A DNA stretch of 64,000 nucleotides, from assembly GCA_020852815.1 (NCBI GenBank), contig JADZAN010000009.1, positions 186,001 to 250,000 on the forward strand, given 5' to 3'. Both the position numbers and the translations under genes were made by a program. Below are positions 1 through 64,000 of this stretch, piece after piece. The notes beneath the pieces were generated by a model. That model made no database searches, was not told the origin of the DNA, and saw only the letters and a list, made by a program, of their open reading frames with translations. Source of the stretch: Gemmatimonadaceae bacterium (GTDB lineage Bacteria; Gemmatimonadota; Gemmatimonadetes; Gemmatimonadales; Gemmatimonadaceae). Position 1 is the first letter of the stretch, and every line of letters starts with the position of its first letter.

Positions 1-54
1 AAAGACGCCGCGGGTTGGCTGCTAGAGCGCAATGGCGACATTGCGCCGAGAGGA

Positions 55-1065
55 ATGATCATCCGGATCACAGATCCGACAGAACCCGGCTTACAGGCCT
101 GCATGTATCTGACGCCTCCTGCCAAGGCTCATGGCAGCAAGGATCGTGACCCCCATTGGTTGACGAGAATTCTCCCGGGGGCAGTCTCGATGTTCGTGTT
201 CGGCGCTGGCATTTGGACTGCTGCGTGCGCACCTGCGTCTCCTGCTCGCCAGGTGCAAGTCGACCCGCTGCCGCCCAGGAGCGACACTTTCATTGTTCGC
301 ACGACCGCTCCGCGACCAATTCTGCGAAATCAAGAGGCGCAGTACCGTGTACATGCTGTGGTTATCACGCAGGAGCATTTCCAGCGCGCGAACACAGGCG
401 ATAGTGTCGGAGTCGATACGCTCGTGCTACAGGAGAGCCTATCCGCCCACCTGGAGCTGATGCCTGACGGAGGAGTGGCGTTGAGGCTCCAATCCGATTC
501 AGGGTATCGTCTTCCTGCTCAGCGTCCCATGGTACCCGAGCTTGGCACGCGGGCACGTTTTCCTGTCATCGTGGTGTCGCGTGCCGCATCGAGGACTGGC
601 CGGGTCGTGCCCGATAGCTCGAGCACTTCACACGTTTCATGTGAACCAGTTACCTCCCTCACATCGCAGCTGCTTTCGACTATTTGGTTGCGTGCGATAC
701 TCAACATGACAAACGAGCCACCCATCACAGGTGACTCGCTCACGTATCGCTACTGCCAAGCTGGTGTTCAGTTCAGGGTGTCTCTTGCCACACACTCTCA
801 ACCAGCAGTACAACCGCTCACTGACACACTCTCTTCGCAGATCACGGCAACCGGTTCATTCTTGGCTGATAGTAGTCGCGCACTACCTATGACTGGAGTC
901 GGAACCCTGACGGCTGCACTGTATGTCAGGGGAGATCCCGCAAGCAGCCTGATGGCTGATGAACTCGTTCTCCGCTCCACTTCGAATCCAACTTTCCGAA
1001 GTTCACGCCGAAACCAGAGTTTCACGCAACAGACGGAGCTGATTCTCACCAAGAAAAAGGAGTGA
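55..1065 (+). CDS. Hypothetical lipoprotein-like protein, possibly 5'-truncated by the window edge
   Basis: I do not recognise this protein. The reading frame is open from base 1, so the true start may lie outside the window; in-frame ATGs are at 55, 103 and 190. A hydrophobic stretch (residues about 40-57 counted from base 55) ends in TAAC, which resembles a lipobox, and is followed by a Pro/Ala/Ser-rich linker. This suggests export and lipid anchoring. The remaining 270 residues are Ser/Thr-rich with beta-type alternation, two Cys near the middle and a basic tail. The gene converges on dnaN with only a few bases between them and shares the low G+C of that block. No catalytic motif is visible. 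Confidence 0.55.
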   Translation: MIIRITDPTEPGLQACMYLTPPAKAHGSKDRDPHWLTRILPGAVSMFVFGAGIWTAACAPASPARQVQVDPLPPRSDTFIVRTTAPRPILRNQEAQYRVHAVVITQEHFQRANTGDSVGVDTLVLQESLSAHLELMPDGGVALRLQSDSGYRLPAQRPMVPELGTRARFPVIVVSRAASRTGRVVPDSSSTSHVSCEPVTSLTSQLLSTIWLRAILNMTNEPPITGDSLTYRYCQAGVQFRVSLATHSQPAVQPLTDTLSSQITATGSFLADSSRALPMTGVGTLTAALYVRGDPASSLMADELVLRSTSNPTFRSSRRNQSFTQQTELILTKKKE

Positions 1066-1070
1066 ATCGC

Positions 1071-2177
1071 TCAGTCAACCAGACGAAGTGGCATTACCAA
1101 GCAGAGATACTTACCAGGTTCTTGCCATCCTTCTGGTTCAAGAGTCGCTGCACGTTCAGGTTCCTTGAACGTGAACTTGATCTCCTCAGTTGGCATGTAT
1201 CGCAGGATCTCCAGGAGATACATTCCGTTGAAGCCAATATCGATCGGATCTCCATCGTAACGGATTGGCAGTTCATCCTGACCTTCTCCAAGATCCGGTG
1301 TGGCCACCGAGAACTTCAGCAGCGCCAGATTAAACGAGAGCTTCACTCGATGGGTTTGATCTGACGCAACAACGGCCATCCGCTTGAGTGCGCTTTGCAG
1401 CGCAGTCTTGTCAATCGTTGCAACTCGATTGTTATCTCGGGGAATTACCTGGTCGTAATTGGGATACGGTCCTTCGATCAGGCGTGTGAATACCGCCGTG
1501 AATGGTGATCGAAAAGCCAAGTGATTTTCTCCACGAGCCACTTCGAGCTCTTCATCAGCGGGGAATAGTCGCCGAACTTGTTCGAGTGCTTTTGGGGGAA
1601 TAATGAAATCACCCGTGAGAGACCCACTATACGGGATCTCCATCTTTGCCAAACGGTGACCATTCGTTGCCACCATTCGCGTTTCCTTCTCTCGTACTTC
1701 CCACAGAACCCCATTCAAGATCGGACGACTTTCTTCTGTCGATACCGCAAAGGCTGTGTGAGAGATCAGTTTCTGAACGTCACCTGACTTCACACGCCAA
1801 GACCGCGCAAAGTCTACAGTTGGGAACGCAGGAAATTCATCCCGCGGTAATCCAAGAAGCTTGAACCGAGAGCGACCACACTCAAGAGTAATTCGCTGCT
1901 CACCAGCAGCAGCCAACTTTACAGGAGCTGGCGGAAGTTCACGAACAATCTCACTCAGCTTCTTCGCTGGTACTGTGATCGCACCTGGCGCTTCCACATC
2001 AGCTAGAACCTCCGTGCTTACACCAATATCCAGATCAGTTCCGGAAAGACGAAGTCCCTTATCTGTTGTCTCGAGGAGAAGATTCCCAAGAACAGGAAGA
2101 GTTGTCTTCGTCGGAACTGCAGCAGCGACAGCTGTGAGGGCTTCCTGGAGCTTCTCACGACTGATGGTGAGGCGCAT
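1071..2177 (-). CDS. dnaN: DNA polymerase III subunit beta (sliding clamp)
   Basis: The protein is the ring clamp that tethers DNA polymerase III to DNA and recruits other repair and replication proteins. Its 368 residues match the usual clamp length. It opens with the typical MRLTISREKLQEAL helix, has three repeated clamp-fold segments, and ends in MPLRLVD, which corresponds to the conserved C-terminal MPxRL of clamps. It lies directly downstream of dnaA on the same strand, the standard dnaA-dnaN order at bacterial origins, separated by an AT-rich gap. Its codon use is far less G+C-biased than that of genes beyond 4 kb. Confidence 0.97.
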   Translation of the reverse strand: MRLTISREKLQEALTAVAAAVPTKTTLPVLGNLLLETTDKGLRLSGTDLDIGVSTEVLADVEAPGAITVPAKKLSEIVRELPPAPVKLAAAGEQRITLECGRSRFKLLGLPRDEFPAFPTVDFARSWRVKSGDVQKLISHTAFAVSTEESRPILNGVLWEVREKETRMVATNGHRLAKMEIPYSGSLTGDFIIPPKALEQVRRLFPADEELEVARGENHLAFRSPFTAVFTRLIEGPYPNYDQVIPRDNNRVATIDKTALQSALKRMAVVASDQTHRVKLSFNLALLKFSVATPDLGEGQDELPIRYDGDPIDIGFNGMYLLEILRYMPTEEIKFTFKEPERAATLEPEGWQEPGKYLCLVMPLRLVD

Positions 2178-2361
2178 TTCTGGACTCGGTGAGTGGAGAA
2201 GGTGAGGAGTTACTAGGTAGTTGTATAGAAGAAGAAAGTTCTAGTAGAACTAGTATAATCTGGGGAATAGTGTGGTAAAACAGTTAAGTGGTTATAGACG
2301 TTGAACTTATCGGATAGAAACTGTTGTGGAGTGACTGTCGACTGATGTTGGTGGATGTGAA
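2178..2361. promoter_or_regulatory. AT-rich dnaA-dnaN intergenic region, candidate origin element and dnaN promoter
   Basis: This 184-base gap is the most AT-rich stretch in the window. On the minus strand it holds a good -10 (TATACT, 2257 to 2252) preceded at 17 bases by a weak TTTTAC, a plausible dnaN promoter. Degenerate DnaA-box-like sites lie at 2271-2279 (TGTGGTAAA) and 2325-2333 (TGTGGAGTG), each at least two mismatches from the consensus. The run TAGTAGAACTAGTATAAT at 2242-2259 has an A in the middle of every triplet, loosely like a DnaA-trio. An origin or unwinding role is inferred from position and composition only. Confidence 0.45.
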
Positions 2362-3756
2362 TTATGAAGTAAGCCGTCGCTTTGCCTGTTGAATCTTGGT
2401 CTGAAATGTGGTGTCATTAGCTGAAAGATCTTCAGCGCGTTCAAGACTGTGGATAACCGTTGAATGATCGCGACCCCCGAAACGATGTCCGATTTCCACT
2501 AGCTGTAGTCCGAGTAACTCACGGCAAAGCAACATTGCCGCTTGGCGTGGTATTGTCAGAGTCTTGGTACGGGTCTTTGACCTTAAACCATCAGCGGTTA
2601 CTCCCCACTCCGAAGCTACAATATCCTGAATTCGCTCGGGTGTTATTGGAGTCAGTTCACTGAGCGTTCCGTTGTCCTCGCGTCGCAACTTGTCACGAAG
2701 CGCTTCCTGGGTGAGTGCAATCGTGATCTCCTTGCGGCGAAGCGAGGAATAAGCCAGAAGGCGTATCACCGCACCCTCGAGCTCCCGAACACTCGATCGG
2801 ATATGCTCTGCGAGGAAGCGAATGACTTCATCGGGAATGGTCTGCTGGAGCTGATCAACCTCAGATTTCTTGCGGAGAATCGCGATACGAAGTTCCAAGT
2901 CTGGAAGCTCGATGTCGGCGACCATTCCCCACTGGAAACGAGTTACGAGCCGTGCTTCAATACCGGGAATCTCTGCCGGTGAACGGTCGGAGGTCATGAT
3001 GATCTGCCGGCCGTTCTCGTAGAGGGTATTGAACGTGTGGAAAAACTCTTCCTGGGTAGCTTCCTTGCCTTTCAGGAAATGAACATCATCGATCAGGAGG
3101 AGATCACACTCCCGAAAACGCCGGCGGAACTCATTGGTGGACCGAGTCTGGATTGCGTTGATATACTCGTTCGTGAACTGCTCGGCACCCATGTTGATGA
3201 CGCGAAGTCCTGGCTCCCTTTGTAGAAGCTCGTGAGCTACTGCTTGCATGAGGTGTGTCTTTCCAACACCACTAGCTCCGTAAATGAAGAGTGGGTTGTA
3301 GACGCGACCAGGAGCCTGTGATACGGCGTGGGCTGCTGCTGCCGCCACCTCATTGGACTTGCCGATGACGAACTGATCGAAGGTGTATCGAGCAGAAAGA
3401 ATGGGCGGTGTGTGAACGCGGAGCTGACCCGCAGAACCCTTGGGCTGGACGGGGGCACCGCTTTGCGAGAACAGGTCCATTTGAGGACGCTGCTGCCGAG
3501 CTTCGTCTGCGAGGAAGACGACGTGACAGGGATGGCCGAGCACCATCGGTGCGATGGAGTCGAGGAGCGAGCTGAACTTGGACTCATTCCAATCGGCGGC
3601 GAACTGGTCGGCGACCCTAACGGTGAGTTTGTGCTTTGTAAGTTCAACAGGCACAGCCGGTTCCAGCCATGTACGGAACGTTTGTTCCGCCATGTCTCGC
3701 TTGACGTAGTCGAGGAGGCGCTGCCAGGCTTGGTCGGCCGAGAGATCCATGACCAT
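2362..3756 (-). CDS. dnaA: Chromosomal replication initiator protein DnaA
   Basis: DnaA binds origin boxes and melts the DNA to start replication. All four domains are visible: an N-terminal helical domain (DQAWQRLLDYVK), a short linker, the AAA+ ATPase domain with Walker A GASGVGKTH (about residues 157-165) and Walker B LLLIDDVHFL, and the C-terminal DNA-binding domain with the signature GGRDHSTVIHS. The length, 464 residues, is normal. ATGs at 3756 and 3750 are both possible starts; neither has a clear ribosome binding site, and the proposed promoter leaves only a short leader. A DnaA-box-like site overlaps the start. Confidence 0.97.
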   Translation of the reverse strand: MVMDLSADQAWQRLLDYVKRDMAEQTFRTWLEPAVPVELTKHKLTVRVADQFAADWNESKFSSLLDSIAPMVLGHPCHVVFLADEARQQRPQMDLFSQSGAPVQPKGSAGQLRVHTPPILSARYTFDQFVIGKSNEVAAAAAHAVSQAPGRVYNPLFIYGASGVGKTHLMQAVAHELLQREPGLRVINMGAEQFTNEYINAIQTRSTNEFRRRFRECDLLLIDDVHFLKGKEATQEEFFHTFNTLYENGRQIIMTSDRSPAEIPGIEARLVTRFQWGMVADIELPDLELRIAILRKKSEVDQLQQTIPDEVIRFLAEHIRSSVRELEGAVIRLLAYSSLRRKEITIALTQEALRDKLRREDNGTLSELTPITPERIQDIVASEWGVTADGLRSKTRTKTLTIPRQAAMLLCRELLGLQLVEIGHRFGGRDHSTVIHSLERAEDLSANDTTFQTKIQQAKRRLTS

Positions 3757-3806
3757 GTGGAAAAGATCGGGCGGCCGAACGTAGGCACGGCCTGTGGAAA
3801 AGTCAA
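3756..3806 (-). promoter_or_regulatory. dnaA promoter with two TTTTCCACA DnaA-box-like sites
   Basis: Read on the minus strand there is a -35 TTGACT (3806 to 3801), a 17-base spacer and a -10-like TACGTT (3783 to 3778). The nonamer TTTTCCACA occurs at 3801-3793, filling the start of that spacer, and again at 3764-3756, touching the dnaA start codon. It differs from the classic TTATCCACA at one position. The arrangement would let DnaA repress its own gene. The sites are seen directly; autorepression is inferred from DnaA biology elsewhere. Confidence 0.55.
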
Positions 3807-3837
3807 TTCCTCGCGAATGCGAGCAACAGCTAACCCG

Positions 3838-3866
3838 TTGACATGCAAGGCGTAAGCCTCTATCCT
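3838..3866 (+). promoter_or_regulatory. rpmH promoter
   Basis: A perfect -35 TTGACA (3838-3843), a 17-base spacer and a -10 TATCCT (3861-3866) lie 45 bases upstream of rpmH. It is divergent from the dnaA promoter and is the best sigma-70-type match in the window. It probably drives rpmH, rnpA, yidD and yidC together. Confidence 0.7.
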
Positions 3867-3910
3867 TCCCGTTCTTTCGCCACGATTTTCAGTAGCTTTC
3901 GGAGATAGGA

Positions 3911-4075
3911 ATGGGCAAGCCGACGTATCGTCCGCGGAACAAGCGCCGGATTCGCAAGCACGGATTCCGCACCCGCATGGAGACGAAGTGGGGGCGCGAA
4001 GTTCTGAGCCGGCGCCGCAAGAAGGGGCGCAAGCGGTTGACGGTTAAGCTGCCGTCCAAGTACGCGGCCGCCTAG
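3911..4075 (+). CDS. rpmH: 50S ribosomal protein L34
   Basis: This 54-residue, very basic protein belongs to the large ribosomal subunit. The translation starts [19 protein letters not shown] and continues through the Arg/Lys-rich core ([10 protein letters not shown]) to a short C-terminal extension ending KYAAA. L34 is normally 44-50 residues, so the tail is slightly long. The purine-rich GGAGATAGGA immediately before the ATG serves as ribosome binding site. The dnaA-rpmH-rnpA order is conserved in many bacteria and here the two directions diverge. The stop codon lies within the open frame of rnpA if that gene extends upstream. Confidence 0.95.
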
Positions 4076-4178
4076 TAATCGCCGGTTCGCCCGCGCCAGC
4101 AGGATCACGCGCGGTGCCGACCTCGAGCGCATACGACTAGAGGGGAAGGCTCTCCGAACGAGCGCGCTACTGGTTCGG

Positions 4179-4490
4179 GTGAGCGCTTCCCCTCACGCGC
4201 GTTTGCGAGTGGGCATTGTCGTCCCGCGCTATGGTCACTCGGCCGTGGACCGCAATAGGCTGAAACGGCGCCTGCGGGAGTTCGTACGATTGCACATCCT
4301 GCCGTTAGGCGTTCCGTCGGACGTCGTGATCTGGGCGCAACGGTCGGCGTATCGACTGGACTTCGCCCAACTGCAGGGGCAAATGGAACTGGTCGTCACC
4401 AAGCTGCAACGCACGCGGGAGGTGGCCGGAGGGACAACGCCCGGAGCAGAGGGCGATGACATCCTGCCACGACCTTCAGGGGGCGCGTGA
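4179..4490 (+). CDS. rnpA: Ribonuclease P protein component, 5' end uncertain
   Basis: RnpA is the protein partner of the RNase P ribozyme, which trims the 5' leader of precursor tRNAs. The signature [11 protein letters not shown] is present, preceded by [14 protein letters not shown]. Starting at GTG 4179 gives 103 residues but loses the usual N-terminal strand. The frame stays open upstream to 4041, inside rpmH, and translates to convincing RnpA sequence (ARASRITRGADLERIRLEGK), yet contains no ATG, GTG or TTG before 4179. The real start may be a rare ATC (4104) or ATA (4131). The stop overlaps the yidD ATG by one base. Confidence 0.88.
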
Positions 4491-4699
4491 TGCGACACGT
4501 CGCAATCGCGCTGGTGCGCATCTACCAGATGTTCATCGGTCCGCTCGTTCCCGCCGTGTGCCGGTTTTACCCGTCGTGCTCCCAGTACGCGATCGAGGCG
4601 CTCGAGAAGCACGGCGCCTTTCGCGGTACCCTCCTGGCAGCGAAGCGTATTGCCCGCTGTCATCCGCTGCACCCTGGCGGATTTGATCCTGTGCCCTGA
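4490..4699 (+). CDS. yidD: Membrane protein insertion efficiency factor YidD
   Basis: YidD is a small membrane-associated protein that helps YidC insert inner-membrane proteins. The 69-residue product carries the family hallmark [18 protein letters not shown] followed by GGFDPVP near the C-terminus, with the conserved cysteines. The ATG at 4490 shares its A with the rnpA TGA, so translation is probably coupled; a GTG one codon upstream is an alternative start. It lies in the canonical order rnpA-yidD-yidC, 14 bases before yidC. Confidence 0.95.
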
Positions 4700-4713
4700 T
4701 AGAGCTCGAAGCG

Positions 4714-6423
4714 ATGGACAAACGCACGATCCTGGCGCTCGCGCTCGTAGCGCTCGTCATCATGATCACGCCGAAGCTCTTTCCGACGTCGATGACGAAA
4801 GGGCGAGCCAAGCCAGTCGCCGGGACGACCGACAGCAGCCAATCTGGCGCTGCGGTTGCCGCGCCATCCGGGCAGGCAAGCGTTCCACCTGGAAGCACAA
4901 TCGGTCCCTCGGCTCCGGCAGCACCAACGCTCGCGGCGACCAGCACCGATTCGACCGGTCCGGTAAAGCCCGAGTCGACGACGGTGACCAGTGCTGTGGC
5001 CGACTACGTGTTCAGCAATCAGGGCGCTGCGCCGATGTCGGTGCGCCTGCCGAGTTACCGCGCGCTGGACAAGGTGAACGAGAACGTCACCATCACCTCC
5101 GGGAACGGGCGATCGCTCATCTCCTACCGGGTCCTCGGGGCGACGGACACGCTGGCATTGGCATCGGTGTCCTTCACGCTGGAACGCTCAACCGCGAGCA
5201 GCGGTGCGACGGTGCTTGACTACAGGGGTAGCGCCAACGGGCGTGCCCTGTCGCTCAAGTACACGATCGTGCCGGACTCCTTCCTGGCGCGCGTTGAAGG
5301 ATCGGTTGGCGTCGATGCCAACGGGCAACCAGCGCGCTTCGTGCTGATCGATCTTCCGAACACGTTTCATTCGTTCGAGGCGGATTCGCTGGATGACCAG
5401 AACCACTTCGCCTTTGCGCTCAAGCCGCGCGGGCGCGGCGCCGAAGGAGTGCCGTTTGGCAAGCTCGATCCCGGCGAGCGTCACCTTGTGCAGGGGCCGC
5501 TGGTGTGGGCCGCTGCCAAGTCGAAGTACTTCATTGTCGGGGTGCTGGGGAGCGAGGGAGATGACTCGTTTGCCGAAGCCGTGACAGTGGGTGGCCCGCG
5601 CACGACGAAGCGCGCGACGTCGGCCACGGGGACGGTCGTCACTCGTCTCAACAACGGGACGTTCCGGTTCGAGCTGTACACAGGGCCGCAGCAGTACAAG
5701 CGCCTGCAGGCGCTCGGACGCGAGTTCGAGAACTCGAATCCCTATGGCGGCTGGTTGCAGGGAGTGGTGCAGCCCTTCGCAACGGTCGTGATGAAGATCC
5801 TGCTCTGGATGCGCGCCACGCTCAAGCTCGACTACGGCTGGCTGCTGGTCATCTTCGGCATCGCGGTGCGTCTCATCCTGTGGCCGCTGAACCACGGGGC
5901 GATGCGCACGAGCATGCGGATGCAGCGCATCCAGCCCGAGCTGAACGACATCCAGAAGCGCTACAAGGCCGACCCGCAGAAGATGCAGTCGGAGATGATG
6001 CGCGTGTACAAGGAACACGACATGAGCCCGTTCAGCACCTTTGCCGGGTGCTTACCAATGCTCTTGCCGATGCCCGTGCTGTTCGCGCTCTTCTTCGTCT
6101 TCCAGAACACCATCGAGTTTCGCGGCGTCCCGTTCTTGTGGCTGGCGGATATCTCGATCAAGGACCCGTACTACATCGTTCCCCTGTTGATGGGGGTCTC
6201 GATGTTCCTGCTGTCGTGGATCGGGATGCGCAATTCGCCGCCCAATCCGCAGGCGAAGATGATGCTCTACATCTTCCCGGTAATGATGACGTTCCTGTTC
6301 GCGAACTTTGCCTCTGGCCTCAATCTCTACTACGCCATCCAGAACATTGCCGCGCTGCCGCAGCAATGGTTGATTGCCAACGAGCGTGGAAAGCTGGGCG
6401 GTGGAGGGGGGAAGAAAGGCTAA
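4714..6423 (+). CDS. yidC: Membrane protein insertase YidC
   Basis: YidC inserts and folds inner-membrane proteins, alone or with the Sec translocon. At 569 residues it is the long, diderm-type form: an N-terminal membrane helix (residues about 4-22), a low-complexity linker, a periplasmic beta-rich domain (about 90-350) and the conserved C-terminal core with five membrane helices. Core landmarks are the buried arginine in FGIAVRLILWPL (about 387), the coiled cytoplasmic hairpin QRIQPELNDIQKRYKAD, and SGLNLYYAIQNI near the end. A basic Gly/Lys tail follows. The periplasmic domain supports an outer-membrane-bearing host. Confidence 0.97.
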   Translation: MDKRTILALALVALVIMITPKLFPTSMTKGRAKPVAGTTDSSQSGAAVAAPSGQASVPPGSTIGPSAPAAPTLAATSTDSTGPVKPESTTVTSAVADYVFSNQGAAPMSVRLPSYRALDKVNENVTITSGNGRSLISYRVLGATDTLALASVSFTLERSTASSGATVLDYRGSANGRALSLKYTIVPDSFLARVEGSVGVDANGQPARFVLIDLPNTFHSFEADSLDDQNHFAFALKPRGRGAEGVPFGKLDPGERHLVQGPLVWAAAKSKYFIVGVLGSEGDDSFAEAVTVGGPRTTKRATSATGTVVTRLNNGTFRFELYTGPQQYKRLQALGREFENSNPYGGWLQGVVQPFATVVMKILLWMRATLKLDYGWLLVIFGIAVRLILWPLNHGAMRTSMRMQRIQPELNDIQKRYKADPQKMQSEMMRVYKEHDMSPFSTFAGCLPMLLPMPVLFALFFVFQNTIEFRGVPFLWLADISIKDPYYIVPLLMGVSMFLLSWIGMRNSPPNPQAKMMLYIFPVMMTFLFANFASGLNLYYAIQNIAALPQQWLIANERGKLGGGGGKKG

Positions 6424-6505
6424 CCGCCGCGTGGCGAGTGCTGCGGGGCGCGAAGGTGCCGACGCCGAGTGCGCTCGCCTGACCCGAATCTCGAGTGGGG
6501 CGCCG

Positions 6506-7867
6506 ATGCTGGTCCGTGATGACACCATCGCCGCGCTGAGCACCCCCGCAGGACGCGGCGCGATCGCCATTGTCCGACTCAGCGGGGGTGACGCGCATCG
6601 TATCGCGGCCCGACTCGTGACGCCGTGGCCAGACGCGCCGCGCGTGGTGACGCGCTCCCTCGTGCGCGACGATCGCGATGACAGCGTGATCGACCAGGCG
6701 ATGGTGACGCGTTTCGACGCCCCGCGGAGCTACACGGGCGAGCCGATGGTGGAGATTGCCTGCCATGGTGGAGTCGCGGTGTCGTCGGCGATCCTGGAGG
6801 CACTGTCGCGGCAGGGGGCGCGAAGCGCCGAGCCCGGAGAGTTCACGCAGCGCGCCGTGCTGAACGGGAAGATGGACCTCCTGCAGGCCGAGGCCGTTGC
6901 CGACCTGGTCGATGCGCGGACGCATGCCCTGCGCCGGACCGCGGTGCAGCAGCTGGACGGTGGGCTGACGCGCACGTTGCGCGAGCTGCGCGAGCGCATC
7001 CTGCACGTGGAGGCGCTGCTGGCGTACGATATCGACTTCCCGGAGGAAGACGACGGTCCCATCGCGCGGGAGACGATCGAGAGCGCGGCGCGTGAGGCGC
7101 GCGCGGGCATTGCCCGTCTCCTGGCGACGGTTCCGCGGGGCGAGATTGCACGTGACGGGGCCGTCGTGGTGATTGCCGGGGCGCCGAATGCCGGGAAATC
7201 GTCACTGTTCAACGCGCTCCTTGGCGAGACGCGGGCAATTGTCACCGAGGTGCCCGGGACGACACGCGATGCCATCGAGGCGCGCGTGGAGTCGGGGCGG
7301 TGGCCGCTGCGGTTGGTGGATACGGCCGGCCTGCGCGAGACGCGCGACGTGGTTGAGCGCCTGGGGATCGAGGTCAGCGAGCGACACATCCGGGCGGCGC
7401 ACATCGTCCTCGTGTGCGGCGAGACACGCGCCGCCATTGCGGAGGCACTGTCGCACGTGGAGGCGCTGGGTCCGGCACCGCGCATCGCGGTGCTCACGAA
7501 GACTGACCTGGCGGCCGATGATGGCGGCGTTGCAGCTGGCGCCGATGCGACCGTTGCCGTGAGCGCACTGCACCGTGAGGGGCTCGACCGGCTCCTGGGC
7601 GAGGTGCATGCCGTCCTGGAGCGACAGGTCGGCGATGTGGCGCCGGAGCTACCGGTGCTCACGCGTGAGCGACATCGTGTGGCGCTGCAGACGGCACACG
7701 ATGAGATGGATCGCTTCCTTGCCATATGGCGCACACCGATGGCGCCGGCGTCGGTCGCGGCGGTTCACATCCGGAGCGCGACGCACGCGCTGGATGAACT
7801 GATCGGTAATGTGGATGTGGACGACGTGCTGGACCGCGTCTTCCGTTCGTTCTGCGTGGGGAAGTAG
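6506..7867 (+). CDS. mnmE: tRNA modification GTPase MnmE
   Basis: MnmE, with MnmG, installs carboxymethylaminomethyl groups on wobble uridine 34 of several tRNAs. The 453-residue product begins DDTIAALSTPAGRGAIAIVR, the folate-binding N-terminal domain. It has a G domain with G1 GAPNAGKSS (about residue 226), G3 DTAG and G4 TKTD, and ends in the catalytic C-terminal CVGK motif. A longer in-frame ORF from 6374 overlaps yidC and adds a tail not seen in the family, so the ATG at 6506 is chosen. The preceding rpmH-rnpA-yidD-yidC order is typical. Confidence 0.96.
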   Translation: MLVRDDTIAALSTPAGRGAIAIVRLSGGDAHRIAARLVTPWPDAPRVVTRSLVRDDRDDSVIDQAMVTRFDAPRSYTGEPMVEIACHGGVAVSSAILEALSRQGARSAEPGEFTQRAVLNGKMDLLQAEAVADLVDARTHALRRTAVQQLDGGLTRTLRELRERILHVEALLAYDIDFPEEDDGPIARETIESAAREARAGIARLLATVPRGEIARDGAVVVIAGAPNAGKSSLFNALLGETRAIVTEVPGTTRDAIEARVESGRWPLRLVDTAGLRETRDVVERLGIEVSERHIRAAHIVLVCGETRAAIAEALSHVEALGPAPRIAVLTKTDLAADDGGVAAGADATVAVSALHREGLDRLLGEVHAVLERQVGDVAPELPVLTRERHRVALQTAHDEMDRFLAIWRTPMAPASVAAVHIRSATHALDELIGNVDVDDVLDRVFRSFCVGK

Positions 7868-7877
7868 CGCGGTGAGC

Positions 7878-7897
7878 GCCCGGGCATGGGCCCGGGT
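7878..7897. terminator. GC hairpin between convergent genes
   Basis: A 7-bp perfect stem (CCCGGGC at 7879-7885 with GCCCGGG at 7890-7896) sits in the 38-base gap between mnmE and the convergent protease gene. There is no T-run, so it is only a possible bidirectional terminator. Confidence 0.35.
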
Positions 7898-7905
7898 GCA
7901 GGAGA

Positions 7906-8847
7906 TCAGGCCGAAACGCTGGCGGTGCGCGCGACTTCGACGATCTCCGCTGCGGAGGCGCGGATGGCCCACGCGATTCCGCGTTGCTCGATGGCGGCCT
8001 CCACCATGCGAGCACCGATGAAATACCCCGCGCGCTCGGGGATGACGATGCGATCGACCGTGCGGGCATCGTCGCTGGTGCCACCCATGAGGTAGCGCAG
8101 GCGCAGCCCCAGCGCGTGGTGGTCGAACTCCTGCGTGATGGCCCGCGTGATGTGCGTCTCGAGTTCGCGCACGCGTTGATACTGGCGTCGACCGTAGCCG
8201 TAGTACTCCCACGCGGCGTGCCCGGGGCTCACGAGTCGGGCGACGCTGACGGCGAGCCCTTCGTTGATGACGAGTTCGCGCACCGAGGCGCGCCGCCCCG
8301 ATTCCCAGTAGGAATAGTAGCCGTCGGCTTCGTCGATGAGCTGTCGCATCTCGCTGCGACTGGCGGGTGACGTATAGCGGACGACGTGCGCGATTTCGTG
8401 GGCGAGCCAGAGAGGAATCAGCTCGGGATCGAGTCCGAGGCCCTGGGTGTCCGGATTGGCGATCCCGGTGAAGTGCTCGAGGCAGACGAAAGCGACACCG
8501 CGCCCGGCGACGACGAGTTCGCCGGCATTGGCGCCGCCGACACCGACCATGAGGACGACGTCGAGGTCAACGTCGGTGCCTAACAACTCGGCGCACCGGG
8601 CTTCGGTCTCGCGCGCGAGCGCGACGACGTCGGTACGCTCCAGCATCGTGCGCAGGTCGGAGCGATCGGCCTGCGCGGTCATGCGGACCACTTCGAGGAA
8701 GTGCTCGCTATCCGGGTCGAAGACGTAGTTGTGCCAGTAGGCGGACAGCCTGGCGCGGTGTGCGTCGAAGTACTGCTGGTAGGCGGCGACTCGATCGGTG
8801 CTGTTCAGGACTGCGAAGAAGTCCGGCAGCAGATTGATGAGCATCAA
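7906..8847 (-). CDS. Predicted zinc metalloprotease (HExxH; DUF2268-like)
   Basis: The 313-residue protein has a zinc-protease motif HEIAH at residues 150-154. An ENGLA-like element (INEGLA) about 45 residues later probably carries the third ligand glutamate. This spacing and the surrounding sequence resemble DUF2268-type predicted Zn-dependent proteases. No signal peptide is evident, so a cytoplasmic location is likely, although the N-terminus is mildly hydrophobic. ATGs at 8847 and 8844 are both possible. It is a stand-alone gene converging on mnmE. Proteolysis is inferred from the motif; the substrate is unknown. Confidence 0.72.
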   Translation of the reverse strand: MMLINLLPDFFAVLNSTDRVAAYQQYFDAHRARLSAYWHNYVFDPDSEHFLEVVRMTAQADRSDLRTMLERTDVVALARETEARCAELLGTDVDLDVVLMVGVGGANAGELVVAGRGVAFVCLEHFTGIANPDTQGLGLDPELIPLWLAHEIAHVVRYTSPASRSEMRQLIDEADGYYSYWESGRRASVRELVINEGLAVSVARLVSPGHAAWEYYGYGRRQYQRVRELETHITRAITQEFDHHALGLRLRYLMGGTSDDARTVDRIVIPERAGYFIGARMVEAAIEQRGIAWAIRASAAEIVEVARTASVSA

Positions 8848-9002
8848 CGACCAAGGCGCGGGTGGCTCGGCGCAGCGTATCCCGGAATGGGGCGGAATGT
8901 AGTAATGCTCGTGTTTGCGAACAAGAGACGTTTTTCACAGTGATCGCCAGCTGCTGTGAGTCCGAGCAACGGACGACGGAGTACCGCGCGGGAAACGCGG
9001 AC

Positions 9003-9160
9003 GATGTGGACGATGTGGACGAGGCGTCCGACGCGGCCGATGCGGCCGATGCGGCCGATGGAAAACGCGAATGCTGCACGCGGCGCGTCAGTGCCCCTCA
9101 GTGCGCCTCAGTGCGCCTCAGTGCGCCTCTCAGCGCCGCAGTGCGCCTCTCAGCGCCGCA
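9003..9160. repeat. Low-complexity tandem repeats in the gap before upp
   Basis: The 328 bases between the protease gene and upp hold no convincing gene. They hold consecutive short tandem arrays: gatgtggac twice (9003-9020), gcggccgat three times (9033-9059), about four 10-base units like cagtgcgcct (9089-9128) and a 20-base unit twice (9121-9160). The arrays end 13 bases from the upp stop codon. Such repeats are prone to slippage, and they could disturb any terminator for upp. Confidence 0.8.
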
Positions 9161-9173
9161 GTACTCCAGCGCC

Positions 9174-9845
9174 TCAGCGCGTCCCGAAGAGGCGATCGCC
9201 GGCGTCGCCGAGCCCTGGCAGGATGTAGCCGTGCGCGTTGAGTTCGCGATCGAGCGACGCGCAGTAGATGGGGACGTCGGGATGCGCGTCGTGGACACGC
9301 GCCACCCCTTCCGGCGCCGCGACCAAGCAGAGAAAGCGGATGCGCGTGGCGCCGGTGCGCTTGAGGGAGTCGATCGCCGAGACGGCGCTACCGCCCGTGG
9401 CGAGCATGGGGTCGAGAAGGAAGAAGTCTCGCTCCGCGGCGTCGCCCGGGACCTTGAAGTAGTAGTCGACCGGTTCGAGCGTGTCGTGATCGCGATACAG
9501 CCCGATGTGGCCGACGCGTGCTGATGGCACCAGGCGAAGGATTCCCTCGACCATCCCGAGCCCTGCGCGAAGGATGGGGACGAGCGTGAGCTTCTTCCCG
9601 CTCACTTGCCACCCGGTGGCCTGCTCGAGTGGCGTTTGCACGACGATCTCATCGAGCGACAACGTCGCCGTCGCTTCGTAGGCCATGAGCATCGCGATTT
9701 CGTCGACGAGTTCCTTGAAGATCTTCTTTGGCGTTCGGCGATCGCGCATCAGCGTGAGCTTGTGCTGGATGAGCGGATGCCTGACGATCGTGAGCGATGG
9801 ACGCGCGGCGCGCGATGGCGTCGAGCCGGCAGGGGTGTTGTGCAT
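9174..9845 (-). CDS. upp: Uracil phosphoribosyltransferase
   Basis: The enzyme converts uracil and PRPP to UMP for pyrimidine salvage. The sequence reads through [15 protein letters not shown], the [10 protein letters not shown] segment, the PRPP loop [10 protein letters not shown] and the C-terminal uracil-binding stretch [25 protein letters not shown], all family hallmarks. The ATG at 9845 gives 223 residues with a short Ala/Pro/Ser-rich lead, close to the usual 208-210. An upstream in-frame ATG would add 19 residues unlike the family. The gene diverges from the beta-CASP hydrolase gene. Confidence 0.95.
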
Positions 9846-9952
9846 GGCGGCCAAGGTACTAATTTCGCGCGCACCGCAGAAGACGGCGCGCGCCGGGCAC
9901 ACTCATGTCGCCCATGGGCGGCACCTGCACCAGGGAGAGTGAGAGCGCAGCT

Positions 9953-11335
9953 GTGGAGATCCAGTTTGCAGGGGCCGCCCGTGAGGTCACCGGGTCGTGT
10001 CACATCGTCCGGGTAAACGGCAAGATGCTGGCGCTCGACTTTGGCCTGTTCCAGGGGCGACGTGCCGAGTCGGAGGAGAAGAACCGGCGCCTCCCGTTCG
10101 ATGTGCAGGAGCTGGACGCCGTCGTTCTCTCGCATGCCCACATCGATCACTCTGGGCGCCTCCCCCTCCTGATGCGCGAGGGGTACCAGCAGACGATCTG
10201 GTGCACGCCGGCCACGCGCGACCTGTGCGCGATCATGCTCGCCGATTCGGCGCACATCCAGGAAAAGGATGCAGAGCACCTAAGCCGCCACAACAAGGCA
10301 CACGCCGACCCGTTGTACACGGCGCGCGACGCGGCGCGAACGGTTGAGCAGATGATCTCGGTCCCCTTCAAGAAGCGGGTCGAGATCCTTCCCGGCGTGC
10401 AGCTCACGTTCGTCGAGGCGGGACACATCCTCGGCTCGGCGTCGGTGATCCTTGACTGCACCGAGGGAGACACGACGACCCGCCTGGTCTTCTCCGGTGA
10501 CATCGGGCGATCGGGACTCCCGATCATTCGTGACCCCGAACCGCCCGAAGGGGCGGATATCGTCATCATGGAGTCGACGTACGGGAACCGCGACCACCCG
10601 GCGTTCGAGGATGCCCAGGCTCGACTCGCGGCGATCGTGAGCCAGACGGCGAAGCGCGGCGGGAAGCTCCTGATCCCGGCGTTCGCGGTGGGGCGCACGC
10701 AGGAACTCGTCTACGAACTCCACGCGCTCGCGCGCGCGGGGAAGATTCCCGAGATCCCGATCTTCATCGACTCGCCGCTCGCCATCGACGCCACGTCGGT
10801 CTTCGAGATGCACCCCGACATCTTCGATCGCTCGGAGCGGATGGTGCAGGATGCGTCGAACCTGTTTCGTTTCGACCTGGTGCGATACACGCGCGACACC
10901 GCGGAGTCGAAAGCGCTCAACACGATGCGCGGCCCCATGGTGGTGATCGCGGCATCGGGGATGGCAGAGTCGGGGCGCATCCTGCATCATCTGCTGAATG
11001 GGGCCGACGATCCGCGCAACACGATCCTCATCGTCGGCTTCATGGCCGAGCACACGCTGGGGCGGCGCATCCTCGAGAAGCAGCCGGTGATCAAGGTGTT
11101 CGGTGACGAGGTGCCACTGCGCGCGCAGGTCGAGGTGCTCAACGGGTACAGCGCGCATGGCGACCGCACCGACCTGCGCGAGTGGATCCGACACGTTCGG
11201 GGGCAGGGGAGCGCTCCGCGCACGGTCTTCCTCGTGCACGGCGAGGCGGAGGCGCAGGACGCGTTCGCCGAGGCGCTGCGCACCGACGGATTCCACGTCG
11301 TGGTGCCGTCACTCGGCGAGCGCGTGCACGTCTGA
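9953..11335 (+). CDS. Metallo-beta-lactamase-fold hydrolase with beta-CASP domain (RNA-specific type)
   Basis: This belongs to the beta-CASP family of zinc-dependent nucleases (CPSF73/YSH1-like). Visible motifs are REVTGSCH and DFGLFQG near the N-terminus, the zinc motif SHAHIDHSG, FSGDIG, the beta-CASP landmark MESTYGNRDH, PAFAVGRTQEL, and the late SAHGD motif. The length is about 460 residues. GTG 9953 follows a purine-rich stretch at 9933-9940 and starts just before the conserved core; ATG 9905 is an alternative adding 16 unconserved residues. It is likely an RNA exo- or endonuclease in the cytoplasm. The exact substrate cannot be read from sequence. Confidence 0.88.
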   Translation: MEIQFAGAAREVTGSCHIVRVNGKMLALDFGLFQGRRAESEEKNRRLPFDVQELDAVVLSHAHIDHSGRLPLLMREGYQQTIWCTPATRDLCAIMLADSAHIQEKDAEHLSRHNKAHADPLYTARDAARTVEQMISVPFKKRVEILPGVQLTFVEAGHILGSASVILDCTEGDTTTRLVFSGDIGRSGLPIIRDPEPPEGADIVIMESTYGNRDHPAFEDAQARLAAIVSQTAKRGGKLLIPAFAVGRTQELVYELHALARAGKIPEIPIFIDSPLAIDATSVFEMHPDIFDRSERMVQDASNLFRFDLVRYTRDTAESKALNTMRGPMVVIAASGMAESGRILHHLLNGADDPRNTILIVGFMAEHTLGRRILEKQPVIKVFGDEVPLRAQVEVLNGYSAHGDRTDLREWIRHVRGQGSAPRTVFLVHGEAEAQDAFAEALRTDGFHVVVPSLGERVHV

Positions 11336-11356
11336 GCGACGACACCGCGCCCTTCG

Positions 11357-11944
11357 ATGCCCGCCGCCAAACGCCAGGATGTGCGCGCGAGTGAAGCGCG
11401 CGAGCGACTGTTGCAGGCCACGTTGCGTTGCGCCGCGCGCGACGGGGGCGCAGCGCTGTCGCTGCAGGCCATCGCAGAAGAGGCAGCGGTGTCGAAGGCG
11501 CTCGTCCTCTATCACTATCGTGACAAGGAGCAGTTGCTTGCCACGGCGATTCGCTGGCTCACCGCGCGCTTGCTGGAGCGCGAGGGGAAAGCGCTGGTGC
11601 AGTCCACCGCGAGTTCGGTGCTGGAGGACTACTGGCGATGGCTGGAGGAGGAGATCAGCGAAGGCGAGCTACGCGTCTTGATCGAGTTGTCGCAGGAGCG
11701 GGGGGACGAGACGCGACGTGCGTTGGAGGAATCGTCGCTGCAACGCCAGGCGCGCGCCGAACAGACGGTCGCACGCGTCTTCCAGTTGCTGGACCTGTCG
11801 CCGCGGCTTCCGGCGGCGATGATCGCGGCGAGTGAGCTGGCCTTCCGCGACGGGCTGGTCCTGTGGGCGTGGAGACAACCCGATCGCAGCGCTCGCGTCT
11901 CGTTCGACGTGTTCTGGCTGTCACTTCTCAGTCTGGCGCGCTGA
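11357..11944 (+). CDS. TetR/AcrR family transcriptional regulator
   Basis: The 195-residue protein has an N-terminal TetR helix-turn-helix (residues about 12-60: RERLLQATLRCAARDG, LQAIAEEAAVSKALVLYHYRDKEQLLATAI) and a helical C-terminal ligand-binding domain rich in Glu/Arg. It follows the beta-CASP gene by 21 bases and could be co-transcribed. TetR proteins usually repress a nearby gene until a small molecule binds. No target operator is obvious, and the downstream YdcF gene is only one candidate target. Confidence 0.9.
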   Translation: MPAAKRQDVRASEARERLLQATLRCAARDGGAALSLQAIAEEAAVSKALVLYHYRDKEQLLATAIRWLTARLLEREGKALVQSTASSVLEDYWRWLEEEISEGELRVLIELSQERGDETRRALEESSLQRQARAEQTVARVFQLLDLSPRLPAAMIAASELAFRDGLVLWAWRQPDRSARVSFDVFWLSLLSLAR

Positions 11945-11984
11945 GTCACGCCTGAGTCAGGCCTGAGTCGCGTCTGAGTCGCGC
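11941..11984. repeat. Four tandem 11-bp units (CTGAGTC + 4)
   Basis: CTGAGTC recurs at 11941, 11952, 11963 and 11974 with exact 11-base spacing and slightly varied intervening bases. The first unit contains the TetR stop codon. The spacing is one helical turn, so a protein-binding array is conceivable, but simple tandem duplication is the plainer reading. Confidence 0.75.
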
Positions 11985-12047
11985 GTAGGCTCATCGGGTG
12001 CGGTCGCGACTATCCGGGTGGGATGCCGCGGGCTTATAGTTCGCGCG

Positions 12048-12665
12048 ATGGGTTCCGCCGCCTGGACGAATCGACGCATCGCCCTGATGGGGGCACGCCT
12101 CCTGGTGGTGGCGTGGCTGGTGTCGCTCGGCGGCGTCCTGTTGTGGGGGACGCGCGATGCGGCGCGTGCGTCGGACGCGATCGTCGTGCTCGGCGCTGCC
12201 CAGTATGACGGGCGTCCTTCCCCGGTGTTGCGCGCGCGCCTGGACCACGCGCTCTCGTTATGGAAGCGCGGCCTGGCGCCGCGGGTGATCCTTACCGGCG
12301 GCAAGGGAGCGGGCGACACGACGAGCGAGGCAGCGGTGGGGCGCGTGTACATGTTGCGGCGCGGCGTTCCCGACACGGCGTTGCTGATGGAAAACGAGGG
12401 GCGCAGCACGGCCGAGTCGCTGGGCGGCGTGGCGCGGCTCGCGAAGCGGCGCGGGATCGAGGATATCATCCTCGTGTCGGACCCGTTTCACATGATGCGG
12501 CTGCAGATCCTGGCGTGGCGGCACGGCCTGCACGCCGTCCCCTCCCCCACGTTGACGAGCCCCATCTCGGCCAACCGCATGGAGTCTGTCGGGTATATCC
12601 TGTCGGAGTCGCTCAAGGTGCCACTGACGGCACTGCTGGCGCTGACGCCGGCCATGTCAAACTAG
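12048..12665 (+). CDS. YdcF family (DUF218) membrane-anchored protein
   Basis: An N-terminal membrane segment (about residues 8-32) precedes the DUF218/YdcF domain, visible as SDAIVVLGAAQYDGRPSPVL, RLDHALSLWKRG, VILTGGKGAGD, ENEGRSTAESL and VSDPFHMMR. The family includes ElyC/SanA-type proteins tied to envelope maintenance and possibly to nucleotide or S-adenosylmethionine binding; a precise reaction is not established. The ATG at 12048 places the membrane helix at the N-terminus; a start at 12018 adds ten residues. It stands alone between the 11-bp repeats and a secreted-protein gene. Confidence 0.82.
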   Translation: MGSAAWTNRRIALMGARLLVVAWLVSLGGVLLWGTRDAARASDAIVVLGAAQYDGRPSPVLRARLDHALSLWKRGLAPRVILTGGKGAGDTTSEAAVGRVYMLRRGVPDTALLMENEGRSTAESLGGVARLAKRRGIEDIILVSDPFHMMRLQILAWRHGLHAVPSPTLTSPISANRMESVGYILSESLKVPLTALLALTPAMSN

Positions 12666-12700
12666 GAAAAGCCACAGACGGCCCACCGGTGAACCAGTCG

Positions 12701-13465
12701 ATGACCGGACGAGACGCGCGGAGTTGGTGCACATCGTGGGGTGGTGCGGGTGCCGCGAGGCGTGCGGTCCGGTCGCGGTGCGCGGTGCGCGCCGCTCACC
12801 TGTCGCGAGTCATAGCGGTTGTGGGAATGCTTGTCGCGGGACGGCCGGCGCCGGCGCTGGCGCAGGTGACGGGAGTCGATACCGTCGCTGCGGAGGGTGC
12901 ACGACGCGAACGCCGGGCGCCCGAACTGCTGCTGCAGCCGGGGATGATGACGGCCGACTTCGTCTCGGCGCCCGCGGGATATCCGGCTACGAGTGGGTTC
13001 AACCTGCGTTTCGCAACGCTCGTCCCCTCATCGTCGGCGTGGTGGACGCTCATCGTGGGGGCGAGCGTGACGCCGTATGGGACGTCGGGTGTCACGCCGC
13101 GGAGCACGAACACCCCGGTCGTCTTCATCGGGAACGTCTTTCCCGGGGTGCCGGCGCGGCGCACGGGGGGATGGTTCGAGCTGCAGTTTCCCGTGTACCT
13201 CACGTACAGCTACGGCGGCGGCGGGGCGCGCAACAGCCAGATCTACGGCCGTGACGTCGTGGCCGAGGCAGCGTTGCAGGTGTACGTCGGCCGCAAGGTG
13301 CTGCGTGACCTTGGCCCCGGCTTCTCCCGGTTGCGGCTGTATGCCATGGTGAACCAGTTGATGACCCCGAACGAAGATCCGGTGAACGGGAAGACGGACC
13401 GCTTCAATCCCGTGGCGTTGTACGGGCTCACGATCCCCATTGGGGGAGCTCGGGACGCGCGCTGA
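12701..13465 (+). CDS. Hypothetical exported protein, beta-rich
   Basis: No family is recognised. The 254-residue product starts with a long basic region, then a hydrophobic signal (VIAVVGMLVAGRPAPALA) before AQV, so it is probably exported; a GTG near 12785 would give a more ordinary signal peptide. The mature part has alternating hydrophobic and aromatic residues (WWTLIVGASVTPYG, WFELQFPVYLTYSYGG, LRLYAMVNQLM) that suggest beta strands, as in small outer-membrane proteins. It lies 35 bases after the ydcF-like gene and may be co-transcribed. Confidence 0.65.
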   Translation: MTGRDARSWCTSWGGAGAARRAVRSRCAVRAAHLSRVIAVVGMLVAGRPAPALAQVTGVDTVAAEGARRERRAPELLLQPGMMTADFVSAPAGYPATSGFNLRFATLVPSSSAWWTLIVGASVTPYGTSGVTPRSTNTPVVFIGNVFPGVPARRTGGWFELQFPVYLTYSYGGGGARNSQIYGRDVVAEAALQVYVGRKVLRDLGPGFSRLRLYAMVNQLMTPNEDPVNGKTDRFNPVALYGLTIPIGGARDAR

Positions 13466-13576
13466 GGCGTTGCGGCCGACGGCGCTGGGCTGAGCGCACG
13501 CAGCACATGCAGCACCGCACGAGCTGCTGCCGGGCAACGCCAAGCTTCAGAACAACGCCACCCATCCGACAGAGTC

Positions 13577-14905
13577 ATGCAGCTACCCATCGAGACGTAC
13601 ACACTGGCGAACGGACTGCGCGTGACGCTGTCGGAAGATCACACGGCGCCCATCGTGGCGGTGAACCTCTGGTATCACGTGGGGAGCGCGAATGAGCGCC
13701 CGGAACGCACGGGGTTCGCGCACCTGTTCGAGCACATGCTGTTCCAGGGGTCGGAGCACGTAGCAGCCAACGAGCACTTCGAGCTCGTGCAGCGCGCGGG
13801 CGGAACGCTCAACGGCTCGACGTGGCTGGAGCGCACCAACTACTACGAAACGCTCCCGTCGAACCAGCTGTCGCTGGCGCTGTGGCTTGAAGCGGATCGC
13901 ATGGCGAGGTTGCTGGCGGCCATGACGCAGGAGAAGCTCGACACGCAGCGGGACGTGGTGAAGAACGAGCGCCGCTGGTCGGTGGACAACCAGCCGTACG
14001 GGACGTGGTGGGAGCGCCTACCGGCGCTGGCCTTCCCGCCGGAGCATCCGTTTCATCACTCGCTGATTGGGTCGATGGAGCACCTGAGCGATGCGACGCT
14101 CGAGGATGTCGCCGACTTCTTCCGTACGTACTACACGCCGGACAACGCGGTGCTGTCGATTGTTGGAGATTTCGACACCGCTGAGGCGAAGGCGCTGGTG
14201 GAGGCGCATTTCGGCGCCATTCCGCGCGGGAGCGGTCGCCCTCCGCTCCCCGACATGTCGGTACCATCGGTCTTTGGGGAGTGGCGTCGCGAAGTGGTGG
14301 CCGACGACGTGATGGTGCCGCGCCTTTTCCTGGCGCTGCGGAGCCCGGTACTTGGCGCCGACGCGTACTTCGCCGCGTCGGTAGCGGGGGGAGTGCTGGG
14401 AATGGGGCGTGGGAGCCGGCTCTACCAGCAGCTGGTGCGCGAGCGTCAGCTGGCGAGTGCTGTCTCGGTCTTCACCTTCGACCTGGCCAAGGGGACCGAT
14501 CTCCTGATCATCGACATCACGGGGCGGCCCGGCGTGTCGGGGGAGACGCTCGAGGCGGCGGTGGGCGAAGTGCTGGACACGATGCAGAGCGATGGGGTGC
14601 GCGAGGCTGAAGTGTCACGGGCCACCGCCATGATCTGCACCGACCTGGTTTCGTCGCTGCAGTCGGCGCAGGGGCGCGCCGACAAATTGTCCCAGTTTGC
14701 GACCTATTTCGGCGATCCGGCACAAGCCAACGCGCTCGTGGATCGCTTCCAGCGTGTGAGTGTTGACGACGTGAACCGCCTGGCGCGCGAGCGCTTCGGG
14801 CGCGACAATCGCGCCACGCTGCTGTATGTCCCGCGCGCGGGAGAGGATGCGGGGGCGGCTGGTGGTGGTGCGGCTGATGGGACAGCCGTGGAGGTGGGGC
14901 GATGA
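13577..14905 (+). CDS. M16 family zinc peptidase, catalytic subunit (cytoplasmic type)
   Basis: The inverted zinc motif HLFEH (residues 49-53) with a downstream ligand Glu in KNERRW (about 131) marks an active M16B peptidase. The rest follows the family: LANGLRVTLSEDHTAPIVAVNLWYHVGS at the start and the R/Y region (GSRLYQQLVRERQLA) in the second half. At 442 residues it is a single-chain half-size enzyme. No signal peptide is visible. Its stop overlaps the next ATG (ATGA at 14902-14905), and that partner lacks the zinc motif, the usual arrangement of heterodimeric M16 peptidases. Confidence 0.92.
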   Translation: MQLPIETYTLANGLRVTLSEDHTAPIVAVNLWYHVGSANERPERTGFAHLFEHMLFQGSEHVAANEHFELVQRAGGTLNGSTWLERTNYYETLPSNQLSLALWLEADRMARLLAAMTQEKLDTQRDVVKNERRWSVDNQPYGTWWERLPALAFPPEHPFHHSLIGSMEHLSDATLEDVADFFRTYYTPDNAVLSIVGDFDTAEAKALVEAHFGAIPRGSGRPPLPDMSVPSVFGEWRREVVADDVMVPRLFLALRSPVLGADAYFAASVAGGVLGMGRGSRLYQQLVRERQLASAVSVFTFDLAKGTDLLIIDITGRPGVSGETLEAAVGEVLDTMQSDGVREAEVSRATAMICTDLVSSLQSAQGRADKLSQFATYFGDPAQANALVDRFQRVSVDDVNRLARERFGRDNRATLLYVPRAGEDAGAAGGGAADGTAVEVGR

Positions 14906-16281
14906 GCGGATCGACTTCCGGCGGACGCCCCACGCCAGGCGTGGCGCGCCCCTATGCGTTTCCCGCCGTGGAATCGCAGCGCTTTGCCAACGGCCTCGAG
15001 GCACTGGTGGTTCCGTTGCGGCGGCTCCCGCTGGCCACCGTGCTCCTGATGTCGGATGCGGGCGCCGAGTGCGACGCGGTTGCAGCTGCGGGCACGGCCC
15101 AGCTGACCACCGAGGCGCTGGCCGAGGGGACGCGATCGCGCGACGCGGTCGCGCTGGCCGGGACGTTCGAGCAGCTCGGCGGGTCGCTGGATACGGGGGT
15201 GGCGTGGACGCACGCCACGTGCAGCACGACGGTGCTGGCCACGCGGCTGCCGGGTGCGTTGCAGCTGCTGGCCGAGGTGCTGCGCGAGCCGTCGTTCCCC
15301 GAGGGGGAAGTTGATCGCCTGCGTGAGGAGCAGCTGGCGGCGCTACTGCAGCAGCGCGCCGAGCCGCGCGGGTTGGCCGACGACATGTTCGCGCGCTTCT
15401 GCTTTGTCGCGGCGAGCCGCTATGCCGTGGGCGAAGCGGGCGACGAGGCAGGAGTGGCGCCGTTGACGCGGCGCGAGGTGGTCGCGCACCACGCGCGCTA
15501 TGTCGTGCCGGCGCGCAGCCGGGTGATCGTGGTGGGCGACGTGGAGGTGGCGCAGGTGATGCAGCTGGCGGAAGAGACGCTGGGCGCGTGGCGGCGCGAT
15601 GGCGAAGTTGCCCCCGCGATCGATGTCGGCGCCGCTACCGCCGGACGTGGGCTCCACCTCGTGGCAAAGGACGACGCCCCGCAGACCGAGTTGCGCATCG
15701 GGCACCCCTCGGTGCCGCGCGCCCATCGCGACTTCCATGCGCTCACCGTGATGAACGCGATCCTGGGCGGACTGTTCAACTCGCGCATCAACCTCAACCT
15801 GCGCGAGGTGCACGCCTACACGTACGGTGCCTTCTCGCAGTTCGACTGGCGCCGCTACGCGTCGCTGTTCGAAGTCTCCACCGCGGTGCGCAGCGACGTG
15901 ACCGGGGCGGCGGTCACCGAGATCATGGGCGAGATCGCGCGCATGCGCGACGAACGGGTGAGCGACGCCGAGTTGTCGCTGGCGGTGGACTACCTCACCG
16001 GGGTCTTTCCCATTCGCTTCGAGACGTCGGCCGCAATTGCCGGGGCGCTGGCGACGCGCGCTGGATTTGCCCTCCCGGCGAACTACTTCGACGAGTATCG
16101 CGCCCGCATCGCCGCGGTCACCGCCGACGATGTGCTGCGCGTCGCGCAGCTGCACCTGGACCCGGCTCGCCTGCAGGTGGTGGCGGTGGGTGACCCGTTG
16201 CAGGTGCGCGGACAACTGGAATCACTCGCCCTGGGCGAGGTGCGCAGCTACGACGCGACCGGTGCGCGCCTCGAGGGGTGA
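14902..16281 (+). CDS. M16 family peptidase-like protein, non-catalytic partner
   Basis: The 459-residue protein has the M16 fold (RFANGLEALVVPLRRLPL near the start, INLNLREVHAYTYGAFSQFDW in the C-terminal half). At the position of HxxEH it has AAAGTAQLTTEALAEG instead, so zinc binding is lost. In known M16B heterodimers this subunit supplies the R/Y substrate-binding pair, and the R/Y-like segment is preserved here. It is translationally coupled to the active subunit by the ATGA overlap. Joint action on short peptides is likely; the substrate is unknown. Confidence 0.88.
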   Translation: MSGSTSGGRPTPGVARPYAFPAVESQRFANGLEALVVPLRRLPLATVLLMSDAGAECDAVAAAGTAQLTTEALAEGTRSRDAVALAGTFEQLGGSLDTGVAWTHATCSTTVLATRLPGALQLLAEVLREPSFPEGEVDRLREEQLAALLQQRAEPRGLADDMFARFCFVAASRYAVGEAGDEAGVAPLTRREVVAHHARYVVPARSRVIVVGDVEVAQVMQLAEETLGAWRRDGEVAPAIDVGAATAGRGLHLVAKDDAPQTELRIGHPSVPRAHRDFHALTVMNAILGGLFNSRINLNLREVHAYTYGAFSQFDWRRYASLFEVSTAVRSDVTGAAVTEIMGEIARMRDERVSDAELSLAVDYLTGVFPIRFETSAAIAGALATRAGFALPANYFDEYRARIAAVTADDVLRVAQLHLDPARLQVVAVGDPLQVRGQLESLALGEVRSYDATGARLEG

Positions 16282-16321
16282 CTCCGGGGCCGCCCATACG
16301 ACCCCTATTTCGTACTGAGGT

Positions 16322-16942
16322 GTGACTAAAGTGAGCGACTCCACGCGGGAATCCCCGAAGCACGCGGTCAGCAGCGCCGACGACGGCGCCACCGGCGACT
16401 CTCCGCGGGTGGGTTCGGTGCGTGCCTACCACGGTCGCGTCCTGAATGTCGACCTCGACCGCGTGCGCTTTCCCAACGGGACACTCGGCGAGCTGGAGAT
16501 GATCCGGCATCCCGGCGCCTCGGCGGTGCTCCCCTTCGCCAGCGATCCGGCGGGCGACGATCCGCAGCTCCTCCTCATCCGCCAGTACCGGTATGCTGCG
16601 GAGCGCTTCATCTACGAGATACCGGCGGGGCGGCTGGACCCGGGAGAAACGCCCCTGGCCTGCGCAACTCGCGAACTCCTGGAGGAAACGGGTTGCACCG
16701 CTGCGCGTGTCGAACACCTGATCACGATCTACACGACGCCTGGCTTCACCGACGAGAAGATCCACCTCTTCATGGCGACGGGACTCACCATGGGGGAGAG
16801 CCGGCTGGAGGCGGACGAGTTTATCGAGGTCGTCACCAAGCCGCTCTCCGAGGTCCTGCGACTCATCGAGCAGGGAGAGGTGGTCGACGGCAAGACGCTC
16901 GTGGCGATTCTGTACGCCGCAGGTTTTCGCTGCGGCCGCTGA
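16322..16942 (+). CDS. NUDIX hydrolase, ADP-ribose pyrophosphatase-like
   Basis: A complete NUDIX box begins at GRLDPGE and continues through REL and EETG (roughly residues 101-123), the Mg2+-binding loop that hydrolyses X-linked nucleoside diphosphates. The upstream LLLIRQYRYAAERFIYEIPAG and the downstream FTDEKIHLF resemble ADP-ribose pyrophosphatases. The first 35 residues are polar and probably disordered. GTG starts at 16322 and 16331 are both plausible; the start is uncertain within a few codons. It follows the M16 pair by 40 bases. Confidence 0.9.
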   Translation: MTKVSDSTRESPKHAVSSADDGATGDSPRVGSVRAYHGRVLNVDLDRVRFPNGTLGELEMIRHPGASAVLPFASDPAGDDPQLLLIRQYRYAAERFIYEIPAGRLDPGETPLACATRELLEETGCTAARVEHLITIYTTPGFTDEKIHLFMATGLTMGESRLEADEFIEVVTKPLSEVLRLIEQGEVVDGKTLVAILYAAGFRCGR

Positions 16943-17083
16943 GCTGGCTGAGCTCGCAGGGGGCGCGAGGCGCGTGGGGTGGGGGACCGGTGAGGAGTGT
17001 CCTGAATTCAGGAACAGCGAGCTGTCATCCCCAGAGGACGGGGAGGTGAAACTGGCCGGGACGTAACGTGACGTGCGACACTG

Positions 17084-17108
17084 TAACTACAAGCAAAACC
17101 CGTAGTTA
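17084..17108. promoter_or_regulatory. Inverted repeat upstream of the ECF sigma gene
   Basis: TAACTAC (17084-17090) and GTAGTTA (17102-17108) form a perfect 7-bp inverted repeat with an 11-base centre, about 135 bases before the sigma-factor ATG. It is the only AT-rich symmetrical element in the 299-base gap, which otherwise holds nothing recognisable apart from a CTGAATTCAG palindrome near 17005. It could be an operator or an RNA hairpin. Confidence 0.35.
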
Positions 17109-17241
17109 TGGTATCTGTCACAGTGGCGGAGTGGTTGGGCACGCGGCGTGCCCTTACCGGGAACAGGACTACGGGACCGCTCATGTGTCCACGGGTCCGG
17201 ATGCACGCGACCAACCAGCGAGACCAAAGAGGAGACGCACC

Positions 17242-17880
17242 ATGGCTGACTCTGCACTCCAATCGGCGCACCTTACCGCGGGGCACGCGGTCAGGGAGCA
17301 GCTCCGACAGGTGGATGACGGTGCGGTGGTCAGCGCCTTCCTCACGGGTGAGGAGCGTGCCTTCCAGGAGTTGGTCGATCGCTACCAGACGCGCCTGCTG
17401 AACTTCATCTACCGGACCATCGGTGACCGTGAGCGCGCGGAGGACCTCGTGCAGGAGGTGTTCATCCGCGTGTACCGCCACCTTCATCGCTTCGACCGGT
17501 CGAAGAAGTTCTCGACGTGGATCTACACCATCGCGTCGAACCTGGCCAAGAATGAGCTGCGGAACCGCTCGCGGAATCCGCTCGTGCTTTTCCAGGCGAT
17601 CCGCAAGAACTGGCAGGACGAAGATCGTCCGCTCCAATTCGAGGATCCGGCGTCGCGCCCCGATGACCTCTATCGCAAGCGCCACCTGCGCGAGCTGGTG
17701 GAACTGTCGGTGGAGCGCCTGCCAGAACACCATCGCCAGGTGTTCGTGCTGCGTGAACTCGAGGGGAAGTCGTACGAGGAGATTGCCGAGATCACCGACT
17801 GCAACCTGGGAACGGTGAAGTCCCGGTTGAACCGGGCGCGGAACGCCTTCGCGGCGATCATCAGTCCGGGGCTGCGGTAA
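17242..17880 (+). CDS. ECF-type RNA polymerase sigma factor (RpoE-like)
   Basis: The 212-residue protein has sigma region 2 (ERAFQELVDRYQTRLLNFIYR, DLVQEVFIRVYRHLHRF, STWIYTIASNLAKNELRNRSR) and region 4 (LPEHHRQVFVLRELEGKSYEEIAEI then LGTVKSRLNRARNAF). It lacks regions 1 and 3, as ECF sigma factors do. The ATG at 17242 follows the strong ribosome-binding sequence AGAGGAG; a longer ORF upstream is not supported. A terminator hairpin separates it from the downstream zinc-finger anti-sigma-like gene, so the ratio of the two products may be set by read-through. Target promoters are not visible. Confidence 0.93.
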   Translation: MADSALQSAHLTAGHAVREQLRQVDDGAVVSAFLTGEERAFQELVDRYQTRLLNFIYRTIGDRERAEDLVQEVFIRVYRHLHRFDRSKKFSTWIYTIASNLAKNELRNRSRNPLVLFQAIRKNWQDEDRPLQFEDPASRPDDLYRKRHLRELVELSVERLPEHHRQVFVLRELEGKSYEEIAEITDCNLGTVKSRLNRARNAFAAIISPGLR

Positions 17881-17914
17881 GCCGGCGACGAACGCCGCTC
17901 GAGTGCCAGGGCGC

Positions 17915-17955
17915 GGGGCCCCTCATGGAAACCAGGTGAGGGGCCCTTCGTCTTT
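17915..17955 (+). terminator. Terminator after the ECF sigma gene
   Basis: A 10-bp stem (GGGCCCCTCA 17916-17925 with TGAGGGGCCC 17937-17946) is followed by TTCGTCTTTC. It lies between the sigma gene and the putative anti-sigma gene. Confidence 0.75.
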
Positions 17956-18063
17956 CAGTATGGCGAGCGCTAGCATTCGGTGTACGCCGTGTGCACAATG
18001 GGAACCCGACTCGATCGAGTGGGTACCCTCCCTCGTCGCCAGCCTACCCCGGTTCCCCGCGTC

Positions 18064-18654
18064 ATGGATTGCAGGTCGTTTCGCCGCCAACATCTCGCCT
18101 TCGTCGATGACACCCTGCCTGGGGTGGACGTGGTGTGCATGGAACGCCACCGATACGAGTGCGAGTCGTGCGCGCGGTTGGACCGCGACGTTCGGCGCAG
18201 CCTTCTCCTGATCCGGAACAACCTCCCGGCAATCCAGCCCTCAGCCGACTTCTCGGCGCGCCTGGCCAGGCGCCTCGATGACGAGCGTCGGCGTGCGGCC
18301 GCTCCCGCGCCGCTGTTCCGCGGGCCCGGGATGAGTGGCTTTCTGTCGATGTCCATCGGTGTCGTCGCGCTGGGGCTCTTCGCGGTCGTGATGCGCGACG
18401 GCGGTGCGGCGCCGAGCGAGGCCAGCAACGTGGCTCGCCTGCCAAGCGTGGTGTATCGGCCGAATGGGGTGCCGTTGGGCGTGAACGCGACGCTTCCCGT
18501 GGCGCCTCCCGCATTTGTTGCATCGGTTTCGACGGGGATGGCGGTATGGCCGGCGCTCCTGATGATGGAGGAGGCGCAATCGCGCTATGCCGGGCGTCGC
18601 CGTGAGGCGGCGGTGCGCGCGGTGAGCTACACGGTGGAAGCACAAGCGCACTAG
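18064..18654 (+). CDS. Putative anti-sigma factor with zinc-binding ZAS-like domain
   Basis: The 196-residue product starts with a compact helical domain holding MDC, HLAFVDDTL and then HRYECESCARL, giving the HxxxCxxC pattern of zinc-binding anti-sigma (ZAS) domains. One membrane segment follows (FLSMSIGVVALGLFAVVM, about residues 98-115), with a C-terminal region outside that has no recognised domain. The position right after an ECF sigma gene supports an anti-sigma role: it would hold the sigma factor at the membrane. The ATG at 18064 fits the domain; upstream codons add unconserved sequence. Confidence 0.72.
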   Translation: MDCRSFRRQHLAFVDDTLPGVDVVCMERHRYECESCARLDRDVRRSLLLIRNNLPAIQPSADFSARLARRLDDERRRAAAPAPLFRGPGMSGFLSMSIGVVALGLFAVVMRDGGAAPSEASNVARLPSVVYRPNGVPLGVNATLPVAPPAFVASVSTGMAVWPALLMMEEAQSRYAGRRREAAVRAVSYTVEAQAH

Positions 18655-18726
18655 GGGCGCGCGCGCCGCTGCTGGCGCGAGAAGGGTACGGGAAGGGGGG
18701 CGGCCGGCGCGCTATATTGGGGCACC

Positions 18727-19779
18727 ATGAGTGCCCAGGGGCTCCGCGAGCTGCGGAAGGCGATCGTGAGCAAGGCCTTCGAGCCGGCGTACTTCTTTCA
18801 CGGCGACGACGAGTACCGGAAGGAGAGCGCCGTGCGGGAGTTGATCGCGGGAGCGGTCGATCCGGCCACGCGCGACTTCAACTTCGATCTCCTGCGCGGG
18901 GGCGAGGTGACGCCCGAGCAGCTCGCGTCGGCGGCGAACACGCTTCCCATGATGGCCGAGCGGCGCGTGGTGGTGCTGCGCGATGTCCCGGCCCTCAAGA
19001 AGGATTCGCGCGCGGTGCTCGAGCGGTACCTCACGCGCCCCTCGTGCGATACGGTGCTGATCCTCGTTGCACCTGCCGGAGCCAAGCCGGAGAAAGGGCT
19101 GGACCATGGCGTGGTGTCGCTGCCGTTTCCCGTGCTGCGCGACCAGGAGCTGATGGAGTGGGTGTCGCGGCATGCGCAGGAGGTGCATGGCGTGACGATG
19201 ACGCAGCGCGCGGTCTCGCTCCTGTTCGAGTCGGTGGGGAGTGACACGGGGCAGCTGGCGTCGGAGGTCGACAAGCTCGTGTCCTACACGCAGGGAGCGA
19301 CGATCGACACCGACGCTGTGGCTGCGGTGGTGGGGGTGCGGCAGGGGGAGTCGCTGGGAGACTTCCTGGACCGGGTCGCGGCGCGCGATGCGGCGGGGGC
19401 GCTGGCGCTGATCGAGCACGTGTTGCAGCTGCCGAAGTCGGGGCTCGTCCCGATCATCATCGCCCTCAGTGTGCAGACGCTGGCCATGGGGTGGGCGCGG
19501 CAGGCGCGGGATCGCGGCGTGTCGGAGGCGCGGCTGGGGAGCGAGCTGTTTGCCCTGTTGAAGGAGACCGGTGCCTATCCCATGCGCTCGTGGAGCGAGG
19601 CGACCGATTGCTGGAAGCGAAACGTGGCGCGCTGGGATGCGACGAGCATCGACGCCGCGCTGGCGGCGCTGCTTGCCGCCGACCGCGCGGCCAAGGACAC
19701 CAAGCTCTCCTCGGACGAGCAGATGCTGGCCTCGCTGGTGTGCGCGATGTGTGCGCCGGCGCGGCGTCTCGCAGCCTGA
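18727..19779 (+). CDS. holA: DNA polymerase III subunit delta
   Basis: HolA is the clamp-loader subunit that opens the beta clamp. At 350 residues it has the expected opening (AYFFHGDDEYRKE), the domain I segment LRGGEVTPEQLASAANTLPMMAERRVVVLRDV, and the C-terminal domain with GESLGDFLDRVAARDAAGALALIEHVL. As in other delta subunits, the AAA+ domain has no working P-loop. It is followed by the SPOR-domain gene and by mutS on the same strand. Confidence 0.93.
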   Translation: MSAQGLRELRKAIVSKAFEPAYFFHGDDEYRKESAVRELIAGAVDPATRDFNFDLLRGGEVTPEQLASAANTLPMMAERRVVVLRDVPALKKDSRAVLERYLTRPSCDTVLILVAPAGAKPEKGLDHGVVSLPFPVLRDQELMEWVSRHAQEVHGVTMTQRAVSLLFESVGSDTGQLASEVDKLVSYTQGATIDTDAVAAVVGVRQGESLGDFLDRVAARDAAGALALIEHVLQLPKSGLVPIIIALSVQTLAMGWARQARDRGVSEARLGSELFALLKETGAYPMRSWSEATDCWKRNVARWDATSIDAALAALLAADRAAKDTKLSSDEQMLASLVCAMCAPARRLAA

Positions 19780-20027
19780 CTCGCCCTGCGCAACTGAACC
19801 CAGCCTGGCGCGGCCTGTTGCGACCCAGGCGTCCACAGCGATCCCGAGCGAGCCAGCACGTCATGCAGCTGTTCTTCTCCCACCTTCCAGTTCGCCACGT
19901 CTTCCGCCACGCTCCACGAATGCCTTCGTTGCCGCCGCTGCTTCCGCTACGAACGCTCTTCAAGCGCCGCACTGAGCGTCGTGATGCGCCAGATGCGAGG
20001 ACGGTAGCTATCGTGACGGCAGTGAGC

Positions 20028-21176
20028 ATGCGTGGCGTGCGTGCCGCCATGGTGGCGCTCGGCGCAGTTGCCATCGTTGCGCCCGCGACGGCGCGGGCGC
20101 AACGCACGGATGCGGCAGCGGCGCCCAGTGCGATCCTGTCGCGCGTGCAGCGGATGGTGAACGGCGGCGATCGCGATGGTGCGCGCGCGTTTGCCGACTC
20201 GGTGGTGCAGGCGTCGCCAGAGGGGAGCGCGGCGTACGTGGAGGCGCTCTACGCGCGCGCATTCGCCTCGCCGAGCGCGGTGGAGGCAGAGCGTGACTAC
20301 CTGCGGGTGAGCGTGGAGTATTCGCTGTCGCCGCGCGCGGAGGATGCCACGATGATGGTGGCGCAGCTCAAGCTCGCGCGGGGCGACCGGTTGGGGGCGC
20401 GCCGCAACTTCGAGCGCCTGGTGCGCGAGCACCCGGAGGGGAGCCAGGCATCGAAAGCCGCCTTCTGGGCGGGGCGGCTGGCGATCGAGGATGGCGACCT
20501 GCCGCACGGCTGCCAATCGTTAGCCACCTCGCGCGCGAAGGTCTCGGCCGACGACGTGGAGCTGGTGAACCAGATCGACTACTACCGCCAGCGGTGCAGC
20601 GCGGCGGCGCTGGCTGCCGCGGCGCCGGCGGACACGGCGGCTGCCGCCGCGAGCACGGCCAAGGGGGCGACCACGCCCGGGGCGGGGAGCGCGAAGGCCA
20701 GGCCGAAGACGGCCCGGGAGAAGGCGCAGGAGCGCGCCGATTCCGTGCGCGCCGAGAGGGCGCGCGTGGAATCGGCGCGCAAGGAACGGGTACGCCTCGA
20801 GCAGGAGCGCGTTGCAGCTGAACGCGCGGAGAAGCTGCGTGTAGCGCTGGAGCAACGTGCCGCGCAGGAGCAGGCGGCGACGCAGGAACGCATCGCGCGC
20901 GAACAAGCCGAGCGCCAACGAGCCGCCGATAGCGCGGCCGCGGTTCCCGGGAAGGTGTTCACGGTGCAGGTGGCGGCCTTTCCCAAGCTGCGCGACGCCG
21001 AAGCGTTGAAGGAGGTGCTGCAGCAGCGCGGTTATGAGGCGCGGGTGTGGGGGGCCAAGGCGCCGTTCCGCGTGCGGGTGGGGCGCTATGCCACGCATGA
21101 AGAGGCCGACGCGGCGTTGGCGCGCATGAAGGGGTCGCGCTTGAACGGGATGGTCGTCGAAGCCGAGCCGCAATGA
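20028..21176 (+). CDS. Exported SPOR-domain protein with coiled coil
   Basis: The product starts with a short signal peptide (MRGVRAAMVALGAVAIVAPA then ARAQ) and an alpha-helical repeat region resembling tetratricopeptides (about 25-170). It continues with an Ala-rich linker, a long charged coiled coil (AREKAQERADSVRAERARVE and onward, about 215-300) and a C-terminal SPOR domain (VFTVQVAAFPKLRDAEAL to RVRVGRYATHEEADAAL). SPOR domains bind denuded peptidoglycan at division sites, so an envelope or cell-division role is likely. The reading frame is open further upstream, but the ATG at 20028 gives the only clean signal peptide. Confidence 0.82.
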   Translation: MRGVRAAMVALGAVAIVAPATARAQRTDAAAAPSAILSRVQRMVNGGDRDGARAFADSVVQASPEGSAAYVEALYARAFASPSAVEAERDYLRVSVEYSLSPRAEDATMMVAQLKLARGDRLGARRNFERLVREHPEGSQASKAAFWAGRLAIEDGDLPHGCQSLATSRAKVSADDVELVNQIDYYRQRCSAAALAAAAPADTAAAAASTAKGATTPGAGSAKARPKTAREKAQERADSVRAERARVESARKERVRLEQERVAAERAEKLRVALEQRAAQEQAATQERIAREQAERQRAADSAAAVPGKVFTVQVAAFPKLRDAEALKEVLQQRGYEARVWGAKAPFRVRVGRYATHEEADAALARMKGSRLNGMVVEAEPQ

Positions 21177-21194
21177 GCCACCGATGAGCCGCCG

Positions 21195-23849
21195 ATGAGT
21201 CGCGACGCGACGCCGTTGATGCAGCAGTACCGGGACATCAAGGCCCGCCACCAGGAGGCGATCCTGCTGTTCCGGATGGGCGACTTCTACGAGATGTTCT
21301 TCGAGGACGCCGAGGTGGCGTCGCGCGTGCTGGGGTTGACGCTCACCAGCCGCAACAACGGGGGCGCATCCGACGTGCCGTTGGCCGGCGTGCCCGTGAA
21401 GGCGGTGAATGACTACCTGCGCCGGCTCGTGCAGCAGGGGTTCCGCGTCGCCATCTGCGAGCAGGTGGAGGATCCCAAGCTGGCCAAGGGGATCGTGCGA
21501 CGCGAAGTGGTGGAGACCATCACGCCCGGGGCCGCCTTCGCCGACGACCTGCTGGACGTCACGCGGAACAACTTCCTGTGCGCGGTGCACCGTGACGGCG
21601 ACACGTTCGGAATTGCAGCTGCCGACGTCTCGACCGGGGCGTTCCACCTGGTGATTGCGCCGGCGCGCGATGCCGGGGCGGCGCTGGCGCGCTTTGCGCC
21701 GAGCGAGGTGTTGGTGGCGCGTGGCACCTCGCTGGTAGGGGCGGCGGCCGGTGAGCTGAGCGCCGACGGGGCGCTGGTGACCGAGCGCGACGCTTGGGAG
21801 TTCGACCCGGAGCTGGCGCGCGAGGAGCTGGCGCGGCACTTCGGCGTGCACTCGCTGGAGGGCTTTGGCGTGGGGGGCGACGCGGCACCGGCGGTGGGGG
21901 CGGGGGGGGCGTTGCTCAAGTACGTGCGAGAGTTGCAGCCGGCGGGCATCCCGCACCTGTCGCGCCCGACGCTGGAGCGCGCGGGCGGCGTCATGCCGCT
22001 GGACGAGATGACGCGCCGCAACCTGGAGCTGGTGGAGTCGCTGCGTGGCGAGAGCGAGCACCCCAACGGGCGCGCGGCCGCCGAGCGTGCGGGGACGCTG
22101 CTGGGCGTGTTCGACCGCACGCAGACGCCAATGGGAGCGCGTGCGCTGCGGCAGTGGCTCCTGGCGCCGCTCCTGGACAAGGGGGCGATCGATGCGCGGC
22201 TGGATGCGGTGGGGGCGCTGGTGGGCGACTCGCTGGCCCGCGGCGCCGTGCGCGACGCGCTGGATGGGGTGCGCGACGTGGAGCGGCTGGCGAGCAAGGC
22301 GGCCGCGGGGCGCGCCACGCCGCGCGAGCTGGGCGCGTTAGGCAGCTCGCTGGCGCAACTGCCGCGCGTGGTGGCCGCGATTGCGCACCTCACGGACTAT
22401 GGCGCGCTGGGCGACGTTGCCGCGCACTGGGACTCGTGCGCCGACCTGGCGGAGGCGATCGCCGCGGCGCTGGTGGAGCGAGCGCCGGTGGCCATCGGCG
22501 ACGAGGATACCATTCGTCCCGGCGTGGACATCGCGCTGGACGAGCTGCGTGCGCTGCGCGACGGTGGGCGCGATGCCATCGCCAACATCCAGGCCGCCGA
22601 GCGCGAGCGGACGGGGATTACCTCGCTCAAGGTGGGTTACAACCGCGTCTTCGGGTATTTCATCGAGATCAGCAACGCCAACCGGCACCTGATTCCCGAC
22701 GACTACCAGCGCCGCCAAACGCTCACCGGCGCCGAGCGCTACGTCACGCCGGCGCTCAAGGAGTACGAGGAGAAGGTCCTGACGGCGACCGAGCGCATCG
22801 AGGTGCGTGAGCGCGAGCTGTTCGAGGCGTTGCGGACACGAGTGGGCGGGGCCATCCGCCGGCTGCAAGGGGCGGCGGCGCTGGCGGCGCAGCTCGACGT
22901 GCTGGCAACGCTGGCCGAGGTGGCGGCGAGCGAGCGCTATGTGCGCCCGGAAATCACGGACGGCTTCGAGCTGGACATCATTGGCGGGCGCCACCCGGTG
23001 GTGGAGCGGATGATGCCGCGCGACAAGTTCATCCCCAACGATGTGCAGCTGACGGACGGAGGGCGGATGATCATCCTCACCGGCCCCAACATGGCCGGCA
23101 AGTCGACGATCCTGCGCCAGATCGGGCTCATCGCGCTCATTGCGCAGGTCGGATCGTTCGTCCCGGCGGCGAAGGCGACGATCGGGATCATCGACCGCAT
23201 CTTCACGCGGGTGGGGGCGAGCGACAACCTGGTGCGCGGGCAGTCGACGTTCATGGTGGAGATGGCAGAGACGAGCGCCATCCTGCACACGGCCACTCGG
23301 CGGTCGCTGGTATTGCTGGACGAGATCGGGCGCGGGACGTCGACGTACGACGGCGTCTCGATCGCGTGGGCGGTGAGCGAGCACCTGCACGACACGACCG
23401 GGGCCAAGACCGTCTTCGCCACGCACTATCACGAGCTGACGCAACTCATCGACGAACTCCCGGCGGCGCGCAACTTCAACGTCGCGGTGCGGGAGGTGGG
23501 GGAGCAGGTGCTCTTTCTGCACCGATTGCAACCGGGTGGGGCGGATCGGTCGTACGGGATCGAGGTGGGGCGGCTGGCGGGATTGCCCGACGCCGTCATT
23601 CGACGTGCGCGCGAAGTGCTGGCGTTGCTGGAGGGGGAGGCGTTGGTGGCGGGACTCTCGGGGGAGAAGACGGGAAGACGAGAGGACGAGAAGACGAGAG
23701 GGGGGGGTGCGACACCGCAGTTGTCCCTCTTTGCCACTGCGCCGCATCCGGCGATGCTCAGGCTCAAGCAGGTGGACGTGAACCAGATGACGCCGCTGGA
23801 AGCGATGAAGATCCTCGACGAGCTCTCGCGACTCGCTAGGGATGCCTAG
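21195..23849 (+). CDS. mutS: DNA mismatch repair protein MutS
   Basis: MutS recognises mismatches and starts repair. The 884-residue protein has the mismatch-binding domain (LLFRMGDFYEMFFEDA with the Phe-x-Glu), connector and clamp regions, and the ATPase domain with Walker A GPNMAGKST and Walker B LLDEIGRGTSTYDG, followed by TTHYHEL-type AFATHYHELT. The linker before the C-terminal helices contains the unusual charged segment [15 protein letters not shown]. It is encoded by a 25-bp repeat (23677-23701) that recurs in an intergenic region at 25954. Function is probably unaffected because this linker is disordered in MutS proteins. Confidence 0.97.
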   Translation: MSRDATPLMQQYRDIKARHQEAILLFRMGDFYEMFFEDAEVASRVLGLTLTSRNNGGASDVPLAGVPVKAVNDYLRRLVQQGFRVAICEQVEDPKLAKGIVRREVVETITPGAAFADDLLDVTRNNFLCAVHRDGDTFGIAAADVSTGAFHLVIAPARDAGAALARFAPSEVLVARGTSLVGAAAGELSADGALVTERDAWEFDPELAREELARHFGVHSLEGFGVGGDAAPAVGAGGALLKYVRELQPAGIPHLSRPTLERAGGVMPLDEMTRRNLELVESLRGESEHPNGRAAAERAGTLLGVFDRTQTPMGARALRQWLLAPLLDKGAIDARLDAVGALVGDSLARGAVRDALDGVRDVERLASKAAAGRATPRELGALGSSLAQLPRVVAAIAHLTDYGALGDVAAHWDSCADLAEAIAAALVERAPVAIGDEDTIRPGVDIALDELRALRDGGRDAIANIQAAERERTGITSLKVGYNRVFGYFIEISNANRHLIPDDYQRRQTLTGAERYVTPALKEYEEKVLTATERIEVRERELFEALRTRVGGAIRRLQGAAALAAQLDVLATLAEVAASERYVRPEITDGFELDIIGGRHPVVERMMPRDKFIPNDVQLTDGGRMIILTGPNMAGKSTILRQIGLIALIAQVGSFVPAAKATIGIIDRIFTRVGASDNLVRGQSTFMVEMAETSAILHTATRRSLVLLDEIGRGTSTYDGVSIAWAVSEHLHDTTGAKTVFATHYHELTQLIDELPAARNFNVAVREVGEQVLFLHRLQPGGADRSYGIEVGRLAGLPDAVIRRAREVLALLEGEALVAGLSGEKTGRREDEKTRGGGATPQLSLFATAPHPAMLRLKQVDVNQMTPLEAMKILDELSRLARDA
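23677..23701. repeat. 25-bp purine-rich repeat, copy 1 (inside mutS)
   Basis: A 25-base string built from GACGAGAGGACGAGAAG plus ACGAGAGG is identical to the copy at 25954-25978. Here it is in frame and codes for part of the MutS C-terminal linker. Flanking bases on both sides are also related (AGAAGACG units). Confidence 0.85.
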
Positions 23850-23854
23850 CGAGT
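23831..23854 (+). terminator. Perfect 10-bp hairpin at the mutS stop codon
   Basis: ACTCGCTAGG (23831-23840) and CCTAGCGAGT (23845-23854) pair perfectly around the loop GATG, and the second arm contains the mutS stop. No T-run follows, so this may be an mRNA-end stabiliser and not a true terminator. Confidence 0.45.
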
Positions 23855-23925
23855 AACGGTAGATTCCGCTGGACGTGCTCTTTCGGTTCGACCGATGTTC
23901 ACCCCTGCCACTGTATTCACCTGAC

Positions 23926-24471
23926 GTGACGCGCACCGCCCGCCTTTCGCTCATACCTCCTGTGTCCCGCCACTCCCGCCACTCCCGCCACTCCCGCAAC
24001 TCCCCGCGCACCGCGCGGGCTACTGTGGTGACGACGTTGGCCGTGGCGTTACTTGCGTCGGGGTGCGGCAAGGGGGGAAGGGGGGAGGGGCCGCAGGTGG
24101 CGACGGCGGACTCGCTCCCGGTGTTCATCGGTGATTCGCTCCCGTTCAAGTACCCGGTGGCCCCGTATATCGAAGGGGTCCAGGACAACGTCACGTTGCG
24201 GCTGTACCTGGACGAGTTTGGCCGTCCGGTACCGGAGTCGACGAAGGTGCACGAACACGCGAAGCTCGCCGCCTTCGACAGCTCGGCGCTGGAGGGGGCA
24301 TCGCAGCTCGTCTTCCGACCGGCGTACCGCGACGGGAAGGCGATTGCCTTCCCGGTGCTCTTTCCGATCAAGTTCCGCGTCCCCGATGGCCCCCCGATGC
24401 CGGGGGACAGCGGGGCCCCGATTGCGCCCGCTGCGCCCGTCGTCGCCGAATCGTCCGCTGTCAAGCGTTAG
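23926..24471 (+). CDS. Lipoprotein with TonB C-terminal-like domain
   Basis: A hydrophobic segment ending LLASGC (lipobox) predicts an exported lipoprotein. The mature domain, VQDNVTLRLYLDEFGRPVPE to FDSSALEGASQLVFRPAYRDGKAIA, has the pattern of TonB C-terminal domains (a strand-turn, then the xVxxWRFxPA-like element). The start is uncertain: GTG 23926 keeps a basic lead with three 9-bp tandem repeats (SRH units, about 23970-23995), while GTGs near 24025 would give a short conventional signal. A role in energy transduction to outer-membrane receptors or as a periplasmic partner is inferred. Its stop codon lies inside a CGTTAGGC octamer. Confidence 0.65.
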   Translation: MTRTARLSLIPPVSRHSRHSRHSRNSPRTARATVVTTLAVALLASGCGKGGRGEGPQVATADSLPVFIGDSLPFKYPVAPYIEGVQDNVTLRLYLDEFGRPVPESTKVHEHAKLAAFDSSALEGASQLVFRPAYRDGKAIAFPVLFPIKFRVPDGPPMPGDSGAPIAPAAPVVAESSAVKR

Positions 24472-24491
24472 GCATTCACCCGGCCCCTTTC

Positions 24492-26982
<2,491 letters not shown>

Positions 26983-27022
26983 CCGCCGCGGGTTCTTCAT
27001 CTGGTGAGGATCTTCAGGACGC

Positions 27023-27682
27023 ATGGGAACACGACCGGTACTGGCAGCGGCGCTCGCGGGGATTCCGATCGGCATCCAGCGTCACGGCCAGTGGGCCGGG
27101 CGGCGACAGCTCCTGATCAAGTTCGCCGGGCCGGCCGAGACGGCGACGATGTACACGTCCGACGCGCTGGCGCGTGAGGTGGGGCGGGCGTTGAGCCGTT
27201 CGCCGGTGCACTCGATCTGCATTTCGGGGCGCGACGCGCTGGGGAACGCCGAGTTCCTGGAGGCGGCGCTGCAGGCACTGGCGACGAACACGCCGGTCGT
27301 GGCCGACACCGACGGGCAGCGCCCCGAGGCGATCGCCGTCCTGCACGCCTATCTCTCCCTCGTGCAGGTGTCGATCGACACGCCGGCATCGGAGGCGACG
27401 GTGGAGCGGGCGATGGAGACGGTTCGGGCCGCGGCGCGTGTGGGATGCGCGCAGGCGGTGGTCATTGGCGGGACGGATGAGGCCAGTGACGCCGATTACT
27501 TGCAGATCGTCGAGAAGGCGCACGCCGCAAGCGAGAAGGTGCGCCTCCTGATCCATCCCGGCCCCGCGACCGAGCGCGGGGTGCTGGACCGGCGGTGGGC
27601 GGTGCTGCTCGAGCACGCCATGGGGCGCCATGCCGACGTGCAGATCGCGCTGCGGTTGAGCGGACCGGCAACACTGCGGTAG
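27023..27682 (+). CDS. QueE-like radical-SAM-fold protein lacking the iron-sulfur cysteines
   Basis: QueE (7-carboxy-7-deazaguanine synthase) normally starts with IQGEGxWAGRPxxFxRxxGCxxxCxxC. Here the aligned N-terminus reads IQRHGQWAGRRQLLIKFAG, but the three cluster ligands at CxxxCxxC spacing are Pro37, Ala41 and Tyr44. The SAM-binding GGEP equivalent is GRDA (about 69-72). The rest still follows a QueE-like barrel (FLEAALQALATNTPVVADTDG, VSIDTPASEATVERAME, EKVRLLIHPGPATE). The frame is intact over 219 residues. It cannot bind the usual [4Fe-4S] cluster, so it is probably a pseudoenzyme. queF lies 1.5 kb downstream. Confidence 0.6.
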   Translation: MGTRPVLAAALAGIPIGIQRHGQWAGRRQLLIKFAGPAETATMYTSDALAREVGRALSRSPVHSICISGRDALGNAEFLEAALQALATNTPVVADTDGQRPEAIAVLHAYLSLVQVSIDTPASEATVERAMETVRAAARVGCAQAVVIGGTDEASDADYLQIVEKAHAASEKVRLLIHPGPATERGVLDRRWAVLLEHAMGRHADVQIALRLSGPATLR

Positions 27683-27879
27683 CTGTTGTGGCGCCCTTGG
27701 CGACGTGCCGTTCGCGGTGCGTTGTGCGCGGCGCCGTCGCGCGTGGGAGAGTGCGGGCAGTCGGGGACGTGGCCGGAACAGTCGGCGCCTCCCTGCGATA
27801 GATATAGTGGAGAAAGTTCGCGCAGAGGGCCGCTCACGCCGCCAGGGCCTTCGCGATCGCCGTTTGTCGCATCACGCCG

Positions 27880-28791
27880 ATGGGCCTCACGTACACCGAC
27901 GACACCGACTATCCGCGCCTCACGAAGGCGGTGCAGTGGTTGATCGCGATCAACGTCGCGATCTACTTCCTGCAGCTGACGGTTGTGGGTGCGCAGAACA
28001 TGCTGCCGGCGCTTGGCTTCTCGGCCGACGACCTGTCGCGTTCGTGGTGGACCATCGGGACGTACATGTTCGTGCACGGGGGCTTCTGGCACCTCGCCCT
28101 CAACATGTACACGCTCTACATCTTTGGCCCGCGCGTGGAGCATGCGTGGAGCGCCGGGGAGTTCACGCGTTACTACGTGCTGTGCGGGCTGGGCGGGTGG
28201 TTCTTCCACTTGCTGTTCGCGCGCGAGTCGCTGCTGATCGGTGCCTCCGCCGCGGTGCTGGGGGTGACGCTGGCCTATGCGACGCGCTGGCCCAACGACG
28301 AGGTCCTCCTGTTTGGCGTCGTCCCGCTCAAGGTGAAATGGATGGTGGCGCTGATGGTGGCGCTCAACCTCATTGGCGGGATGTCCGAGGGACAGGGTGG
28401 CGGGGTGGCGTATCTGGCGCACCTGGGCGGGCTTGCCGCGGGGTGGCTCTACCTGCGCACCGCATCTGGCGGCGGCGGAATCGATCGCTTCAAGCAGCGT
28501 GTGACCCCCGCAACCGACATCCCCGACGAGACTCCGCGCGCCATTCCGCGCTCCATGCCGCGCGCGCGTGAGAAGGGGAACGAGATCGATGATATCATCG
28601 CCCGCAGCAACTCCGCGGTGTCGCGGCGCCCGGCGCCGCAGTCGCCCCCACTCGGCGCCAAGGGGGTCAAGCGAATGAGCGACATCGACCTCGTGCTCGA
28701 CAAGATCTCGCAGCAGGGGATCGAGAGCCTGAGCGCCGACGAGAAGCGGATGCTGGAGGAGATGTCGCGGGAGCTACGCGACGGCGCGTAG
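27880..28791 (+). CDS. Rhomboid family intramembrane serine protease
   Basis: Rhomboids cleave membrane helices. The 303-residue protein has six hydrophobic segments in residues 15-195. The catalytic serine is Ser123 in GASAAVLG and the catalytic histidine His181 in YLAHLGG; HGGFWHLALNMYTLYIFG is the conserved HxxxN region. A charged cytoplasmic tail follows and ends in a small helical module (DIDLVLDKISQQGIESLSADEKRMLEEMSREL) often seen at the end of rhomboid-like proteins. It precedes a clear terminator. The 197-base gap before it holds no gene. Confidence 0.92.
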   Translation: MGLTYTDDTDYPRLTKAVQWLIAINVAIYFLQLTVVGAQNMLPALGFSADDLSRSWWTIGTYMFVHGGFWHLALNMYTLYIFGPRVEHAWSAGEFTRYYVLCGLGGWFFHLLFARESLLIGASAAVLGVTLAYATRWPNDEVLLFGVVPLKVKWMVALMVALNLIGGMSEGQGGGVAYLAHLGGLAAGWLYLRTASGGGGIDRFKQRVTPATDIPDETPRAIPRSMPRAREKGNEIDDIIARSNSAVSRRPAPQSPPLGAKGVKRMSDIDLVLDKISQQGIESLSADEKRMLEEMSRELRDGA

Positions 28792-28840
28792 CGATTGACA
28801 GCGCGAGGCTCTTGGTCGCGCGCGACGTTCCAAGCGATGA

Positions 28841-28864
28841 GGGCCGCCGGAGAGGCGGCCCTTT
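28841..28864 (+). terminator. Rho-independent terminator after the rhomboid gene
   Basis: An 8-bp perfect stem GGGCCGCC (28841-28848) and GGCGGCCC (28854-28861) with loop GGAGA is followed by TTT. Confidence 0.75.
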
Positions 28865-28910
28865 GCACGTCGGGAACTCATCCGGGCCTCACGCCGAAGT
28901 CGCGTGGGGG

Positions 28911-28941
28911 AAAAAAGAGCCCCCCGGCAGTACCGGGGGGC
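28911..28941 (-). terminator. Minus-strand terminator far downstream of the M16 operon
   Basis: A 9-bp stem (28919-28927 with 28933-28941, loop CAGTA) has AAAAAA at 28911-28916 on its left side, so only minus-strand transcripts would see hairpin then U-run. The nearest minus-strand gene ends at 29652, beyond queF. Confidence 0.65.
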
Positions 28942-29194
28942 GAGTGCCGTCGCGCCGTTCTCGCGTCGGCAGCGGCCGGCGCAACGAGCGCCAACCTGAA
29001 AACCAACCTACGGTTGAATCGGTCGCGTGTCCATAGCAGGGACGTACGCCATTGTGGAATCGTCACGCACTGGATTGGGACGCGACAATCGCGACGCCCA
29101 GCGGGGAGAGCGGCGGGGTCCCTTCGGTCACAGTGTCCGCGCGAGGGGTGAGCAGTACTACCCCGTGACCAGGCAGAAGATCACCTTTCGCCAC

Positions 29195-29590
29195 ATGCCG
29201 CAACCCGAACTGCTCGAGACGTTTCCGAACCCGTACCCTGGGCGGAACTACGAAATCTTCATGACGACGCCGGAGTTCACATCGCTCTGCCCGATTGGCG
29301 GGATCGAGACCGATGCGGCCGAGCTGGCGCTGCTCAAGGGTGGAGCGCCGGACTTCGCGACGATCAATATCTCGTATGTCCCGGACGATCTCTGCCTGGA
29401 GCTGAAGAGTCTCAAGCTCTATCTCTGGAGCTTCCGGAACGACGGGATCTTCTACGAGCGCGTGGTGAACCGCATCCTGGACGACCTGGTGGCCAAGGCG
29501 TCGCCGCGCTGGATGCGCGTGGTGGGAGATTTCAACGTGCGCGGTGGACTCAAGTCGATCATCACGGTCGACCACGGAAGCAAGCCGTAG
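29195..29590 (+). CDS. queF: NADPH-dependent 7-cyano-7-deazaguanine reductase (QueF)
   Basis: QueF reduces preQ0 to preQ1 in queuosine synthesis. The catalytic Cys32 lies in FTSLCP and the NADPH-site motif appears as LELKSLKLYLWSFRNDGIFYE, diagnostic of the short (type I) enzyme. Compared with the usual CPxTxQPDFATI there are about 14 extra residues (IETDAAELALLKGGA region) between the cysteine and PDFATI. The ATG at 29195 begins MPQPELLETFPNP, a natural QueF start; a longer frame upstream is not needed. It is probably transcribed alone, after the rhomboid terminator. Confidence 0.9.
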   Translation: MPQPELLETFPNPYPGRNYEIFMTTPEFTSLCPIGGIETDAAELALLKGGAPDFATINISYVPDDLCLELKSLKLYLWSFRNDGIFYERVVNRILDDLVAKASPRWMRVVGDFNVRGGLKSIITVDHGSKP

Positions 29591-29651
29591 CCGGGAGCCA
29601 CGCCGCGCGGCGCAGCCCCGGCCATGCACCATCTTCGACCTCAACTCGATC

Positions 29652-31118
29652 TCAGCGCGTGAGCGCGGCGAGGTCGAGGACGACGATCTCTCCCAGCTTG
29701 AGCGCCTCGATGGAGGGGCGCACGCTGTTGAGGTCGCCCACCACGATGACCGACGCCTGGTCGGGGTGGAGGTACTGCCTGGCCACGCGCTGCACGTCGG
29801 CGGTGGTGACACGGCGGACCTTGGCGGCGTACGTCGACAGTTCGGCGAGTGGGAGGTCGAAGACGGCGAGCTGCGCGATGGCCCCTGCCACCTGCGACGT
29901 GCTCTCGAGCGAACCGGGGAGCGCCAGTTCGACGTAGGCCTTGGCGCGCTGCAATTCGTCGTTGGACACGGGCTGGTCGCGAATGGCGCGCAGCTCCTTG
30001 AAGAACTCGACGAGCGACGAGTCGGTGACGTTGGTGCGCACGGCGGCCGAGGCGATGAAGGGGCCGGGCAGCTTGCGGAAGGTGAAGCGTGAGCTGGCGC
30101 CGTAGGTGTAGCCCTTGGCCTCGCGCAGGTTGGAGTTGAGGCGCGACGAGAATGAGCCGCCGAGGAGGGTGTTCATCACCATCAGCGGGGCGTAGTCGGG
30201 GGAGAGGCGATCGACGCCGGGCCACCCGATGGAGATGACCGACTGTGCGGCGCCGGGCTTGTCGACGAGGTAGACGCGCGTGCGCACCTCGCGGCGCGGC
30301 GCCGTGGTGACGGCCGCGGCGACGGCGGGGGCGCCGGCGGCGCGCCAGTCGCCAAGCCGCCGTTGCAGCTCGGCGCGTGCGCGCTCGGCCGCGATATCAC
30401 CGACGACGACGACCTGTGCGTGCTCGGGGCGCAGCGCCCGCGCGTAGAAGTTGCGCACGGCGCTGCTGTCGATCGCGGCGACAGTCGCCGAGTCGCCGCC
30501 GGCATTTCGGTGGTAGGGGTGGCCGGTGGGAAAGAGCGTGCTGTTGAAGGCGATGTCGGCGAGGGCGTTGGGCTGGTCGCGCTGCTGCAGGATAGCCGTC
30601 AGCCGCAAGTCGCGTTGCCGCTTGACCTCGGCGCTGGCAAAGGTGGGGCGGCGAATCACGTCGGCCAGGAGGTCGAGCGCCGGCGCGAGCGAGCGCACGG
30701 GGACCTTGAGCGAGACGGTGATGCGGTCCCAGTCGGCGCCGGTCTGGAGCGAGGCGCCGAGAAAGGCGAGTTCCGACTGGAGCGTGGCGGCGTCGCGCGT
30801 GCCGGCCCCTTCGTCGAGCATGTTGGCGGTGAAGGCGGCGATGCCGGCGTTGGCCGCGTCGAGGCGAGCGCCGCCGGGGAACGAGACCACGAGCTGCACG
30901 AGGGGGAGCTCGCGCTGCTCGACGACGCTCAGGGCGAGGCCGTTGGCGAGGCGCTCGCGATGGACGGCGGGGACGGTGAGCGGGGCGGCCGAGCCTAACG
31001 CCGGCGGGCGCTCGCGCACGGCGGGCTGGGCGGGCGCGGGGGACGTCGCCGATGCGACGGCGAACAGGGTGGCGCCGACGGCGGTGGCCGCGTGGCGCGC
31101 GAGATGGGCGCGGCTCAC
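29652..31118 (-). CDS. Exported M16 peptidase-like protein, non-catalytic partner
   Basis: A signal peptide (ATAVGATLFAVASATSPAPAQ) starts this 488-residue protein. The M16 fold is clear (RLANGLALSVVEQRELPLVQLVVSFPGGA; SSRLNSNLREAKGYTYGASSRF), but the HxxEH position reads AGIAAFTANMLDEG, so zinc binding is lost. It begins with an ATGA overlap (31115-31118) downstream of the active subunit and so forms the second half of a heterodimeric M16 peptidase in the periplasm or on the cell surface. It is distinct in sequence from the cytoplasmic pair at 13.6-16.3 kb. Confidence 0.88.
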   Translation of the reverse strand: MSRAHLARHAATAVGATLFAVASATSPAPAQPAVRERPPALGSAAPLTVPAVHRERLANGLALSVVEQRELPLVQLVVSFPGGARLDAANAGIAAFTANMLDEGAGTRDAATLQSELAFLGASLQTGADWDRITVSLKVPVRSLAPALDLLADVIRRPTFASAEVKRQRDLRLTAILQQRDQPNALADIAFNSTLFPTGHPYHRNAGGDSATVAAIDSSAVRNFYARALRPEHAQVVVVGDIAAERARAELQRRLGDWRAAGAPAVAAAVTTAPRREVRTRVYLVDKPGAAQSVISIGWPGVDRLSPDYAPLMVMNTLLGGSFSSRLNSNLREAKGYTYGASSRFTFRKLPGPFIASAAVRTNVTDSSLVEFFKELRAIRDQPVSNDELQRAKAYVELALPGSLESTSQVAGAIAQLAVFDLPLAELSTYAAKVRRVTTADVQRVARQYLHPDQASVIVVGDLNSVRPSIEALKLGEIVVLDLAALTR

Positions 31119-32566
31119 TGGGCACCTCCCGCGGTGGCGGCGAGCTCCTTCTTGCCGGTGGGGACGACGCTGACGGTGACGCGCGGGGCGCGCAGGTACT
31201 GGTTCACCACGCGCTTCACGTCGGCGGCGGTGACGCCCTGCATGCGGTCCAGGTCGCGCTGGAAGGCGTCGGGGGTGCCGGTGAAGTAGTAGTACTCGTT
31301 GAGCTGTTCGGCCTTGGCGTTCACGAACTCGAGGCGGTTGAGGAACTGCGACTCGAGCGCGTTGCGCGCCTGTTGCAGCTCACGGTCGGTGGGGCCGTCG
31401 GTGGCGAGGCGCACCAGCTCGCGGTCGATTGCGTCGCGCACGACGTTGAGCGCCTTGCCGGGGCGGGCGGTGGCGACCACGGTGAAGTCGCCGGCGAGCT
31501 TCTTGGCGTCGTTCTGCGCGTAGACGTCGCGGGCCAGCTCCTGCTCATAGACCACGGCACTCGTCAGGCGGGCGTTGCGCGCGCCGCTGAGGAGGTATTG
31601 CGTCACTTCGAGCGCCGCGTCGTCGGCGTGGAAGCGCGGGACGGCGTGCCAGGACAGGTAGAGGCGCGGGAGCTGCACGCGATCCTCGGCCACGATCACC
31701 GTGTCGCGCGGGACGATGGGAGCCGGCGTGGGGCGGGCGATGGCCGGGCCGCGCGGGATATCGGCGAAGAGCTGCCGCACGAGGGCGCGCACCGAGTCTC
31801 CCTTCACGTCGCCGGCCACGACGATGACGGCGTTGTTGGGGGCGTAGTACTTCCGGAAGAACTCCTTCGTGTCCTCGAGCGAGGCGGCGGAGAGGTCGGC
31901 CATGGAGCCGATCACCGGCCACGAATACGGATGGTCCTTGGGGTACATCGCCGGCGCGGAGATGTCCTCGACGATCCCATACGGCTGGTTCTCGACTCCC
32001 TGGCGCCGCTCGTTCTTCACCACCTCGCGCTGCGCGTCGACCTTGGCGCTGTCCATCGTTGGGAGGAGCCAACCCATGCGGTCGGCCTCGAGCCAGAGCA
32101 TGAGGGGGAGCGCGTGGCGCGGCCCCCACTCGTAGTACGCGGTGCGGTCGTTGTTGGTCGTCCCGTTGTTGCTGGCGCCGGCCGACTCGAGGAGGCGGTC
32201 GAACTGCGGATACTGGGCGTGCTCGGAGCCCATGAACATCAGGTGCTCGAAGAGGTGCGCGAAGCCGGTGCGCCCGGGCTTCTCATCGCCCGACCCCACG
32301 TGGAACCAGACGTTGGTGGCCACCGTGGGGACCGAGTGATCCTCGTGGACGATGAGGGTGAGCCCGTTGGGGAGGGTGTCGACGGTGACGGGGACGCGGA
32401 GGCGGGGCGACGCGCCCTGCACGCCCTGCGCGCCTTGCGCGTGCAGCGCGCGAGGTGCCGGGGTGGCGATGACGCCGGCGACCAGCGCGATGACCAGTGC
32501 GATGACCGGCCTCCTGGCGGACAAGGCCGGGAAGGTGCGGGAGCGGGCTCGGTGAAGTGGAGGCAT
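31115..32566 (-). CDS. Exported M16 family zinc peptidase, catalytic subunit
   Basis: The 483-residue product has an N-terminal basic region and a hydrophobic signal (VIALVIALVAGVIATPAP then LHAQ), followed by the active M16 motif HLFEHLMFMGSEH and the downstream glutamate region KNERRQGVENQPYG. The second half carries the R/Y-type region (NARLTSAVVYEQELA). Zinc-dependent peptide degradation outside the cytoplasm is expected. It is the first gene of a two-gene minus-strand operon with the non-catalytic partner. Upstream is a 256-base divergent gap shared with the histidine kinase gene, in which I see no strong promoter. Confidence 0.92.
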   Translation of the reverse strand: MPPLHRARSRTFPALSARRPVIALVIALVAGVIATPAPRALHAQGAQGVQGASPRLRVPVTVDTLPNGLTLIVHEDHSVPTVATNVWFHVGSGDEKPGRTGFAHLFEHLMFMGSEHAQYPQFDRLLESAGASNNGTTNNDRTAYYEWGPRHALPLMLWLEADRMGWLLPTMDSAKVDAQREVVKNERRQGVENQPYGIVEDISAPAMYPKDHPYSWPVIGSMADLSAASLEDTKEFFRKYYAPNNAVIVVAGDVKGDSVRALVRQLFADIPRGPAIARPTPAPIVPRDTVIVAEDRVQLPRLYLSWHAVPRFHADDAALEVTQYLLSGARNARLTSAVVYEQELARDVYAQNDAKKLAGDFTVVATARPGKALNVVRDAIDRELVRLATDGPTDRELQQARNALESQFLNRLEFVNAKAEQLNEYYYFTGTPDAFQRDLDRMQGVTAADVKRVVNQYLRAPRVTVSVVPTGKKELAATAGGAQ

Positions 32567-32822
32567 GCGGCTGTGGCGGCGTAGGCGGCGGCGATGGCGG
32601 CGATGTATGCGTATGCGAGGGCACCGGTGGTGCGAGGTCGACCGGACCGGGACACCGCGTCGACGCCCGCAAGCTGGTCATTGCGCGCTTCACATGGGAG
32701 CCCCCGCGGGGTGGCCCGCGCTGGCCGGGGGGTGGAGCGCGGTAGACCGGGCGCGGTGGACGGGGCCCATATTGTGTGCTATCTCAGGCGTGCTCGACCG
32801 GCGCAGCGAGAACAAACACGGG

Positions 32823-35111
32823 ATGCAAGGAGTGACTACACCTTCGAGGCAGAATTCGCTGCTGGAAGCGGTGTTCGAGGCGTCGCCATTCGGGTTGGCG
32901 GTGTACGATGCGTCGATGCGCTTCGTGCGCGTGAATGCAGTGTTCGCCGCCATCCATGGCCTCCCGGTGGACGTGTACATCGGGCGCACGCTGCGCGACG
33001 TGCTGCCGGCGCTCGCGCCGGACGTGGAGCCGGTCGTGGCGCGCGCGCTGGCGGGCGAGGTGGTGCGCGACGTTCCACTGTCCGGCGAGACGGCGGCACA
33101 GCCGGGAGTGCGGCGGCACTGGAACGCCAGCTATCTCCCCATCACCGTCGATGGTGAAGCGGGGGTCGCCGTCTTTGTCGAGGAGCGCACCGCGCAGGTC
33201 GAAGCGCAGCGCGCGCTGCGCGAGAGCGAGGCGCGCTTTCGCGCCATCGCCGCCTCGTCACCGATCGGGATCATCCTGAGCGACGTCGACAGCCGCCTGG
33301 TGTACGCGAACGCTGCCACCGAGCGCATGGCCGGCGTGAGCAGCGAGGCGCTGCAGGGCTTTGGCTGGAGCAACGTCGTTCATCCGGAAGACCTGCCGCG
33401 GCTGCAACAGCTCATCACCGAATCGATCCGCACGCAGGCGGGGGGGTACTCGATCTCGTTGCGCCTGCAGCGACCCGAGGGCGACGTGCTATGGGTCGAC
33501 GTGCTGGCGCGCGACTTCGTGCAGGATGGCGTTCGCACCGGGCGCCTCACGCTCGTCATCGATCACACCGAGACGCGCCGCATGGAAGCGGCGCTGCTGG
33601 AAAGCGAAGAACGCTTCCGCGAGTTGGCGGAAAACGTCGATGCGGTGTTCTATCTCGCGCGTCCCGATGGCTCGGTGGAGTATGTGAGTCCGGGCTTCGC
33701 CTCGATCTGGGGACTGTCGCCGGAGGCGCTGTACGCCAATCCCCGGCTCTGGCTCGAGAGCATGCACGCGGACGATCGGGAACGGGTGCGGCAGCTGGTG
33801 CAGCGCGATCGCGTGCGCTTCCGCGCCGAGTATCGCATCGTGCGTCCGGACGGCGAGGTGCGCTGGATTTCCGATCGTTCGTTTCCCGTGTTGGATGCCG
33901 CGGGTGAGGTGAGGCGCGTGGCCGGCGTGGCGACCGACGACACGCTGCGCCATTCGTTGGAGGCGCAACTGCTGCAGGCGCAACGACTGGAGAGCATCGG
34001 ACGCCTGGCGGGGGGCGTGGCGCACGACTTCAACAACCTGCTCACGGTGATCCTGAGTCATGCGGCCTTTGCCCGGCAGGATGTGTCGCAGGCTGGCGAG
34101 GACCTGTCGGCGATCGAGCAGGCGGGGGTGCGCGCCTCGGAACTCACGGCGCAGCTCCTGGCCTTTGCGCGGCGGCAGGTGATCGAACCGCGCATCGTCG
34201 ACCTCAACGCGCTCACCGGACAGGTGGACCGCATGCTGCGGCGCCTCATTGGCGCGCATGTGCAGCTGCAAACCGTATGTGCCGACGCGTTGTGGCCGGT
34301 GCGCGTGGACCCGGCGCAGATGGAGCAGGTGCTGGTGAACCTTGCCGTCAATGCGCGCGACGCGATGCCCGATGGTGGGACGCTGATCATCGAGACCGCG
34401 AACGTGGTGCTCGACGAGGGCTACGCCGCGGCGCATGCCGGCGTGACGCCGGGCGAGTACGTGATGCTGGCCGTGAGCGACAGCGGGAAGGGGATAGAGG
34501 CGCACGTGCTTCCCATGGTGTTCGAGCCGTTCTACACCACGAAGCCCAGCGGGAGCGGGACCGGGTTGGGGCTGGCGACGTGCTACGGGATCGTGAAGCA
34601 GGCCGGGGGGCACATCTGGGCGTACTCCGAGCCGGGCAACGGTGCCTCGTTCAAGATCTACCTGCCACGCGGGACGGGGACGCCGAGCGAACTCGCGCCC
34701 GCAGAGGCGGCGACGCCGCAGCGCGGGTACGAGACCGTGCTGCTGGTGGAGGACGACGAGGACGTGCGGGCGATTGCCGTGCGCACGCTGCGCGAACAGG
34801 GGTTCACCGTGCTCGAGGCGTACGATGGCGAGGATGCGTTGCAGGTGGCGGGTGCCCATGCCGGGGAGATCCACATCCTGGTGACCGACGTGGTGATGCC
34901 CCGGCTGGGAGGGAAGGAGCTGGCGGCGAAGCTCTCGGCGGAGCGTCCGTCGATGAAGGTGCTCTTTGCCTCTGGCTACACGCGCAACGCCATTGTGCAC
35001 CAAGGGGTGCTGGAGGATGGGATTCACTTCCTGCAGAAGCCCTACGTGCCGGCCACGCTCACCCGGCGCGTGCGCGACGTGCTCGACGGGGCGGGGGATA
35101 CGCCGCCCTGA
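32823..35111 (+). CDS. Hybrid sensor histidine kinase with three PAS domains and a receiver
   Basis: Three PAS-type sensor modules (about residues 12-130, 135-255 and 258-380) come first. They are followed by a HisKA-type dimerisation helix with the phospho-acceptor in GGVAHDFNNLLTVI, a HATPase domain (NLAVNARDAMPDGG; DSGKGI; GSGTGLGLATCYGIVKQ) and a C-terminal receiver (VLLVEDDEDVRA; phosphorylated Asp in LVTDVVMPRLGG; lysine in FLQKPY). There is no membrane segment from ATG 32823, so it is a soluble sensor. With its own receiver and no DNA-binding partner nearby, the output is unknown. The upstream in-frame extension to 32565 is not credible. Confidence 0.88.
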   Translation: MQGVTTPSRQNSLLEAVFEASPFGLAVYDASMRFVRVNAVFAAIHGLPVDVYIGRTLRDVLPALAPDVEPVVARALAGEVVRDVPLSGETAAQPGVRRHWNASYLPITVDGEAGVAVFVEERTAQVEAQRALRESEARFRAIAASSPIGIILSDVDSRLVYANAATERMAGVSSEALQGFGWSNVVHPEDLPRLQQLITESIRTQAGGYSISLRLQRPEGDVLWVDVLARDFVQDGVRTGRLTLVIDHTETRRMEAALLESEERFRELAENVDAVFYLARPDGSVEYVSPGFASIWGLSPEALYANPRLWLESMHADDRERVRQLVQRDRVRFRAEYRIVRPDGEVRWISDRSFPVLDAAGEVRRVAGVATDDTLRHSLEAQLLQAQRLESIGRLAGGVAHDFNNLLTVILSHAAFARQDVSQAGEDLSAIEQAGVRASELTAQLLAFARRQVIEPRIVDLNALTGQVDRMLRRLIGAHVQLQTVCADALWPVRVDPAQMEQVLVNLAVNARDAMPDGGTLIIETANVVLDEGYAAAHAGVTPGEYVMLAVSDSGKGIEAHVLPMVFEPFYTTKPSGSGTGLGLATCYGIVKQAGGHIWAYSEPGNGASFKIYLPRGTGTPSELAPAEAATPQRGYETVLLVEDDEDVRAIAVRTLREQGFTVLEAYDGEDALQVAGAHAGEIHILVTDVVMPRLGGKELAAKLSAERPSMKVLFASGYTRNAIVHQGVLEDGIHFLQKPYVPATLTRRVRDVLDGAGDTPP

Positions 35112-35144
35112 TGAGAGCTGACACCAAACGATGAATTGCTGACA

Positions 35145-36191
35145 ATGGACAGACGACAGTTCCTGGGCATGGGGGGTGCAGCGCTCGGCGCGGGCGCGGC
35201 CGTGTGGTCGGCCGCACGCGAGGCGGGGGCTGCGCCGTTAGGCAGCGACGCGCGCATCCACATGCGCGCTGACGCGCGCCATGACGCGCGAGCCGCCGAG
35301 CGACCTGGCGAGCACCTGACGACGATCGGCGTGCAGTTGTTCTCCCTCCCTAAACTGCTGGAGCAGGACCTGGACGGGACGCTGGCAATGCTGGCGGGGC
35401 TTGGCTATCGCGAGGTGGAGCTGTATGGCCCGTACGGCTTCAGCACGCCCGAGGCGATCGAGAGCTGGAAGGCGATGGGGGCGCGACTCGGCTTCGCGGC
35501 GAGCGGGACGTACGGGCGCACGCCCGGCGACTTTCGTGCGCTCCTGGACCAGCACGGGCTCAAGGCCGCCTCGGCGCACATCGAACTCGCCACGCTCCTG
35601 GCGCGCCCCGAGCAGGTGGGCGAAGCGGCGCAGGCGCTGGGGCTCAGGTATCTCGGCATCAGCAACATCCCGGCGCCGTACCGCAAGACGCTCGACGACT
35701 ACAAGCGGATGGCCGATCGCTTCAATGCGATGGGGGCGAAGGCCAAGCCGTACGGCTTCAAGGTGCTGTACCACAACCACGGGTACGGCTTGGCGCCGAT
35801 GGAGGGCGCGATCCCGCTGCGCGTGCTGCTCGATCGCGTGGACCCGGCGGTGTTCGCGGCGGAGATGGACTTGTTCTGGACCACGGCCGGCGGCGCCGAC
35901 CCCGTCGAACTGCTCACGGCATATCCACGGCTCTATCGCTTGCTGCACATCAAGGACATGAGCGAGAAGGTGCGTTTCGCGGGCGATGGCGGTGACGCGA
36001 GCCAGTGGATGGCGCTCTTCCCGAAGATGACGACCGCGGGGGATGGGGTGCTGCCGCTGCCGAGGATCCTGAGCGCGGCGAAGCGTGTGGGGGTGGAGCA
36101 CTACCTGGTGGAGCAGGACCTGGTGGCGAATCCGAAGGAGGCGTTGGGGGCGAGTATCGGGTACTTGCGGGGGGTAGAGTTGGGGGGGTAG
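35145..36191 (+). CDS. Tat-exported sugar phosphate isomerase/epimerase-like protein
   Basis: The N-terminus MDRRQFLGMGGAALGAGAAV is a twin-arginine signal, so the folded protein is exported. The rest is a xylose-isomerase-like TIM barrel (TIGVQLFSLPKLLEQDLDGT; GYREVELYGPYG; LYHNHGYGLAPMEG; AEMDLFWTTAGGADPVE; LLHIKDMSE) with the metal-binding pattern Glu, Asp, His and Glu typical of the family. Exported members of this family are common in environmental bacteria and usually act on sugars or cyclitols; the substrate here is unknown. It follows the kinase gene by 33 bases. Confidence 0.85.
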   Translation: MDRRQFLGMGGAALGAGAAVWSAAREAGAAPLGSDARIHMRADARHDARAAERPGEHLTTIGVQLFSLPKLLEQDLDGTLAMLAGLGYREVELYGPYGFSTPEAIESWKAMGARLGFAASGTYGRTPGDFRALLDQHGLKAASAHIELATLLARPEQVGEAAQALGLRYLGISNIPAPYRKTLDDYKRMADRFNAMGAKAKPYGFKVLYHNHGYGLAPMEGAIPLRVLLDRVDPAVFAAEMDLFWTTAGGADPVELLTAYPRLYRLLHIKDMSEKVRFAGDGGDASQWMALFPKMTTAGDGVLPLPRILSAAKRVGVEHYLVEQDLVANPKEALGASIGYLRGVELGG

Positions 36192-36238
36192 GGGCGTTTA
36201 CATTCTCCGGTCCTCCCTGCGGGTTGGGAGGAGAGTGG

Positions 36239-36311
<73 letters not shown>

Positions 36312-36349
36312 TTTGCGGGTAAGACTGAAAAGACAATGAGTTATGCGAA

Positions 36350-36388
36350 CGGGCCGCCGAGGCGATATCGGCGGCCCGTCGTGTTTTC
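36350..36388 (+). terminator. Terminator downstream of tRNA-Phe
   Basis: An 11-bp perfect stem CGGGCCGCCGA (36350-36360) and TCGGCGGCCCG (36368-36378) is followed by TCGTGTTTTC. The remaining bases up to 36541 hold no recognisable gene. Confidence 0.82.
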
Positions 36389-36898
36389 GGCTGATTTCGA
36401 GGGGGTAGAGGGATGGTAGAGGCCCCCCCTCCCTCGATCCCCCAGTAGAGGTCCGGCAGGCGCCCGGAGATTCGGCGCTGCTCCCGCCCACAACCCGTCA
36501 GGCAGCCCCCGTGCCGCCAACGAGCACCCGCACCGAGTGCTTCACGGACGAAGAGGTCGTCCCCTCGGACGCTCCCCCAGCCGGATGAACGCCAGCCCGT
36601 TCTGGTCATTCATCGGGATCACGAGCTGGTTCCCCGCCGCGTCGTAGCACATCGACGCCGCGCTGGGGATGTTCCGCGCGATCAGCTCGGCGGGGCGGCC
36701 GGGAGTGATCCGGGAAACCCCGCCCTGGAAGACGCTGCTCACGTACTTGGTCCCGTCGGGCATGATCACCACGCCGTCGCTCCCCGCCTGCGCGGCGTGC
36801 TCCGTCACCAGAAGCGTCCCGCTCGGCGCGAAGGTGAGCACGGCGGAGTCGCCGCTGTTGACGACCACGATGTTTCCGCGCGGGTCGATCGCGATCCC

Positions 36899-39832
<2,934 letters not shown>

Positions 39833-39833
39833 G

Positions 39834-40292
39834 TCACGACCCCGGGGTGAGGAGGCGCGTGAACGAGAGCGAGCCGAGCTTCCAGGCGCCGCCCTGCCGG
39901 ACGTAGACCTCCGTCACGAGGAACGGGTTGCTCACCTCGTTCCCTCCGACGACGGCGTCGAGGCGGATGCGTGCGAACACGATGGCGGTCGCGTCGATGA
40001 TGCGCGCCGAGGCCTCGAAGACCTCCGCGTGCTTGTAGTGGATCCCGCCGCTCCGGATCACGTCGAGCTCCTGCGTCCGCCCCCACGCGCCGCCCATATG
40101 GACAAAGATCGACTGATCGTGGAACAGCGTGGCAAGCGAGTCGCCCTGCTTGTCCGCCATCCAGCGCCACTTTGTGCGCGAGAGGGCGAGCACCTCCTGC
40201 TCGGCGGCGGTGGGTGTGCCGGCGGCCTGCGCCAGCAGCGGCGCGACGTGGACGATCATGAGCGCGACGAGCGCGCCGAGGATCCGCTTCAT
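39834..40292 (-). CDS. Exported SnoaL/DUF4440-like (NTF2-fold) protein
   Basis: The 152-residue product has a signal peptide (RILGALVALMIVHVAPLLAQ) and a cone-shaped NTF2-like domain: EQEVLALSRTKWRWMADKQGDSLATLFHDQSIFVHMGG, then HYKHAEVFEASARIIDATAIVFARIRL and VTEVYVRQGGAWKLGSLSFTRLL. DUF4440/SnoaL-like domains bind small hydrophobic ligands or catalyse minor reactions; no function is assigned. ATG 40292 gives a clean signal; 40331 adds 13 residues. Its stop sits one base from the start of the exported AKR gene downstream. Confidence 0.78.
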   Translation of the reverse strand: MKRILGALVALMIVHVAPLLAQAAGTPTAAEQEVLALSRTKWRWMADKQGDSLATLFHDQSIFVHMGGAWGRTQELDVIRSGGIHYKHAEVFEASARIIDATAIVFARIRLDAVVGGNEVSNPFLVTEVYVRQGGAWKLGSLSFTRLLTPGS

Positions 40293-40338
40293 GCGAGTGG
40301 GGGCTGATGTTAGGGGCAGTTGGAACGCCATGGGTAGC

Positions 40339-41226
40339 TCATGCTTCAGGGATCGGCCGGCCGTACGCCTCGAGCGTGATCGAGTCCGGTTCGGGTCCGC
40401 CGCGCACGCCAGTCTCCAGCGAATCGATGGCCGCGATCTGTTCGCTCGTCAAAGTGAAGTCGAAGACGTCGAAGTTCTCGGCGATGCGCGCGGGCCGGAC
40501 CGACTTCGGGATCGCCGAGCGCCCCTCCTGCACGTGCCAGCGCAGCATGACCTGCGTAGCCGACTTGCCATACTGCCGCGCAATCGCGAGCAGCGTCGGA
40601 TCGTCGAAGCTGCGCTTCTCCATCCCCCGGTACGACGTGATGCCGCCGATGGGCGACCAGGCCTGCGTCGTGATCCCGTGCGCGGCGTGCATGCGTTGCA
40701 GCGTCGCCTGCTGGAAGTAGGGGTGCACTTCGATCTGGTTCACCGCCGGGACGACCTTCGCCACGACGAGCAGGCGCTCCAAGTGATCGGGCATGAAGTT
40801 GCTCACGCCGATGGCGCGCACGCGGCCGTCGGCGAGCAACGTCTCGAGCGCGCGATACGCCGCGAGCGTGCGGTCGAACGCCGAAGGGAGCGGTTGGTGC
40901 AGGAGGAGGAGATCGAGCTGTTCGACGCCCAGCTTGCGCGCGCTCTTGTCGAAGGCGTGGAGCGCGGTATCGTAGCCGTAGTCGCTGATCCAGACCTTCG
41001 TCTCGATGAAGACGTCGTCGCGTGCGAGGCCCGCGCGCCGGATCCCCTCACCTACCTCGCGCTCGTTGGCGTACGCGGCCGCGGTATCGATGAGGCGGTA
41101 GCCGGTGCGGAGCGCCGCTTCGACCGCGGCGGCGGTCTCCGCCGGCGGACTCTGGAAGACGCCGAGCCCGAGCGAGGGGAGCTCGACGCCGTTGTTCAGG
41201 GTGACGTTCGGGACGACGGTGGCCAT
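40339..41226 (-). CDS. Aldo-keto reductase (2,5-diketo-D-gluconate reductase type)
   Basis: A 295-residue cytoplasmic AKR of the AKR5-like branch: TLNNGVELPSLGLGVFQ, catalytic Asp and Tyr in LIDTAAAYANE, Lys in IETKVWISDYG, His in LLLHQPLP, then GVSNFMPDHLERLL, VNQIEVHPYFQQ and the cofactor segment AIPKSVRPARIAENFDVFDF. ATG 41226 begins MATVVPNVTLNNG, a typical start. It diverges from the LysR regulator gene across a 140-base gap, so that regulator probably controls it and the genes behind it. Confidence 0.93.
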   Translation of the reverse strand: MATVVPNVTLNNGVELPSLGLGVFQSPPAETAAAVEAALRTGYRLIDTAAAYANEREVGEGIRRAGLARDDVFIETKVWISDYGYDTALHAFDKSARKLGVEQLDLLLLHQPLPSAFDRTLAAYRALETLLADGRVRAIGVSNFMPDHLERLLVVAKVVPAVNQIEVHPYFQQATLQRMHAAHGITTQAWSPIGGITSYRGMEKRSFDDPTLLAIARQYGKSATQVMLRWHVQEGRSAIPKSVRPARIAENFDVFDFTLTSEQIAAIDSLETGVRGGPEPDSITLEAYGRPIPEA

Positions 41227-41366
41227 GGCGACGGCTGCGCGCTGAGGTGCATGGCAATGTGCCCGCGCACAAGGCGGTCGATCTACTTGCCAGCGGTGTC
41301 CACCCTGGTCAGCATTCCGTCCAGTCGGGACACCCGAGGGACCGCCGGGGGGCAGCCGAGGGACGC

Positions 41367-42287
41367 ATGAGCGACGAGTTGGATGGCATGGCGACCTTTG
41401 TCGCCGTCGCCGACACGAAAGGATTCCGTGCCGCCGGCGAGCGGCTCGGCATGAGCCACTCGGCGGTGAGCCAGGCCGTGCGCCGCCTCGAGGCGCGGCT
41501 CGGCGTCGCACTCGTCAGGCGCACCACGCGCAGCGTGCACCTGACGGAGGCCGGCGAGCGGCTGTATCACTCGCTGCGGCCTGCCCTCGACGAGGTGCGC
41601 GCCGCCGCCGCTGCGGTGGGGGAGCTGGGGCACGAGCCGCGCGGCACGTTGCGCCTGCACACGTCGAGCGCCGCCCTCTCGATGATGGGCGAGACGCTGC
41701 TCCCGACCTTCCTTGCGACGCATCCGCACGTGCGCCTCGACCTCACCATCAGCGACGCTCCCGTCGACATTGTCGCTGCAGGCTTCGACGCTGGCGTGCA
41801 GCTCGGCGAGACCATCGACAAGGACATGATCGCCGTCCCCGTCACCGGCGACCTGCGCATGGCCGTCGTCGGCGCGCCGGCGTACTTCAAGCGGCGCGGC
41901 GTACCTAGGCATCCACGGGAGCTTGTCGATCACGAGTGCCTCAACTGGCACGCGTCGACCGACGCGCCCCCCTATCGTTGGGAGTTCACGGAGAAAGGGC
42001 GCGCCTTCACCGTCGCCGTTCCTGCGCGCGTCCTCTCGACGGGCTCGGCGATCAACCGCCGCCTCGCAGCCGCGGGACTCGGCGTGACGATGGCGATGGA
42101 CGCGTACATTCGCGAGGAGCTGGCGAGCGGCGCGCTGGTCGAGGTGCTCGAGGAGTTCTGCGAGCCGTTCCCGGGCTACTATCTGTACTATCCGCAGCGA
42201 CAGACAGCTTCGCGCGCGCTGCGGGCGCTCATCGAGCACCTGCAGCAGTCGCGGAAGCCCAGCCGCCGAGCGAAAGCGAAGCGCTGA
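41367..42287 (+). CDS. LysR family transcriptional regulator
   Basis: The N-terminal winged helix (MATFVAVADTKGFRAAGERLGMSHSAVSQAVRRLEARLGVALVRRTTRSVHLTEAG; described from residue 8 on) and the C-terminal substrate-binding domain (LRLHTSSAALSMMGETLLPTFL; GFDAGVQLGETIDKDMIAVPV) define a LysR protein of 306 residues. LysR regulators often sit divergently from the operon they activate, here the aldo-keto reductase cluster. ATG 41367 follows GAGGGACGC. The inducer is unknown. Confidence 0.92.
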   Translation: MSDELDGMATFVAVADTKGFRAAGERLGMSHSAVSQAVRRLEARLGVALVRRTTRSVHLTEAGERLYHSLRPALDEVRAAAAAVGELGHEPRGTLRLHTSSAALSMMGETLLPTFLATHPHVRLDLTISDAPVDIVAAGFDAGVQLGETIDKDMIAVPVTGDLRMAVVGAPAYFKRRGVPRHPRELVDHECLNWHASTDAPPYRWEFTEKGRAFTVAVPARVLSTGSAINRRLAAAGLGVTMAMDAYIREELASGALVEVLEEFCEPFPGYYLYYPQRQTASRALRALIEHLQQSRKPSRRAKAKR

Positions 42288-42320
42288 CGGTGCGCGAGAG
42301 CTTTGGGAGATTCGCGTACG

Positions 42321-42337
42321 GGCGGTTCGATTCCGTC
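42321..42337 (+). other. Partial tRNA-Phe 3' end, copy 1 (possible att remnant)
   Basis: GGCGGTTCGATTCCGTC is identical to the T-arm of tRNA-Phe (36287-36303), and the following bases GCTTGCCAT resemble its acceptor end CCTAGCCAT. No 5' half of a tRNA is present. A terminator follows, mirroring the tRNA-terminator arrangement at 36.3 kb. Confidence 0.65.
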
Positions 42338-42359
42338 GCTTGCCATCCAAGCATGCAAC

Positions 42360-42400
42360 AAGGCCGCGCCGAGGAGCTTTCCCGGCGCGGCCTTCTCTTC
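42360..42400 (+). terminator. Strong terminator after the tRNA remnant
   Basis: A 12-bp perfect stem AAGGCCGCGCCG (42360-42371) and CGGCGCGGCCTT (42383-42394) with an 11-base loop is followed by CTCTTC. It could end the LysR transcript or be the displaced terminator of an older tRNA copy. Confidence 0.75.
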
Positions 42401-42413
42401 TGGTGACCTCCCC

Positions 42414-42641
42414 TCAGTGTATCGCCAGCAGCCCCGCGACCGAGATGTCCTCGTCGAGCTCCGGCCGATGCACCCCGATCCCGCCCCCGATCAGGCGGTA
42501 GCTCCGCTGCGCTACCGGGGCCGCGTCGCGCAGCCGCGGGAACCATTCGAGCGGCGCGCTGCCCTCACGCCCATCGGCGAACACGAATCGGAGCTCGACG
42601 TCGCTCCACACCGCGAACGCCAACGTACGCCGAGGTGGCAC
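42414..42641 (-). CDS. DUF2442 domain protein
   Basis: The 75-residue product matches the DUF2442 pattern: VELRFVFADGREGSAPLEWFPRL, then YRLIGGGIGVHRPELDEDISV and GLL near the end. DUF2442 proteins are small and often lie beside toxin-antitoxin or DUF4160-type genes, with unproven function; no partner is seen here. The start is GTG 42641, whose codon lies at the edge of the second tRNA-like remnant, so the gene may have been trimmed at its 5' end. Confidence 0.7.
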   Translation of the reverse strand: MPPRRTLAFAVWSDVELRFVFADGREGSAPLEWFPRLRDAAPVAQRSYRLIGGGIGVHRPELDEDISVAGLLAIH

Positions 42642-42661
42642 GGCTCGATTCCGTCCCTAGC
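42642..42661 (+). other. Partial tRNA-Phe 3' end, copy 2 (possible att remnant)
   Basis: These 20 bases match the last part of tRNA-Phe (36290-36309) at 19 of 20 positions (GGCTCGATT versus GGTTCGATT), through the acceptor strand CCTAGC. No other tRNA part is present. Such 3'-end copies are typical scars of integrative elements. Confidence 0.7.
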
Positions 42662-42781
42662 TACTAGCAGGACAACGGTTTGTACACGATGTGGAAAGCG
42701 CGACTCGGCGGGAGCTGGGCGCGCTTTAGTTCGTACGGGGAGAGGTTGAGGAGCCGCGGGGTGCGCCCTGGGCAGACGTCC

Positions 42782-42824
42782 TTGCGCCGTTCGCGTCGCT
42801 GTGTATTATACCATTCGGTTAATT
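42782..42824 (+). promoter_or_regulatory. Promoter and probable ArsR operator
   Basis: TTGCGC (42782-42787), a 16-base spacer and TATTAT (42804-42809) form a promoter. An imperfect palindrome TATACCATTCGGTTAAT overlaps the -10 and start region, the usual place for an ArsR-type repressor to act. The binding is inferred. Confidence 0.5.
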
Positions 42825-42840
42825 CACCTGACGGTAAAGA

Positions 42841-43221
42841 ATGGTCGACACGCTGTCCCTCACCTTCTCGGCGCTGGCCGATCCGACCCGGCGGGCGATC
42901 CTCGCCCGATTGCGGGAGGGGGACGCCAGCGTCGGGCAGCTCGCCGAGCCGTTCCTGGGGCGCATGACGCTCCCGGCCGTGACCAAGCACCTCAAGGTGC
43001 TGGAGCGGGCGGGGCTCGTCACCAAGGGGCGGGAGGCGCAGTGGCGCCCCTGCACGCTCAACTCGGCGCCGCTCCGCGACGTGGACACGTGGATGCATGA
43101 GTATCGCGCGCACATGGAAGCGAGCCTCGACCGACTGGGTGACTACCTCAAGACGCTCACGACGCCCACCCCGCCCACCCCGCCCACCCCTCCGGACCCC
43201 TCCCATGAGCCAGACCGCTAG
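42841..43221 (+). CDS. ArsR family transcriptional regulator
   Basis: A 126-residue winged-helix protein: LTFSALADPTRRAILARLREG, SVGQLAEPFLGRMTLPAVTKHLKVLERAGLV, and GREAQWRPCTLN, all typical of the ArsR branch paired with SRPBCC proteins. No metal-binding Cys cluster is visible. The C-terminus has a Pro/Thr tail (TPPTPPTPP) from a 9-bp tandem repeat. Its end overlaps the next gene by 17 bases, so the two are translated from one mRNA and the operon is probably autoregulated. Confidence 0.9.
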   Translation: MVDTLSLTFSALADPTRRAILARLREGDASVGQLAEPFLGRMTLPAVTKHLKVLERAGLVTKGREAQWRPCTLNSAPLRDVDTWMHEYRAHMEASLDRLGDYLKTLTTPTPPTPPTPPDPSHEPDR

Positions 43222-44179
43222 CCCCTACGAAGCCGCGAACGAGATTCGCATCACGCGCGTGTACGACGCCCCCGTCTCGCTGGTGTGGGACGCGTGGACC
43301 AAGGACGAGCATGTCGGGCAATGGTGGGGGCCGCGAGGCTTCTCCCTAACGACCCACAGCAAGGACCTGCGCCCGGGCGGCACGTGGGTCTACACCATGC
43401 ACGGCCCCGATGGCAAGGACTGGCCGAACTTCACGCGCTATCACGAAGTGGAGCCGCGCGCGAAGCTGGTGTATGACCATGGTGCGTCGTCGGCGGATGC
43501 GAAGCCGATGTTTCGCGTGACGGCCACCTTCAAGGACATTGGCGGCAAGACGGAGTTGGACATGCGCATGACGCTGGCGACGGCCGAAGAGGCGGCGCAG
43601 GCGCGCGCCTTCGTGAAGTCCGCCGGTGGCAACGGGACGTGGGATCGTCTCGCCGAGTTCCTCGAGAAGCAGGTGTCGCACACCGACGTGTTCGTGATCA
43701 ATCGCAGCTTCGACGCGCCGATCGACCGCATGTTCGACCTGTGGACCAAGCCTGAGCACTTCGCCAGGTGGCTGCCGCCGACCGGCATGACGATGACATT
43801 CCACCGCATCGACATCCGCAGCGGCGGCGAGGGCTTCTACTCGATGCGCAGTGGCGACTTCACGCTGTACGGCAAGATCGCGTACCAGCGCATCGAGCGG
43901 CCGCACCTGCTCGCGTACACGCAATGCTTCACGGATGCAGAGGAGCGGTTGTCGCGTCACCCGATGGCGCCGCTGTGGCCGGCCTACATGCACACAACGG
44001 TGCAGCTGACGGCGGAGGGACCGTCACGGACCCGCGTGACGATTCGGTGGCAGCCGGATCAGTCGGCGACGCCGGAGGAGATTGCGGCGTTCGTCGCGGA
44101 GCGCGGGGGGATGACCGTGGGGTGGACGGGGTCGTTCGACAAGCTCGAGGCGCTTGTTGCGGGGGGTGAGGGTGGGTGA
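43205..44179 (+). CDS. Tandem SRPBCC (AHSA1-type) domain protein
   Basis: Two START-like SRPBCC domains lie in one 324-residue chain: the first from EIRITRVYDAPVSLVWDAWT to FLEKQV (about 12-160), the second from FVINRSFDAPIDRMFDLWTKPEHFARWLPP to the end. AHSA1-like domains hold hydrophobic ligands or bind Hsp90 in eukaryotes; bacterial members paired with ArsR regulators are common and their substrates mostly unknown. Usually the domains are separate genes, so this is a fusion or internal duplication. ATG 43205 lies inside the end of the arsR-like gene. Confidence 0.88.
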   Translation: MSQTASPYEAANEIRITRVYDAPVSLVWDAWTKDEHVGQWWGPRGFSLTTHSKDLRPGGTWVYTMHGPDGKDWPNFTRYHEVEPRAKLVYDHGASSADAKPMFRVTATFKDIGGKTELDMRMTLATAEEAAQARAFVKSAGGNGTWDRLAEFLEKQVSHTDVFVINRSFDAPIDRMFDLWTKPEHFARWLPPTGMTMTFHRIDIRSGGEGFYSMRSGDFTLYGKIAYQRIERPHLLAYTQCFTDAEERLSRHPMAPLWPAYMHTTVQLTAEGPSRTRVTIRWQPDQSATPEEIAAFVAERGGMTVGWTGSFDKLEALVAGGEGG

Positions 44180-44223
44180 GGGGGTGCAGGGGGGCGTAGT
44201 TGTCAATGAAGTCACTACGAAAA

Positions 44224-44280
44224 GGACAACTTGCGCCTAATTTGTCCTTGTTACAATGACATTATAGGTCGATATTGTCC
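44224..44280 (+). promoter_or_regulatory. AT-rich promoter region with three GGACAA/TTGTCC sites
   Basis: Upstream of the DUF4143 gene the G+C content drops sharply. GGACAA at 44224-44229 faces TTGTCC at 44242-44247, making an inverted repeat, and a third TTGTCC ends at 44280, two bases before the ATG. TACAAT (44252-44257) could be a -10. A repressor binding these sites is possible. Confidence 0.4.
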
Positions 44281-44282
44281 TT

Positions 44283-45602
44283 ATGGAACGGGCAATATCA
44301 TCAGATCTCCTCCGCGCGAAGCTCGTCGAGTCGCTCACGGAGTCTCCGCGTCCTCTAACGCGGCGCGACGTTCGACTCCCCGGGATTCCCGGAAAGCCTT
44401 TGGCGATCATCGGGGTGAGACGCGGAGGAAAGACCTCGTTCCTGCACCAACTCCGGGCCGACCGCATAGCGGGCGGGCGCCCTCGGGAGTCGCAACTCCT
44501 GCTGGGACTCGAGGACGAACGCCTGATCGGAATGAATGCGCTCGACCTGGGGTGGGCGATAGAAGAGCACGCGCGACAATTCCCGAGTCTTCGCGAGAGC
44601 GGTCCTCTCTCGCTGTACCTCGATGAGATACAGACGATCAGCGGCTGGGAATCTCTCCTCCATCGCCTCGTGGAGACGAAGAACGTCGAGGTGATCGTCT
44701 CCGGATCGTCTGCGAAGCTGCTGAGCCAGGAGATCGCCACGGCGGCTCGGGGACGGCTACTCGACGTGCTGATGCATCCCTTCTCCTTCCGCGAAGCGCT
44801 GCGACACGCGCAGGCGGAGCCAACGGCGGCGTGGCACGCGCTCGACTCGACGGAACGGGTCTTCCTGGAAGCGCGACTTCGCGCCTACCTCGCGACCGGT
44901 GGCTTTCCTGAAGCGCAGGGAACAGACGTTCGGGACCGCGCGCGGCTGCTGACGGGATACGTCGACACGATGGTGCTCCGCGATGTCATTGAGCGCCATC
45001 GCGTCACGAATCCGATCGCACTGCGGGCACTCCAGAGGCACCTGCTCGCCGCACCGGGGGGGAGCTTCACGGTGCACAAGTTCTACAACTTCCTGAAGTC
45101 GCAAGGAGTACCGATCGCAAAAGACACGCTCCATGCGTATCTCGACAACCTACGGGATGCATTCCTCGTGCGCGTGATCGACATGCACAGCGCGTCGGAG
45201 AAGCAGCGGATGGTGAATCCGCGGAAGGCATACCCAATCGACCCAGGGCTCATTCCGCTGTATGAACATCCTGGGCGTGCGAACCGAGGGCGCGCGCTCG
45301 AGACGGCGGTGCTGTTGGAGCTGGAACGACGCGAGTATGCCGTGACCTGGCTCAGGGTCGACGACGATCGCGAGGTGGACTTCTTCGCCAGACGCCCAGG
45401 TGAGCCGCCGCTCCTCGTGCAAGTGTGCATGGACACCGCGGACGACGGCACATGGGAGCGAGAGGTGCGGGCGCTCGAAATGGCGTCGGCGATGTACCCG
45501 GACGCCGAGGCACTCCTCGTCACGCAAGACCAGTCGCCGCCGACGCGGAGCCTACCGGGAGCGCTGCGGTGGTATTCCGCGACGCAGTGGCTGCTGGACT
45601 AG
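44283..45602 (+). CDS. AAA+ ATPase with C-terminal DUF4143
   Basis: The N-terminal ATPase has Walker A GVRRGGKTS and Walker B LYLDEIQ, then VSGSSAKLLSQEIATAARGR, as in the archaeal/bacterial DUF4143 ATPase family. The C-terminal part has the nuclease-like DUF4143 fold (LETAVLLELERREYAVTWLR, REVDFFARRPGEPPLLVQV). Members are frequent in mobile or defence-associated regions, and their role is unproven. The 439-residue length is normal. Somewhat lower G+C than neighbours and the separate AT-rich promoter suggest horizontal acquisition. Confidence 0.85.
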   Translation: MERAISSDLLRAKLVESLTESPRPLTRRDVRLPGIPGKPLAIIGVRRGGKTSFLHQLRADRIAGGRPRESQLLLGLEDERLIGMNALDLGWAIEEHARQFPSLRESGPLSLYLDEIQTISGWESLLHRLVETKNVEVIVSGSSAKLLSQEIATAARGRLLDVLMHPFSFREALRHAQAEPTAAWHALDSTERVFLEARLRAYLATGGFPEAQGTDVRDRARLLTGYVDTMVLRDVIERHRVTNPIALRALQRHLLAAPGGSFTVHKFYNFLKSQGVPIAKDTLHAYLDNLRDAFLVRVIDMHSASEKQRMVNPRKAYPIDPGLIPLYEHPGRANRGRALETAVLLELERREYAVTWLRVDDDREVDFFARRPGEPPLLVQVCMDTADDGTWEREVRALEMASAMYPDAEALLVTQDQSPPTRSLPGALRWYSATQWLLD

Positions 45603-45703
45603 CGCGTAGCCGCGACGACGACGAGCACCACGGCCCCGAGGCCTGCGTACGTAACGGCTGACGAGCGACTCAACAGACCCGCCGCTTTGCGGATCAGTGA
45701 GCA

Positions 45704-45750
45704 TTGGGGTCAGAGTCACCGAGAATTTGGTTCGGTGACTCTGACCCCAA
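45704..45750. repeat. REPIN copy A
   Basis: A perfect 19-bp inverted repeat, TTGGGGTCAGAGTCACCGA and its complement, encloses the 9-base centre GAATTTGGT. The centre is the reverse complement of that in the other copies, so this copy is in the opposite orientation. It lies at the junction with a broken aldo-keto reductase fragment. Confidence 0.95.
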
Positions 45751-45830
45751 TCGGTCCGATGGTCACTTCGAGCGTGCCGAGTCGCCGCCTACCCAGCGGG
45801 TTCCGGTCGAGGAGCGGCAGCCACGATCCC
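45751..45830 (-). pseudogene. Remnant of a Tat-type aldo-keto reductase gene
   Basis: Read on the minus strand the bases next to REPIN A translate to LGRRRLGTLEVTIGPIGV, which matches the start of the mature exported AKR at 38669-39832 (MGRRRLGTLEVSSVGIGV). The similarity ends exactly where the repeat begins. The rest of the gene is missing. Beyond this remnant, the 494 bases between the DUF4143 and plug-domain genes hold only REPIN A. Confidence 0.55.
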
Positions 45831-46096
45831 TTCGTGGTGGGGCTCGGCGAGTGATGCCTAAGAGGTGAAAAGCGTCCTTGTCGTGTCCTTAAGGGGGCGA
45901 CAGTGCCGCACTTGCGCGGATTGTGGGAGGGAGTGCCGGCAGCTGCATCCGGCGCCACTCGTGCGCGATGCCGCCCTCGTTGTCCGAGGCCCGCAGGAGG
46001 ACATGCAGGATGTCTGGGGGTGGTGGCCCGCTCTTCATGACCGCACATCGCCTCAAGCCCCCGTCCGATGTAGCTTCTCAAGAGAACCCAACTGCC

Positions 46097-46573
46097 ATGA
46101 ATTGCCCAACCGGATACTCACGCCTGTTCGCGTTGACTGCGATGGCCCTGCTTGCGGCGTGCGCCAGCGGTGGCGCAAAAGGGCCAGCGGGTGCAAAGGG
46201 GGCGAGAGGCGCTGCGCCGTCACCCGAGTCCAGCACGACGGTGACGTCAGCGGACATCGACCGGAACCCGAGTACGCCGATCGAGGAAGTACTGCGCGGT
46301 CGCATCGCCGGCGTCACCGTCACACGAGCTGAGGACGGCGGCCTCATGGTGCGCGTGCGCGGCGCGACTTCCTTCAATAGCAGCGACGCTCCGCTATACG
46401 TCGTCGACGGCGTGCCGCTGCAACCATCCCCTAGCGGGAGTTTGCAGGGAATCAATCCGTACGACATCGAGTCGATCAAGGTGCTCAAGGACGCGGCGAG
46501 CCTAACGCTTTACGGCTCTCGCGGCGCGAATGGCGTCGTGGTCATCAAGACGAAGAGGCCGGGCCGGCGGTAA
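46097..46573 (+). CDS. Lipoprotein consisting of a TonB-dependent-receptor plug domain
   Basis: A signal ending LLAACAS predicts a lipoprotein. After a Gly/Ala/Lys linker comes a SusC-type plug domain: [76 protein letters not shown]. There is no barrel, so at 158 residues it is a stand-alone plug. Such proteins occur in Bacteroidota and Gemmatimonadota as accessory or orphan plugs. A longer upstream frame from 45923 lacks a signal and is rejected. Confidence 0.85.
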
Positions 46574-46711
46574 GTCGCGCGCGAGTTCTTCGGCTGGGGT
46601 ATCGCTGGGGTATCGCCGGGGTATCGCCGGGTTACAGCTGGCGTCAGGGCACGGCCGTGACCCAGCTCCATCACAGCTTCGAGCTCCCGGACGCCGAGGC
46701 GTCGTTCTTCA

Positions 46712-47656
46712 TCAAGATCCGATCACTGGCGCCTCGGAGCTCCCCAAGTCCCCCACCATCGGATCCACCCCCTGCGGCGCCGGCCCCACCCCCACCCCCA
46801 CCCCCTGCGCCGCGGTGATCGTCGTCCCCACCGATGTCAGCACGATCGCCCCGAGCCCGGCCCACTGGCGCGCCGTCAGCTGCTCGCCGAGGAGTATCAG
46901 CCCCACGACCGCACTGATCGCCGGCTCCACACTCATCAACGTCCCGAACGTCTTGGCCGGGACGCGCGGGAGGGCATACATCTCCAGCGTGTAGGGAAGG
47001 GCGCTCGACAGGATGGCGATGGCGAGCGCGGTGGGGAGCAGGTGCAACGAGAAGAGCGCCATCCCTGCATCGGCCACGCCGACGGGGAAGACGAGCACGG
47101 CGGCGATGGCCATCCCAATGGCGGTGGTCTCCAGTCCGTGCTCGGTGCCGGCCTTGCGGCCGAAGACGATATAGAGCGCCCAGCACACACCGCCGGCGAT
47201 GGCGTAGCTCACGCCGACGGGATCGATCTCGGCGCCGGCGCCGATGGGGAGGAGCGCCACGAGCCCGCCGGCGGCGAGCGCGACCCACACGAAGTCGATG
47301 GCGCGGTGGGAGGCGAGGATGGCCACGGCGAGCGGGCCGGTGAACTCGATGGCGGTGGAGACGCCGAGTGGGATGGTGCGGAGCGAGGCGTAGAAGAAGC
47401 CGTTCATTCCGGCGACGGCGGCGCCGTAGACGAGGAGCGAGCGCCACGCTCTCGCGTTGCGCCGCGTTCGCCACGGGCGAAGCACGGTCACCAGCATCAT
47501 GGCGGCGAGCGAGACGCGGAGGGCGACGGTGCCGAGGGCGCCGACGGTGGCGAACATCCCCTTGGCGACGGCGGCACCGACCTGGACGGAGACCATCGCC
47601 ACGGCGATGAGGGCGATGGGGAGGAGAAGGGAGCGCGGGGGCGGGGAGGGGGGCAA
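46712..47656 (-). CDS. EamA/RhtA-like inner-membrane exporter
   Basis: About ten membrane helices in two EamA repeats (first from LPIALIAVAMVSVQVGAAVAK, second from GVSYAIAGGVCWALYIVFGRKAG). The second repeat closely resembles RhtA, the threonine/homoserine exporter, and the segment ALPYTLEMYALPRVPAKTFGTLMSVEPAISAVVGLILLGE (given in parts, about 230-275) is typical of that branch. Export of amino acids or related metabolites is likely. The last 30 residues are Gly/Val/Pro-rich. The gene converges with the plug lipoprotein gene. Confidence 0.87.
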   Translation of the reverse strand: MPPSPPPRSLLLPIALIAVAMVSVQVGAAVAKGMFATVGALGTVALRVSLAAMMLVTVLRPWRTRRNARAWRSLLVYGAAVAGMNGFFYASLRTIPLGVSTAIEFTGPLAVAILASHRAIDFVWVALAAGGLVALLPIGAGAEIDPVGVSYAIAGGVCWALYIVFGRKAGTEHGLETTAIGMAIAAVLVFPVGVADAGMALFSLHLLPTALAIAILSSALPYTLEMYALPRVPAKTFGTLMSVEPAISAVVGLILLGEQLTARQWAGLGAIVLTSVGTTITAAQGVGVGVGPAPQGVDPMVGDLGSSEAPVIGS

Positions 47657-47689
47657 GGGATGAACTGTTGATTTGAGGTCAGACTAAAA

Positions 47690-47793
47690 TTGGGGTCAGA
47701 GTCACCGAACCAAATTCTCGGTGACTCTGACCCCAAATTGGCTGACCCCAAACTGGCTGACCCCAAGTTGGCTGGACCCAAACTGGCTGACCC
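47690..47793. repeat. REPIN copy B with a tandem half-site tail
   Basis: 47690-47736 is a perfect 19-9-19 inverted repeat with centre ACCAAATTC. From 47737 to 47793 follow four units of about 15 bases resembling TTGGCTGACCCCAAA, each containing the GGGGTCAG core of the arm in one orientation. The stop codon and last codons of the neighbouring amidohydrolase gene lie inside the element. Confidence 0.95.
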
Positions 47794-49849
47794 CCGCCCC
47801 CTCATAGAGCGCCCGGCTGCGATACACCCGCCCCGCCCGCACAACGAGCTCCGTCTTCCGCAGGTCGGTGATGCGCACGGCGGGCTTCCCCGCCACGATC
47901 GCGAGGTCGGCGACCTTCCCCACCGCGACGCTCCCGTAGTCGCGCTCCTGCCGCATCACGCGCGCCGCCGTGATGGTCGCGATCTGCAGCACGTTAGGCG
48001 CGGGGATCCCGGCGCGCTCGTAGATCTCCAGCTCCCCGTGGAACGAGAGGCCGGCGACGTTGTCGGTGCCGGCGACGAGCGTCACGCCGGCGTCGAAGAG
48101 GCGCTTGATCATCCGCCGATAGTTCGTCGACGCGGCCTGCGCGCGCGCCAGCGACTCCGATGCGCCACCACCGCCGGCGCGGAGGGAGCGCTGGTCGATG
48201 GGGGGGAGCCAGTCGATGCTGGGGCCAAAGACGGGATCGGTGCCATCGGGCAACAGGCGCGAACGATCCTGCCAGATGTTGAACGTCCCATCGAACACGG
48301 TGCCGCGCTCGCGCAGGAAGCCGATGAGCGCGGTGACCTCCGGCGCGTCGACGTTGAAGGTGGGCGCGACGGTGGCCGCCACCTCCGAATAGGCGCGCAT
48401 GCGCGGGTAGTAGAGCGAATCCTGGAAGAAGGTGGAGAAGAGATAGGCGCCATGTTGCACCTCGTCGTAGCCGGTGCGGACGGCGGCCTGGATGGTCATC
48501 CCGCGCGGGATGTGCCCGCTGAGCCGCATGCCGCGCGCGTGTGCCTCGGCGGCGATGACGGGGACCAGGTCGGGGTGCACGAGGTTGTAGAGCTTGATCT
48601 GCCGGTACCCTAACGAATCATAGCGGGCCACGATGGCGCGCGCCTCATCCTCGGTGCGGACGAGGATCTCCGTGGGGCCGGCCCACTTGCCCGGCCCCTC
48701 GATGAAGCCGGCGAGGAGCATGCGCGGAGCGACGAGCGTCCCGCGGTCGGCGCGGTCGCGGCGCGAGGTGGCGACATCGAGGTCGGACGCCATGTCGCGG
48801 ATGGTGGTGATCCCAGCCGCGAGCTGCAACATCCCGTCGACGCTCCCCTGCGAGGCGTGGGTGTGCATGTCCCACATCCCGGGAATGATGGTCTTGCCCG
48901 TGGCGTCGATGACGGTGGCGCCAGCGGGGACCTGGATGGAATCGGCGGGTCCGAGGGCGGTGATGCGGTCGCCGGTGATGACGACGCTCATGCGCGCTCG
49001 CACGCGCCCGGTCTCGCTGTCGAACAGGTCGCCGTTGCGGATGACGGTCGCTGCCGCTGGTTTGGGAGCGAAGCGCGCTGCGACGGCGGCGTCGCGCTGC
49101 TCCAGCCACGCGAGCTCGAGGCGGCGCAGCTCGGGGAGCGCCGACTCGGCGCCGCGGCGGACGGCGATGAACCAGCCGGCGCCGGTGGCGACGAGTGCCC
49201 CGCGTGCATCGATCCAGACGAGGAGGGGTCCAAGGTCGATGCCGTGGATGGCCGCCAGCTGCACTTGTTCCTGGCGTGCGCCCACGGGGACGGTGGCCTC
49301 GGCGACGATCTCGACGCGCGCCGTGGCAGCGGGGACGACGCGCCCCTGGCGTTGCGGCTGGCGAAGGAGCCAGGCGGCGAGTGCGGCATCGTCGTAGGGG
49401 GTGATCACCGACGGGCGATACCAGGCGCCGGGAGGCGCTGGCGTCACCGTCGTGTCGCCCTCGCTCCAACTGCGCACGACGCCGTCGCCTAACGCGAAGA
49501 ACGACGCGGCGAGGGGGATCGGCTTTCCCGCGATGTCGACCGAGGCGGCCTGGGCGCCGCCGCTGCGCAGCTCACCCCACACCGGACGCCCATCGCGGAG
49601 GCGGTACGTCGCCTCGATGCGGGGGCCGCGCTGGCGGTCGATGTGGAGGTAGCGGACGGCGACCGATTCGTCGGCGCTCGGCGATGTGCCGTATGCGCTG
49701 GGGGCGCCGGGGACGCCACTCGTGCGCACGATCTGCATCTCGCCGGCGCGGCGTCCGTGGTTCCAGACGATGAAGTCGAGCGAGTCGCGCGCTTGCGGTG
49801 GCAGGGCGGCGAGGAAGAGGGCGAGGGGGACGAGTGAGGCGAAGGGCAT
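47702..49849 (-). CDS. Exported amidohydrolase family protein with REPIN-encoded C-terminus
   Basis: A short hydrophobic signal (LVPLALFLAALPP) starts this 715-residue protein. The N-terminal 260 residues form a beta-rich domain of unknown role. The amidohydrolase barrel begins near VIRNGDLFDSETGRVR, has the metal motif WDMHTHA, further His in LSGHIPRG, and Asp in LVAGTDNVAGLS; the DYGSVAVGKVADLAIV segment is typical of the C-terminal part. The natural end is near VRAGRVYRSRALYEG. The last 30 or so residues (VSQFG repeats then VRVTENLVR) are translated from the REPIN and its tail. Hydrolysis of a cyclic amide or dipeptide is likely. Confidence 0.85.
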   Translation of the reverse strand: MPFASLVPLALFLAALPPQARDSLDFIVWNHGRRAGEMQIVRTSGVPGAPSAYGTSPSADESVAVRYLHIDRQRGPRIEATYRLRDGRPVWGELRSGGAQAASVDIAGKPIPLAASFFALGDGVVRSWSEGDTTVTPAPPGAWYRPSVITPYDDAALAAWLLRQPQRQGRVVPAATARVEIVAEATVPVGARQEQVQLAAIHGIDLGPLLVWIDARGALVATGAGWFIAVRRGAESALPELRRLELAWLEQRDAAVAARFAPKPAAATVIRNGDLFDSETGRVRARMSVVITGDRITALGPADSIQVPAGATVIDATGKTIIPGMWDMHTHASQGSVDGMLQLAAGITTIRDMASDLDVATSRRDRADRGTLVAPRMLLAGFIEGPGKWAGPTEILVRTEDEARAIVARYDSLGYRQIKLYNLVHPDLVPVIAAEAHARGMRLSGHIPRGMTIQAAVRTGYDEVQHGAYLFSTFFQDSLYYPRMRAYSEVAATVAPTFNVDAPEVTALIGFLRERGTVFDGTFNIWQDRSRLLPDGTDPVFGPSIDWLPPIDQRSLRAGGGGASESLARAQAASTNYRRMIKRLFDAGVTLVAGTDNVAGLSFHGELEIYERAGIPAPNVLQIATITAARVMRQERDYGSVAVGKVADLAIVAGKPAVRITDLRKTELVVRAGRVYRSRALYEGAGVSQFGSSQLGVSQFGVSQFGVRVTENLVR

Positions 49850-50118
49850 GGAGGGCGTGGCGAGGACGTCGGGTGGCGGGCGTCTATATGGTACGGCCGG
49901 AGGAGACGTCTGGCAGGGACCTTCAGTTGGGGCGTCCGTGTGGAAGCGGCGGCGGCGCGGATTCGCGGCGGGACAAGCGTGCGGGCGGGGGGCGCGAACG
50001 GCAATGCGTCATGCGAGCCGATCGGCCCCGAGTCGACGAGCGCGATCGTGTAACTTGCGGTCGGAAGCTGGATCTGGTGCGGCTGTGGCGCGGCTCTGCC
50101 GCGGCGCTCATCCCGCGC

Positions 50119-51294
50119 ATGATCAACGACCTGACCGCGAACCTGACTTCGACGCTGACCCCGAACCTCGCCTCGTCTCTGACTGCCCACGATCACGACG
50201 CCGTTTCCCACACGGGAACGGCGGGCGCACCTCCCACGGACGACCTTCGCATCAGCGCCATCAGGCCGCTGGTGGTGCCGGCGCTGGTGCAGGAGCGCGT
50301 CACGGTTCGCGACGAGACGCTGGCGCTCGTGGGGCGCACACGCGCGGCGATTGCGGACATCCTGCATGGGCGCGACGACCGGCTCCTCGTGGTGGTCGGG
50401 CCCTGTTCGATTCACGATCACGAGCAGGCACTGGAGTATGGCCAGCGCCTCAAGGCGGTGGCGGACACACTCGGCGACGAGCTCGTCATCGTGATGCGCG
50501 CCTACTTCGAGAAGCCGCGCACCACCGTGGGGTGGAAGGGCTACATCAATGACCCGCACCTGGATGGGACGTTCGCCATCAACGAGGGGTTGGAGCGGGC
50601 GCGGCGGCTGCTGGTCGAGCTGGACTCGTTAGGCATGCCGACCGGGACGGAGTACCTGGACCTCCTCAGCCCGCAATACATCTCCGACCTGGTGTCGTGG
50701 GGGGCGATCGGCGCGCGCACGACGGAGAGCCAGAGTCATCGCCAGCTCGCCTCGGGGTTGAGCTGTCCCGTGGGGTTCAAGAACGGGACCGACGGGAGCG
50801 TGAAGGTGGCCGCCGACGCCATCCTCGCCGCGCGTTCGTCGCACGCCTTCATGGGGATGACGAAGCTGGGGGTGGCGGCGATCTTCGAGACGACGGGGAA
50901 CGAGGACTGCCACGTGATCCTGCGCGGCGGCACGCGCCCCAACCACGATGCGGCGAGCGTGGCCGAGTGTTGCGCCTCGCTGCGCGCCGCAGGGCTGCGC
51001 GAGCAGGTGATGATCGACGTCTCGCACGGCAACAGCGAGAAGCAGTTCCGGCGCCAACTGACGATTGCCGGAGAACTCGCCGAGCGAGTTGCGGCTGGCG
51101 ACCAGCACATCATCGGGGTGATGATCGAGAGTCACCTCGAGGAGGGGAAGCAGGCGTTGCAGCCGGGCGCGCCGCTGCGGCGCGGCGTGTCGATCACGGA
51201 TGCCTGCATCGGTTTCGCCGACACGGCGCCCGTGCTGGAGGGGCTCGCGCGCGCGGTGTCGGCCCGGCGCAGCCGCCGCGTCCGCAGTACCTAA
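50119..51294 (+). CDS. 3-deoxy-7-phosphoheptulonate synthase (DAHP synthase, class I)
   Basis: This is the first enzyme of the shikimate pathway, condensing PEP and erythrose 4-phosphate. Conserved pieces are RLLVVVGPCSIHDHEQALEY, VIVMRAYFEKPRTTVGWKG, the metal and substrate sites in FKNGTDGSVKVAADAI, ILRGGTRPNH, and VMIDVSHGNSEKQ. It belongs to the AroF/G/H type at about 391 residues. The N-terminal 35 residues are low-complexity; ATG 50119 is chosen, with further in-frame starts upstream (ATG 50010). It lies 64 bases before an aldo-keto reductase gene and near the tryptophan-degrading kyn genes. The stop overlaps a CCTAACG site. Confidence 0.92.
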   Translation: MINDLTANLTSTLTPNLASSLTAHDHDAVSHTGTAGAPPTDDLRISAIRPLVVPALVQERVTVRDETLALVGRTRAAIADILHGRDDRLLVVVGPCSIHDHEQALEYGQRLKAVADTLGDELVIVMRAYFEKPRTTVGWKGYINDPHLDGTFAINEGLERARRLLVELDSLGMPTGTEYLDLLSPQYISDLVSWGAIGARTTESQSHRQLASGLSCPVGFKNGTDGSVKVAADAILAARSSHAFMGMTKLGVAAIFETTGNEDCHVILRGGTRPNHDAASVAECCASLRAAGLREQVMIDVSHGNSEKQFRRQLTIAGELAERVAAGDQHIIGVMIESHLEEGKQALQPGAPLRRGVSITDACIGFADTAPVLEGLARAVSARRSRRVRST

Positions 51295-53922
<2,628 letters not shown>

Positions 53923-53926
<4 letters not shown>

Positions 53927-54882
53927 CCTGTCCGCATCATCACGAAGGGGACGAGCAGGACGCCGGCGCCGCCGCGTCGCCGCACGGTGCGGCGGAGGGC
54001 GACGCCACGGGGAGCGACGGGACGGCGGGCGACGGAACGGCGATCGACGAGGGGGAGACGATCGTCGTCTCCGAGGGGGCCAAGCTCGATTTCAGTCGCG
54101 ACATGACGTATGGCGACTACTTGCAGCTGGACGCGGTGCTTACGGCGCAGCATCCGCTCTCGCCCGACCATAACGAGTTGCTCTTCATCATCCAGCATCA
54201 GACGAGTGAACTGTGGATGAAGCTCATGCTCCATGAGCTGTCGGGCGCGGTGGGGTGCATTGCGCGCGACGAGCTGGGAAGCGCGTTCAAGATGCTGGCG
54301 CGCGTGAGCCGGATCATGGAGCAGCTGGTGCACGCGTGGGACGTACTGGCGACGATGACGCCGCCCGAGTACTCGGCGATTCGCCCGTTTCTCGCCAACT
54401 CGAGCGGCTTCCAGAGTTGGCAGTACCGCTGCATCGAGTTCATGATGGGAAACAAGAACGCCGCGATGCTGCGTCCGCACGCGCATCGCCCCGACATCCT
54501 GGCCAAGGTGGAGGCGGCGTATCGTGCGCCGTCGCTCTACGACGAGTCGTTGCGGCTGCTGGCGCGGCGCGGGATCGCGGTGCCGCAGGGCCATCTCGAG
54601 CGCGACTGGACCAGGCGCTACGTCGCGAGCGATGAAGTGGAGCAGGCGTGGTTGGTCGTCTACCGCGATCCGTCGAAGTACTGGGAGCTGTACCAGTTGG
54701 GGGAGGAGCTCACGGACCTGGAGGACGCCTTCCGGCTGTGGCGTTTCCGGCACGTGACGACGGTGGAGCGGGTGATCGGCTTCAAGCGCGGGACCGGGGG
54801 GACGAGCGGGGTGGGGTACCTGCGGAAAATGCTGGACACGGTGCTGTTCCCTGAGATTTGGAAGTTGAGGACGGATCTTTAG
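53923..54882 (+). CDS. kynA: Tryptophan 2,3-dioxygenase
   Basis: TDO is the heme enzyme that opens the tryptophan indole ring to N-formylkynurenine. The conserved core starts at [20 protein letters not shown] with [18 protein letters not shown], continues with [21 protein letters not shown] and ends with [19 protein letters not shown] and [11 protein letters not shown]. The N-terminal 55 residues are acidic, Gly/Ala-rich and begin with [10 protein letters not shown], which is not part of the usual protein and may bind metal. The total is 319 residues. It is translationally coupled to kynU. Confidence 0.95.
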
Positions 54883-54913
54883 GGGCGGACGGGGGCGGGG
54901 GAGATCGCGCAAA

Positions 54914-55006
54914 TTGGGGTCAGAGTCAGCGAACCAAATTCTCGCTGACTCTGACCCCAACCCGCTGACCCCAACCCGCTGACCCCAACCCGCTGACCCC
55001 AACCCG
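54914..55006. repeat. REPIN copy E (covariant arms) with tandem tail
   Basis: 54914-54960 is a perfect 19-9-19 inverted repeat in which both arms differ from the main type at one paired position: GTCAGCGA with TCGCTGAC instead of GTCACCGA with TCGGTGAC. From 54961 to 55006 follow three 14-base units CCCGCTGACCCCAA and part of a fourth. Confidence 0.95.
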
Positions 55007-55170
55007 CGCCCACCTGCGCGACCCCAACCTGCCAACCTGTCCAACCCGCCGATTCGTCCGGATCGCCAAGACCGTCGGATTCGCCGCACGGCAGGCCGCC
55101 GCCCTCCTGCGGCGCGAAGCAGGGCGTTGCATGATTGGGAGCCCCCTTCCTTTCACTCACCCGCACCGCC

Positions 55171-57267
55171 ATGAAATCCCACTCCCTGCATCGGCGCCTC
55201 GCGCGGTTCGTCGTGACGTTGCTGGCGGCCGGCTCCGCCGGCGTCGCATCCCCCGCGCAGGCGCAGACGCCGCGCCCCATGCGCGTCGCCGATTACCTCG
55301 ACCTCGAGCAAGCGGGGGATCCGCAACTCTCGCCCGACGGCAAGCAGGTGGTCTACACGCGCGGCTACATCGACAAGGTCAACGACGCGTGGACCGGGGC
55401 GCTGTGGATCATGAACAGCGACGGGACGAAGCATCGCTTCCTGGCGGAAGGGTCGAACCCGGTGTGGAGTCCCGATGGGACACGACTGGCCTACATCGCG
55501 ATGGGGGACAACCCAAAAGGTCCGCAGCTCTTCGTGCGGTGGATGGATGCGGAAGGAGCCACGAGCCAGGTGACGCGCCTGGGCGAAGCGCCGGCGATGC
55601 TCAAGTGGTCGCCCGATGGCAAGTCGATCGGCTTTGTCATGTTTGTCTCGAGCGAGACGCCGTGGAATGTGGAACTCCCCCCGCCGCCGCCTAACGCCAA
55701 ATGGGTGGCCCCGCCGCGCGTGGTCGATCAGCTGCACTATCGCACTGACCGCACGGGCTTCGCGCGCGGCGGGTCGCGGCACATCTTCACCGTGCCCGCC
55801 GACGGCGGGACGCTGCGCCGGGTGACACCGGCCGACCTCGGCGTGGGGGCGAGCTACGATGGGATCGCCTTCGGCCCGGGGAACTGGGACTGGACGCCGG
55901 ATGGGACGACGATCCTGTTCGAGGGCGTGCGGCCGGCGCAGGCCGACACGATGCTGCACGCCGGGGTCATCTACTCGGTGAGCGCCATGGGGGGCGAGGC
56001 CAAGCTCCTCACGACGGCGCCCGGGATGTGGCTCAAGCCCGTCGTTTCCCCTGACGGGAGGTCGGTCGCGTACGTGGGACACGGCCCCACGACGATGACG
56101 ATGCGCACCACGTCCCTGTACGTGATGAGCATCGACGGCTCCAACGCGCGCGAGATCACGCCATCGCTCGATCGCGACCCGGCGATGTTCGGGATGGGAT
56201 CACTGCTCTGGGCACCGGATGGGAGCGGCGTGTACTTCGCGCCGGAAGATCGTGGGACGCGCAACCTCGTCTTCGCCCCGCTGGGCGGCGGCGCAGTGCG
56301 CCAGGTGACAAACGGTCCGCAGCAGATCGTGCTGGGCAATCGCAGCGCCAGCGGGATGTTTGTCGGCACCGTGACGGATGTCGCGCATCCGTCCGAGGTG
56401 GCGCGCATCACGCTGGGACCCAGGGGAGCGGAGGTGGCGCGCATCACCGACATCAACGCCGACTTCACCGCCGACAAGCAACTGGGCAGCGTGGAGGAGG
56501 TGTGGTATACCTCGAGCGGCGGGACGAAGGTTCAGGGGTGGATCGTGAAGCCGCCCAACTTCGACAAGGCGCGGAGATACCCGATGCTTCTCGAGATCCA
56601 CGGCGGGCCGCAGGGGATGTACGGCGTGGGCTTCGATCCGATGTGGCATGCGTTCGCCGGCGCGGGATTCGTGGTCCTCTACACCAACCCGCGTGGATCG
56701 ACCGGGTATGGCAACGCCTTCATGACGGCGATCGACAAGAACTATCCCGGCCCTGACTTCGACGACCTGATGGCCGGCGTCGACACCGTCGTGGGACGTG
56801 GATACATCGACGCGTCGCAGTTGTATGTCTCCGGATGCAGCGGTGGTGGAATCCTCACCAGTTGGGTCATCACCCATACCACGCGCTTCGCCGGTGCCGC
56901 GGTGCGCTGCCCGATCACCAACTGGACGAGCATGGCCGGCGGCTCGGACGTGCCGCTTTTCGCGCACTCCTTCTTCAATCGCCCGTTTTGGGAGTCACCG
57001 AACGAGTGGCTGGAGAAGTCGCCGGTCTTCCATGCAGGGAAGGTGAAGACGCCGACGCTCTTCATGACCGGGGTGCTCGACATGCGCACGCCGATTCCGC
57101 AGTCGGAGGAGCTCTACTCGGCGCTCAAGCTGCTGGGGGTGCCGACGACGATGCTCCGCTTTGAGGAGGAGTGGCACGGAACCGAGTCGCGCCCCTCGAA
57201 CTGGATGCGGACGATGCTGTACATGCAGAGCTGGTTCGGGAAGTTCGGGGCGAAGCCGGTCTCGTGA
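55171..57267 (+). CDS. Exported S9 family peptidase (prolyl oligopeptidase/acylaminoacyl-peptidase-like)
   Basis: A signal peptide (RRLARFVVTLLAAGSAGVA then AQAQ) leads a 698-residue protein. The N-terminal two-thirds is a TolB-like beta-propeller (QLSPDGKQVVYTR, WSPDGTRLAYIA, WTPDGTTILF and so on). The C-terminal alpha/beta hydrolase has the nucleophile Ser in VSGCSGGGI, Asp in TGVLDMRTPIPQSEEL and His in EEEWHGTESRPSNW. HGGPQGMYG is the oxyanion segment. Such enzymes remove dipeptides or acylated residues from peptides in the periplasm. ATG 55171 fits the signal. Confidence 0.92.
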   Translation: MKSHSLHRRLARFVVTLLAAGSAGVASPAQAQTPRPMRVADYLDLEQAGDPQLSPDGKQVVYTRGYIDKVNDAWTGALWIMNSDGTKHRFLAEGSNPVWSPDGTRLAYIAMGDNPKGPQLFVRWMDAEGATSQVTRLGEAPAMLKWSPDGKSIGFVMFVSSETPWNVELPPPPPNAKWVAPPRVVDQLHYRTDRTGFARGGSRHIFTVPADGGTLRRVTPADLGVGASYDGIAFGPGNWDWTPDGTTILFEGVRPAQADTMLHAGVIYSVSAMGGEAKLLTTAPGMWLKPVVSPDGRSVAYVGHGPTTMTMRTTSLYVMSIDGSNAREITPSLDRDPAMFGMGSLLWAPDGSGVYFAPEDRGTRNLVFAPLGGGAVRQVTNGPQQIVLGNRSASGMFVGTVTDVAHPSEVARITLGPRGAEVARITDINADFTADKQLGSVEEVWYTSSGGTKVQGWIVKPPNFDKARRYPMLLEIHGGPQGMYGVGFDPMWHAFAGAGFVVLYTNPRGSTGYGNAFMTAIDKNYPGPDFDDLMAGVDTVVGRGYIDASQLYVSGCSGGGILTSWVITHTTRFAGAAVRCPITNWTSMAGGSDVPLFAHSFFNRPFWESPNEWLEKSPVFHAGKVKTPTLFMTGVLDMRTPIPQSEELYSALKLLGVPTTMLRFEEEWHGTESRPSNWMRTMLYMQSWFGKFGAKPVS

Positions 57268-57298
57268 GGGTTGGGGGGGGCGGGGCGGGGGGCCGACT

Positions 57299-57400
57299 TC
57301 GGGGTCAGCGACATCGGCGACATTGGGGTCAGAGTCATCGAGAAACTACTTGAAGGGGGTCAGAGTCAGCGAACCAAATTCTCGCTGACTCTGACCCCAA
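57299..57400. repeat. REPIN copy F (covariant arms) with two half-sites
   Basis: 57354-57400 is a 19-9-19 inverted repeat of the covariant type (GTCAGCGA/TCGCTGAC), imperfect only in the outer two bases of the left arm. Two isolated half-sites precede it: GGGGTCAGCGA (about 57301-57311) and TTGGGGTCAGAGTCATCGA (57323-57341). Copy F ends 114 bases before the RAYT start codon. Confidence 0.93.
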
Positions 57401-57514
57401 CTGTCGTGCGGCGATTTTGCACCTGAGCGCAATGCGATGGTACGGCCCCGCGAAGCATTGGGAGCGAACTTCAGCGCCAGTCTCGCTCTTCCACCTCTCG
57501 GCCGAGGATCATCG

Positions 57515-58264
57515 ATGCCGCGACTGCCGCGCTTGGTCGTTCCTGGGCGACCGCTTCATGTCATCCAGCGTGGCAACGACCGAAGGCCAACGTTCCAATC
57601 CGTGCGCGATCACATGGTCTATCTCGACTTCCTCTTCGAGGTGAGTCGCGCGACCGACGTGTCGATTCACGCCTATGTGCTGATGACGAATCACGTGCAT
57701 CTCCTCGTCACGCCAGAAAGCGAGGACGCGCCAGCTCGTCTCATGCAGAGCATCGGGCGTCGATATGTGCGCTACTTCAATACGAGGTACGCTCGAACGG
57801 GGACGCTCTGGGAGTCACGCTATCGATCATCCGTGATCGACAGCGAGCACTACCTGCTCGCCTGTGCGCGCTACATCGAGCGAAACCCGGTGCGCGCAGG
57901 AATGGTCGGCACGCCCGCCGAGTACTCCTGGTCGAGCTACCACCACAACGCGTACGGCACGCCGGACCGACTTCTCAGGGCACATCCGGTGCTGCTCGCA
58001 CTCGGCACGACGCCAAGTGAACGACGTGCAGCCTATCGCGCGCTCTTTACCCAGGAACTTCCCGAAGACGAGCTCACGCGGATCCGCCGCTCGACGCAAC
58101 GCGGGGATGCGACGGGGGGAGAGGCGTTCCTTCGGCAGCTGGCGATGGAGCGGCGTCGCCCCGTTGTTCGGCGACCGGTTGGGGGGCGCGTCGCTCCTTG
58201 CGGCATGGGCGATGCCGGAGTCCGCGAAAATGGGGTCAGAGTCACCGAACCAATTTCTCGGTGA
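57515..58264 (+). CDS. REP-associated tyrosine transposase (RAYT, Y1 HUH family)
   Basis: RAYTs are single-copy relatives of IS200/IS605 transposases that cut single-stranded REP hairpins. The 249-residue protein has the N-terminal HVIQRGNDRRPTF, the HUH motif in MTNHVHLL (His60, His62), the catalytic-tyrosine region RRYVRYFNTRYARTGTLWESRY (Tyr84 or Tyr87 as candidates; given in parts), and RYIERNPVRAGMV with WSSY, all RAYT hallmarks. It is flanked by REPIN F upstream and REPIN G, which supplies its last ten codons and its stop. No terminal inverted repeats of its own or partner gene are seen. It is probably domesticated. Confidence 0.9.
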   Translation: MPRLPRLVVPGRPLHVIQRGNDRRPTFQSVRDHMVYLDFLFEVSRATDVSIHAYVLMTNHVHLLVTPESEDAPARLMQSIGRRYVRYFNTRYARTGTLWESRYRSSVIDSEHYLLACARYIERNPVRAGMVGTPAEYSWSSYHHNAYGTPDRLLRAHPVLLALGTTPSERRAAYRALFTQELPEDELTRIRRSTQRGDATGGEAFLRQLAMERRRPVVRRPVGGRVAPCGMGDAGVRENGVRVTEPISR

Positions 58265-58291
58265 CTCTGACCCCAATTTGCGCTGACCCCA
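58230..58291. repeat. REPIN copy G with short tail
   Basis: 58230-58276 is a 19-9-19 inverted repeat with centre ACCAATTTC; only the outermost left base differs. A half-site TTTGCGCTGACCCCAA follows (58277-58292). The RAYT stop codon (58262-58264) lies in the right arm. Confidence 0.95.
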
Positions 58292-58316
58292 ATTTGCGCC
58301 AGTGCTCCCCCCCCCG

Positions 58317-61300
58317 TCACCGCCCCACGAAGTACGGCTTCCCCATCGCCTTGGGATTCGGCCACACGCGCGACGCGTCGGCGCCGCTGAACAGGAGGCC
58401 GTTCTTCATCACGTAACGAATCCTCGACGCATTGCCGATGTCGTCCAGCGGGTTGGCGTCGAGGACGACGAGGTCGGCGAGCTTGCCGACCTCCAGGGAG
58501 CCAAGCTGGGCATCCAGACCGTGCTGCGTCGCACCGCGGATGGTGGCGATCTCGAGGATCTCCTGCGGGGTAAAGCCGCTGCGCTTGAAGAGGTCGAGCT
58601 CCCAGTGCGCGTCGATGCCGAACATCTGCCCATGCGCCCCCAGCTGCAACGACGTCCCGTTGCGATAGAGCTTCCGGAGCTCCGCGCCCATCGCCCAGAC
58701 CGCCATGTCCTCCGGCCACAGCTTGGTGGGCGAGCGCACGCGCATGAGCTGTTCGGGGGTGATGAAGCGCGTGAGCTTGGGGTCCTCCCACAGCTTCGAC
58801 TGCTGGTGGTACCACCCCTCGCCCATCGCAACGTTGTAGCCGACGAGGAGCGTGGGCGACATCCCCGCCGTGGTCTTTCCCCAGAAGGTCACCACGTCGC
58901 CATAGAACGGATGATGTCCCATGGAGTGCTCGAGTCCCGTGATCCCGTCGAGGAGCTGCGTGAAGTTCATCTGTGGGTCGGCGGCCGACTCGGAGACGAC
59001 GTTGAGCCCCAACTCGCGCGCCGCGGTAACGGTGAGCGAGCGGCGCAGGCGGACGTCCTGGACGTAGTCCTTCACGGCGATGGCGCCATAGTCGCGGTTC
59101 CAGCGCAGCTGCTCGCGCGCGTCGTCGAGCGTGGCGATGGGGCGATACATGAGGCGCCGCGCACCGGCGCGCCCGCCGTAGATGACGGAGCCGGTGGTGA
59201 AGTAGCGCGGCCCGACCATCTGCCCGCTGCGAATCATCTCGTTGAGCCAGGCGTCGCGGTACTCGTTGCCGTACACTTCGACCATGGTGGTGACACCATA
59301 CGCAAGCGGCGCCGTGAAGTATGTCGGCTGCTGTTCAATGACGTGCAACGTGGACTGCTCGATATGCGGGTGCGCGTGCGCATCGATGAGCCCGGGGATG
59401 ATGGTGGCGCCGGCGAGGTCGAAGACCTTGGCCCCCACGGGAACCGTGACGTTCGTGCCTAACGCCGCAATCTTCCCATCGACGAGGACGATGGTGGCGC
59501 GCTCGACGACATCGCGCCGGGCGTTCATCGTCACCACTCGCGCGCCGGTGAGGGCGATGGGCGTCGTGTTGCGATCGACGGCGTAGTCGATCCCCAACTC
59601 GGTGCGGCGCGCGGTGGAGCCGGGCACGCGCGGACCGGTCCACGAAGCCGCGATGCCGCCGGCCGCGGTCGCGGCGGGTCGCGGCGCGCGCGCCTCGGGC
59701 GTCCCGTGCGCCTCGGGCGTCCCGCGCGCCTCCCGCGCTTCCTTCGCCTCGGCGACGATGTCGGCGACCGCCTTCTCGAAGAACCCGCGCGCCCGCGTCC
59801 ACGCAATCGTGCGCGCGTCGGGCGACCAGGTGAGGTAGCCACCATCTTCGGCGTCGATGCGAAGGGCGGCCCCTGTGCCCTCGAACGGCGAGAGCGTCAC
59901 CGCCTTGCCGGCACGGCTCCACGGGATGAGGTAGCTGCGCTGGTACTCGCGCACGGCGAGCCACGACAGGTCACCCGATGGCACGACGGCGACGGCGTTG
60001 GGAAGGGCATAGAGCAACGTCTCGCCGCTCCCGTCAGGCGCAATGCGCTTGAGGACGAGGTTCTCTCCCTCGAACTCGGAGAAGTAGAGTGCCTGGCCAT
60101 CACCCTGCCACATGACCGACGGCGGGATCTTCCCCGCGATGTTCGCATACTCGAGCGCGTGGCCGCTGACACCGGTGACGCGGTGCTCGGTCCCGTTGGT
60201 GTCACGCACGATGAGATCGAACTGGGTTTCGTTGGAAAGCCATGTGCCCCCCGCAAGCCCGGGCGCGCCGCGCACATAGGCGAGGCGCACGCCATCGGGG
60301 GCGAGGGCAAGCGATCCGTATTGCGCGGGGACGTTCGTCAGGCGTACGGCGGGCGCATCGAGCGACGCCTTGCGATAGACGGCGCCGAGCGAGTCGTCGC
60401 TCCACCCGGCGAAGTAGAGGGCGCCGCTCGCGGGGTCGACGATGGGCGACGTTTCCAGCATCGCGGAGCGCGTGACGTTGCGCGGCGCGGCACGCCCGTC
60501 GGTCACCCACAAGTCGCCTAACGCCTCGTACAGGACGCCGGCCGCGATACGCGTCCCCCAGCGGTGGCCACGCGTGGTGGCGCGGTCGACCGGCTCCTCA
60601 TGGCGGAAGCGAATGGTCTCCGACGCCTCACGTTCCACGTGCGCGGTGAACGGAACCTGGGTGTCGGCTCCAGTCATCGTGTCGATGCGATGGATCGTCC
60701 CGCCGAAGGCAATCAGGAGGTGCGCGCCGTCCGGATGCCACGCCATCGCGGGAGCGGGGCCATAGGTCGACGAACCCTGCTGGCGGTCGCGGTCGACCCC
60801 GCGGGCGAGGGTGCGCTCGCGACCGGTGACGAGGTCGCGCACGATGAGGATGGTCTCGTCGATGGCGCGATGGAGATACGCGAGCTCGCGCCCGTTAGGC
60901 GACAGCGCGGGGGCAAAGGCGCCGCCCGCTCGCGCGACGCGCGTCACGAGCTCACCCGTGCGCCGATCGTAGCGATCGATGCGCACGCCGCTGGTAGGGG
61001 TCACGTATGGGTTGAAGGCGAACGCATACAGCGGCGCGTCGCGCCGCTCGAACAGGAGCCCACTCCCATCGGGCTCGGCGACGGCGCCTCCGAGGACATT
61101 CCCGCCCTCGACGAGTCGCACCTTCCCGCCCTGTCGATCGAGCGCGACGAGCTGGTTGGGGGCACCATCACCTTCGACGGTGGCATAGATCGCCCGACCG
61201 TCGATGGACCAGGTGGGGCGATAGTAGTTCTCGCTGCGTGCCGTCGACGCGCGCGACACACGCTCGAGGGCACCGGTCGCGCGGTCGAGCGTCCAGATGT

Positions 61301-61694
61301 CGTAGGCGCCGGCGCGGTCGGAGGAGAAGGCGATCGCGCGCCCATCCGGCGAATAGCGTGGGAAGAGGTTCCATGAACGCCCACTCGTCAGGCGCTTCGC
61401 CGCGCCGCCGTCGATCGGCATTTCGTACAAGTGGCCGAGAAGATCGAAGAGGAGCGTGCGGCCATCGGGAGCGATGGAGAGCGACATCCACGTCCCCTCG
61501 GTGACGTCGAAGGAGATGGTCTTCGACGGGCCAGTGGGGGTCTCGACGTTCCACGCAGACGGTGATTGCGCGTACGCGCTCCGCATGGCGAGCGAGGAGA
61601 CGAGCGCCGGCGCGAACACGGGCGCCAGCGAGGACACGATCGCGAGGACAAGGCGTCGAAGCACCGACGAGCGGGGACGGGCAGGGCGCGTCAT
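58317..61694 (-). CDS. Exported TolB-like propeller fused to an amidohydrolase
   Basis: At 1125 residues this is the largest protein in the window. A signal (RRLVLAIVSSLAPVFAPALV then AYAQ) precedes a long propeller region with WD40-like TolB repeats (SIAPDGRTLLFD, FPRYSPDGRAIAFSSDRAG, ALSPNGRELAYLH, about 40-650). The C-terminal amidohydrolase starts near ARVVTMNARRDVVERATIV and has GLIDAHAHPHIEQ, further His in LEHSMGHHPFYGD, and LEVGKLADLVVLDANPLDDIGNA at the end. The linker has Glu/Ala/Thr/Pro repeats. Family members hydrolyse cyclic dipeptides or similar amides; the substrate is unknown. ATG 61694 is chosen over 61778. Confidence 0.87.
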   Translation of the reverse strand: MTRPARPRSSVLRRLVLAIVSSLAPVFAPALVSSLAMRSAYAQSPSAWNVETPTGPSKTISFDVTEGTWMSLSIAPDGRTLLFDLLGHLYEMPIDGGAAKRLTSGRSWNLFPRYSPDGRAIAFSSDRAGAYDIWTLDRATGALERVSRASTARSENYYRPTWSIDGRAIYATVEGDGAPNQLVALDRQGGKVRLVEGGNVLGGAVAEPDGSGLLFERRDAPLYAFAFNPYVTPTSGVRIDRYDRRTGELVTRVARAGGAFAPALSPNGRELAYLHRAIDETILIVRDLVTGRERTLARGVDRDRQQGSSTYGPAPAMAWHPDGAHLLIAFGGTIHRIDTMTGADTQVPFTAHVEREASETIRFRHEEPVDRATTRGHRWGTRIAAGVLYEALGDLWVTDGRAAPRNVTRSAMLETSPIVDPASGALYFAGWSDDSLGAVYRKASLDAPAVRLTNVPAQYGSLALAPDGVRLAYVRGAPGLAGGTWLSNETQFDLIVRDTNGTEHRVTGVSGHALEYANIAGKIPPSVMWQGDGQALYFSEFEGENLVLKRIAPDGSGETLLYALPNAVAVVPSGDLSWLAVREYQRSYLIPWSRAGKAVTLSPFEGTGAALRIDAEDGGYLTWSPDARTIAWTRARGFFEKAVADIVAEAKEAREARGTPEAHGTPEARAPRPAATAAGGIAASWTGPRVPGSTARRTELGIDYAVDRNTTPIALTGARVVTMNARRDVVERATIVLVDGKIAALGTNVTVPVGAKVFDLAGATIIPGLIDAHAHPHIEQSTLHVIEQQPTYFTAPLAYGVTTMVEVYGNEYRDAWLNEMIRSGQMVGPRYFTTGSVIYGGRAGARRLMYRPIATLDDAREQLRWNRDYGAIAVKDYVQDVRLRRSLTVTAARELGLNVVSESAADPQMNFTQLLDGITGLEHSMGHHPFYGDVVTFWGKTTAGMSPTLLVGYNVAMGEGWYHQQSKLWEDPKLTRFITPEQLMRVRSPTKLWPEDMAVWAMGAELRKLYRNGTSLQLGAHGQMFGIDAHWELDLFKRSGFTPQEILEIATIRGATQHGLDAQLGSLEVGKLADLVVLDANPLDDIGNASRIRYVMKNGLLFSGADASRVWPNPKAMGKPYFVGR

Positions 61695-61851
61695 GGATGG
61701 AAGGGCGGGGGGCGAGGCGAGCCCGTGCGAGGCGATGTCGCGTCGCGCGAAAGTGCCGGTTGCCCCTCGCGCCGTCAACGACGCGGTGTGGTCTCGCCTG
61801 GCGACTCGACTATCGCGGCATCGACTGCATCGATCACCGCAACTGCATCGC

Positions 61852-63212
<1,361 letters not shown>

Positions 63213-63216
<4 letters not shown>

Positions 63217-63941
63217 GTGAGCGCGAGGAAGACGTCCTCGAGCTCACCCGCCGGAAGTCCCGCCTGCGCGCGCAACGCGCCTAACGACCCACGGGCGCCG
63301 GTGCGGCCGTCGCTCACCAGCACCAATCGATCGCAGCTCCGTTCGGCGTCGCGCATGGCGTGGATCGAGAGGAGGAGCGAGCGACCCTCGCGCGCCGTCT
63401 GGCGAAGGAGGGCGATGGTCTGGCGAACCTGGCGCAGGTCCAGTCCGTCGAAGGGTTCGTCCATGAGGACGAGCGGTCGCGGGACCAGGAGGGCCAGCGA
63501 GAGCAGGAGGCGCTTGCGCTGTCCCTTGGAGAGTTCGCCGATGGGGCGCCGTTGCAGCTCCTCGACGCCGAGTGCAACGGCGGCCCCTCGCGCCCAGGCG
63601 TCGCGGGTGCGGGCGTCGACGTTCCACAAGTCGGCGAAAACATCCACGACATCGCCCGCCCGCTCGTCGCGCCACGGGACGAGCGAGTCGGGAAGGTAGA
63701 ACATCGCCCTGTGACGTTCCTCGGCGGCGAGCGGGACGCCATCCACGAACACCTCGCCGCCGTCGGCGGGGAGGAGACCGGCGAGGCAGTCGAGGATCGT
63801 GCTCTTGCCGGCCCCGTTAGGCCCGAGGAGGCCGACGACCTCGCCGCGGCTCACCTCGAAGGAGGCGTCACGCACCGCCTCGATCGGGCCGAAGCTCCTC
63901 CTCAGCGCGCGGACGACGAGGCGGTGGATGTCGTCGGGCAT
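63213..63941 (-). CDS. ABC transporter ATP-binding protein
   Basis: The 242-residue ATPase has Walker A GPNGAGKST, the signature ELSKGQRKR, Walker B LVLMDEPFDGLD and the switch His region LLLSIHAMRDAE. With the downstream permease it forms a two-gene ABC-2-type exporter, ATG to TGA overlapping. Its own ATG overlaps the stop of a partial gene from the right (TGATG at 63943-63939). The exported substrate is unknown. Confidence 0.92.
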
Positions 63942-64000
63942 CAGTCGCGATGCAGGGTAAAGCCGGCGCGCAGCGTGCGCGGCATGCCGTACGAGATGAG
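63941..64000 (-). CDS. Partial: C-terminal end of a probable TonB-dependent receptor
   Basis: Twenty codons including the stop are visible, ending YGMPRTLRAGFTLHRD. A final strand of the form PRTLRAGFTL is typical of TonB-dependent outer-membrane receptors. The rest lies outside the window. Its stop overlaps the ATPase start, so it heads the ABC operon. Only the last strand supports this call. Confidence 0.5.
   Translation of the reverse strand, partial: LISYGMPRTLRAGFTLHRD

What the first reader, a model, noticed from the sequence alone, without database searches (positions are those of the whole stretch)
27023..27682. QueE-like pseudoenzyme without its iron-sulfur cysteines
The protein aligns with QueE through IQxxGxWAGR and the following strand, but the CxxxCxxC positions are Pro37, Ala41 and Tyr44 and the GGEP motif is GRDA. 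The gene is intact, co-directional with ddl and near queF. Radical-SAM chemistry needs those cysteines, which is established knowledge. Retention of an open frame suggests a new role, for example regulatory or substrate-binding, or a chaperone for another QueE.
Basis: partly seen in the sequence, partly recalled or inferred. Interest (0 to 1): 0.7.

Follow-up and report, generated by a model that had tools for sequence, protein, structure and literature searches.

The report
Cysteine-free QueE relative behind ddl
A protein with the shape of a radical enzyme that makes a tRNA-modification precursor has lost its whole iron-sulfur site, yet a family of soil and water bacteria (Gemmatimonadaceae) keeps it almost unchanged right behind a cell-wall gene, so it probably does a new, non-radical job there.

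Summary
Window 27023-27682 (+) is an intact 219-aa gene. The positions of the radical-SAM cysteines are Pro37, Ala41 and Tyr44, and GGEP reads G-R-D-A (G-R-D-P in most relatives). It is not a decaying copy: 71 distinct relatives, all Gemmatimonadota, share it, with median dN/dS about 0.1 and not one cysteine at the three positions. In their place stands an invariant Ala-Glu-Thr-Ala loop. Two structure models (pLDDT 89 and 93) match solved QueE best (Z 17.9 and 17.7), although in the second PFL activating enzyme is tied. Profile comparison favours QueE over eight other radical-SAM proteins of the genome. A true QueE sits beside queC elsewhere in this genome. The gene always follows ddl (D-Ala-D-Ala ligase), with start and stop codons overlapping in 28 of 61 loci. 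Relatives without it join ddl directly to the next gene. One complete genome (G035) keeps it while lacking QueC, QueE and QueF, which argues against a chaperone or queuosine role. Best reading: a QueE-derived, non-radical protein with a remodelled pocket, working with Ddl or cell-wall precursor supply. Fold, lost chemistry and ddl coupling are shown; the function is inferred.

The parts
27023..27682 (+). Cysteine-free QueE-derived protein ('PsQ' in this report), 219 aa
27125..27145 (+). Loop after strand 1 (residues 35-41, A-G-P-A-E-T-A), in place of the CxxxCxxC loop; A35, A38, E39, T40 and A41 are invariant in 71 sequences
27227..27238 (+). G-R-D-A (residues 69-72), in place of GGEP; family consensus G-R-D-P
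27305..27316 (+). D-T-D-G (residues 95-98), in place of QueE E-T-(N/S)-G; D97 invariant
27554..27559 (+). H178-P179, in place of the QueE Gln-Pro (Gln189 of E. coli QueE, predicted SAM contact)
25984..26982 (+). ddl, D-alanine--D-alanine ligase, upstream partner gene
27880..28791 (+). rhomboid-family membrane protein; directly follows ddl in relatives without PsQ
29027..29590 (+). queF (QueF-II type preQ1 synthase), next in the conserved block
24492..25940 (+). cystathionine beta-synthase/cysteine synthase-like gene upstream of ddl; inverted in some relatives while ddl-PsQ stays together

Best explanation
PsQ descends from a QueE-type radical-SAM barrel that lost the [4Fe-4S] site completely and cannot do radical-SAM chemistry. 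SHOWN: the loss is family-wide; the predicted fold is the radical-SAM barrel with QueE as best or joint-best match; the gene is under purifying selection; it is inserted directly behind ddl and often overlaps it. The three loops that form the cluster/SAM end of the barrel in QueE are among the most conserved parts (A-E-T-A, G-R-D-P, D-x-D-G-Q-R-P), with HP after strand 6. INFERRED: these loops form a new polar pocket that binds a small ligand. The protein is made together with Ddl and acts as a ligand-responsive accessory or regulator of D-Ala-D-Ala supply or another early cell-wall step, with no role in queuosine synthesis.
For: Family of 71 distinct sequences without the cysteines, with invariant A38-E39-T40-A41, G69, D71, D97, D156, P179 and H203. 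Median dN/dS 0.10 over 60 pairs. The loops after strands 1-3 have mean entropy 0.46 bit against 1.46 overall; 36 of 20,000 random segment sets are as low. Two models, pLDDT 88.7 and 92.7; QueE B. subtilis Z 17.9 (rmsd 3.2, 202 aligned) and 17.7 (rmsd 3.3, 198 aligned). Profile match to CxxxCxxC QueE, E 1.4e-5, aligning GIQxxxxWAG, the GGEP region and ETSG; other radical-SAM proteins of the genome score 14-20 against 31-42 for QueE. Ddl-PsQ adjacent and co-directional in 61 of 61 loci that hold both; median gap 2 nt; 28 of 61 overlap by 1 or 4 nt. Without PsQ, ddl runs straight into the rhomboid gene, median gap 63 nt. G035 keeps PsQ without QueC, QueE and QueF.
Against: No direct evidence of an interaction with Ddl, of a ligand or of any activity. 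The ddl-rhomboid block is ancient, so adjacency alone is weak evidence; the start/stop overlap is stronger but absent in the window itself (40-nt gap). The gene is missing from most Gemmatimonadota, so Ddl does not need it. The structure tool gave no coordinates, so the pocket is read from strand ends and not measured.
Confidence: 0.42

Rival explanations
1. PsQ is a new non-radical enzyme: the conserved carboxylates and histidine at the C-terminal ends of the strands (E39, D71, D97, D156, H178) form a metal or acid-base site on the old barrel and catalyse another reaction.
For: Invariant or nearly invariant E39, T40, D71, D97, R100, D156, H178 and P179 lie at or just after strand ends in the model. 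A weak xylose-isomerase-like TIM-barrel hit, below cut-off.
Against: Only sub-threshold hits to any enzyme family other than Radical_SAM; the residues' spatial closeness was not measured.
Confidence: 0.3
2. PsQ is a partner of the true QueE (heteromer, chaperone) or a sensor of a deazapurine or pterin ligand for the queuosine pathway.
For: QueE substrate contacts Q13 and R27 (numbering of E. coli QueE, PMC11142719) are kept as Q19 (68/71) and R/K33 (71/71). QueF lies in the same block; 57 of 61 PsQ-bearing genomes also have a QueE.
Against: G035 keeps PsQ and tRNA-guanine transglycosylase but lacks QueC, QueE and QueF; G057 of its genus lacks them too. QueE contact E15 is lost (mostly Q or L). 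Many relatives with QueE have no PsQ.
Confidence: 0.12
3. PsQ is a fixed form of the QueE moonlighting role: a catalytically dead QueE that acts on cell division, as E. coli QueE R27A still does at the Z-ring.
For: E. coli QueE blocks septation independently of its catalysis (PMC11142719); PsQ sits with a cell-wall gene.
Against: PsQ's model goes from the strand at 42-45 straight into a helix at residue 46, so it lacks the E45-W67 insert that E. coli QueE needs for this. C31A and C35A abolish the septation effect in E. coli QueE, and PsQ lacks those cysteines. B. subtilis QueE does not do it either.
Confidence: 0.06
4. PsQ comes from another short radical-SAM activase (PFL activating enzyme or NrdG-like) and not from QueE.
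Against: The N-terminal GIQxxxxWAGxxxxFVRxxG stretch and the profile match point to QueE; QueE outscores other radical-SAM proteins of the genome. PFL-AE itself was not scored by profile.
Confidence: 0.1

Closest known systems
QueE, 7-carboxy-7-deazaguanine synthase (B. subtilis 5TH5/5TGS, E. coli 6NHL, B. multivorans 4NJG)
   Same: Overall barrel over about 200 residues, N-terminal IQ...WAG...FVR stretch, positions of the GGEP-, ETNG- and QP-like motifs, similar length
   Different: No cluster cysteines, G-R-D-P for GGEP, E15 and Mg-binding Thr40 not kept, QP replaced by HP; different genomic partner (ddl, not queC/queD)
E. coli QueE as cell-division regulator (PMC11142719)
   Same: Precedent that a QueE fold can have a catalysis-independent role linked to the envelope
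   Different: E. coli QueE is an active enzyme with two roles; the E45-W67 insert it needs is absent here; no division link shown
Radical-SAM superfamily (Pfam PF04055)
   Same: Pfam match over cut-off and same fold
   Different: Defining CxxxCxxC absent in all 71 members

Membership tests
Radical-SAM superfamily, functional member | CxxxCxxC (or Cx14CxxC) cluster motif | tested here: not met
   0 of 71 members have Cys at the three positions; 0-3 Cys per protein, none conserved
Radical-SAM superfamily, fold/homology | Sequence profile and (beta/alpha)6 partial barrel | tested here: met
   PF04055 31.2 bits over cut-off 29.5; VIA-align top rows are radical-SAM proteins
Radical-SAM superfamily, functional member | GGE motif for the SAM amino group | tested here: not met
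   G-R-D-P/A; R70 66/71, D71 71/71
QueE (CDG synthase) | NCBIfam QueE model over its cut-off | tested here: not met
   No NCBIfam hit for the window protein; one of 26 relatives at E 0.07
QueE (CDG synthase) | QueE fold as best structural match | tested here: met
   5TH5 Z 17.9, next non-QueE 15.9; 17.7 against 16.8 in a second model, tied
QueE (CDG synthase) | Substrate contacts Q13, E15, R27 (E. coli numbering) | tested here: inconclusive
   Q and R/K kept, E lost; equivalence rests on a sequence alignment
QueE (CDG synthase) | Linkage to queC/queD | tested here: not met
   ddl-PsQ-rhomboid-queF in the family; the true queE lies by queC
Cell-division-regulating QueE | E45-W67-like two-helix insert | tested here: not met
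   Strand 42-45 is followed at once by helix 46-59 in the model; requirement from PMC11142719
Pseudoenzyme (enzyme fold, no catalysis) | Absence of any catalytic activity | not testable with these tools
   Only the loss of radical-SAM chemistry can be read from sequence; another activity is possible

The most novel reading that the evidence does not exclude
A radical-SAM barrel was converted, once, in Gemmatimonadaceae, into a non-radical protein with a new conserved site (A-E-T-A / G-R-D-P / D-x-D-G-Q-R-P) that controls or assists D-Ala-D-Ala ligase: a Ddl-dedicated partner protein, and a rare case of a whole radical-SAM-derived family without its cluster.
Probability: 0.25. Interest if true: 0.8.

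Novelty: new variant of a known kind. Interest (0 to 1): 0.6.

Why it matters
Radical-SAM enzymes are defined by their cluster. A conserved family that lost the whole cluster site and kept the barrel shows how the fold can be reused, and its strict coupling to ddl gives a concrete, testable lead to an unrecognised layer in cell-wall precursor synthesis. It would also mislead automatic annotation (a radical-SAM Pfam hit without radical-SAM chemistry).

Tried and rejected
Decaying pseudogene: rejected (open frame in about 60 genomes, dN/dS about 0.1). Cysteines at shifted positions: rejected (0-3 Cys per protein, no conserved column; the commonest, 142 and 149, reach 26 and 21 of 71). Replacement of a missing QueE: rejected (a true QueE stands beside queC in the same genome). 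Riboswitch near the block: no Rfam match in 20000-36000. Mobile or plasmid origin: no plasmid hit. Solved structures by sequence: no hit for the protein at E<=1; the family profile found only weak methionine-synthase matches, E 0.085 at best. Foldseek's own E-value list put other radical-SAM proteins and aldolases first and showed no QueE in its top 50; VIA-align re-ranked QueE first. Phage families: only weak scattered hits. Literature searches found no report of a cysteine-free QueE or degenerate radical-SAM family in the open library.

Full report
WHAT IS THERE. The window gene at 27023-27682 (+) is a complete ORF of 219 aa. It carries a Radical_SAM Pfam hit just over the curated cut-off (31.2 bits, E 2.9e-7), and the same gene turned up unasked in a whole-genome scan for that family. 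No NCBIfam model recognises it. 'PsQ' is used below as a working name only.

A REAL FAMILY. A protein search of 99 related genomes gave 27 carriers, at 39-76% identity outside the window genome. A profile search of 395 genomes of the phylum gave 60, all in the window's own family-level group. A scan of about 85,000 species gave 63 loci, nearly all titled Gemmatimonadetes, Gemmatimonadota, Gemmatimonas or Gemmatimonadaceae and two from one record titled 'bacterium'. From these I took 71 distinct proteins. Invariant positions include A9, G13, G22, W24, G26, R28, Q29, F34, A35, A38-E39-T40-A41, H63, G69, D71, D97, D156, P179 and H203. None has a cysteine at 37, 41 or 44; total cysteines are 0 to 3 per protein. 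Median dN/dS over 60 pairs is 0.10 (range 0.03-0.25). The cysteine loss is therefore old and fixed, and the protein is under selection.

RELATION TO QueE. The other classes of the phylum have CxxxCxxC QueE-like proteins that read [30 protein letters not shown]. A typical PsQ reads GIQRQGVWAGRRQLFIRFAGAAETATMYT. Profile-profile comparison gives E 1.4e-5 and probability 80 over residues 17-125. The genome's own Cx14CxxC QueE gives E 4e-4. Eight other radical-SAM proteins of the genome score only 14-20 against 31-42 for QueE. AlphaFold2 models of the window protein (pLDDT 88.7) and of a distant member (pLDDT 92.7) both give QueE from B. subtilis as the top VIA-align row: Z 17.9, rmsd 3.2, 202 aligned and Z 17.7, rmsd 3.3, 198 aligned. 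PFL activating enzyme follows at 15.9 and 16.8, so in the second model it is tied. QueE origin is the best reading but is not proven by fold alone.

WHAT CHANGED. Using the E. coli QueE residue roles in PMC11142719: substrate contacts Q13 and R27 are kept as Q19 and R/K33; E15 is lost; cluster C31/C35/C38 become E(P)/A/Y; Mg-binding T40 becomes A/S; GGEP becomes G-R-D-P; ET(N/S)G becomes D-x-D-G; the SAM-site Q189-P becomes H178-P179. The residue equivalences are from sequence alignment. The loops after strands 1, 2 and 3, which carry the cluster and SAM in a radical-SAM enzyme, are among the most conserved parts of PsQ: mean entropy 0.46 bit against 1.46 overall, with 36 of 20,000 random segment triplets as low. 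The site has been rebuilt rather than abandoned. This speaks for a ligand-binding or catalytic pocket without a cluster, and against a free-floating scaffold.

CONTEXT. Ddl and PsQ are adjacent and co-directional in all 61 loci that hold both; the two loci without a visible ddl start at the contig end. The median distance from ddl stop to PsQ start is 2 nt, with overlap of 1 or 4 nt in 28 of 61; in the window it is 40 nt. Where the upstream cystathionine-synthase/TonB block is inverted (for example L113, L116, L117), ddl-PsQ stays together. In relatives without PsQ, including other families of the order, ddl is followed directly by the rhomboid gene, with a median gap of 63 nt. PsQ is thus an insertion between ddl and rhomboid. 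Its patchy presence within genera (present and absent species in g2, g20, g24) suggests repeated loss.

QUEUOSINE LINK. The window genome has queC and a canonical Cx14CxxC queE side by side on another contig (C3:72440-73803). Of 61 PsQ-bearing genomes examined, 57 have such a QueE. G035 (rated 100% complete) carries an intact PsQ but no QueC, QueE or QueF, while it keeps tRNA-guanine transglycosylase. Its congener G057 also lacks the three, so this is probably a genus-level loss rather than an assembly gap. That separates PsQ from deazaguanine synthesis and disfavours the chaperone idea.

MECHANISM. I favour a ligand-responsive accessory protein made together with Ddl. Shown: fold (predicted, two models), loss of cluster residues, selection, gene coupling. 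Inferred: pocket, ligand, action on Ddl. The nearest rival is a new non-radical enzyme using the conserved acidic and histidine residues. The known moonlighting of E. coli QueE in cell division is a useful precedent, since its catalytically dead R27A mutant still blocks septation. Its required insert and cysteines are missing here.

LIMITS. No coordinates were available for pocket measurement; complexes could not be predicted; the literature library holds open-licence papers only. The G035 argument rests on one species plus a congener.

Noticed in passing
L131 about 7990-8215 (same contig as L179, genome G309): PsQ here is reduced to about 80 codons by what looks like an in-frame internal deletion: an intact N-terminal stretch of about 47 residues joined to the C-terminal strand, followed by the usual stop. 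It may be real loss in progress or an assembly fault.
   Followed up: partly
window 23657-23720 and 25934-25997: A purine-rich 8-nt-period repeat (AGAAGACG/AGAGGACGAG) occurs in the 3' end of mutS and again just before ddl; 6 matches to an 18-mer against 0.06 expected.
   Followed up: partly
L038 2968-4834: queC, queE and a queD-like reading frame lie in one run on the minus strand; a PSLGQASR-type repeat (in translation) separates queE from queD.
   Followed up: no
L105 (no rhomboid hit between PsQ and queF): The rhomboid gene is missing from the block while PsQ and queF remain; G046 (L168) lost both rhomboid and PsQ.
   Followed up: no
genomes G035 and G057: This genus appears to have lost QueC, QueE and QueF but keeps tRNA-guanine transglycosylase, suggesting salvage of queuine or preQ bases.
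   Followed up: partly
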